The notes beneath the pieces are model-generated. The model was not told the DNA's origin, did not search any database, and worked only from the letters and a program-made list of their open reading frames with translations. The position numbers and the translations under genes were made by a program. Below are positions 1 to 30,866 of a DNA stretch of 30,866 nt, piece by piece (the stretch's first letter is position 1; each line of letters starts with the position of its first letter). Source of the stretch: a virus. The stretch is taken from positions 1 to 30,866 of the IMG/VR virus record IMGVR_UViG_3300043436_001137. The stretch is one strand, 5' to 3'.

Positions 1-1
1 T

Positions 2-37
2 AACTTCCCGGGTATTACTGTAAACCCTGCTTACTAA
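2..37 (+). CDS. C-terminal end of an upstream gene (partial)
   Basis: An open frame enters from the left edge and stops with TAA at 35-37, giving a C-terminus ending PGITVNPAY. A strong intrinsic terminator follows about 35 bases later, as expected at the end of a transcribed gene. The portal lies downstream and no major capsid protein is seen elsewhere, so this could be the capsid protein's end, but only eleven residues are visible and that is a guess from position. Confidence 0.4.
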   Translation, partial: NFPGITVNPAY

Positions 38-70
38 GAATTGTTTCCGTTTGTGTTCTTGTTGTATTGT

Positions 71-101
71 AAAGGGGGCAGGTTTACACTTGCCCCTTTT
101 T
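71..101 (+). terminator. Rho-independent terminator
   Basis: A 10-bp stem pairs 71-80 with 91-100 (one G-U pair). It can extend inward through 83/88, and its core is GGGGCA/TGCCCC. A run of five T follows at 97-101. It closes the upstream gene before the gene starting at 115. Confidence 0.85.
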
Positions 102-114
102 AAATAAAAGGCTA

Positions 115-504
115 ATGATCTACTTAAATACCAATACTGCTAATCAACAAGTGTATCTTTCATTAGATGAAGCACGGCAGTATTACAGCACAGCATTCAC
201 AAACTATCTTATTATTCTCACACACGAAGAGAATAGCACTACCGGGAACAAGCTTGCACAGGTTGCAACGATTGTTAGTGAATCGGTACGTGTAACACAT
301 CTGACTATTACCACGGTTGGCTTAACTTTGGCGGGTAGATACCGCTATGAAGTGTACGGCCAAAATTCTCCATCTAATACTAATCCGACAAACGCTGCTG
401 TTGTTGGTATTGTGGAGCGTGGGTATGCTGTTTTAAATGACAATACAAGTTGGTTTGATGTACCTATCAATACCATACCAAACGATATAATATATGAGCC
501 ATAA
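115..504 (+). CDS. Hypothetical phage structural-region protein, 129 aa
   Basis: This 129-residue protein has no signal peptide or membrane segment. It looks beta-rich, with alternating hydrophobic strands around residues 45-90 (RVTHLTITTVGL, YRYEVYGQN). The ATG at 115 follows the terminator by 13 bases. The gene overlaps the portal start by 11 bases, so the two are probably translated together. Position just before the portal in a head module suggests a virion or head-assembly role, but I do not recognise a named family and assign no function. Confidence 0.75.
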   Translation: MIYLNTNTANQQVYLSLDEARQYYSTAFTNYLIILTHEENSTTGNKLAQVATIVSESVRVTHLTITTVGLTLAGRYRYEVYGQNSPSNTNPTNAAVVGIVERGYAVLNDNTSWFDVPINTIPNDIIYEP

Positions 505-2428
505 CGAATCGAATATAGTATCCTTGAAGCTTAGTGAATACGTAGCTAAGAGCGATGCAGAGAAAGTAGACCGCAAAGGGTGGGTAAACTACGGTGACCA
601 AAACGATTTCCCGCAGTACCTGCGTGACCTATCACACGAATCACCAGTGCATGGTTCTCTCGTTGTGGCAATTGGTGATATGATTGCGGGTAAGGGTATA
701 CAGTCTGAGCAATATCAGGCTGAACTCGATGCACTTAATGTGGATACTTTGACCTACGCTTGTGCAAAGGATTTAAAGTTGTTTGGCGGTTTCTTCATTG
801 AAGTTATTTGGAGCAACGACCGCACGGTGATAAGCAAGCTAAACGCTATACCATTTGAAGAGTGCCGTATTGCAATCAGTCAAGAAGACGAAAGCGAGAT
901 TGGTATCTTCCATAGCTACGATTGGTCGAACATTCGAAAGAAGAAGAACACGCCTGAATTCATACCTAAGTACAACTACCTTACACGTACTGAAGAACCA
1001 CGCCAAATCTATTGGTGCTTCACATACACTGGTAGTGATTCCTACCCACGCCCTGACTATTGGTCTGCTATCAACTACATTGAGTTAGATAAGCAGATTT
1101 CAATCTTCCATATCAACCAAATAAGCAACGGTCTTTTCCCTTCTACTATCATCAACTTCTACAACGGGCAGGCAACGCCTGAGCAGAAGCAGCAAATGAT
1201 GATGGACTGGGAGAACAAGATGAGTGGCGCACGTAATGCAGGCAAGGTGGTTATGTTCTTCAACGAACGTGATCAACCAAAGACTGAGATTACACCATTC
1301 CCCGTAAACGATGCGGACAAGCAGTATCAACTGATGGATACTACCGCACAGCAAAAAATTATTACTGCACACCGTGTTACTACTCCGCTGCTTTTTGGTA
1401 TCAGAGAAACATCAGGATTTGGTAGCAACAAAGATGAGATGGCTACGGGTCTTGAGATATTCAATAAGCAAGTGATTGAGCCGTATCAGGCTATGATTAA
1501 CCATAGCATTGAAGAACTACTCAGCAATCAATTGCCGGGTGTAACCTTTGAGATTGTACCTAACACACCACTTGCTGTTGAAGAAGCGGAAGTTATTGCA
1601 GATACAACGGGCGGAACTACTGCCGATGTTGCTGCTACTGCCTTGAATGGTGCGCAGATTACATCGCTTGTAGATATTGTGATGCAAAGTGCAGCGGGTG
1701 CTGTGCCAGTGTCAAGTGCTAAGGCAATCGTGCAAGCTGCATTCCCAACATTGCCTGCTGCAACGGTCGATGCAATATTTGCTGATGTGTTACCCGGCAC
1801 ACTACAACCAACTGAAGTGATTCAATCGAGTGTTGAGTTAAAAAAAAAAGATGATAGCACAGCAGGAGATGCATTGATTGCATTAGGTGAAGATGCATCT
1901 GAAGACTGGATATTGATTGATGCATACAACGCAGATGAAGAAATTGAACACGAGTTTGCGGTGCGTACGGGGGCGGCAAGACCAGGCGCAAAGAGTAGGC
2001 AAGATGCTATTGTCGATGGCAAATACTTTATTACTCGTTACGTTTACGCAGGTGAGTTTAGGCATGATAATATGCGCCCATTCTGTCGCAAGATGCTTGA
2101 GGCAGGCAAACTCTACCGCATGGAAGATATTGAGGCAATGGAGTTTGTTGATGTAAATCCCGGATGGGGCCCTAATGGGTCTGATTTTTACGACATTAAA
2201 AGGTTTAAGGGCGGCGGGAACTGCAAACATTTCTTTGAAAAAAGGGTGTTCATTGATGCGAAAGGTGCGAAGATTAACCCTAATGACCCTGATGCTAAAC
2301 GTATCGCTGTGGCATTAGCTGAACGCATGGGTTATAAAGTACGCAATCCGTTATACGTAGCACAGCTACCAGAAGACATGCCCAATCGTGGCTTCTTACC
2401 AACCAATCCTATTTACGGCAATCAATAA
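494..2428 (+). CDS. Phage portal protein with an extra C-terminal domain
   Basis: At 644 residues this is long for a siphophage portal. Residues about 1-445 look like a Bacteroidota-phage portal: a GDQNDFPQYL segment near the start, a helix-rich middle, and a low-complexity Ala/Thr/Val-rich tail near 370-440. The portal forms the dodecameric ring through which DNA is packaged and to which the tail attaches. Residues about 490-644 form a second domain with motifs RTGAARPGAKSRQD, FCRKMLEAGKLYRMEDI, NPGWG and KGGGNCKHFFEKRVF. I recall similar segments in Bacteroidota phage head-morphogenesis proteins, often beside XkdF-like protease domains; its function is not known to me. The junction is a Lys-Lys-Lys stretch encoded by ten consecutive A. 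The start overlaps the upstream gene by 11 bases and the connector gene follows 8 bases after the stop. The portal call is firm; the C-terminal call is descriptive only. Confidence 0.85.
   Translation: MSHNESNIVSLKLSEYVAKSDAEKVDRKGWVNYGDQNDFPQYLRDLSHESPVHGSLVVAIGDMIAGKGIQSEQYQAELDALNVDTLTYACAKDLKLFGGFFIEVIWSNDRTVISKLNAIPFEECRIAISQEDESEIGIFHSYDWSNIRKKKNTPEFIPKYNYLTRTEEPRQIYWCFTYTGSDSYPRPDYWSAINYIELDKQISIFHINQISNGLFPSTIINFYNGQATPEQKQQMMMDWENKMSGARNAGKVVMFFNERDQPKTEITPFPVNDADKQYQLMDTTAQQKIITAHRVTTPLLFGIRETSGFGSNKDEMATGLEIFNKQVIEPYQAMINHSIEELLSNQLPGVTFEIVPNTPLAVEEAEVIADTTGGTTADVAATALNGAQITSLVDIVMQSAAGAVPVSSAKAIVQAAFPTLPAATVDAIFADVLPGTLQPTEVIQSSVELKKKDDSTAGDALIALGEDASEDWILIDAYNADEEIEHEFAVRTGAARPGAKSRQDAIVDGKYFITRYVYAGEFRHDNMRPFCRKMLEAGKLYRMEDIEAMEFVDVNPGWGPNGSDFYDIKRFKGGGNCKHFFEKRVFIDAKGAKINPNDPDAKRIAVALAERMGYKVRNPLYVAQLPEDMPNRGFLPTNPIYGNQ
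1840..1849 (+). other. Ten-A run at the portal/C-terminal-domain junction (possible slippage site)
   Basis: The zero frame reads TTA AAA AAA AAA GAT. A -1 slip reaches TGA at 1852-1854 almost at once, and a +1 slip also stops within about ten codons. Slippage would therefore release a portal of about 450 residues without the extra domain. The run is visible; its use is inference. Confidence 0.4.
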
Positions 2429-2436
2429 TTACAACT

Positions 2437-3006
2437 ATGGCAGAAGTACTTTTAATATCAGAGAACTACATAAAGAAATACACCACCGTAAATGGTAGTG
2501 TTGACCCGAACATACTCTATCCATCGGTATATCTTGCACAGGATAAGTGGCTGTTACCATTTCTTGGTACTGACTTGCTCAACAAGATTAAGACCGATGT
2601 AGCAAATAACACCATTGCGGGTAACTATCAGATACTACTTGAGGATTACATCCAAAAGATGTTGCTTTGGTGGGTGATGGTAGATGTTACGCCTAACCTT
2701 TGTTACCGCATGGACAATGGCACGCTGGTACAACGTCAATCTGAGGACACCGTACCCGTGTCGGATGTGGTTATGAAGGACATGATTGACCGTGCAAGGC
2801 AAAACGCAGAGCATTACACCACTTTGCTCGTTGATTACCTATGTGCAAACACAAGTTTGTTCCCGGAATACTCAACTGCGCAATGGCCTGATAGATCACC
2901 ACGAACAGATGTGACTAACACGCTCAACTACCAGTTCAGCACAGGCAATACATCCACATCCTTTCGTCCTACCTACTCACGTAACATTATCAATCGCATA
3001 CCATGA
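2437..3006 (+). CDS. Head-tail connector/adaptor-like protein (DUF6712-like)
   Basis: This 189-residue protein begins with ISENYIKKYTTVNGSVDPN, followed by LAQDKWLLPFLGTDLLNKI and a mostly helical middle (EDYIQKMLLWWVMVD). That layout is typical of the DUF6712 family of Bacteroidota phages, which sits directly after the portal and is thought to be the gp6-like adaptor joining portal to tail. The C-terminus from about residue 145 is polar and rich in Ser, Thr and Asn. The gene starts 8 bases after the portal stop, and its TGA overlaps the next ATG (ATGA). Family assignment rests on recalled pattern and position, not on a search. Confidence 0.7.
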   Translation: MAEVLLISENYIKKYTTVNGSVDPNILYPSVYLAQDKWLLPFLGTDLLNKIKTDVANNTIAGNYQILLEDYIQKMLLWWVMVDVTPNLCYRMDNGTLVQRQSEDTVPVSDVVMKDMIDRARQNAEHYTTLLVDYLCANTSLFPEYSTAQWPDRSPRTDVTNTLNYQFSTGNTSTSFRPTYSRNIINRIP

Positions 3007-3125
3007 GTGAAAAGAAGACACTGAAACAAGATTACACCGAACGCTTACGCAAGTATGAGCGTGAGTTGTCACTAAAACTACGTGCAAATGGCAACAAAGA
3101 AGCAGCCAAACCCACAACCAAATAA
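3003..3125 (+). CDS. Small basic protein, 40 aa
   Basis: This ORF starts at the ATGA overlap with the preceding connector gene and encodes 40 residues beginning MSEKKTLKQDYTERLRKYER, strongly charged and probably one helix. It overlaps the next gene by 38 bases in another frame. Stop-start coupling and Lys/Arg/Glu-rich helical composition argue for a real gene. Function unknown. It could be a small capsid- or connector-associated peptide. Confidence 0.55.
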   Translation: MSEKKTLKQDYTERLRKYERELSLKLRANGNKEAAKPTTK

Positions 3126-3510
3126 GCCTGAAGGCGTAGACTTTAAGAAGCTACGTTACAAGCTTGAACTATTCGATGGATTCTGGTCGATACCACTTGC
3201 CTTTTTGCTGTTTGCTGTATCGGGTACGGTATCCGTTGCCTACTTTGGTGATGCGCTAATAAGTACGGAGTATATTCAATTTGTTATACTTGCTGCACTT
3301 GTTATGGTCTTTGCCAATTTCGTTGTTTTTTTGGGCATCAGATTCAATTTTCGGGCATTGCAAAAGGAGATATATAACAAGGAAGTCAAGTATGAAATAA
3401 ATACCTATCTAACCACATGGCAAAAGGTTGTCTTATACCTGCTCTTATATGCGTTCTACTTTGCTGCATACCTGTATATCTTACACATGCTGATGACGGT
3501 TACTGCGTAA
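3088..3510 (+). CDS. Membrane protein, holin candidate, 140 aa
   Basis: A polar Lys/Pro/Gln-rich N-terminus of about 30 residues is followed by three hydrophobic segments: about 34-54 (IPLAFLLFAVSGTVSVAYF), 62-82 (FVILAALVMVFANFVVFLG) and 111-132 (VVLYLLLYAFYFAAYLYIL). I chose ATG at 3088 (MATKKQPN); a GTG two codons earlier is possible. Three membrane spans, small size and position directly before a CHAP-like endolysin and a spanin-like pair make it a holin candidate, by context only. Its last 94 bases are overlapped by the endolysin reading frame. Confidence 0.65.
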   Translation: MATKKQPNPQPNKPEGVDFKKLRYKLELFDGFWSIPLAFLLFAVSGTVSVAYFGDALISTEYIQFVILAALVMVFANFVVFLGIRFNFRALQKEIYNKEVKYEINTYLTTWQKVVLYLLLYAFYFAAYLYILHMLMTVTA

Positions 3511-3995
3511 GGGTAACCTCAGCTGCGTTTGTGGGTATAAAGGAGAAAGGCGGCAATAACATGGGCTTTAATGACAAGGCTCTGCATGTTCTTATGAAGC
3601 AGGAAGGGTGGAAACCCGGCTATGCGTGGTGTTCATTCTTTGTCATGGCTATGCTCAACGAGTGCGGCATACCTAACACCATCACAGGTTGGTCACCTAC
3701 TGCATACAATCGCAACGATGTAATCTTTACAGATGGCAAATTCTTACAAGCATTCAGCGATAAGGATGTGCTAGTGATGACACTTAGTTACAACTCATTT
3801 AAGGGTAAGCGATACAAAGGCATTGGTCACACTGGTATAGTGGACAAGGTATCAAAGTATTCAGTGCGCACGATTGAAGGCAACACCAATGAGCAGGGCA
3901 TGAGAGATAGTCGCACACGCGATGGGGTGTACTATAAGATTCGCCCACTAACCAAAAACTTACACATAACACGATGGGGGAAGACTACAATATAA
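3417..3995 (+). CDS. CHAP-like endolysin with possible N-terminal signal/anchor
   Basis: The catalytic domain starts near residue 34 with the run AAFVGIKEKGGNN, typical of phage CHAP/NlpC-like amidases. Cys72 (AWCSFF), His138 (GIGHTG) and Glu154 (IEGNTN) are the expected Cys-His-acid catalytic set. It would cleave host peptidoglycan. The only ATG in frame upstream of the domain is at 3417, inside the preceding membrane-protein gene. Its first 25 residues (MAKGCLIPALICVLLCC and on to THA) read like a signal peptide or signal anchor. Overlap with a gene for transmembrane helices can produce hydrophobic frames by chance, so a non-ATG start near 3500-3530 cannot be excluded. The 3' end overlaps the spanin-like gene by 22 bases. 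Confidence 0.75.
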   Translation: MAKGCLIPALICVLLCCIPVYLTHADDGYCVRVTSAAFVGIKEKGGNNMGFNDKALHVLMKQEGWKPGYAWCSFFVMAMLNECGIPNTITGWSPTAYNRNDVIFTDGKFLQAFSDKDVLVMTLSYNSFKGKRYKGIGHTGIVDKVSKYSVRTIEGNTNEQGMRDSRTRDGVYYKIRPLTKNLHITRWGKTTI

Positions 3996-4393
3996 AAATT
4001 ATCGGAGGTTTTATAGGCGGTATTATTTTTTGGTATTTGATTATTACAAGTTATCAATCATGTAACCGTCAAATAAGCAATCCCGCTGTGGATAGGCTAA
4101 ACACAATAAATGATAGCTTATATCAGGTAATCGAATCAAATAACATTTTGATGGATTCATTATTTCAAAAGATTGATTCCCTACAGGTCGAACAAGACAC
4201 CATCATTCAACAGCAACAAATCACCAATGAAATTTACCGAAATGAAACTTACAACATTCTTTCTGCTACTCCTTCTGCTACCAACAATCAGTTCCGCACA
4301 ACGCTCAAAAAATCGGACAGCCTACTTAAAGCAGGATTTTACACCCGAACTTACAACCTACGATCTACAACTTTTCAATCTCAATTACAATAG
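3974..4393 (+). CDS. Rz-like inner-membrane spanin candidate
   Basis: This 139-residue protein has an N-terminal membrane anchor at about residues 8-26 (IIGGFIGGIIFWYLIITSY). A polar, Gln/Asp/Asn-rich stretch with heptad-like hydrophobics follows at 40-85 (LNTINDSLYQVIESNN, LMDSLFQKIDSLQVEQD), predicted coiled coil. That is the layout of i-spanins, which span the periplasm to fuse inner and outer membranes at lysis. The next gene starts inside it in another frame, as in Rz/Rz1 pairs, and it follows the endolysin. Sequence divergence in spanins is high, so the call rests on architecture and position. Confidence 0.6.
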   Translation: MGEDYNIKIIGGFIGGIIFWYLIITSYQSCNRQISNPAVDRLNTINDSLYQVIESNNILMDSLFQKIDSLQVEQDTIIQQQQITNEIYRNETYNILSATPSATNNQFRTTLKKSDSLLKAGFYTRTYNLRSTTFQSQLQ

Positions 4394-4682
4394 CATGTTG
4401 TATTGGTATGGCACTGCCTTGGAAATAGACAGCCTTTACCAACTTGAGAAGCTGAAGGTGGGTTATTACTCCAAGATAACGGGCATTCAAGCAGATAGTT
4501 ATGAAACATTGCAGGCTATCTACGCCAATAAGCAGGCTATTGAAAAGGCTTTGGATGCTGAGAAAGACGATGAGATTAAGCAACTGAAGCAACGCAACAG
4601 ACGGTTAATATTTTCCAACACTGCACTAACATTTGGAATAACTGCCATAGCTTTTTCTACTATATATTTTACACTGTTATAA
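4242..4682 (+). CDS. Secreted partner nested in the Rz-like gene (outer spanin candidate)
   Basis: I chose ATG 4242 because it opens a clean signal peptide, MKLTTFFLLLLLLPTISSAQ, with likely cleavage after SSA; ATG 4227 is also possible. About 146 residues are encoded. The mature part is polar, with a charged coiled-coil-like stretch near residues 95-120 (LDAEKDDEIKQLKQRNRR) and a C-terminal hydrophobic segment at about 124-145. No lipobox cysteine is seen, unlike classical Rz1, so it would be held by the C-terminal segment instead. It overlaps the upstream gene by 152 bases in a different frame. A spanin role is inferred from nesting; a unimolecular or unrelated periplasmic factor is possible. 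Confidence 0.55.
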   Translation: MKLTTFFLLLLLLPTISSAQRSKNRTAYLKQDFTPELTTYDLQLFNLNYNSMLYWYGTALEIDSLYQLEKLKVGYYSKITGIQADSYETLQAIYANKQAIEKALDAEKDDEIKQLKQRNRRLIFSNTALTFGITAIAFSTIYFTLL

Positions 4683-4683
4683 A

Positions 4684-5007
4684 ATGGACTTTCAACCAAG
4701 AGATTTAGTGACCATAGTCGGTGGTGCAATATCACTCACGGGTTTGTACTACGCATTGAAAAGGGATGTGGTAAAGGTTAGCACATCACTAAAGACCGTT
4801 GAATCATATCACAAAAGGGAAGTTACCATGCTTGCTGAATCGATTAAGGATACCAAAGAAGAATTCAATACTAAACTGACCGCTATGAAAGAAGAACAAA
4901 ACAAGGCTATCGATAAGCTCGAAAGTAAGATAGACACCATAGCTACTCAGAACATTCAGATATCGAACAACCTCGCAGAATTGACAGGGTACTTGCGGGG
5001 CAAATAA
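4684..5007 (+). CDS. Membrane-anchored coiled-coil protein (XhlA-like), 107 aa
   Basis: A hydrophobic stretch at about residues 8-25 (LVTIVGGAISLTGLYYAL) is followed by a long charged region (AESIKDTKEEFNTKLTAMK, KAIDKLESKIDTIATQN) with heptad spacing to the end. A small membrane anchor plus coiled coil is common in phage lysis cassettes, as in the XhlA hemolysin family, though in XhlA the membrane segment is C-terminal. It starts one base after the preceding stop and ends 7 bases before the phosphoesterase. It may be an accessory holin; function not proven. Confidence 0.6.
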   Translation: MDFQPRDLVTIVGGAISLTGLYYALKRDVVKVSTSLKTVESYHKREVTMLAESIKDTKEEFNTKLTAMKEEQNKAIDKLESKIDTIATQNIQISNNLAELTGYLRGK

Positions 5008-5014
5008 CCGCCTC

Positions 5015-6070
5015 ATGACTAAAGCTAAATACCTTCATGTATATCTTGAGATTCAAAATCAGGAAGGTGTACTGAATGAGCGCATCCGTCAAGCGATGCA
5101 ACGCCACAACATCACCATGACCTTCAAAGGTTTTCAACGTATGTACGTTGCGTGGCGGCAAAGGCAAAGAAACAACCCTGAAAAAGCAATCGTGCAGCAG
5201 CAGGTTGCATACGCACCGGGTAAACTTCAGCAGCTTGAAACAAAGCTAAACGGATTTAGCAGCATACTTGATGAGCTTGCACCATCGGAATCTAATCCAC
5301 TTGACCTGCCACCATCGCAGGAAGCAAACTACAAACCTTATAAGCTACCGATTAACCACAACAACATCTTGTTGCTGTCGGATATTCACGTGCCATACCA
5401 TAACATTCAGGCATTGACACTGGCATTGAAGTATGGACTGGAGAATGACGTGAATACTATCCTGCTCAATGGGGATATCATAGACTTCTATGCTATTAGT
5501 CGCTTTGAGAAAGACCCACGCAAACGCAACTTCGGGCATGAGGTATTGATGACAAGGCAGTTCCTGCAAACACTACGCAAGCTATTCCCAAATGCTGCCA
5601 TCTATTACAAGTGTGGCAATCACGATGTGCGTTATGATCACTACATCATGCGGAATGCACCTGACCTTTTGGGCATGAATGAGTTTAGCTTTGAGAGTTT
5701 GATGAAGCTTGATGAGTTAAACATTACGTTCATCCCGGATAAGCAGATAATACACGCAGGTAAGTTGACCATCTTACACGGGCATGAGTTAGGTGCATCG
5801 GTATTTAGTCCCGTAAACATCGCACGTGGTTTGTTCTTGCGTGCAAAGGACAGCGCATTGTGCGGACACCATCATCAGGCAAGTGAACACACTGAGCCGA
5901 ATATAAATGGCAAGCTAACAACATGCTGGAGTGTGGCGTGCCTATGCGAATTACACCCCGATTACATGCCCATTAACAAACACCACCACGGATTTGCACA
6001 CGTGCGGGTTATGGACACTGGTGAGTTTGAGGTGAACAACTACCGCATCGTCAATGGCAAGATTCGATAA
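5015..6070 (+). CDS. Calcineurin-like metallophosphoesterase
   Basis: Residues 1-115 are a charged region with a possible small HTH (AMQRHNITMTFKGFQRMY). From about residue 118 the full metallophosphoesterase signature appears in order: Asp123-x-His125 (LLLSDIHVP), GDIID with Asp154, GNHD at 201-204, HGHE and GHHHQ. These residues hold the two metal ions. Substrates in this superfamily include nucleotides, nucleic acids and proteins, and the sequence does not tell which. It is the last gene of the first rightward unit, after the lysis genes and just before a terminator. The N-terminal region may target the enzyme to DNA or another partner; that is inference. The enzymatic class is secure. Confidence 0.9.
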   Translation: MTKAKYLHVYLEIQNQEGVLNERIRQAMQRHNITMTFKGFQRMYVAWRQRQRNNPEKAIVQQQVAYAPGKLQQLETKLNGFSSILDELAPSESNPLDLPPSQEANYKPYKLPINHNNILLLSDIHVPYHNIQALTLALKYGLENDVNTILLNGDIIDFYAISRFEKDPRKRNFGHEVLMTRQFLQTLRKLFPNAAIYYKCGNHDVRYDHYIMRNAPDLLGMNEFSFESLMKLDELNITFIPDKQIIHAGKLTILHGHELGASVFSPVNIARGLFLRAKDSALCGHHHQASEHTEPNINGKLTTCWSVACLCELHPDYMPINKHHHGFAHVRVMDTGEFEVNNYRIVNGKIR

Positions 6071-6074
6071 ATGA

Positions 6075-6103
6075 AAAGACCCCACCGTTGCAGGGTCTTT
6101 CCT
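6075..6103 (+). terminator. Rho-independent terminator
   Basis: An 8-bp perfect stem pairs AAAGACCC (6075-6082) with GGGTCTTT (6093-6100) around a 10-base loop, starting 5 bases after the phosphoesterase stop. The T-rich end is short (TTTCC), so efficiency is uncertain. As the stem ends in A and T runs it could also work on the opposite strand for leftward transcripts. Confidence 0.75.
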
Positions 6104-6134
6104 CAATCAAATAACAAAAAACAATTTAAAGACG

Positions 6135-6169
6135 GTGTATTGATTACACACAAAACCGTTGTAAATATA
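6135..6169 (+). promoter_or_regulatory. Weak promoter candidate with GTGTA-N5-TACAC dyad
   Basis: TTG at 6140-6142 is followed after 19 bases by TAAATATA (6162-6169), a poor match to TAnnTTTG. A perfect dyad GTGTA-TTGAT-TACAC (6135-6149) covers the TTG. The gene downstream starts at 6175, so a transcript from here would have almost no leader. Confidence 0.35.
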
Positions 6170-6174
6170 GCACA

Positions 6175-6420
6175 ATGAAACGCAAGCCACATCCAAAAGT
6201 TGTACATCGCAAGTTAGGCCGTGAACGTGCGGATGGTTTGTACTGCGATAACGTCATTGAGATTGACCCAACGCTACCACCTATGCGCTACCTTATCGTG
6301 TTAATCCATGAGTATCTTCATCACATTCAACCTGAGTGGAGCGAAGAGAAGGTGGATGCTGAAGGTGAGGCACTGGGTAGGTTCCTGTGGAAGCATGGCT
6401 ATCGCAAGGTGCAGCAGTAA
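6175..6420 (+). CDS. Mini-zincin: small HExxH putative metallopeptidase
   Basis: The protein is only 81 residues. It carries LIHEYLHHIQPEW with His45, Glu46 and His49 as a zincin HExxH site, followed by acidic residues (Asp61, Glu63, Glu65 in VDAEGEAL) that could give the third ligand. The C-terminus LGRFLWKHGYR resembles the end of small phage HEALH-type proteins whose pattern is an HExxH helix, an acidic stretch and a LLW..GY tail. Function in those phages is unknown to me. It stands alone between the terminator and a convergent gene whose stop codon abuts its own with no gap. Confidence 0.7.
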   Translation: MKRKPHPKVVHRKLGRERADGLYCDNVIEIDPTLPPMRYLIVLIHEYLHHIQPEWSEEKVDAEGEALGRFLWKHGYRKVQQ

Positions 6421-6642
6421 TTAAAACCTACCTGTTAAACCTTCATCATGTAATGCGTTGTGCATCCAGTCCCGGATGCGACCAAGCATCTTGTATTCTT
6501 CTGCTGTTAGTTCTTCATGCTTTTCCATATTGCCCATGTATTCTAACACATCTGCAATCATATCAAAATACTTTACACCATTGACAGCGCAATCAAATGC
6601 GTGTTGGTCTTTATTCAATTCAAATGTTAGTGTTGCTTTCAT
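6421..6642 (-). CDS. Small conserved phage protein, 73 aa
   Basis: It begins MKATLTFELNKDQHAFDCA, a beginning I recognise from small proteins of unknown function in many phages (MKATLxFxLPED...F..A). A helical region rich in charged residues follows. It is the last gene of the leftward block, and its ATG overlaps the upstream gene's TGA (ATGA). Convergent with the mini-zincin, with no intergenic space. Confidence 0.75.
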   Translation of the reverse strand: MKATLTFELNKDQHAFDCAVNGVKYFDMIADVLEYMGNMEKHEELTAEEYKMLGRIRDWMHNALHDEGLTGRF

Positions 6643-6809
6643 AGATACTTTGTGTCTTTGGTTATTGTAAATAGGTCTTTGTTTACGGCTTTGATTTTAT
6701 TGTATACATTATCTTTAATGTACTTTGTTTTTGCATTAGCGTACATGCTCAATAGAACAACACGTTCCTGCCGTAAATCATCAAGCGGTAGTAACTTTCT
6801 TTTGGGCAT
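6639..6809 (-). CDS. Small basic protein, 56 aa
   Basis: The frame runs from ATG at 6809 to TGA at 6639-6641 and encodes 56 residues beginning MPKRKLLPLDDLRQERVVLL, rich in Lys and Tyr towards the end (AKTKYIKDNVYNKI). It overlaps the upstream gene's 3' end by 29 bases and the downstream start by ATGA, like its neighbours. That packing and the absence of any other gene between them support it. Function unknown; the charge would suit nucleic-acid binding. Confidence 0.6.
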   Translation of the reverse strand: MPKRKLLPLDDLRQERVVLLSMYANAKTKYIKDNVYNKIKAVNKDLFTITKDTKYL

Positions 6810-7050
6810 TGAGTTTCAGTATTTCGTTTTTTACGTGCAAGTAGTACGCCTTGACCGAGTAGTATTCCCCGGTACCTTCGAAGTCATTCACGATGTCATC
6901 AGGTGCGTTTGCCAGTGCTTCATCTACGCAATACAACGCGCAGTTGATTGCTTTGAAATGCACCTGTGCTAATTGGCCTTCCTGCGATTCACCTTCGACT
7001 ATATCAAAATAGTTCGAGTACAGTTGCCATGCCTTGTCTTTTGCTTTCAT
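6781..7050 (-). CDS. Small phage protein with CVDEAL motif, 89 aa
   Basis: The pattern MKAKDKAWQLYSNYFDI, then INCALYCVDEALANAP, then EYYSVKAYYLHVKNEI matches a small protein family common in Bacteroidota prophages, which I recall as K.KA..L...F, A..CVDE.L, and YW..VK.EI. Function unknown. Its ATG overlaps the stop of the upstream gene (ATGA), so it is part of the same transcript. Confidence 0.7.
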   Translation of the reverse strand: MKAKDKAWQLYSNYFDIVEGESQEGQLAQVHFKAINCALYCVDEALANAPDDIVNDFEGTGEYYSVKAYYLHVKNEILKLNAQKKVTTA

Positions 7051-7268
7051 AGTGGCTTGTATGTTTTACCTGTTGCAGGATTATATATTACTGTTGTTCC
7101 AACTCCCTCTTTACATTGCGGTGCTTTCATTTGCTCACGTTCCACATTAAGTAATTCAGACATGGCACGAATAAAATCCCTGCCCTTGTTAGTGTGAACA
7201 TCAAACAAACTTGGTTCATGTTCTTCGACAACTCGCATTGCCTTTTGTAGTAATGTTAATTCGCTCAT
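7047..7268 (-). CDS. Small hypothetical protein, 73 aa
   Basis: This 73-residue, mostly helical protein starts MSELTLLQKAMRVVEEHEPS and ends in a short segment (TVIYNPATGKTYKPL) that looks like a beta hairpin. No membrane segment or catalytic motif is seen. It is locked between neighbours by ATGA overlaps on both sides. It directly follows the exonuclease gene, so it may be a small accessory of the recombination module, but nothing in the sequence shows this. Confidence 0.65.
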   Translation of the reverse strand: MSELTLLQKAMRVVEEHEPSLFDVHTNKGRDFIRAMSELLNVEREQMKAPQCKEGVGTTVIYNPATGKTYKPL

Positions 7269-8029
7269 AGTGCTAAGGTATTAAGATATTCACGCCACAT
7301 TGGTACACGCTCCTGAAGCTTTGCGATTGCTGCCTCATCAAACTCCACCACCTTTTCGTGGATGCGTTCCTGCACTGGTATATCGTATTCCCAATTCGCC
7401 AAATCACTTTCAAGGTTAGCGTGTGGATTTTCTGCAAGGAAGGTAGGCATATCGTAAATCATATTCTTTTCTATGCGCTGTGCTTTCTTGATGAACTCAT
7501 CGTTGCCTTGTGGATCAATAAGGTTCATCCTGCGTGCAAGACGGTACTTTTCATCGTCTATCATTTGCAGCGGTGCGTTCACAAGCACAAAGCAAAAGGT
7601 TGCAGTAGTTGCGCCCGTTAGCCACATGTATGCTTGACCTTGCCAGTAGTAATCTTTGCTCAACTCGTTAGCCTTTGCATCGATGAAGGTGTGGATGTCC
7701 CATGACGATTTGATATCCGGGACGTTCACCACAACGCCACCATCTTTGATAAGCAAATCAGGCGTGCCTTTGATGTAGTCATTGGTGAACATCTGCTCGT
7801 TTTTGAATACGATTTGCTTGCGCTCTCTGCGCCACATATCGATTGAATCATTCTCAACTGCAACACCTTTCTCGATGTACTTGTTGCTAATCTCTTTGTA
7901 TCGCTTGTACTTCTGTTGGATGTAGATTTCAAGCAGTGCGCTTTTGCAGGTTTCTGATAGTCCTGATTTGGTGCGTGCATCGGTCATAAGCTTACCAAGC
8001 TGCGATGCTCTGAATAGTGTTGGTTCCAT
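7265..8029 (-). CDS. YqaJ-like phage recombination exonuclease (PD-(D/E)XK)
   Basis: Its nuclease core is visible in order: Glu59 in EKGVAVEND, Asp90 in KGTPDLLI, and Asp104-x-Lys106 in VPDIKSSWD. A helix with a conserved Gln follows (DYYWQGQAYMWLTG). This is the lambda-exonuclease/YqaJ arrangement that resects double-stranded ends 5' to 3'. It lies next to the Rad52-like annealing protein, the standard partner, so the two form a Red-like recombination pair. The leader is A-rich (CAAATAACAAAAACAA before ATG) without a Shine-Dalgarno. A palindrome lies in the 66-base gap upstream. The length of 254 residues is normal for this family. Confidence 0.85.
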   Translation of the reverse strand: MEPTLFRASQLGKLMTDARTKSGLSETCKSALLEIYIQQKYKRYKEISNKYIEKGVAVENDSIDMWRRERKQIVFKNEQMFTNDYIKGTPDLLIKDGGVVVNVPDIKSSWDIHTFIDAKANELSKDYYWQGQAYMWLTGATTATFCFVLVNAPLQMIDDEKYRLARRMNLIDPQGNDEFIKKAQRIEKNMIYDMPTFLAENPHANLESDLANWEYDIPVQERIHEKVVEFDEAAIAKLQERVPMWREYLNTLAL

Positions 8030-8054
8030 TTGTTTTTGTTATTTGATTTGAACT

Positions 8055-8071
8055 GTTCGGAATTTCCGAAC
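8055..8071. repeat. Perfect 17-bp palindrome between SSAP and exonuclease genes
   Basis: GTTCGGAA-T-TTCCGAAC has arms of 8 bp with a single central base. It lies in the gap between the two recombination genes. As DNA it looks like a dimer-binding operator. As RNA it can form a 6-bp stem with a 5-base loop, but no T run follows, so it is not a standard terminator. Confidence 0.65.
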
Positions 8072-8095
8072 TACTTGATTGATGGTTCGAAGATA

Positions 8096-8773
8096 CTACA
8101 ACAATCCACTCAGTTGTTGCTTTTTAACATTTGCTAACTTTTCAATGTCGGCAAAGAATTCCTGCGGGCATGCCTGAAGAATGATATCCAAATCGTCAAG
8201 GCTTTGTGCTTTCTCGATAAGCTCGTGCAAATATTGCACATCCTTATTCGATGAGTTCAACGAACCTTTCAACTTGAATGGCTTGTACACATCTGCGTTC
8301 TTGCGGTTAAGGTCACGCCCTAACAACTTACCAAATGACACAGCAGCGTTTTTAAGGCACTCTGTTTTGAGTTTAGGGAATGCAAGGTCTAAGGCGTTTG
8401 GCTTTTTGTTATCTGCGTTTAATGCCCATCTATTGCGCTCTACGGGGTCGGCTGCTAATGCACTGGGTACTTTGTCTACCATGATGACGATTGACCCTGC
8501 ACCCGTGCGGCGTAACTCATACCCGGTAATCGGATGGATCACTACAAGGTCGAGGCTACCCACTACCTCGTTAGCCATACGCTCCCACTTGAAGTTCTCT
8601 GTTCTCCAGTGTCCGAAGAACATTTCATCGAGTGTGGTTTCAACGTGTGATACTACCAGCGTAACCGCTTTACCATCGGGTGTCTTTTCGATGCCGTCTT
8701 TATCAGGTGCGGCGTTGAGCATTTGCTGAAACTTCTGCAATGCTTCTAAATTGTCTTTGTGAAAACTGTTCAT
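8096..8773 (-). CDS. Rad52-like single-strand annealing protein
   Basis: The 225-residue sequence shows the hallmark run of the Sak/Rad52-type phage annealing proteins: ERMANEVVGSLDLVVIHPITG, then RRTGAGSIVI, then LKTECLKNAAVSFGKLLGRDLNR near residue 150. Such proteins form rings that anneal complementary single strands during recombination-dependent replication. The C-terminal 70 residues are helical and divergent. The gene precedes the YqaJ-like nuclease in the same direction. A promoter-like site (TTG-N20-TATCTTTA) ends about 20 bases before its ATG. Confidence 0.8.
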   Translation of the reverse strand: MNSFHKDNLEALQKFQQMLNAAPDKDGIEKTPDGKAVTLVVSHVETTLDEMFFGHWRTENFKWERMANEVVGSLDLVVIHPITGYELRRTGAGSIVIMVDKVPSALAADPVERNRWALNADNKKPNALDLAFPKLKTECLKNAAVSFGKLLGRDLNRKNADVYKPFKLKGSLNSSNKDVQYLHELIEKAQSLDDLDIILQACPQEFFADIEKLANVKKQQLSGLL

Positions 8774-8793
8774 GTTGTTATTGATTTAGGATT

Positions 8794-8824
8794 TAAAGAT
8801 ACGAATTAATAACGCATAAGGCAA
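8794..8824 (-). promoter_or_regulatory. Leftward promoter candidate for the recombination genes
   Basis: Read on the minus strand, TTG (8822-8824) is followed after 20 bases by TATCTTTA (8794-8801), one mismatch from TAnnTTTG. It overlaps the small upstream gene's 3' end and precedes the annealing-protein start at 8773. Confidence 0.5.
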
Positions 8825-8907
8825 TCATTTAACTCTTGACAATAGTTAAGAATTGCTAAAACGATTGCGGTGTAAACGATGTACTTAATGACTTTGCTTG
8901 CTTTCAT
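8806..8907 (-). CDS. Tiny membrane peptide, 33 aa
   Basis: The minus-strand frame from ATG at 8907 to TAA at 8806-8808 encodes a basic start (MKASKVIKYI), a hydrophobic stretch (YIVYTAIVLAIL) and a polar end (NYCQELND), the form of a single-span peptide. The leader is A-rich (CAAAAAATCAAAACT before ATG), as at neighbouring starts. No homology can be claimed. Confidence 0.5.
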   Translation of the reverse strand: MKASKVIKYIVYTAIVLAILNYCQELNDCLMRY

Positions 8908-8962
8908 AGTTTTGATTTTTTGAAGTTAATGTGCGTTGATGAGCCGCACCCCTCGTTTTGTT

Positions 8963-9145
8963 TTACTTATTGCACACTACTTGTGATGCCCACATGTAAA
9001 GAATGTTTACTTTGTTTGCGTTCCATTCCTGTGCAGTGATTCCGATTTTCTTAGCTGTTTCAGCGCAAGTCTTACGAAAGTTTTCGTTGTTAATCAATGC
9101 TACGATTTCGTTGTTGATGCTTTCAAAGTTTACTGTGTTTGTCAT
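8963..9145 (-). CDS. Small early protein, 60 aa
   Basis: This polar, helical 60-residue protein begins MTNTVNFESINNEIVALINN. It is the first gene after the promoter at 9177-9206, and its leader contains the A-rich ACAAAAACA. A small product directly behind a dyad-bearing promoter fits an early phage protein. Function unknown. Confidence 0.6.
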   Translation of the reverse strand: MTNTVNFESINNEIVALINNENFRKTCAETAKKIGITAQEWNANKVNILYMWASQVVCNK

Positions 9146-9176
9146 GGCTTTGTGTTTTTGTTGTTGTTTGATGGGT

Positions 9177-9206
9177 CAAAGATATGTAACTTTTTACACC
9201 ATGCAA
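9177..9206 (-). promoter_or_regulatory. Leftward Bacteroidota-type promoter
   Basis: On the minus strand, TTG (9204-9206) is followed after 19 bases by a perfect TATCTTTG (9177-9184). Upstream lies an AT-rich tandem repeat of AATTTTAACA (about 9219-9238). It drives the small gene at 9145 and the recombination genes beyond. Confidence 0.7.
9184..9199. promoter_or_regulatory. Operator-like dyad ATGTA-N6-TACAC
   Basis: ATGTA (9184-9188) and TACAC (9195-9199) are near-perfect inverted half-sites. They lie between the -33 and -7 elements of the leftward promoter. The 13-mer AACTTTTTACACC here (9188-9200) recurs exactly at 16179-16191 in the divergent control region. Confidence 0.55.
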
Positions 9207-9262
9207 TGGGCAACATGCAATTTTAACAAATTTTAACAAACGTACAATTGAGAATCAATAAC

Positions 9263-10561
9263 TTACGCCCACGAATAGCTGCCGTAGTTCGGGAATAGTT
9301 CGAAGTACATGCGCATCATAATGGCATCAGCGTAGTCAGGCGACTTGCCATGCATGCGTGCTATTTCCTCTTTGCTTATCACAGCGAGTTTGCCATCGGC
9401 TTCAGGTTGCCTACGGCGTATCATATCCAGTTCCTGCACTATCACATCCCGGAACTGATTCACTTTGAAGATTACTTTGTTTTGCTCGATTAATTCTGCA
9501 AGCTTGAAATAGCACTCAGCCTTTTGATTGGTATATCTATCCGCTTGCTTAGCACGCCCACCATTGAGAAAGCCTCGACACTTCAGGCTATCTACCACAC
9601 CACCACCTACACCATCTTCATCACAGATCACGTTGCTTAGTTTGATACTATGCCTATCGCATAACTGGCGTATGGTAGAAACAACTGTTGTGATTGGTTG
9701 CTTGCGCAGCTCGTGTATCTCCATCAAATGCAATCCATGCCATACGCATATTACACTACGGTCTTTTCCAAGGCGTGCAATATCCGCACTGATGTACTTT
9801 TCACCTTTGCTTTCTTCATCCCGGAAGCAACGCACAAGGTCATCGTATTGGTAAAGGTTGTCTACGCTTTCATCATACTCCCAATCTCCATCAAGCAGCC
9901 TTCGCCTATCTACTTCGGGCAGCATGCGCAATGTTTCAAGATACGATTCGGGCAGGTGTGGATTGTCGGTAGGGAGTGATGGAATAAACGCAAGATGCTG
10001 CGGCAGATTATCTGCTTTGAATGGTGAATAGAACTCGTTGTATAACCATCCCTTCGATGGATTGCACGTGAGCAGCATCTTTGGTTTAAGGTCGTAATGC
10101 GTAAGCTTGAAACGAATACGGGACTGGAGTATATCGATTGCTCGTTTGCTAACTTGTGCGCTTTCATCTACGTATGCATCAGTCAATTCCAAACCACCGA
10201 GCGCATGAAATTCGGGATCACTTGGATAGGCAAACAAGTCTTTTAGGATTATCTCGCTGCCATTGCTAAACGTGATTACGTTCGTTTGGTTGTTGATGGT
10301 GTAGTGTTCGTTAGGTGCTAAGCCTAACATGTGCGCTACTTCGAAAAACGTTTTGAGTGTGGTCTTCTTTAGCGTATCTAATTTGCTTCGACCTATCAAC
10401 CCACGAGTACCAGGATACTTGAATCTGCGGCTTATTTGCCATGCACAACCGATAAAAGATTTTGAGCCACCTGCTGCACCTCCGAATAGCACCACACGTG
10501 CCGGGTGTGAATTACCCAGCACACGCAATGCTTCTTTTTGTTTCGGTAGGTACTCAATCAT
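9263..10561 (-). CDS. terL: Terminase large subunit
   Basis: TerL is the packaging motor that cuts concatemers and pumps DNA through the portal. The 432-residue protein has Walker A at residues 27-35 (GGAAGGSKS), an adenine-binding Gln near residue 8, and Walker B with Asp132-Glu133 (AYVDES). A coupling-motif-like LTCNPS follows. The RNase H-like nuclease domain begins near SADIARLGKD and continues with ICDEDGVGGG and SPDYADAIMM. The ATG overlaps the last base of the SSB-like gene's stop. Unusually it is transcribed with the replication genes, opposite to the portal. A 117-base gap with a promoter follows it. Confidence 0.95.
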   Translation of the reverse strand: MIEYLPKQKEALRVLGNSHPARVVLFGGAAGGSKSFIGCAWQISRRFKYPGTRGLIGRSKLDTLKKTTLKTFFEVAHMLGLAPNEHYTINNQTNVITFSNGSEIILKDLFAYPSDPEFHALGGLELTDAYVDESAQVSKRAIDILQSRIRFKLTHYDLKPKMLLTCNPSKGWLYNEFYSPFKADNLPQHLAFIPSLPTDNPHLPESYLETLRMLPEVDRRRLLDGDWEYDESVDNLYQYDDLVRCFRDEESKGEKYISADIARLGKDRSVICVWHGLHLMEIHELRKQPITTVVSTIRQLCDRHSIKLSNVICDEDGVGGGVVDSLKCRGFLNGGRAKQADRYTNQKAECYFKLAELIEQNKVIFKVNQFRDVIVQELDMIRRRQPEADGKLAVISKEEIARMHGKSPDYADAIMMRMYFELFPNYGSYSWA

Positions 10562-10800
10562 TAGAACGGCAAATCGCCCGTGCCTTGTGCATCGTTTTCC
10601 TGAGGTCGGGAAGTCGATTGCAATGGTTCGCTCATCTTACCTGAAAAGAACTTTCCGTTCTTGCCTTCCTTTACCCACGCAGCAAGGCGCATCTTCTTTC
10701 CATTGACCATGATTTCACCAGTGTACTGCGGCCCGTTGTTAGCCACGTTGTTGTTCTTGAATAGGGTGAACTGACCCTCTTGCATTTGATAGTTACTCAT
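10561..10800 (-). CDS. Small SSB-like protein with DLPF tail, 79 aa
   Basis: The compact beta-rich core has NNGPQYTGEIMVNGKKMRLA, AWVKEGKNGKFFSGKM, resembling the DUF736-type small proteins in phages. A Ser/Gln-rich linker follows, and the protein ends GTGDLPF. Residues DLPF match the C-terminal acidic tip by which bacterial SSB proteins recruit replication and repair partners. At 79 residues it is too short for a full OB fold of standard SSB. It lies between replication genes and terL. I infer a role in single-strand DNA metabolism; alternatives include an SSB-tip mimic. Confidence 0.6.
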   Translation of the reverse strand: MSNYQMQEGQFTLFKNNNVANNGPQYTGEIMVNGKKMRLAAWVKEGKNGKFFSGKMSEPLQSTSRPQENDAQGTGDLPF

Positions 10801-10804
10801 TGTA

Positions 10805-10987
10805 TTAATTGTGTATTATTGCTATATCGTCTACCATGAGGCTTATTGTGGTCTTGCCGTTGAAGTCTGTTGTTTCCACTACTTCAAACCATTCGTGGTC
10901 GATGCTGTGCCCGTTGACAAAGCCAACGTACACTTCAACATCATCCGGGTACTGCGCAAGCTTATCCCACAATTCACCTATTGTCAT
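10805..10987 (-). CDS. Small conserved protein, 60 aa
   Basis: The sequence TIGELWDKLAQYPDDVEVYVGF has the common form of a short protein with an initial helix (T..EL...L...P.D.EV) followed by beta strands (FEVVETTDFN, TTISLMVDDIAI). Similar small phage proteins are widespread with no known role. Its ATG overlaps the stop of the 52-aa gene (ATGA). Confidence 0.65.
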   Translation of the reverse strand: MTIGELWDKLAQYPDDVEVYVGFVNGHSIDHEWFEVVETTDFNGKTTISLMVDDIAIIHN

Positions 10988-11142
10988 AGCTTATATTCAT
11001 CTTTGTCAGTTAGTAAATGTAACTCTTCAAAGATAAGGCGCATTGCGATATTATCGCTCATGGCAGGGCGCATGCTGCGCTTAGCTGTTAATATAAACAA
11101 CTTGCGTAGCAGCTCGACTTCTTTATGTTGATCGTATTTCAT
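10984..11142 (-). CDS. Small helical protein, 52 aa
   Basis: The frame runs from ATG at 11142 to TGA at 10984-10986 and encodes 52 residues beginning MKYDQHKEVELLRKLFILTA, helical throughout with hydrophobic heptads. TGATG overlaps with the replication gene upstream and ATGA with the next gene place it firmly in the operon. No function can be assigned. Confidence 0.6.
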   Translation of the reverse strand: MKYDQHKEVELLRKLFILTAKRSMRPAMSDNIAMRLIFEELHLLTDKDEYKL

Positions 11143-11831
11143 CAATATTCATTTTGGTTTTCGATTAGTTCCTTATACCGTTCCTTTCTGTACTCAGTAA
11201 ATTGATACGGCTTGTTCTTGTACACACGAAAGCGCAAGTCATTGTCCCACGCTGGCAGGTCATCGTACTCCCGCATCAATGCTATTTCAATCTGCGGTGG
11301 ATTGCTGCGCTTTGCTTCCTGCACTGGAGCTTCATGCATCTTCAACTTATCCGCTGCCTGATGGATAGCATCCACCACCTGCGGGTGTTGGAACATTTCG
11401 TAGATGTTGTTGCTTTGCTTTTCACTATCGTTGATAGACTTGCTTACCACTTGCCTTTCTTGGTCGTATAGCGGAAACCATGCAAGTACTGTTGCCGGGT
11501 CGATGCGGTTGTATATCGTACCATACGCACCAATAGCACCACGATCTAAACACAGCTGCACATCTTCAAGGCTGTACATCCACATTTGCTCCATTATGTT
11601 TTCAGCACAGAACTCAATCTGCATTGCGTTCATGTTGTTCTGTACGTTCAGCAGTTGGGTACAGCGTGTAACCAGCTGCATAATTTTAACCTTAGTCGTT
11701 TGCCTGTCAAGTTTACGAAGTAGAGATATCTTGTCTTGCTGCATTGCGTGCGTTACTGATAGCGACTGCTTCGGCGAAAAGTGCATTAGCTTTTGCAATG
11801 CTGTCTGCTGTTGAATTTGATTGTTTGCCAT
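11142..11831 (-). CDS. Replication-associated protein, helicase-loader-like
   Basis: The central part around residues 70-125 (FCAENIMEQMWMYSLEDVQL, IGAYGTIYNRIDPATVLAWF, YDQERQ) resembles a region found in Bacteroidota prophage proteins, where a helical segment precedes a G.YG..Y.R motif. Its N-terminal 40 residues overlap the end of the DUF1376-like gene by 119 bases in another frame. A later start at ATG 11744 would cut the overlap to about 32 bases and is plausible. Position between a replication initiator-like protein and the SSB-like protein suggests helicase loading, by context only. Confidence 0.6.
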   Translation of the reverse strand: MANNQIQQQTALQKLMHFSPKQSLSVTHAMQQDKISLLRKLDRQTTKVKIMQLVTRCTQLLNVQNNMNAMQIEFCAENIMEQMWMYSLEDVQLCLDRGAIGAYGTIYNRIDPATVLAWFPLYDQERQVVSKSINDSEKQSNNIYEMFQHPQVVDAIHQAADKLKMHEAPVQEAKRSNPPQIEIALMREYDDLPAWDNDLRFRVYKNKPYQFTEYRKERYKELIENQNEY

Positions 11832-12483
11832 ATGATTTTTGATTTTTAATTTTATCCCATTCCTTACGCATCCAGTTGCGTACTGTACTTTGCCAATCCT
11901 TCATTGGTGTTTTACCAACCACCCAACCATTAGAATTATAGTGATCCATGAAAGTGCGTGCGAAATTAACCAACCTTTCTTCGGTCATAAAGTTTTTACC
12001 AGCAGCACTCAATTCACCCATTAAGTTATACACTTCATGCTCTTCTGGCTTCACAAACTTTTTGCGTGTTACTTTTTTTTGATTTGCATCTTCAACTATA
12101 ATTTCATTTTCATTTCTATTTTCATTTTCTAAAGGCATTGCCGTGGCATATGCCGTGGCATCAGTATCAGATATTTGATTTTTTCTTTTTTTCCATCCAT
12201 CAATAGCACGTGTGCGTTGCTTCTCAGCATGTGCCTTACGCTTACCGACTTCTATTTTCAGACGTTCATTAAAAAAAAGACCGTTTTCATCCTGCCGAAA
12301 TTTTGCCAACACATCTGCCGTGGCATTGCCGCAGCATAGCCGTATCATCTTTTCGGTAAGATGACCTTTCTGATGCTGCAAGCAAAGCAACGTAATGTAT
12401 TGACCACGCTCTTCCATAGTCAGGTCTTGCACGCCGGATAAAAAATCCGATGAATAAAAAAGGAATGCTGGGTCTTGTGCCAT
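11713..12483 (-). CDS. DUF1376-like replication protein
   Basis: The N-terminus MAQDPAFLFYSSDFLSGVQD, then LTMEERGQYITLLCLQHQKG, is the DUF1376 pattern, seen as a winged-helix-like domain in phage replication proteins. A charged linker (residues about 80-150, with RNENE repeats) follows. The C-terminal part has VNFARTFMDHYNSNGW and WQSTVRNWMRKEWD, a motif common at the end of phage O-like/DnaD-like initiators. It likely recognises the phage origin or loads helicase. No AT-rich iteron cluster is seen inside it. The gene opens 12 bases after the nuclease-like gene. Confidence 0.75.
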   Translation of the reverse strand: MAQDPAFLFYSSDFLSGVQDLTMEERGQYITLLCLQHQKGHLTEKMIRLCCGNATADVLAKFRQDENGLFFNERLKIEVGKRKAHAEKQRTRAIDGWKKRKNQISDTDATAYATAMPLENENRNENEIIVEDANQKKVTRKKFVKPEEHEVYNLMGELSAAGKNFMTEERLVNFARTFMDHYNSNGWVVGKTPMKDWQSTVRNWMRKEWDKIKNQKSYGKQSNSTADSIAKANALFAEAVAISNARNAARQDISTS

Positions 12484-12495
12484 GATGTAATTGTT

Positions 12496-12972
12496 TTAGT
12501 CGTATTGATAGATTGCGCCGCCAAAAGTAGCAATATCTGAAAAACGAAAAGCAGCTAATTCAGTTCCGTCATCATTTTTGTAAATTGAATATCTTTCTTG
12601 AGCTATTAATTTTCTAATAGCATCAACGTCTACAATACGCACTTTAACAAAACTATCACGGTCTTCTGATTCATACGCATACAAATAAATTTTCGCATAA
12701 CCATTTTTGATTTTTTCAAATTCAGTTATACCACCATTTTTGCTTTTATATCTTATTGTCATATCTCTGTACTTTATGTATTTATGTTGTCTTATGCGCA
12801 CAGATATTATTAAATTTAGTTGATACACTAAATCAAAAGCATAATTACCATCTTGATATTCTGTTGATGGTTTTATGATAGCATATCTTTCGTGGAATCC
12901 ACGTAAAGCTTTACGCAAATGAAAGCCAATTTCTGTATGGTATTTTGTTTCTAAGGCACGAACATTATTCAT
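12496..12972 (-). CDS. Unknown protein behind the methyltransferase, nuclease candidate, 158 aa
   Basis: I chose ATG 12972 (MNNVRALETKYHTEIG), which overlaps the methyltransferase end by 8 bases; ATG 13005 lies deeper inside. The protein is alpha/beta with FDLVYQLNLIISVRIRQH, then YRDMTIRYKS, ITEFEKIKNGYAKIYLYAY and VKVRIVDVDAIRKLIA. The order Asp, strand, Glu-x-Lys could hold a PD-(D/E)XK site, but the spacing is not diagnostic. Coupling to a methyltransferase raises the idea of a restriction partner or a phage-encoded nuclease protected by its own modification. That is a hypothesis; I recognise no named family. Confidence 0.55.
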   Translation of the reverse strand: MNNVRALETKYHTEIGFHLRKALRGFHERYAIIKPSTEYQDGNYAFDLVYQLNLIISVRIRQHKYIKYRDMTIRYKSKNGGITEFEKIKNGYAKIYLYAYESEDRDSFVKVRIVDVDAIRKLIAQERYSIYKNDDGTELAAFRFSDIATFGGAIYQYD

Positions 12973-14149
12973 GATTGTAGGATTTAGCGATTTCAAACAT
13001 TTCATTATCTAATTCAATACCTAATGCACGAATAGATTTGATATTGCAGGCATGAATGGTTGCACCAGAGCCCATAAATGGATCAACAACAAAATCACCT
13101 TTGAAATAACTTACATCCAGTAGTTCATTGATTAGTTCAATCGGTTTTTGCGTTGGATGAACCATCTTGCTGCTGTGCAAACGTGGTACGCTAACTATAT
13201 TACCACGCCGGTAATTGATAGTCTTTTTACCTTGAATGCAGAAAATAATTATTTCTGTTTGATTGCCCCAATCATTCTCTAAATCACCGCTGCCTTTATT
13301 ACCCTTATCCCAAACAATCGGTGTCTTTATAGTAAAGTATTCTGATATGATTTTTTCAAACTGACTAAATACAGACCAGCTACAAAAAAAATACAAATGA
13401 CTATTCTCAGCGCACTTGCGACTTAATACTTCACATGTTTTATCCAGCAATGTAAAAGCTTCATCTGCACCATCATTTAATAAACCACGCTTTGTAATTG
13501 CATCATCAAACTTTGAGCGATTTGATTTGTATGAAATGCCGTACGGTGGATCAGTAATAACAATATCAATAGAATTGTTTGGTAAAGTTTCTAAGACGGC
13601 AAGACAATCTCCATTTACAAAACTATCTTCAAAAACATTTTGCACACGTTTACCCATCACATCTTGCTTGTGCTGCTCTTTTTTCTTTTGCTGTTCGTAT
13701 TCCTTAGCAGCAAACAACACGCGGCTGGTTGTAAGTTCAACACGCTTTTCGCTTTCCTCTTTTGCCACTGCTATCTCGCGTTCGAATACTTCTTCCGGGA
13801 GTGCTGCAATCTTTTGGAATGCGCTGCTTTGGTCTTTTGAAATGCCTAAATCTTTCAATTGGACTTGGTCGTGTTTGTCTACTAAGTCCAAATTACCAGT
13901 ATACTGATTACCTTTTACAGCACCTGTATTTTTACTAATCTGACTTTCCTTCAACAGCTGCCCCAAGATTCGCTGCGTGCGTATCTTTTGCTCAGCTATC
14001 ATGTTTTGCAGCTCGGCATCTTTCTTTTCTGCCTTCGCCCATACTTCAATTGCTTTGACTTTGTTAAGATAATCAACACCCGATTCAAGTGTTTTGATTT
14101 GCGCTAATTGCGCCTGTGCGTTTTCACGCAATGCTAATGCATCCATCAT
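12965..14149 (-). CDS. DNA methyltransferase (beta-class, DPPY) with N-terminal helical region
   Basis: Motif IV is DPPY at Asp200 (ITDPPYGISY) and comes before motif I, DPFMGSGAT at Asp356. That order defines the beta class of amino-methyltransferases, making N6-adenine or N4-cytosine. The HPTQKP segment precedes motif I, as usual. Residues 1-175 are a helical region with KGNQYTG and LKDLGISKDQSSAFQKIAAL, found in phage proteins with ParB/KorB-like parts, so it may bind DNA. The methylated site cannot be read from sequence. A promoter-like site and a structured leader lie directly upstream. It overlaps the 158-aa gene by 8 bases. Confidence 0.85.
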   Translation of the reverse strand: MMDALALRENAQAQLAQIKTLESGVDYLNKVKAIEVWAKAEKKDAELQNMIAEQKIRTQRILGQLLKESQISKNTGAVKGNQYTGNLDLVDKHDQVQLKDLGISKDQSSAFQKIAALPEEVFEREIAVAKEESEKRVELTTSRVLFAAKEYEQQKKKEQHKQDVMGKRVQNVFEDSFVNGDCLAVLETLPNNSIDIVITDPPYGISYKSNRSKFDDAITKRGLLNDGADEAFTLLDKTCEVLSRKCAENSHLYFFCSWSVFSQFEKIISEYFTIKTPIVWDKGNKGSGDLENDWGNQTEIIIFCIQGKKTINYRRGNIVSVPRLHSSKMVHPTQKPIELINELLDVSYFKGDFVVDPFMGSGATIHACNIKSIRALGIELDNEMFEIAKSYNHE

Positions 14150-14166
14150 GGTTAAGAAATAAAATA

Positions 14167-14258
14167 CCCACCTTCACATGCAAAGGCGTACCCTCTGCCG
14201 AATGGCTTATGGCAATGCAGTGAAGATGGGATTTGAAATGTTTTTCATAAGGGTACGC
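14167..14258 (-). other. Structured leader with interleaved inverted repeats before the methyltransferase
   Basis: Arm A 14167-14177 (CCCACCTTCAC) pairs with 14220-14230 (one mismatch). Arm B 14186-14194 (GCGTACCCT) pairs perfectly with 14250-14258. The order A-B-A'-B' is that of a pseudoknot. The loop also holds TGCC/GGCA at 14196-14199/14211-14214. It lies between a promoter and the methyltransferase ATG, so in leader RNA. Function unknown. Confidence 0.45.
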
Positions 14259-14262
14259 TTAG

Positions 14263-14293
14263 CAAAGATAGTCAAACTATCTCTACTTCCAAA
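14263..14293 (-). promoter_or_regulatory. Leftward promoter ahead of the methyltransferase
   Basis: On the minus strand, TTTG (14290-14293) is followed after 19 bases by a perfect TATCTTTG (14263-14270). Just upstream of the -7 box is the hairpin-like GATAGT-TTG-ACTATC. It overlaps the end of the 35-aa gene and would give a leader of roughly 105 bases. Confidence 0.65.
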
Positions 14294-14390
14294 TAATTGT
14301 AGCGATCATAAAGCCTACCATCGCACCTACTGCTAGTATCAATAGTATTTTGCTGTTGCTTGTATCGCATTCGGGTTCTTCATATCTCAT
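14283..14390 (-). CDS. Tiny membrane protein, 35 aa
   Basis: The minus-strand frame from ATG 14390 to TAG encodes a polar acidic start (MRYEEPECDTSNSK) and one hydrophobic span (ILLILAVGAMVGFMIATII) ending in WK. The ATG overlaps the stop of the VRR-NUC gene (ATGA). Such single-span peptides are common in phage early operons; function unknown. Confidence 0.6.
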   Translation of the reverse strand: MRYEEPECDTSNSKILLILAVGAMVGFMIATIIWK

Positions 14391-14749
14391 TTCTCTAAAT
14401 ATGTTTTAATTGTTTGCGTGAATTCTTCAAATGACCTGCACACTTTCACGCAATATCCTGCGTTGATAAGTTGTGCGTGAACGATTTTTTGCGTGTCTGA
14501 AAGTTTACCCTTCTCGGTTTTCATCTCGATAAACAGCGCATGGTATGAACCTGATGGAATGCATATCATCAAATCGGGCATGCCGGGCATTGCTCCTTCC
14601 GCTTTCAATATGTTCCAACGTTTAGCCCTTTGCACTGGAGTACCTCCGATGAATACACCATTAGGGAAGGAAGCAATCAATGTGCGTGGGAAGGAATACC
14701 TAAACCACTCAACACATCGCTGCTGTATCTTACTTTCTTCATGCTTCAT
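14387..14749 (-). CDS. VRR-NUC domain nuclease
   Basis: This 120-residue protein is a complete VRR-NUC (PD-(D/E)XK superfamily) nuclease, a stand-alone form frequent in phages. It has a Q-x-x-x-V-x-W helix near residue 9 (QQRCVEWFRY), Asp59 in PGMPDLMI, Glu75-x-Lys77 in FIEMKTEKGKLSDTQ, and a closing helix with AGYCVKVCRSFEE. Stand-alone VRR-NUC proteins can act as structure-specific Holliday-junction nucleases. Here it could resolve replication or recombination junctions before packaging. The start overlaps the upstream gene by 11 bases. Confidence 0.85.
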   Translation of the reverse strand: MKHEESKIQQRCVEWFRYSFPRTLIASFPNGVFIGGTPVQRAKRWNILKAEGAMPGMPDLMICIPSGSYHALFIEMKTEKGKLSDTQKIVHAQLINAGYCVKVCRSFEEFTQTIKTYLEK

Positions 14750-15314
14750 GCGCTGCGTGTTCTAACATGTTACTCATAGCTAACCAAAATGCACCAACGT
14801 ATTGATCATCGGCAATAATATCTACCACGGGTACATCGTGCTGAAGCTGCTGAAACTCCCACTGCCCTACGGGGTGTACCTCGTAATCACAACCAACCGA
14901 TACGGGGCAAAACTCAATCGTGTGTTTTAGCACTGGAATATCAAACCGCACAAGGTAGTTGAATGAATGGTTGAGTGTAACCATGTAGCACTGCCTGCTT
15001 TCATTGACAAGCTTGCGCTTAATGACGTAGAAGTTCCTTCCGTACACACTATGTACATCGTGAATATCATACTCACTTGCCATGTTAGGTTCAAACGAGT
15101 CCACCATCTCCATCTGATTCAAGTTATCTTCTATTTCCTTCCATCGTTGCTCCTTGCTGTTATTGTCAAAGATTAGCTTCGACCACTTCATAAGCTTTGG
15201 TGTACTAACATTCAGTTCCATTCGCAACGTTTGGAATGGTACCTTATCCCATCGCTTAATGATGTGCAGGATGTCGCTGCGTGTGGGTAGTTGTTCTCTT
15301 CTTGTTCTATTCAT
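14739..15314 (-). CDS. Hypothetical protein with N-terminal HTH-like segment, 191 aa
   Basis: Residues about 10-45 (LPTRSDILHIIKRW, then LRMELNVSTPKLMKWSKLIF) look like a helix-turn-helix: helix, DKVPFQT turn, recognition-type helix with VSTPKLMKW. The middle is charged, and the C-terminal half is beta-rich (YDIHDVHSVYGRNFYVIKRK, RFDIPVLKHTIEFC). It overlaps both neighbours by a few bases, so it is cotranscribed with the XRE-type regulator and the VRR-NUC nuclease. DNA binding is inferred from the helix pattern only. No catalytic residues are evident. Confidence 0.6.
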   Translation of the reverse strand: MNRTRREQLPTRSDILHIIKRWDKVPFQTLRMELNVSTPKLMKWSKLIFDNNSKEQRWKEIEDNLNQMEMVDSFEPNMASEYDIHDVHSVYGRNFYVIKRKLVNESRQCYMVTLNHSFNYLVRFDIPVLKHTIEFCPVSVGCDYEVHPVGQWEFQQLQHDVPVVDIIADDQYVGAFWLAMSNMLEHAAHEA

Positions 15315-15543
15315 CGCCTTCGTTTTTGATAGTTATTGTATTAATGATTTCGCATAGTGGCAGCTGCATGACTTGACTAAGGTTCATTAGCTGTCGTAGC
15401 TTAATGCTGCCCGGGTCGGCACACCAGTTGTGCAAGGTTTTCTTGACTATTGGTGTGTTGCTTCTTTGCATAGCACGAAGGAGAGCGGCTTTGCTCCCCA
15501 CCGTGCGTGCAATCAACCCATTCAGTTGATTCTGTTTTCTCAT
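15307..15543 (-). CDS. XRE-type HTH transcriptional regulator, 78 aa
   Basis: The protein is one HTH domain: GSKAALLRAMQRSNTPI, KKTLHNWCADPGSIKLRQL and MNLSQVMQLPLCEIIN give helices 1-4 with the turn at ADPG. Length and layout match Cro-like regulators. It is among the first genes of the leftward block and close to the divergent region, where two dyads cover the promoters, so it is the best candidate to bind the GTGTA-N6-TACAC sites. No tetramerisation or cleavage domain as in CI is present. Start and stop are both in overlaps with neighbours. Confidence 0.7.
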   Translation of the reverse strand: MRKQNQLNGLIARTVGSKAALLRAMQRSNTPIVKKTLHNWCADPGSIKLRQLMNLSQVMQLPLCEIINTITIKNEGDE

Positions 15544-15869
15544 GCCTTTGGTCGTAGTTGGTGATTGAGTGCATAGAACATCTCACGATGCGCTGCGCTG
15601 AAGTGATGTTGGAACACTGACTCTTCGATAGGTGCGTATAGATCATCGAGCATATCCTTTTGAATCCTGCGCCCGATATCTTCAAGGTCATATTGGTACG
15701 TGTCCATGTTCACACCAACGGTGTTGTAGAACACTTGCACCAACTTACCTTCTTCAGTAAAGCAGCAGTAGTGTTTGCTGAACTTACCTGCTGCGTAATA
15801 GAATGGCAATTTGATTTCGGTTTTGCCAACCTCTCTTGTTTCCTCGTGGATGATTTCAATTGTGCTCAT
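15540..15869 (-). CDS. Hypothetical early protein, 109 aa
   Basis: This alpha/beta-looking protein begins MSTIEIIHEETREVGKTEIK with LPFYYAAGKFSKHYCCF, followed by a charged helical half (DLEDIGRRIQKDMLDDLY). Its stop overlaps the start of the HTH regulator (ATGA), linking their translation. A 25-base gap separates it from the Zn-ribbon gene upstream. No motif I recognise; an anti-host or accessory role is possible but unsupported. Confidence 0.65.
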   Translation of the reverse strand: MSTIEIIHEETREVGKTEIKLPFYYAAGKFSKHYCCFTEEGKLVQVFYNTVGVNMDTYQYDLEDIGRRIQKDMLDDLYAPIEESVFQHHFSAAHREMFYALNHQLRPKA

Positions 15870-15894
15870 TGTATTTGATTTTAAAGATTAATAA

Positions 15895-16113
15895 TTAGTC
15901 GTTATGGTCGTGGCAGTAGTCACATTCGATGTGAACGTTTTTGTTGGTAGATAGTTCTTCGATTGCATCGTCAATGAAGTCTTCCCAACACGTTTCTTCA
16001 TTCTCTTTTACGTTGTATGCATCTGATAATACTTTAGCTGCATCCATTACCTCGTTGTAATAGTACTCCCTCCAGTCGCAGTGAAGGCATTTGTAACTTG
16101 TGATTCCTGACAT
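15895..16113 (-). CDS. Zinc-ribbon protein, 72 aa, first leftward gene
   Basis: Two metal-binding knuckles frame the protein: KCLHC at residues 8-12 and the C-terminal HIECDYCHDH. Between them is an acidic helical section (DAAKVLSDAYNV, ETCWEDFIDDAIEEL). Four cysteines plus nearby histidines would hold one Zn. It is the first gene after the leftward promoter at 16151-16180, with an ACAAAAACA leader. Such early Zn-ribbons may bind nucleic acid or host RNA polymerase; that is inference from position. Confidence 0.7.
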   Translation of the reverse strand: MSGITSYKCLHCDWREYYYNEVMDAAKVLSDAYNVKENEETCWEDFIDDAIEELSTNKNVHIECDYCHDHND

Positions 16114-16114
16114 A

Positions 16115-16143
16115 TTGTTTTTGTTTTAGATTGATTACCTTTG
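16115..16143 (+). promoter_or_regulatory. Rightward promoter in the divergent region
   Basis: TTG (16115-16117) and TACCTTTG (16136-16143) are 18 bases apart and match the Bacteroidota pattern. Transcription would run into the sigma-like gene at 16210. The first dyad (16146-16161) lies directly after the -7 box, where a bound repressor would block initiation. Confidence 0.6.
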
Positions 16144-16145
16144 AC

Positions 16146-16190
16146 GTGTACAAATATACACCTGTTTTCCATGTGTGCAACTTTTTACAC
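16146..16190. promoter_or_regulatory. Two operator-like dyads (GTGTA-N6-TACAC and GTGCA-N6-TACAC)
   Basis: GTGTA (16146-16150) with TACAC (16157-16161) is a perfect dyad. GTGCA (16175-16179) with TACAC (16186-16190) has one mismatched half-site base. Centres are 29 bases apart, about three helical turns, so two dimers would sit on the same DNA face. Both lie on divergent promoter elements. Confidence 0.6.
16151..16180 (-). promoter_or_regulatory. Leftward promoter in the divergent region
   Basis: On the minus strand, TTG (16178-16180) and TATATTTG (16151-16158) are 19 bases apart. It lies face to face with the rightward promoter. One dyad covers its -7 box and the other its -33 element. It drives the Zn-ribbon gene and the early block. 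Confidence 0.7.
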
Positions 16191-16209
16191 CAAAATTTAA
16201 CATTTATTT

Positions 16210-16767
16210 TTGAATCACTGCGTAAGTAGCCACATATCAAAGCATTACGGCGAATGGCTAAACAAGGCCACGGGGCTAACTCACGACAAAACAAAGGCAA
16301 GTGATCTATTACACGAGGTACTTGCCCGGCTAATGGATAGACCTGAACAGGATGTGGTAGATATTGTGTGTGGCGGTAAGATTGAGCAGTATGTAAACCG
16401 TGCATTGTGGCTATCATGGCACAGCAACCGCAGCGACTACGCAGTAAAGTACCGCAAGTACTATGAACTGCACATAGAAAAGCAGGTAGAAGACCGCAAA
16501 CAAGATGAAACGTGGATAGGTGCATTCATAGATGGTGAATATTTGTACAGCGCAATTGGTAGACTAAGTGAATACGATAGCATCTTGCTGCGTCTTTACT
16601 CAAAACCCGACTTTGATTACAAAGAACTGAGCAGAGAAACGGGGATACCCTACAACTACTTGCGGCAATCAATACACAGAGCATTAAAAAGAATCAGAGA
16701 ATATGTTAAACTTCAACGTGCCATTGCACATACAGCGAGAGAGGCTGAACACTTGCAAAAAATGTAA
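16210..16767 (+). CDS. Sigma-70-like protein, 185 aa
   Basis: Residues about 25-70 (KASDLLHEVLARLMDRPE, YVNRALWLSWHSNRSDYAVK) resemble sigma region 2. Residues about 120-165 (LSEYDSILLRLYSKPDF, YKELSRETGIPYNYLRQSIH, RALKRIREYVK) are a sigma region-4 HTH. Such small proteins occur in Bacteroidota phages and may direct host RNA polymerase to phage genes. No ATG is available: the frame opens only after a stop at 16198, so I take TTG 16210, which lies 67 bases after the rightward -7 box. It overlaps the next gene by 65 bases. It is the first gene of the late-like rightward block. Confidence 0.7.
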   Translation: MNHCVSSHISKHYGEWLNKATGLTHDKTKASDLLHEVLARLMDRPEQDVVDIVCGGKIEQYVNRALWLSWHSNRSDYAVKYRKYYELHIEKQVEDRKQDETWIGAFIDGEYLYSAIGRLSEYDSILLRLYSKPDFDYKELSRETGIPYNYLRQSIHRALKRIREYVKLQRAIAHTAREAEHLQKM

Positions 16768-17158
16768 GTTCTTCGTTGAATCAACTTCATCATGCGGCAC
16801 GCTTATCGTTGGTGCCGGTACTGAGGTAGATCCCGAAGAAAACAGCGTAACCTATTACAAGGAAAAGATAAAGCTTTGCGGCTGCTTCATGCCCTTAAAG
16901 GTTAAGTTCCGTTTTACATCATGCCCTGCACACAAATGGTTTGCGCTTGATTGGAAACAAAACGAAATTGCGGCACTGGATGAGTTTATTCGCCGCATCC
17001 ATAAGGCAAATAAGATTGAACCTGAAGACCTCAAACTTTTGTACTATTGGTTCAGCAAGGTAACGGGTAAGCATGAGCAGCCATCAGGATGTGCATCGTG
17101 CATACGTGACCTTATTACAGAGTTCAGAAGGCAACTTGGAAAAATAGAAACCAAATAA
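16703..17158 (+). CDS. Cysteine-rich putative zinc-binding protein, 151 aa
   Basis: CKKCKFF and a following Cys (SSCGTLIVG), then LCGCFM and TSCPAHKW give a first cluster of about seven Cys and His in residues 18-77. A second C-A-S-C pair sits at about 129-132 (PSGCASCIRDLI). It starts inside the sigma-like gene, 65 bases before that gene ends, so the pair is coupled. Overlap with a sigma-like gene suggests a transcription accessory, perhaps a late regulator; this is from context. The Cys spacing supports metal binding but not a named family. Confidence 0.65.
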   Translation: MLNFNVPLHIQRERLNTCKKCKFFVESTSSCGTLIVGAGTEVDPEENSVTYYKEKIKLCGCFMPLKVKFRFTSCPAHKWFALDWKQNEIAALDEFIRRIHKANKIEPEDLKLLYYWFSKVTGKHEQPSGCASCIRDLITEFRRQLGKIETK

Positions 17159-17166
17159 ATAATACC

Positions 17167-17307
17167 ATGCCATTACCAACACCAACATCAGACGAATCAA
17201 AGAGCGCATTTATCGCACGCTGCATGAGTGATGCAAAGACGAAAGCAGAATACCCGGATAGCCAGCAACGTATTGCGGTGTGCATCGTTCAATACGATAA
17301 GAAGTAA
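17167..17307 (+). CDS. Conserved small phage protein, MPLP...FIARCM...QRIAVC, 46 aa
   Basis: The 46-residue ORF starts at ATG 17167 (MPLPTPTSDESKSAFIARCM) and ends IAVCIVQYDKK. I recognise the pattern MPLP.P...E....F...CM.......FPD..QR.AVC as a short domain found free or at the start of prohead-associated proteins in many phages; its role is not established. It lies between the Cys-rich gene and the TerS-like gene. Confidence 0.7.
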   Translation: MPLPTPTSDESKSAFIARCMSDAKTKAEYPDSQQRIAVCIVQYDKK

Positions 17308-17332
17308 ATTGTTTTTATCAAATCGTAACAAA

Positions 17333-17599
17333 ATGTTTGAGAAAGGAAAATCAGGAAATCCAAACGGCAGGCCCGTTGGTACAGTAAGCGAAAAGGTCAA
17401 GATGTGGAATGAGTTAGGCGAATGGTTCACCACACAAGGCGCAGCTAAATGCATGCGCATCATGAACGATATGGAGGATGAAGAATACATCAAACACTAC
17501 ACTGCGCTGCTCGAATACTTCAAACCAAAACAAGCCCGTGTCACGCACGCAGGTGATGAGAAAGCACCCGTAGTTATTCAGGTGCATTCAGACTTGTAA
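17333..17599 (+). CDS. TerS-like small protein (KGxSGNPxGRP), 88 aa
   Basis: ATG 17333 gives MFEKGKSGNPNGRPVGT, the N-terminal motif of DUF5681-type phage proteins; starting further upstream adds 35 unrelated residues. Two helical segments (VSEKVKMWNELGEWF, YIKHYTALLEYFKPKQ) and a polar tail ending QVHSDL follow. Related proteins in Bacteroidota phages are often annotated as small terminase subunits, though DNA binding is not proven. It lies far from terL and on the other strand, so assignment as TerS is tentative. Confidence 0.55.
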   Translation: MFEKGKSGNPNGRPVGTVSEKVKMWNELGEWFTTQGAAKCMRIMNDMEDEEYIKHYTALLEYFKPKQARVTHAGDEKAPVVIQVHSDL

Positions 17600-17633
17600 C
17601 AAAAAGGAAGCAAAAACTACAATACAATAGAAC

Positions 17634-18215
17634 ATGAAAGTTAAGTTCAGCATAGCAGCTAATGCAAAGGGTGTAACACTTGGCAAGTACATCGACTACC
17701 AGAATGCGGTCGATAAGGTTGAGCAGGTGCGTATCATCACGGGCAAAAGCAGCGAAAGCATCAAGCTACTTCAGATGCCAGTAATTGATGAAATCATCAT
17801 GCGCTTTGAGGCAGCGATTAAGTTAGGCGGTAACGACTTTGAACGCAAGGTGCGTGTTGGTGCAATTGAGTTAGGGTTTATTCCTAACCTTCAGGAAATG
17901 ACCTTCGGTGAATACGTAGACCTTGACAGCGCATGTGCTAACCTATACAAGGACGGCATCATAAACGGAGAGGCAGCGCACAAACTAATGTGCATACTAT
18001 ACCGACCCGTTAAAGCGAAGTTCGGGCAGTATTACGATATCGAGCCATACAAGACCGATGCAAAGCGCAAGTATGCCGATGCAATAAAGGAACTAACCCT
18101 TGACCATGTACTGAACGTACTGCTTTTTTTTTCGAGTTTAGAAATCGAGCTGTACAACAGTTCCCTCGAATATTTGGCAAGGGAGATAACGGAGATAGTG
18201 AAGGAGATGAAGTAA
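17634..18215 (+). CDS. Tail assembly chaperone, short (gpG-like) product, 193 aa
   Basis: The 193-residue protein contains two similar segments, VTLGKYIDYQNAVDKVEQ near residue 14 and MTFGEYVDLDSACANLYKDG near residue 88. A mixed alpha segment RPVKAKFGQYYDIEPY and a helical tail follow. This is the first product of the G/GT pair, the chaperone that wraps the tape measure during tail assembly. A U9 run at 18124-18132 lies near codon 165 and leads to the -1 product. It lies 8 kb before the tape-measure gene, whereas in lambda-like phages the pair is immediately before it. Confidence 0.7.
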   Translation: MKVKFSIAANAKGVTLGKYIDYQNAVDKVEQVRIITGKSSESIKLLQMPVIDEIIMRFEAAIKLGGNDFERKVRVGAIELGFIPNLQEMTFGEYVDLDSACANLYKDGIINGEAAHKLMCILYRPVKAKFGQYYDIEPYKTDAKRKYADAIKELTLDHVLNVLLFFSSLEIELYNSSLEYLAREITEIVKEMK

Positions 18216-18397
18216 CAACACCTGAAGGCTTAGCGGTGTATGGTTGGTTCCATATCATCGAAAGCCTTGCAGATAGAGATATAACAAAGTTTGACGCAGT
18301 GACAGAGCGCAATGCATTCGAAGTGTTTACGCATCTGACTTACTTAGCAGATTACGTGTACACGCAGAAAGTAGAAATGAGAAAACGCAACAGATAA
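17634..18397 (+). CDS. Tail assembly chaperone, frameshifted (gpGT-like) product, about 254 aa
   Basis: A -1 shift at T-TTT-TTT (18125-18131) joins the first 166 residues to an 88-residue extension read in the -1 frame from 18131 to TAA at 18395-18397. The extension has VTTPEGLAVYGWFHIIESLA, DRDITKFDAVTERNAFEVFT and LTYLADYVYTQ, a pattern I recall from tail chaperone ends in Bacteroidota phages. The extension's TAA overlaps the fibre's ATG (TAATG), which would be an odd coincidence unless the frame is translated. No ATG opens this extension after the stop at 18101-18103. Confidence 0.7.
18125..18131 (+). other. Slippery heptamer T-TTT-TTT
   Basis: Nine T run from 18124 to 18132. In the zero frame the P and A sites read TTT TTT; both tRNAs re-pair perfectly after a -1 slip. 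This is the classic signal used by tail chaperone genes. A downstream stem or pseudoknot was not identified by eye. Confidence 0.65.
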
Positions 18398-20910
18398 TGA
18401 GTACGTACAATTATAGTTACAACGTTTTGATAAACCGCTTTGAGGCATTTGCTGCCGGGCATCTACTTATCAAACGCTTTACGCATGGACAGATTGACCT
18501 TAGTGATCAACTGAACGATGACCAGTACCCGTTCATGCACGTAACGCCCGATACGATTGAGCCTACCAAAGGTGCAATGCAGTTCGGCTTTCATATCATG
18601 TTTGCGGATATACCACGTGACAAGGAAACAAAGGCTGAATACCAGCGTGAGGTGATTAGCGATTGCGTGCGATTAGGTCAAGACCTTATAGCTGAAATCA
18701 CTAACGGTCTAACCTTGTTTGGCTTCAATGTTCAGATGATAGGCGATGTGGTATTTGAGCCATTCATGGAGGAACAAAAGAACACGGTTACTGGTGTTGC
18801 CTTTACCATCAAGCTTGAAGTTCCGTGGGACTGGAGTGCGTGTGATATCCCTGCTGTATGGGCTGTTGGTGGTGAAAGCACGGGCGGCAGTGGTTCGCCT
18901 ATTGGTTTGCTTCTTCAGGTCAACAACGTGAACAACGTAGTGCAGAGCGAACTCGACCTTGTTGCAGGTGATAATATTACAATCACTGACAACGGTGATG
19001 GTAGTGTGACTATTGATGCAACGGGCGGTGAAGGTTCGGGTACGGTCACGAGTGTTGCACTTACTGCACCTGCTGCGTTCAATGTTAGCGGGTCACCAGT
19101 TACCACATCGGGAACTTTGGCAATCACAGCGGCGGGTAATGCATCGCAGTATATTACAGGTGCGGGTGCATTGCAAACCTTCCCCACTATTCCTGCGGCA
19201 CAAGTCAACTCAGACTGGAACGCCGTAAGTGGTGTAGCTGAAATCCTAAACAAGCCTACCATCCCTGCTGCTCAAGTGAACAGCGATTGGAATGCTGTAA
19301 GTGGCGTTGCTCAGATACTGAACAAACCAACCATACCTACCACGCTTGACAGCTTAACGGATGTTAATGCACCTACACCATCGAATGGACAGGTGCTATC
19401 TTACAACGGAACAGAATGGGTTAATACTACACCTGCAACGGGCGGCACGGTCACATCGGTAGGTCTTACCGTACCTTCAGCATTCAGCGTAACAGGTTCA
19501 CCAATTACCACAGCAGGCACACTTGCAATAACAGGTGCAGGTCTTGCGACGCAATACGTGCGAGGTGATGGTCAACTCGCTAACTTTCCAACAACGGGTG
19601 GTGGCGGCTCATCGGTTAGCTACTATCTCAATGGCTCAATTAATCAGGGTACAATAGGTGGCAGCACCTACTACCAAATGAGCAAGACAGCAGTGTTTGG
19701 TGCAGGCACGGATTTTACACGAACAAATGCGCAAGGCAACGGATTGATTGCTCAATTCATTACGGACGCTAATGATCCAAATGTGCTATTGGTGCCGGGT
19801 GGAAACTTTAACCTTGAACTTTATTTTAGTGCTTCGTCAAGTGGTGGCACGCCATCTTTTTATGTTGAGTTGTACAAGTACGATGGCAGCACATTTACGC
19901 TATTAGCTACTGATGTTGCAACTCCTGAAGGCATAACACAAGGGACTGTAATCGATGCATACTTTACAGCACTTGCAGTACCTGCCACAACAATGGCTCT
20001 TACGGATAGGCTAGCCTTGCGTGTCTTTGTTACCACTTCAGGTCGCACGTTAGTATTGCACACAGAGAATTCGCACTTGTGTCAAGTAATAACCACGCTT
20101 AGCACTGGCATCAATGCAATCAATGGTCTTACATCGCAGGTTCAAAACCTTGCAACGGGCACAGCAGGAACTGACTTTGCAATAAGTAGCACAGGAAGTA
20201 CACACACGTTCAACCTGCCTACTGCCAGTGCGGCAAATCGTGGTGCATTGAGTAGCGCTGATTGGTCAACATTCAATGGTAAGCTAACAGGTAATGCGCT
20301 CATAACGGGCGCAACGGCTACTAAGATTACCTATGATAGCAAAGGATTAGTTACAGCGGGTGCATCTCTTGCATCAGGTGATATGCCTACAGGTATTGAC
20401 GCAGCAAACATCGGAAGTGGAGCCGTAAGCAATACAGAGTTTGGGTATTTAAACGGCGTGACAAGTGCAATTCAAACGCAGCTAGACAACAAGAAGGATA
20501 CTTTTACAATTCGTTTTGGAGCAGGCCCATTTGCTCCGGCAGATAGTACAACTTATTATATAGGTGAAGGTACATTAAGTTTAAGCACAGTAGCAACCTT
20601 ATGGGATAATAAAATGGCCTTTGCCTGCAAATTGGTAGGTGCTCAAATTATGGCTAATAATCAAACAATAAATGCAAGTAATGAAGCATCAACATTATAT
20701 GTACGTATTAACAATACTACTGACGTACTGCTGTCCAATGCGGTAGTATTTACTGGTGCTCCGTTTACTTCTACTTCATATGTGGTTACAGGACTTAATC
20801 AAAGTATTGCGGCAAATGATGAAATAACGATAAAATGGGTTACTCCAGCATGGTTAACAAATCCAACGGGAGCACAATTAGTATTTACCTTATATTTTGA
20901 AAGAACATGA
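18397..20910 (+). CDS. Tail fibre with N-terminal tail-terminator-like domain, 837 aa
   Basis: Residues 1-150 (FTHGQIDLSDQLNDDQYPFM, VISDCVRLGQDLIAEI, FEPFMEEQKNTVTGVAFTIK, ending CDIP) look like a globular Bacteroidota-phage protein, possibly a tail-terminator or adaptor fold. From about residue 215 fibre repeats appear: two GTVTSV...GSP.TT.GTLAI units (residues 215-266 and 350-401) and two 24-residue PAAQVNSDWNAVSGVAEILN units. The C-terminus (GAGPFAPADSTTYY, TSTSYVVTGLNQSIAANDE) is beta-rich and could bind the host receptor. Its ATG overlaps the stop of the frameshifted chaperone. The N-terminal assignment is weak; the fibre call is solid. Confidence 0.8.
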   Translation: MSTYNYSYNVLINRFEAFAAGHLLIKRFTHGQIDLSDQLNDDQYPFMHVTPDTIEPTKGAMQFGFHIMFADIPRDKETKAEYQREVISDCVRLGQDLIAEITNGLTLFGFNVQMIGDVVFEPFMEEQKNTVTGVAFTIKLEVPWDWSACDIPAVWAVGGESTGGSGSPIGLLLQVNNVNNVVQSELDLVAGDNITITDNGDGSVTIDATGGEGSGTVTSVALTAPAAFNVSGSPVTTSGTLAITAAGNASQYITGAGALQTFPTIPAAQVNSDWNAVSGVAEILNKPTIPAAQVNSDWNAVSGVAQILNKPTIPTTLDSLTDVNAPTPSNGQVLSYNGTEWVNTTPATGGTVTSVGLTVPSAFSVTGSPITTAGTLAITGAGLATQYVRGDGQLANFPTTGGGGSSVSYYLNGSINQGTIGGSTYYQMSKTAVFGAGTDFTRTNAQGNGLIAQFITDANDPNVLLVPGGNFNLELYFSASSSGGTPSFYVELYKYDGSTFTLLATDVATPEGITQGTVIDAYFTALAVPATTMALTDRLALRVFVTTSGRTLVLHTENSHLCQVITTLSTGINAINGLTSQVQNLATGTAGTDFAISSTGSTHTFNLPTASAANRGALSSADWSTFNGKLTGNALITGATATKITYDSKGLVTAGASLASGDMPTGIDAANIGSGAVSNTEFGYLNGVTSAIQTQLDNKKDTFTIRFGAGPFAPADSTTYYIGEGTLSLSTVATLWDNKMAFACKLVGAQIMANNQTINASNEASTLYVRINNTTDVLLSNAVVFTGAPFTSTSYVVTGLNQSIAANDEITIKWVTPAWLTNPTGAQLVFTLYFERT
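19039..19599 (+). repeat. Tail-fibre repeats within the coding region
   Basis: Two units of about 52 residues (19039-19194 and 19444-19599) share GTVTSV, GSP.TT.GTLAI and FPT. Between them, two tandem 72-bp units (19192-19263, 19264-19335) encode PAAQVNSDWNAVSGVA. This is protein-level repetition in the fibre shaft. Confidence 0.85.
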
Positions 20911-21110
20911 GAAAGGAATATGAATATAAATTACAAGGCGATGGCAGAGATTCTTGGACTGTCAGTGAGTTTGATGAGAATGATATATTAATCACAAAAT
21001 ATATTGTACTTGAAGACCCAACAATAGAAGTAGGCACAGCATTAAAGGCTGTTTTATCCGCAAGCAAAAGTGAATTAGAACAAATAAAAAAACTATTAGG
21101 CATTGTCTGA
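20907..21110 (+). CDS. Small hypothetical protein after the tail fibre, 67 aa
   Basis: This 67-residue protein begins MRKEYEYKLQGDGRDSWTVS and ends in a helical tail (SASKSELEQIKKLLGIV). It starts in an ATGA overlap with the fibre stop. In position it could be a fibre-assembly chaperone or small fibre accessory, but nothing in it shows that. Its last 8 bases overlap the TTG-start reading of the next gene. Confidence 0.65.
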   Translation: MRKEYEYKLQGDGRDSWTVSEFDENDILITKYIVLEDPTIEVGTALKAVLSASKSELEQIKKLLGIV

Positions 21111-21621
21111 TGACTTTGAAAATATGCTGAATGAGTATGCTGCCGCAGTAGTGGAGCGTGCGAAGTCAAACCTGCGCATTAAGCGTAGGGTGCGTGGTAA
21201 AATCGTGAATCGTGTTGCATCGGGCAATTTGCTCAACTCACTTGTGTACAAACTCAAGTTCCGTTACAACAAACCAACGATAGATTTCACTGTTGACAAT
21301 GATGCAGCGGGTAAATATGCAGATGTAATTGAAGATGGTAGAAGACCCGGTGCAAAGATGCCTCCCGTGAAAGCAATCGAGGACTGGATAAAATTGAAAC
21401 CATTAAAGCTACGTAATCGGCAGGGCGAATTTATCAAAGCAACTGAAAGCAACATAAAGAGTGCTGCATTTGCCATAGCTAAAAGTATTGGCAAGAATGG
21501 TATTGAAGGTATCCACTATTACCAAGATGCGGTTAATGACACGTGGGATGAATATAAAGAGCAGCTAATTACTGCCTATGTAAAAGGAGTTGAACAAAGG
21601 TTCTTATTAAACAAAAGATAA
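21103..21621 (+). CDS. HK97 gp10-like head-tail/neck protein, 172 aa
   Basis: The sequence has an N-terminal helix (MLNEYAAAVVERAKSNLRIK), a strand-rich core (GNLLNSLVYKLKFRY, TIDFTVDNDAAGKYADVIED, GRRPGAKMPPVKAIEDWIKL) and a C-terminal helix (VNDTWDEYKEQL). This follows the HK97 gp10/tail-completion pattern with A..YA..IEdGr..g. and P...I..W. It would bridge neck and tail. The frame extends to TTG 21103; ATG 21124 gives a shorter form. The stop is immediately followed by the next ATG. Confidence 0.7.
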   Translation: MSDDFENMLNEYAAAVVERAKSNLRIKRRVRGKIVNRVASGNLLNSLVYKLKFRYNKPTIDFTVDNDAAGKYADVIEDGRRPGAKMPPVKAIEDWIKLKPLKLRNRQGEFIKATESNIKSAAFAIAKSIGKNGIEGIHYYQDAVNDTWDEYKEQLITAYVKGVEQRFLLNKR

Positions 21622-22902
21622 ATGGCAATTACAATCAATGACCAGCCCTACCCGTGGGCGGTACGTGGGCAAAAGCTAATGATCGTGGCGATAAGTGACG
21701 AGGCAGCACAACCAGGCTTTCGCTATGGTGTGCAAATCAATTTGAACGGATTGCCGTATAACTTCTTTGTACCTGCTGCACCCGATGACAGGTTGTATTT
21801 TGATATGCAATCCTTGGTTAATGATATGCGCAACAGCGAGCCACTTAATTACCACCTTGATACTGACAATACGCAAAACGATGCGAGCAAAATCACATAT
21901 GATTTTACACTTAGTGAATGGTGGATAGTCAATGGAGTGCTAACATTAAATGAAGGCAGTGAGGTCAATGGTGAAAATGGAATCATCATTAATGGATACT
22001 ATCAAGTTAAGGACGGTTATAAGCCATCACCTGAAAGTGGAAACGCAGCTGTCAAGTATTCCTTGACAAATACCACATCGTATGCAATGAGTGACCGCAT
22101 CGTAGGCACTAACAATTGGCCTTTGGCTGCAACATTCTTGACTACGAATAACAACGTAATGATTCCTGTATTTGAATCCGACTACGGCGTGCTGTGCATA
22201 CCTGGTAACGATACCTATTTGAGCAACAACGCAGCGCATGAAATTCTTATTCAGATACTATCAAGCACAGGTGTACCAACATCGCAAAACATACCACTGA
22301 ATGGATACGATATTGAAGCATTGCCAGTGTACCCTGCAAACCTTAACGATTGGACGGGACTAAGCGTAAAACCTTCACTATTTCCTAATTGGAGATACTA
22401 CCAAGTGGTGGTGCTTAATGCATCTAAAGGGCAAGTAAGCGAATCGTATGTGTTCTACAATGCCAAAGCCTATGGTCAATCGGATTGCCATTGGGATAAC
22501 ATCCGTTTGGGCTGGGTAAATAGCCGTGGCGGTTGGGACTATTTTAACTTTATAAAAAAGTCAGAAAAGACTAACGAGATACAGCGAAAGCAATACAGAC
22601 AAGTATTGTTCAATGGTGGGCCGACAATCTTCAGCACCAACGATCGTGGTAAAACGGATAGGCGCAGCCTTGTTGAGCAGGTAATAACAGCAACAAGTGA
22701 CTACATCAGTGAAGGGGAATTTACATTACTACGTTCGCTTATGGTCAGCAATCAGGTCACATGGCTATCCAGTGACCAAGGCAAACCGATTGAGATACCA
22801 GTTAATATCGATGATACATCATATGTAGAGCGCAAGCTGCGTGATGGTAAGCTATACAACGTGACAATCAAATTTAGAATCGCAAACGAATACTGGACGT
22901 AA
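21622..22902 (+). CDS. Tail protein, distal-tail-like, 426 aa
   Basis: It begins beta-rich (MAITINDQPYPWAVRGQKLM). It contains DCHWDNIRLGWVNSRGGWDY, then FNFIKKSEKTNEIQRKQYRQ and a polar C-terminal region (RSLVEQVITATSDYIS, YNVTIKFRIANEYWT). The GWVNSRGGWDYFNF motif is one I recall from Bacteroidota phage tail proteins that lie directly before a large tail hub protein. It starts with no gap after the neck gene and ends 1 base before the 1062-residue hub. Function as a distal-tail or baseplate part is inferred from order. Confidence 0.6.
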   Translation: MAITINDQPYPWAVRGQKLMIVAISDEAAQPGFRYGVQINLNGLPYNFFVPAAPDDRLYFDMQSLVNDMRNSEPLNYHLDTDNTQNDASKITYDFTLSEWWIVNGVLTLNEGSEVNGENGIIINGYYQVKDGYKPSPESGNAAVKYSLTNTTSYAMSDRIVGTNNWPLAATFLTTNNNVMIPVFESDYGVLCIPGNDTYLSNNAAHEILIQILSSTGVPTSQNIPLNGYDIEALPVYPANLNDWTGLSVKPSLFPNWRYYQVVVLNASKGQVSESYVFYNAKAYGQSDCHWDNIRLGWVNSRGGWDYFNFIKKSEKTNEIQRKQYRQVLFNGGPTIFSTNDRGKTDRRSLVEQVITATSDYISEGEFTLLRSLMVSNQVTWLSSDQGKPIEIPVNIDDTSYVERKLRDGKLYNVTIKFRIANEYWT

Positions 22903-22903
22903 C

Positions 22904-25900
22904 ATGAATGGAGAGGTACAACTTATAGTTAGAGTAGCTGGCACAGCACCAAGTGGTATTGTAACCGCAACTGAATCGGGTGTAATTAATGATAGCGTAA
23001 ACCCGCAACAGGTTTTTAGTTATCCTAATGATATGAGTGCATACGTAGGTGGGTATGTGCAAATACAAAGCCTAACTTATGGTGATTTAGGTACTTATTA
23101 TATCACAGGGGTAGACATTAATAATCCCGCATTATCATACGTCAGTCCAAATAACACTCAGATATTTACAACATTTCCTTGGAACTTTAACGTTGGTGGT
23201 GCTGACCTACCAAATTTCAATTACATGGCAGCTGTGCCATCGGTAACTGAAAAGTATTTAGATTTATTCGAGAACGAAAGCATCTCGCAAACATGGAGAT
23301 TCACCGACCTGAACAACTTTCAATCATTAGGTGCGTTTAGCCGTGAGTTTAGAGTACCATTTAGCGACCGCAATCAGGAAGCATTAGGCGCATTGTTTGA
23401 TGTAAACGTGGATGCAGGTACAGCCAACTTCTTTCACTACAAACTACCTGCTGAAATCAGAGTAGACACGCTGCCCATTGCATCGGGTTACTTGCGTGTG
23501 CGTAAAGTGTACAGACAGCAGGGCAAGATTAACGAGGTGGAGCTTGCGTTCTACGCTGAAACGCCTGACCTTGTAAAGAAGATAGGCGAAAAGAAGCTGC
23601 AAGATATTACCGACCTGCCTAACCTAAATGAAGTAGTACAATACAGCAACGTAACAAACCCAAGTGCTGAACGTATTTGGACAATACTTGACAGAGGACA
23701 GTTGTGGAGCGAAGGCGGTGAAGCAAACACACGATCATTGCTCACAGATACTGCGCCCGTCTTTGCTTCCGACCTTACACCCGCACTTAATTGGTGGTAC
23801 TTGTTCAGCAACATCATTTCCGATGCAGGTTTTGAACTTGAGGCAGGAACACTTGAGAACATCATGACCAACTACTGGATGCCATGGTGTGTGCAGCGCA
23901 ATTTAATTGGTACTGATTCATTCAACAATGAATTCTTTCGTGCGTACAACAGCGCAACGCAAGTGATTGCAGTAAACGCCACAACCATTCCTATCAATAC
24001 GGAAGTATTTGATAATGGTGGTGATTTTAATCCTGGCACATTTACTTACGTAACACCGACAAATGGATACTACACATTCCATTTTGTAAACAAGTTTACC
24101 GTTTCAGGACAAGTCGATAGTGTATCTTACTTCTTGGATATCGATGGTGATTTGATTTTCCTTGAGGACTTTAATGTATTCAACAACGCTATTATTGACT
24201 TCACATTCCGCATCGGTATTGATGCAGGAAGCAACGTGCAACTCAAGATTAAAAAGAATAATGCTGCACCAGCAAACGTAGTTACACTTGTTGCGGGTGA
24301 TGGTACTTTCAATACATCCATCTTTGAACTTATCAAAACTGAGTTCAACTATGACCAGGGTATTTACTACAATCTGAACGCACCCGATGTAAAGCAGATG
24401 GATTTTGTCAATGATGTGCTGAAGATGCACAACTGCGCTATCATTCCCGATAGAACAAACCCACTGAAGCTTTCAATCGTACCTCAAAATGATTATTTAG
24501 GCAGCGGTAATACACTTGACTGGACACGAAAGATGGATATCTCAAAAGATATGGTGATGTATAGCACGGTTGAATTGCAAAAATCAACTTTTCAGTTTAC
24601 CTATACAGCAGGTGAAGACGTACTAAGCAAGCAATACAAGAACGTTAATCGTGTGTATGGTGACTACGAGGCGGTAGGTTACACCATCAATCCTGATACT
24701 TCACCAAGTGACTTCCTTACGGGCAATCAAAAGATACAACTGACCACACAAAGCACACCTGCGGGAGTGGTTAGGGGTAGCGGTTACGTCATGCCCATGT
24801 TCATCAACGATGCATTGGAGTTTGTTACACCCGGAAGCAGATGTTTGTTTGAAGCGGGTACGGTAAACGTTCAGCTGTTCAATGACGGAACACTTGCATC
24901 CGCACTTACAGCAGTGCCAGTGCTAAACAACTACTCGCAGGTTCTTGCGGATATTGACGATGAGGATTTGAATTGGGCTCCTGAAGTACCGCCGCATTCA
25001 ATCATTACCAATCCATATAACAATCTGTTCAATAAGTTTTGGCGTTCATACATGAATGCGCTTTACTCGCCTGAAGCTCGCATCATGGAGGCTTCTTTTG
25101 CGCTTGATCTAAAAGATATTTTGACCTTCAGTTTTGCAGATAAGATATGGATACAAGATAGCTACTGGCGCATCCTTGAGATTAACGATTACAAGGTGGG
25201 CAATTATGAAAGCACATCGGTTAAACTCATTAAGTTCTTAGAAGATACTGAAGACTGCACGGGTACACCATCGACCATTAGTGTGAACGGGCAGGTTAAC
25301 TTTGTCGATGCAAATGGTGATGCTGTTACACCTACGCAAGATTGTTGCTCACGTTATGGCTACAATTGGGATGAAGGCGAAGCGATATGCTGGGCATTCA
25401 CACCTACGGGTGACCGACCCGTGAGTGGTACTAATGGAGGTAAGACTAACCCTTCACCACGTGTGACTAAGGTAGCTGTGCAAACACGTGCCGTAGTAAA
25501 CTCAGTAATCAATGGTCAAGATATGGCTATTGATATCAACAATTCCAACATGCTTGCGGTTGGTAGGGATTTGACTTTAACTAAAAATGTTAATGGCAGC
25601 AACCTACTTGGCAAGAACGTTTATACCAATTTACCGGGATTGCATTTGGGCGGTGGGTATCGTGATGGTAATATCATTATAGAGCAGGGATGGGCGCAAT
25701 CAGGCACGGTTATCTTGCATAGGAAAGATTCATATCCATCAGCAGGCAATGCGTTTTATTATGTTGAAGGCGTAACAAATGAACACATCGAGCTTTCAAA
25801 CGATACGTTGTGGTCTTGCTTATTGAATGTAACCGTGTGGGATACTAACGCAGGTACTTATGCAACGGGTCAATATTCCTTTGCGCTAACTAAGGTAGGT

Positions 25901-26092
25901 GGGGTAGCTGCTGTAAGTGCAATCACAGCATTGAATACGGTAAACACCACAGCCTTCACGTTTACTATTGGTGTGAATGTGGCGGTTGCAACTCAACATA
26001 GACTATTTTTAACCGTAGGTGGTGGTGGTACTTATCCCGTGAATATCATTACAACCGCATCATTACAATACCAACAAAGCAAAATATCATAA
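22904..26092 (+). CDS. Large tail-tip/hub-like protein, 1062 aa
   Basis: The N-terminal 330 residues include WRFTDLNNFQSLGAFSREFR, VPFSDRNQEALGALF and LPIASGYLRVRKVYRQQGKI. This pattern is of a Bacteroidota phage tail protein with structure similar to tail hub or receptor-side proteins. The C-terminal part is beta-rich with a Cys-containing patch (TQDCCSRYGYNWDEGEAICW). Size, position before the membrane peptide and tape measure, and the neighbour make a tail-tip role likely. Its TAA overlaps the ATG of the 57-aa gene (TAATG). Confidence 0.65.
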   Translation: MNGEVQLIVRVAGTAPSGIVTATESGVINDSVNPQQVFSYPNDMSAYVGGYVQIQSLTYGDLGTYYITGVDINNPALSYVSPNNTQIFTTFPWNFNVGGADLPNFNYMAAVPSVTEKYLDLFENESISQTWRFTDLNNFQSLGAFSREFRVPFSDRNQEALGALFDVNVDAGTANFFHYKLPAEIRVDTLPIASGYLRVRKVYRQQGKINEVELAFYAETPDLVKKIGEKKLQDITDLPNLNEVVQYSNVTNPSAERIWTILDRGQLWSEGGEANTRSLLTDTAPVFASDLTPALNWWYLFSNIISDAGFELEAGTLENIMTNYWMPWCVQRNLIGTDSFNNEFFRAYNSATQVIAVNATTIPINTEVFDNGGDFNPGTFTYVTPTNGYYTFHFVNKFTVSGQVDSVSYFLDIDGDLIFLEDFNVFNNAIIDFTFRIGIDAGSNVQLKIKKNNAAPANVVTLVAGDGTFNTSIFELIKTEFNYDQGIYYNLNAPDVKQMDFVNDVLKMHNCAIIPDRTNPLKLSIVPQNDYLGSGNTLDWTRKMDISKDMVMYSTVELQKSTFQFTYTAGEDVLSKQYKNVNRVYGDYEAVGYTINPDTSPSDFLTGNQKIQLTTQSTPAGVVRGSGYVMPMFINDALEFVTPGSRCLFEAGTVNVQLFNDGTLASALTAVPVLNNYSQVLADIDDEDLNWAPEVPPHSIITNPYNNLFNKFWRSYMNALYSPEARIMEASFALDLKDILTFSFADKIWIQDSYWRILEINDYKVGNYESTSVKLIKFLEDTEDCTGTPSTISVNGQVNFVDANGDAVTPTQDCCSRYGYNWDEGEAICWAFTPTGDRPVSGTNGGKTNPSPRVTKVAVQTRAVVNSVINGQDMAIDINNSNMLAVGRDLTLTKNVNGSNLLGKNVYTNLPGLHLGGGYRDGNIIIEQGWAQSGTVILHRKDSYPSAGNAFYYVEGVTNEHIELSNDTLWSCLLNVTVWDTNAGTYATGQYSFALTKVGGVAAVSAITALNTVNTTAFTFTIGVNVAVATQHRLFLTVGGGGTYPVNIITTASLQYQQSKIS

Positions 26093-26265
26093 TGGATTCA
26101 ATTAAAAACTCAATGCGCTATTTGCAGCTGGGCATCGCACCAACAAGTAAGCATAACTTTCAACTTCGCCCATGGCAGCGGTGGGTATGGTACATCACGC
26201 TTTATGTGTGGCGCACCGTCTTGTTTTTCGGACTAATCTATTTACTATCTAAACTAATATACTAA
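26092..26265 (+). CDS. Small membrane protein between hub and tape measure, 57 aa
   Basis: The 57-residue ORF starts at TAATG with the hub and ends at TAATG with the tape measure. A polar first half (MDSIKNSMRYLQLGIAPTSK) precedes LRPWQRWVWYITLYVW and RTVLFFGLIYLLSKLIY, a probable membrane span. The Trp-rich WQRWVWY segment is amphipathic. Perfect coupling on both sides argues it is real. Role unknown; a possibility is membrane interaction during DNA entry. Confidence 0.65.
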   Translation: MDSIKNSMRYLQLGIAPTSKHNFQLRPWQRWVWYITLYVWRTVLFFGLIYLLSKLIY

Positions 26266-28472
26266 TGGCAGAGCCTATCGTTCGGAGTTTCGTAATTGAC
26301 ACCACTGAGAGTGAACAAAACCTCAAGGAGTTAAACGTTCAAATCAATGCAACAGATGCTGCAATCAATCAAGGTGCGCAATCCTTTGAGAATGTAGCCG
26401 CTGCTGAGCAGGAAGTAGTAGCATCGAGCAAGTCACTCAAGGCGCAGTTGCGTGAGTTACAGGCTCAACTTGCAAACACTGAACCCGATAGTGCAAAGTA
26501 TCGTGAGTTATCACAAGCAGCGGGGGAACTGAAAGATAAGATTCAGGATGCAGCGCAAGCAGTAGGGACACAAGCAGGTGGTGCGTTCGAGCGTGTTAGT
26601 GGATCACTTGGACTTGTTACCTCACGTATTGCATCACTTGACTTTGAAGGTGCAGCCGAAGGTGCAAAGCTACTTGCACAAAACATTACGCAGATTAAGC
26701 CGGGTGATATTGCCAAAGGTATATCTAGCATAGGTAGTGCGTTTGCTTCGGTAGGTAAGGCGTTACTAACTAACCCTATCTTTTTGATTGGTGCAGCCAT
26801 TGCAGGTGCAATCGTTTACGCTGAAGAATTGCTATCGCTTGTTGATGGTGTAACCGATGCAGAAACCAAAGCACTGGATGTACAGAAGGAACGTGCTGCA
26901 CTTGCGAAAGAACAAGTAGACCTAATAGGTCAACAGGAAGAAACGCTAAAGCGTCAAGGTTTAACCGAAAAGGAAATTACCGACCTCAAGTTGCAAGCTT
27001 TAGACACTGCCATACTTGAACAACAAGCAGTAGTTGAAACGACACAGATACAAGCAGAGGCACAGATAAAAGCAGCAGAACGTAATGCTGAATACTTAAA
27101 GACGTTCCTCGACTTTGTTACATTCCCACAGCGCAAGCTTGCAGAATTCTTTGAAGGGTTTGTTAATGGCTCAATTGATATACTCAATAAGTTAGGATTG
27201 GGTATTGAGAAGATAGATGTTACGGGTGTATTTGAAGACGTAAACAACTTTATTGTAAAGAAGATATTCGACCCGGAGCAAGAACGTAAAGACCAAGCGA
27301 AGATTGTTGCAGATACTAAGAAAAGTTTAGTGTCCTTGAACAACCAACGTGATGCGATACTCAATCAACAAGAAGCAAAGGACAAGGCACGCAGGGAAAA
27401 GGCGGCAGCAGATAAGAAGGCAGCAGATGAAAAGGCACTTGCTCAAGAAGCAGCCAACCTTGAAAAGGAAGCGCAAAAGGTTGATGAATATTATAAGAAA
27501 CTTGCTGAACTTGAGGATGAGCGTTTTGAGGATTCACTGACTAAGGCAGAACAAGAAGAACTTGCCATCGTGCAGAAGTACGAAGCGTTATTTGCCGCAG
27601 CCGATGCCGCAGGTAAAGACACGATTGAACTGCAACAGCAACTAAATGCTGAACTCGCAGCACTGGAAGCACAGCGCACAGCGAATGCACAAGCTGAAGC
27701 AGATAAACGTAAGGCATTAGAAGATGATTTCTTTGCAGATCTACAAGCGTTAAATAATGAAAAGTTTGCCGCAGAAGATGAAGCTTATGCAGCATCACTG
27801 AGCAAAGGTGAACAAGAAGAATTACGAATCACACAACGCTACGAAAGGCTATTTGCAAAGGCAGATGCAGCAGGTAAGGATACTACTGCATTGCAGAAAA
27901 GGTTAGCAGAAGAACTTAAAGGCATACAGCAAAAGAGTGCGGATGATGAAATAACCATTAAGAGCATTAGTGCCGAAAAAGGTTTGCAGTTGGCACAAGG
28001 TGCATTGCAAGTATTGCAAGCGTTCAGTGATGCATCTGCGAAGAAAGGCGAACGAGATGCACGCAAAAAGTTTAAGACTGACAAAGCACTTGCAATTGGT
28101 GCGGCAACCGTTCAAACAGCATCGGCTGTTACGGGTGCATTGACCGCAGGAGGTAATCCAATCAAACTTGCTACCGGTGCGCAATTCGTTGAAGCAGCCA
28201 TAGCCGCTGCATTAGGTGCTGCTCAAATTATTAAAATCAAAAATCAAGAGTTTGGCGGTGGTGGTAGTAGTGGTGGAGATACCAACGTATCTGTTCCATC
28301 AACGGGCGGTGGTGATGTTGCAACACAACCTGCTCAGTTTAACCCACTCGCTGCATCTTTCCTACAAGAACGACCAGAGCAACTTACGCCCCGTGCGTTT
28401 GTCCTTGCAGGTGATGTAGCAAGTCAACAAGAAGTAAGACAAAAGGTTGAGGACTTAGCAAGAATCGGATAA
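26265..28472 (+). CDS. Tape measure protein, 735 aa
   Basis: The protein is helical and coiled-coil along most of its length (LKAQLRELQAQLANTEPDSA, EQEETLKRQGLTEKEIT, KRKALEDDFFADLQALN). It has one hydrophobic stretch near residues 165-185 (LTNPIFLIGAAIAGAIVYA) that could insert in the membrane at injection. It carries two copies of a 52-residue unit (27513-27668 and 27774-27929) with 31 of 52 identical. A Gly-rich C-terminus (GGGGSSGGD) precedes the last segment. Tape measures set tail length and fit between hub and later genes. Length implies a modest tail. The call is from architecture and order. Confidence 0.8.
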   Translation: MAEPIVRSFVIDTTESEQNLKELNVQINATDAAINQGAQSFENVAAAEQEVVASSKSLKAQLRELQAQLANTEPDSAKYRELSQAAGELKDKIQDAAQAVGTQAGGAFERVSGSLGLVTSRIASLDFEGAAEGAKLLAQNITQIKPGDIAKGISSIGSAFASVGKALLTNPIFLIGAAIAGAIVYAEELLSLVDGVTDAETKALDVQKERAALAKEQVDLIGQQEETLKRQGLTEKEITDLKLQALDTAILEQQAVVETTQIQAEAQIKAAERNAEYLKTFLDFVTFPQRKLAEFFEGFVNGSIDILNKLGLGIEKIDVTGVFEDVNNFIVKKIFDPEQERKDQAKIVADTKKSLVSLNNQRDAILNQQEAKDKARREKAAADKKAADEKALAQEAANLEKEAQKVDEYYKKLAELEDERFEDSLTKAEQEELAIVQKYEALFAAADAAGKDTIELQQQLNAELAALEAQRTANAQAEADKRKALEDDFFADLQALNNEKFAAEDEAYAASLSKGEQEELRITQRYERLFAKADAAGKDTTALQKRLAEELKGIQQKSADDEITIKSISAEKGLQLAQGALQVLQAFSDASAKKGERDARKKFKTDKALAIGAATVQTASAVTGALTAGGNPIKLATGAQFVEAAIAAALGAAQIIKIKNQEFGGGGSSGGDTNVSVPSTGGGDVATQPAQFNPLAASFLQERPEQLTPRAFVLAGDVASQQEVRQKVEDLARIG
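27513..27929 (+). repeat. Duplicated 52-residue coiled-coil unit in the tape measure
   Basis: Unit 1 (27513-27668) and unit 2 (27774-27929) align without gaps. They share SL.K..EQEEL.I.Q.YE.LF and ADAAGKDT..LQ, 31 of 52 residues identical. The start-to-start spacing is 87 codons. This is protein-level repetition; such units can set tail length. Confidence 0.8.
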
Positions 28473-28491
28473 TCTAATATATTTTTGAATC

Positions 28492-29088
28492 ATGGAAAAA
28501 AGAAAAATCGTTAAGTGTGTAATCGATGAAGAAGGTCGATTGGGTATTACTGCAATGGGCTTAGTGGATAGCCCTGCAATCGAAGAGAACTGGATTGCAC
28601 TAAGCAAGATGCAGCTTGCAAAAGTGGATGACGAGCGCAGAATGCTATACGGCCCTGCACTCATTCCGGATAAAGAGATACTTCGCTATGATGACAAAGG
28701 CGAACCATACTATGTGTTTTTTGAAAAGGCAACGGTAAGTGCTATTGCACATCAGTTCTTCAAAAAGAATCTGCAACACACCACCAACTTGCAGCACGAA
28801 ATACCAGTGACGGGTGTTACCGTGGTTGAGTCATGGATTAAGGAAGGCAAGATGGACAAATCAATGCAGCTCGGACTGCCTGAGTTACCCGATGGTACAT
28901 GGTTCATTGGTACTAAGGTCGATGAAGACCACGTGTGGAATGATGTGAAAGAAGGTAAGGTGCGTGGTTATAGCATTGAAGGCTTCTTTAACGAGGTAGG
29001 CGTAGCCATGAGTGGTGTGAAGAATTACGAAGCGGAATTGGTGCTGGAGTTGGACAATCTTTTAAGCAGTGTAAACCCCAACAAATGA
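28492..29088 (+). CDS. XkdF-like putative phage serine protease, 198 aa
   Basis: XkdF-like proteins (Peptidase_S78_2 type) are maturation proteases that process the capsid scaffold. The motifs fit: VVDSPAIEE-like LVDSPAIEENW near residue 25, LYGPALIPDK near 52, YVFFEKATVSAIAHQFF near 75, NLQHE with His102, and VVESW with Ser114 as the likely His-Ser pair. KVRGYSIEGFF near 165 closes the domain. The length is normal. Its stop overlaps the start of the subtilase (ATGA). The family's activity is inferred from pattern; which residues are catalytic is my reading. Confidence 0.8.
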   Translation: MEKRKIVKCVIDEEGRLGITAMGLVDSPAIEENWIALSKMQLAKVDDERRMLYGPALIPDKEILRYDDKGEPYYVFFEKATVSAIAHQFFKKNLQHTTNLQHEIPVTGVTVVESWIKEGKMDKSMQLGLPELPDGTWFIGTKVDEDHVWNDVKEGKVRGYSIEGFFNEVGVAMSGVKNYEAELVLELDNLLSSVNPNK

Positions 29089-30866
29089 AAATAAATGCTG
29101 TCAAGTTTAAAGACAAGAAGTCTTTTGACAAAAACAAAAACAAGCCGAATGTTCGTGCAGTGCATGAGCCTTTTGGTATCATCGTGTTCGAAGATGTTTC
29201 ACCGGTTACTCCTGATTCTACCAAAGTATCGCAGGCATACCAAGTAGACGCATCACTCGATAACATTCCTTCGGGCATGGCTATTCTTGTTGCTCCTGAT
29301 TTTGGTGCAGCACAAGCTTACTTGCAAGGCATGAAGGTAGTGATCACTGAAACTTTCCCGCTAACCAACACGATGTTCGTGGAGGTTCCTGCGTTTGCAT
29401 CGTTTGATGATTTCTACACTGCACTCATGAATAGCAAACTATTCACGAGCGTAGAACCTGACTACATACAACCATTCCAAACGGATGCAGATGCGTACAC
29501 CTACGATGGTCAATGGCACTTGCCAAACGTAAAGGCAAGAGAAGCGTGGGGATTGATTGATGGTGCGGCCTATGGTGAAGTTGCAGTACTCGATATTGCA
29601 TGCGAGGTGAATCACGAAGATTTAGCAGGTCGCATTAGCAGCACATCGTGGAATTGCGTAACAGATGCAGCAGATGTAAACCCAGTTACTGAGTTCGAAA
29701 GACACGGTACACCATGCAGCGGTTTGATATGTGCAGCCACGGATAACAACATAGGAGTTTCCTCATTAGGAAACAACAAACTCAAGGTGCAATTCCTGCA
29801 CATCGGATATGGTAGCACAGCAGGTGGGGGGTTTAGTACTTCCGATTTGATTATAACCCGTGCAATCAACAAGGCAATAGCTAACCCTGCGTGTCTTGCT
29901 ATCTCGATGAGTTGGGGCGGTGGTGGTCCAACAAGCTACCCACTATTCCAAAACGCACTCACAGCGGCAAAGACCACGGGTCGTGGTGGTAAGGGTATAC
30001 CAATCTTTGCTTCAAGTGGTAACCAGAACAATCCTAACTTTACACAAGCACCTGCTATCTACCCGATGGTGCATGCTGTTGGTGCAACAACCGTATCCAA
30101 CACACGTGCAAACTTCAGCAACTACGGGCCGAAAACATTTGCATCTACTCCCGGTGTAGGCTGTCCAACTGTTGACCGCACGGGTGCGTTTGGTTACAAC
30201 GCAACAAGCAACTACACCAACTTCAGCGGAACATCATGCTCATGCCCCGTCATGGCTGCAATTGCTGCAAACGTTTTGCTTGCTAATCCCGCACTGACTG
30301 AGGCGCAAGTAACAGACGTACTGCGTCAAGCTGCACGCAAAACGGGCGGGTATGTGTACGATGCAAATGGTAAGAGTGCTGAACTTGGATATGGTATTGT
30401 AGATATGTTCTCAGCTGTGACCATTGCAAAGACGATGCAAGGCGGTGACCCTGTACCCGTGCCAACTCCTGAATACAATCTATTTGGTACAATTAGCACA
30501 CCTGCTAACGCAGTACAAGGCACATCCATCAACGTGGTGTATAGCGTGAACGTAGACAGAGTTTATGACAAGGATATAACCACTACCATCAACTTGCTTT
30601 TCAAGCGTCCTGATGGCAGCGTGTTCACTTTCTACACTGGCAGCGTGACCATTCCAAAAGGTCAGCAAGTAACCACCATGCAAACACCATTCGGTTTGCC
30701 AAACAATCAGATAGGCAATTGCGTATTCACGCTAACCATCGACCCGAACATGGTCATTCCTGAACTGAATGAGAATGATAACAGCATCAGTACCGGGACA
30801 AACATCACCGCACTCAATCCACCAACCACGGGAGTAGATGCTTCGGTAACTATTGACAGCTACGAG
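29085..30866 (+). CDS. Subtilase (S8) with pro-domain and Ig-like C-terminus, cut by the right edge
   Basis: The open frame runs 594 codons to the window end. Residues about 65-130 end in SVEPDYIQPF, the form of an inhibitor-I9-like propeptide. The catalytic triad is visible: Asp170 (VLDIACEV, unusual where DTG or DSG is normal), His207 (ERHGTPCSG), oxyanion Asn313 (ASSGNQNNP) and Ser384 (FSGTSCSCPVMAA). From about residue 455 a CARDB-like beta domain with PELNENDNS follows. No signal peptide is present, so it acts in the cell or in the virion. It starts at ATGA with the XkdF-like gene, so it belongs to the head-protein cluster. Confidence 0.85.
   Translation, partial: MKINAVKFKDKKSFDKNKNKPNVRAVHEPFGIIVFEDVSPVTPDSTKVSQAYQVDASLDNIPSGMAILVAPDFGAAQAYLQGMKVVITETFPLTNTMFVEVPAFASFDDFYTALMNSKLFTSVEPDYIQPFQTDADAYTYDGQWHLPNVKAREAWGLIDGAAYGEVAVLDIACEVNHEDLAGRISSTSWNCVTDAADVNPVTEFERHGTPCSGLICAATDNNIGVSSLGNNKLKVQFLHIGYGSTAGGGFSTSDLIITRAINKAIANPACLAISMSWGGGGPTSYPLFQNALTAAKTTGRGGKGIPIFASSGNQNNPNFTQAPAIYPMVHAVGATTVSNTRANFSNYGPKTFASTPGVGCPTVDRTGAFGYNATSNYTNFSGTSCSCPVMAAIAANVLLANPALTEAQVTDVLRQAARKTGGYVYDANGKSAELGYGIVDMFSAVTIAKTMQGGDPVPVPTPEYNLFGTISTPANAVQGTSINVVYSVNVDRVYDKDITTTINLLFKRPDGSVFTFYTGSVTIPKGQQVTTMQTPFGLPNNQIGNCVFTLTIDPNMVIPELNENDNSISTGTNITALNPPTTGVDASVTIDSYE

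Follow-up and report, generated by a model that had tools for sequence, protein, structure and literature searches.

A subtilase coupled to a phage head protease occupies a cargo slot and is apparently an optional, mobile gene of late operons

The window, by which we mean the whole 30,866-nt stretch of viral DNA analysed here (IMGVR_UViG_3300043436_001137), ends in two overlapping serine protease genes, one for an XkdF-like head maturation protease and one for a subtilase. Comparative sequence analysis with hundreds of related viral fragments suggests that the subtilase is an apparently functional, optional and mobile protease of late operons, with predicted proteolytic activity. Its link to the head protease is incidental: although genuine, the ATGA coupling arises from a cargo slot at the operon's end. 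In the reading that we favour, with a probability of about 0.45, the subtilase is an accessory late protease, cargo that closes the tail/XkdF operon, and would attack proteins of the host envelope or surface during release; we infer its activity, timing, place and substrates. The best reading may also include action as a virion enzyme besides lysis and release. The window virus is a virus of Bacteroidota bacteria.

Gene layout of the window

The genes considered here all lie on the + strand:

494–2428, +: portal (PHROG portal, E 9e-67; gene order in the relative L007)
3082–3510, +: holin-like membrane protein, part of the lysis cassette (by inspection, its position corresponds to that of the holin-like ORF in L007)
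3417–3995, +: CHAP endolysin (68% identity to its counterpart in the homologous contig L069)
4173–5007, +: two small lysis-cassette genes, 169 and 107 aa (66% and 43% identity to L069)
26265–28472, +: tape-measure-like protein, upstream of the proteases and in the same direction (PHROG 24676, tail length tape measure, E 5e-13)
28492–29088, +: XkdF-like head maturation protease, 198 aa (Pfam PF14550, Peptidase_S78_2, "phage serine protease XkdF", E 4e-20)
29085–29088, +: ATGA overlap, subtilase start codon within the XkdF stop region (sequence)
29085–30866, +: subtilase (S8), truncated by the contig end to 594 of about 689 residues (Pfam PF00082, E 6e-33)

The preliminary description had recognised two serine proteases in ATGA coupling, and the S78_2 and S8 matches to 28492–29088 and 29085–30866 bear this out. 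The subtilase scores 115 bits against Peptidase_S8 (cut-off 21.8). H102 and S161 of the upstream protein are invariant in an alignment of 8 diverse relatives, so that both the family profile and the conserved His and Ser place it in the XkdF/S78_2 family. The same XkdF/subtilase overlap recurs in most of at least 80 viral homologues from the first search; the pairing is therefore far from chance.

The 3' end of the subtilase gene is lost at the contig end, and full-length features were taken from homologues. Complete homologues comprise 683–689 aa, the closest having 689. Looking past the contig end through relatives, as had been proposed, gave a full protein of 689 aa with a 201-aa scaffold-like protein as its next neighbour in L007. 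The gene order there is fibre, tail genes, tape measure, XkdF, subtilase, scaffold-like protein, a 298-aa putative MCP, two small genes, portal, holin-like gene, CHAP lysin, two small genes and phosphoesterase. The 298-aa protein was taken as MCP by its position and conservation, its PHROG having no named function. The window begins at the gene preceding portal and is therefore a permuted copy of an L007-type genome. In another record (G010) XkdF is split across both record ends, a split that a circular map of around 33.7 kb would produce. The window, with portal at 494–2428 and XkdF at 28492–29088, seems to represent a siphovirus-like genome in circularly permuted form; its nearest isolates are the Nonlabens phages P12024S/L (portal 31%, XkdF 37%).

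The subtilase protein

Residues and domains map to the window as follows; counts of homologues, here as for slots and contigs below, are among the matches listed:

29085–29264, +: conserved N-terminal region, residues 1–60 (alignments; model)
29265–29468, +: propeptide-like domain, residues 61–128, topology as in inhibitor I9 (secondary structure of the L003 model)
29487–30434, +: subtilisin-fold catalytic domain, residues 135–450 (VIA-align; PDB profile search)
29592–29594, +: catalytic Asp170 in D-I-A (99/99 distinct phage homologues)
29703–29705, +: catalytic His207 (99/99)
30021–30023, +: oxyanion Asn313 (98/99)
30234–30236, +: catalytic Ser384 in G-T-S (99/99)
30480–30818, +: first Ig/CARDB-like domain, residues about 466–578 (model; CARDB Pfam hit in L069)
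30819–30866, +: start of the second Ig-like domain, the remainder lying off the contig (model of a full-length homologue)

The four active-site residues lie where the preliminary description had placed them, and the D, H, S triad is kept in S8 order throughout the 99 homologues. The same description had regarded D-I-A as a departure from the usual motif. D-[ST]-G after the catalytic Asp is typical of S8 subtilases, although not defining, and is indeed replaced by D-I-A here, but the motif is not aberrant: the second residue after the invariant Asp is Ala in 79 of the 99 homologues and Gly in 19. D-I-A is thus the family norm and no sign of decay. Pairwise dN/dS is about 0.1, indicating that the gene is under constraint. 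With its triad kept in 99 of 99 homologues, the protein is not degenerate, a possibility that had been raised together with poor conservation in relatives; the latter has some truth, as presence of the gene is polymorphic. Two homologues (L044 and L068) have a frame break that leaves open frames of 456–457 aa, from either an assembly error or a pseudogene.

To describe the domains we used a structure model of L003, a homologue 92% identical to the window protein. An alignment of 21 similar sequences had given a model of low quality (pLDDT 62); with 43 diverse sequences the pLDDT reached 88.7 and the pTM 0.55, so the individual domains can be trusted, but not their arrangement relative to one another. 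Residues 135–450 match furin, thermitase and mirolase with VIA-align Z scores of 38–40. In a sequence search of the PDB, the top hit was mirolase from Tannerella, a Bacteroidota enzyme. Residues 61–128 of the model form a β-α-β-β-α-β arrangement, the element order of the subtilisin propeptide; this supports the pro-domain proposed earlier, which gave no Pfam I9 hit. Residues 466–689 are modelled as two β-sandwich (Ig/CARDB-like) domains. A CARDB-like C-terminus had been anticipated as one domain; its character is supported by the model and by the homologue L069, in which CARDB (PF07705) is detected over two stretches with 41.1 bits (cut-off 22.7), the window protein and L003 falling below the threshold. 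Inspection of the sequence by eye, in agreement with the preliminary description, revealed no evident signal peptide.

A cargo slot between XkdF and scaffold

We surveyed sites in which both XkdF and scaffold are present, using XkdF and MCP queries that do not select for the subtilase; with the best 80 hits taken per query, the results are proportions among the matches listed and no census. The 78 distinct slots contain the subtilase (41), an unrelated 354-aa gene (10) or nothing (27), with an XkdF-to-scaffold distance of 135–332 nt when empty. The flanks are alike in all three states (XkdF 87–92%, MCP mostly >90% identical to L007). Because the subtilase is missing from slots of close relatives with very similar flanking proteins, capsid assembly does not need it. 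A profile search of 12 records with an empty or 354-aa slot found no subtilase elsewhere in the record; profile A1 recovered the subtilase in every positive record, and profile A3, used on these 12, had no positive control there.

The cargo lies between the XkdF stop codon and a hairpin followed by T's, which recurs in all 8 alleles printed and whose stem shows matching changes across them (judged by eye). A consensus terminator scan did not exceed shuffled sequences (3 vs 2.9). The recurring hairpin with its matching stem changes suggests that the slot sits just before a terminator. Between hairpin and scaffold, most alleles contain a small reverse-strand ORF that looks ribbon-helix-helix-like by eye (L007, 11642–11969).

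Among the best 80 distant XkdF relatives, 79 are without subtilase. The exception, L141, has the subtilase in the slot but inverted, and the CHAP family of the window relatives was not found in this contig. Its closest relative, L249, carries the 354-aa gene in place of the subtilase. In the nearest isolate, Nonlabens phage P12024S, XkdF and scaffold are one 349-aa protein (PHROG 24921), and no subtilase is annotated. A tree of slot filling gives two changes, one being also compatible. The only bacterial relatives of the subtilase found were distant S8 domains (23–36%), so that no donor was identified.

The 354-aa protein is of no recognised family (L182, 5594–6658; also L242, L249 and L256), without a match in Pfam, PHROG, NCBIfam, PDB sequences or isolate phages. 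A scan of viral contigs for it yielded 11 hits, all close copies.

Lysis genes adjoin the subtilase in two other lineages

Outside the window's own lineage the subtilase is found beside holin and endolysin genes in 20 contigs of two other lineages. In 13 contigs among the matches listed, no more than about 10 nt separate the end of the subtilase, or of the last one in a series, from the start of a holin-like gene, or the two genes overlap; CHAP comes next. In 7 further contigs the subtilase begins some 20–40 nt after CHAP. The first set is mostly crAss-like, its terminase and capsid proteins matching their counterparts in Crassvirales and Cellulophaga phages. A Crassvirales-type terminase is present in 5 of the 9 contigs tested; three second-set contigs lack it, as does L130. 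In the third lineage (L131, L135, L139, L151, L158 and L159), which includes two contigs of about 66 kb, the subtilase directly follows CHAP at the end of a rightward operon.

Holin and CHAP of these phages have 55–74% identity to those of the window family, the pairs that adjoin the subtilase reaching 55–68%, which indicates that the module is common to unrelated phages. The holin-like proteins of L007 and L069, which have no Pfam hit, are 56% identical; the L007 CHAP homologue matches a PHROG endolysin (E 1e-6) and lies just under the Pfam cut-off for CHAP. The two small post-CHAP genes of the window are homologous to those after CHAP in the crAss-like phages. Window-type relatives with and without subtilase have the same CHAP family, so the protease is optional there. 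A more distant subtilase (33%; L163, 7692–9959) lies in a 190-kb viral contig, with no holin/CHAP context in the stretch read.

Arrays and divergence

Two crAss-like contigs carry tandem diverged subtilases between fibre genes and holin/CHAP, six in L124 (193–13516) and five in L126 (3685–14907); L133 and L153 have two copies each. Array copies are 26–43% identical across types, with the triad intact in all. Matching copies of L124 and L126 are 39–78% identical, against 96% for terminase and 94% for portal. Types A and B of the window lineage differ likewise: the subtilase is 57.5% identical, XkdF 89.5% and MCP 92.3%, and within the subtilase the catalytic domain is 68% and the two C-terminal domains are 47% and 36% identical. 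This pattern fits replacement together with fast change at a host-facing protein and is not proof of positive selection.

Candidate roles

Context most favours a role in lysis, one of those listed in the preliminary description, because homologues adjoin holin and CHAP in two other lineages; the adjacency does not extend to the window lineage, which counts against this reading. The lysis cassette is also present in relatives without subtilase, so the subtilase is not needed for lysis. As an accessory release enzyme, it would be made late and without export, as a precursor carrying the propeptide-like domain, and would process itself. It would exit once holin and CHAP endolysin open the cell, its two fast-diverging Ig/CARDB-like domains directing it to host proteins, and might help the burst itself, free particles from debris or clear neighbouring cells of their surface proteins. 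A broader generalisation is more tentative, and on balance we doubt it: Bacteroidota phages would have an optional, lysis-tied proteolytic component, beside holin, endolysin and spanin-like functions, in which mobile self-processing subtilases, arrayed with diversified targeting domains, strip envelope or surface proteins at release.

Phage enzymes known to breach the envelope mostly hydrolyse polysaccharide or peptidoglycan. A widespread, exchangeable protease family tracking holin/endolysin across unrelated Bacteroidota phages, crAss-like ones included, would add protein digestion to entry or release. Its divergent tandem copies suggest that phage and host compete over surface proteins in an arms race.

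The tail-fibre adjacency in crAss-like phages counts against release in that it fits a virion enzyme equally. Such an enzyme, also among the roles listed in the preliminary description, would sit near the fibres and digest host surface proteins at adsorption as the protein counterpart of polysaccharide depolymerases. Large fibre-like ORFs upstream of the subtilase in crAss-like contigs, the late operon shared with tail genes in the window family, the lack of an evident signal peptide and a conserved N-terminal region (residues 1–60) that could dock are all consistent with it. However, no docking domain was recognised in the subtilase, the gene follows CHAP at the operon end in the ~66-kb group, and it is optional among phages with near-identical structural genes; we rank a virion-bound entry protease second, as rather unlikely.

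A cytoplasmic role in counter-defence or host take-over, in which the enzyme would degrade a defence or regulatory protein of the host and arrays would cover several targets, is less probable again. Optional cargo and rapid diversification, both seen here, are typical of anti-defence genes, and no export signal is evident, but the subtilase lies in late operons and beside holin/CHAP rather than among early genes, PADLOC gave only a weak S8-level match, and CARDB/Ig domains, as present in the subtilase, are usually extracellular.

Maturation of structural proteins, proposed in the preliminary description, is very improbable: although ATGA coupling to XkdF and the position before scaffold and MCP would suit a second head protease that helps XkdF to process scaffold, MCP or further structural proteins, the subtilase is absent, among the matches listed, from 37 of the 78 slots in closely related phages that share XkdF, scaffold and MCP, and from the annotation of P12024S with its fused XkdF–scaffold protein, is inverted in L141 and has homologues in phage contigs without a detected XkdF-like gene. 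Adjacency to head genes can thus mislead, the head operon here containing a cargo slot.

Relation to known proteases

Phage subtilases are known, whereas the mobile, arrayed and lysis-linked family is apparently undescribed in the open-access literature: in the papers searched we found no description of its cargo slot, lysis linkage or arrays. The family itself is already in databases as A0A6J5R7S5 of an uncultured Caudovirales phage (BFVD; 683 aa, 56% identity over the whole protein), whose annotation as "Peptidase S8/S53 domain containing protein" is automatic and without context or function.

Among tailed phages, S8 peptidases are also encoded by Prochlorococcus phages P-HM1/P-HM2 (PMC3037559). 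Bacillus phages Goe27 and vB_BcoS-136 and Moorella phage MTATph1 encode them as well. These other phage subtilases are <31% identical to the window subtilase, in the catalytic part only, and in the three records read lie among non-structural genes, not beside lysis genes.

Secreted bacterial S8 subtilases (mirolase of Tannerella forsythia, 8ehe; thermitase; fervidolysin, 1r6v) are alike in catalytic domain, triad and fold. The published structure of fervidolysin reportedly likewise has a propeptide and two C-terminal β-sandwich domains. Unlike these enzymes, the window subtilase is phage-borne, has no evident signal peptide and is encoded in late phage operons; its catalytic domain is about 30% identical to theirs. 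The XkdF-like S78_2 head maturation proteases, represented by the overlapping upstream gene, have an unrelated fold, and the subtilase stands outside their family.
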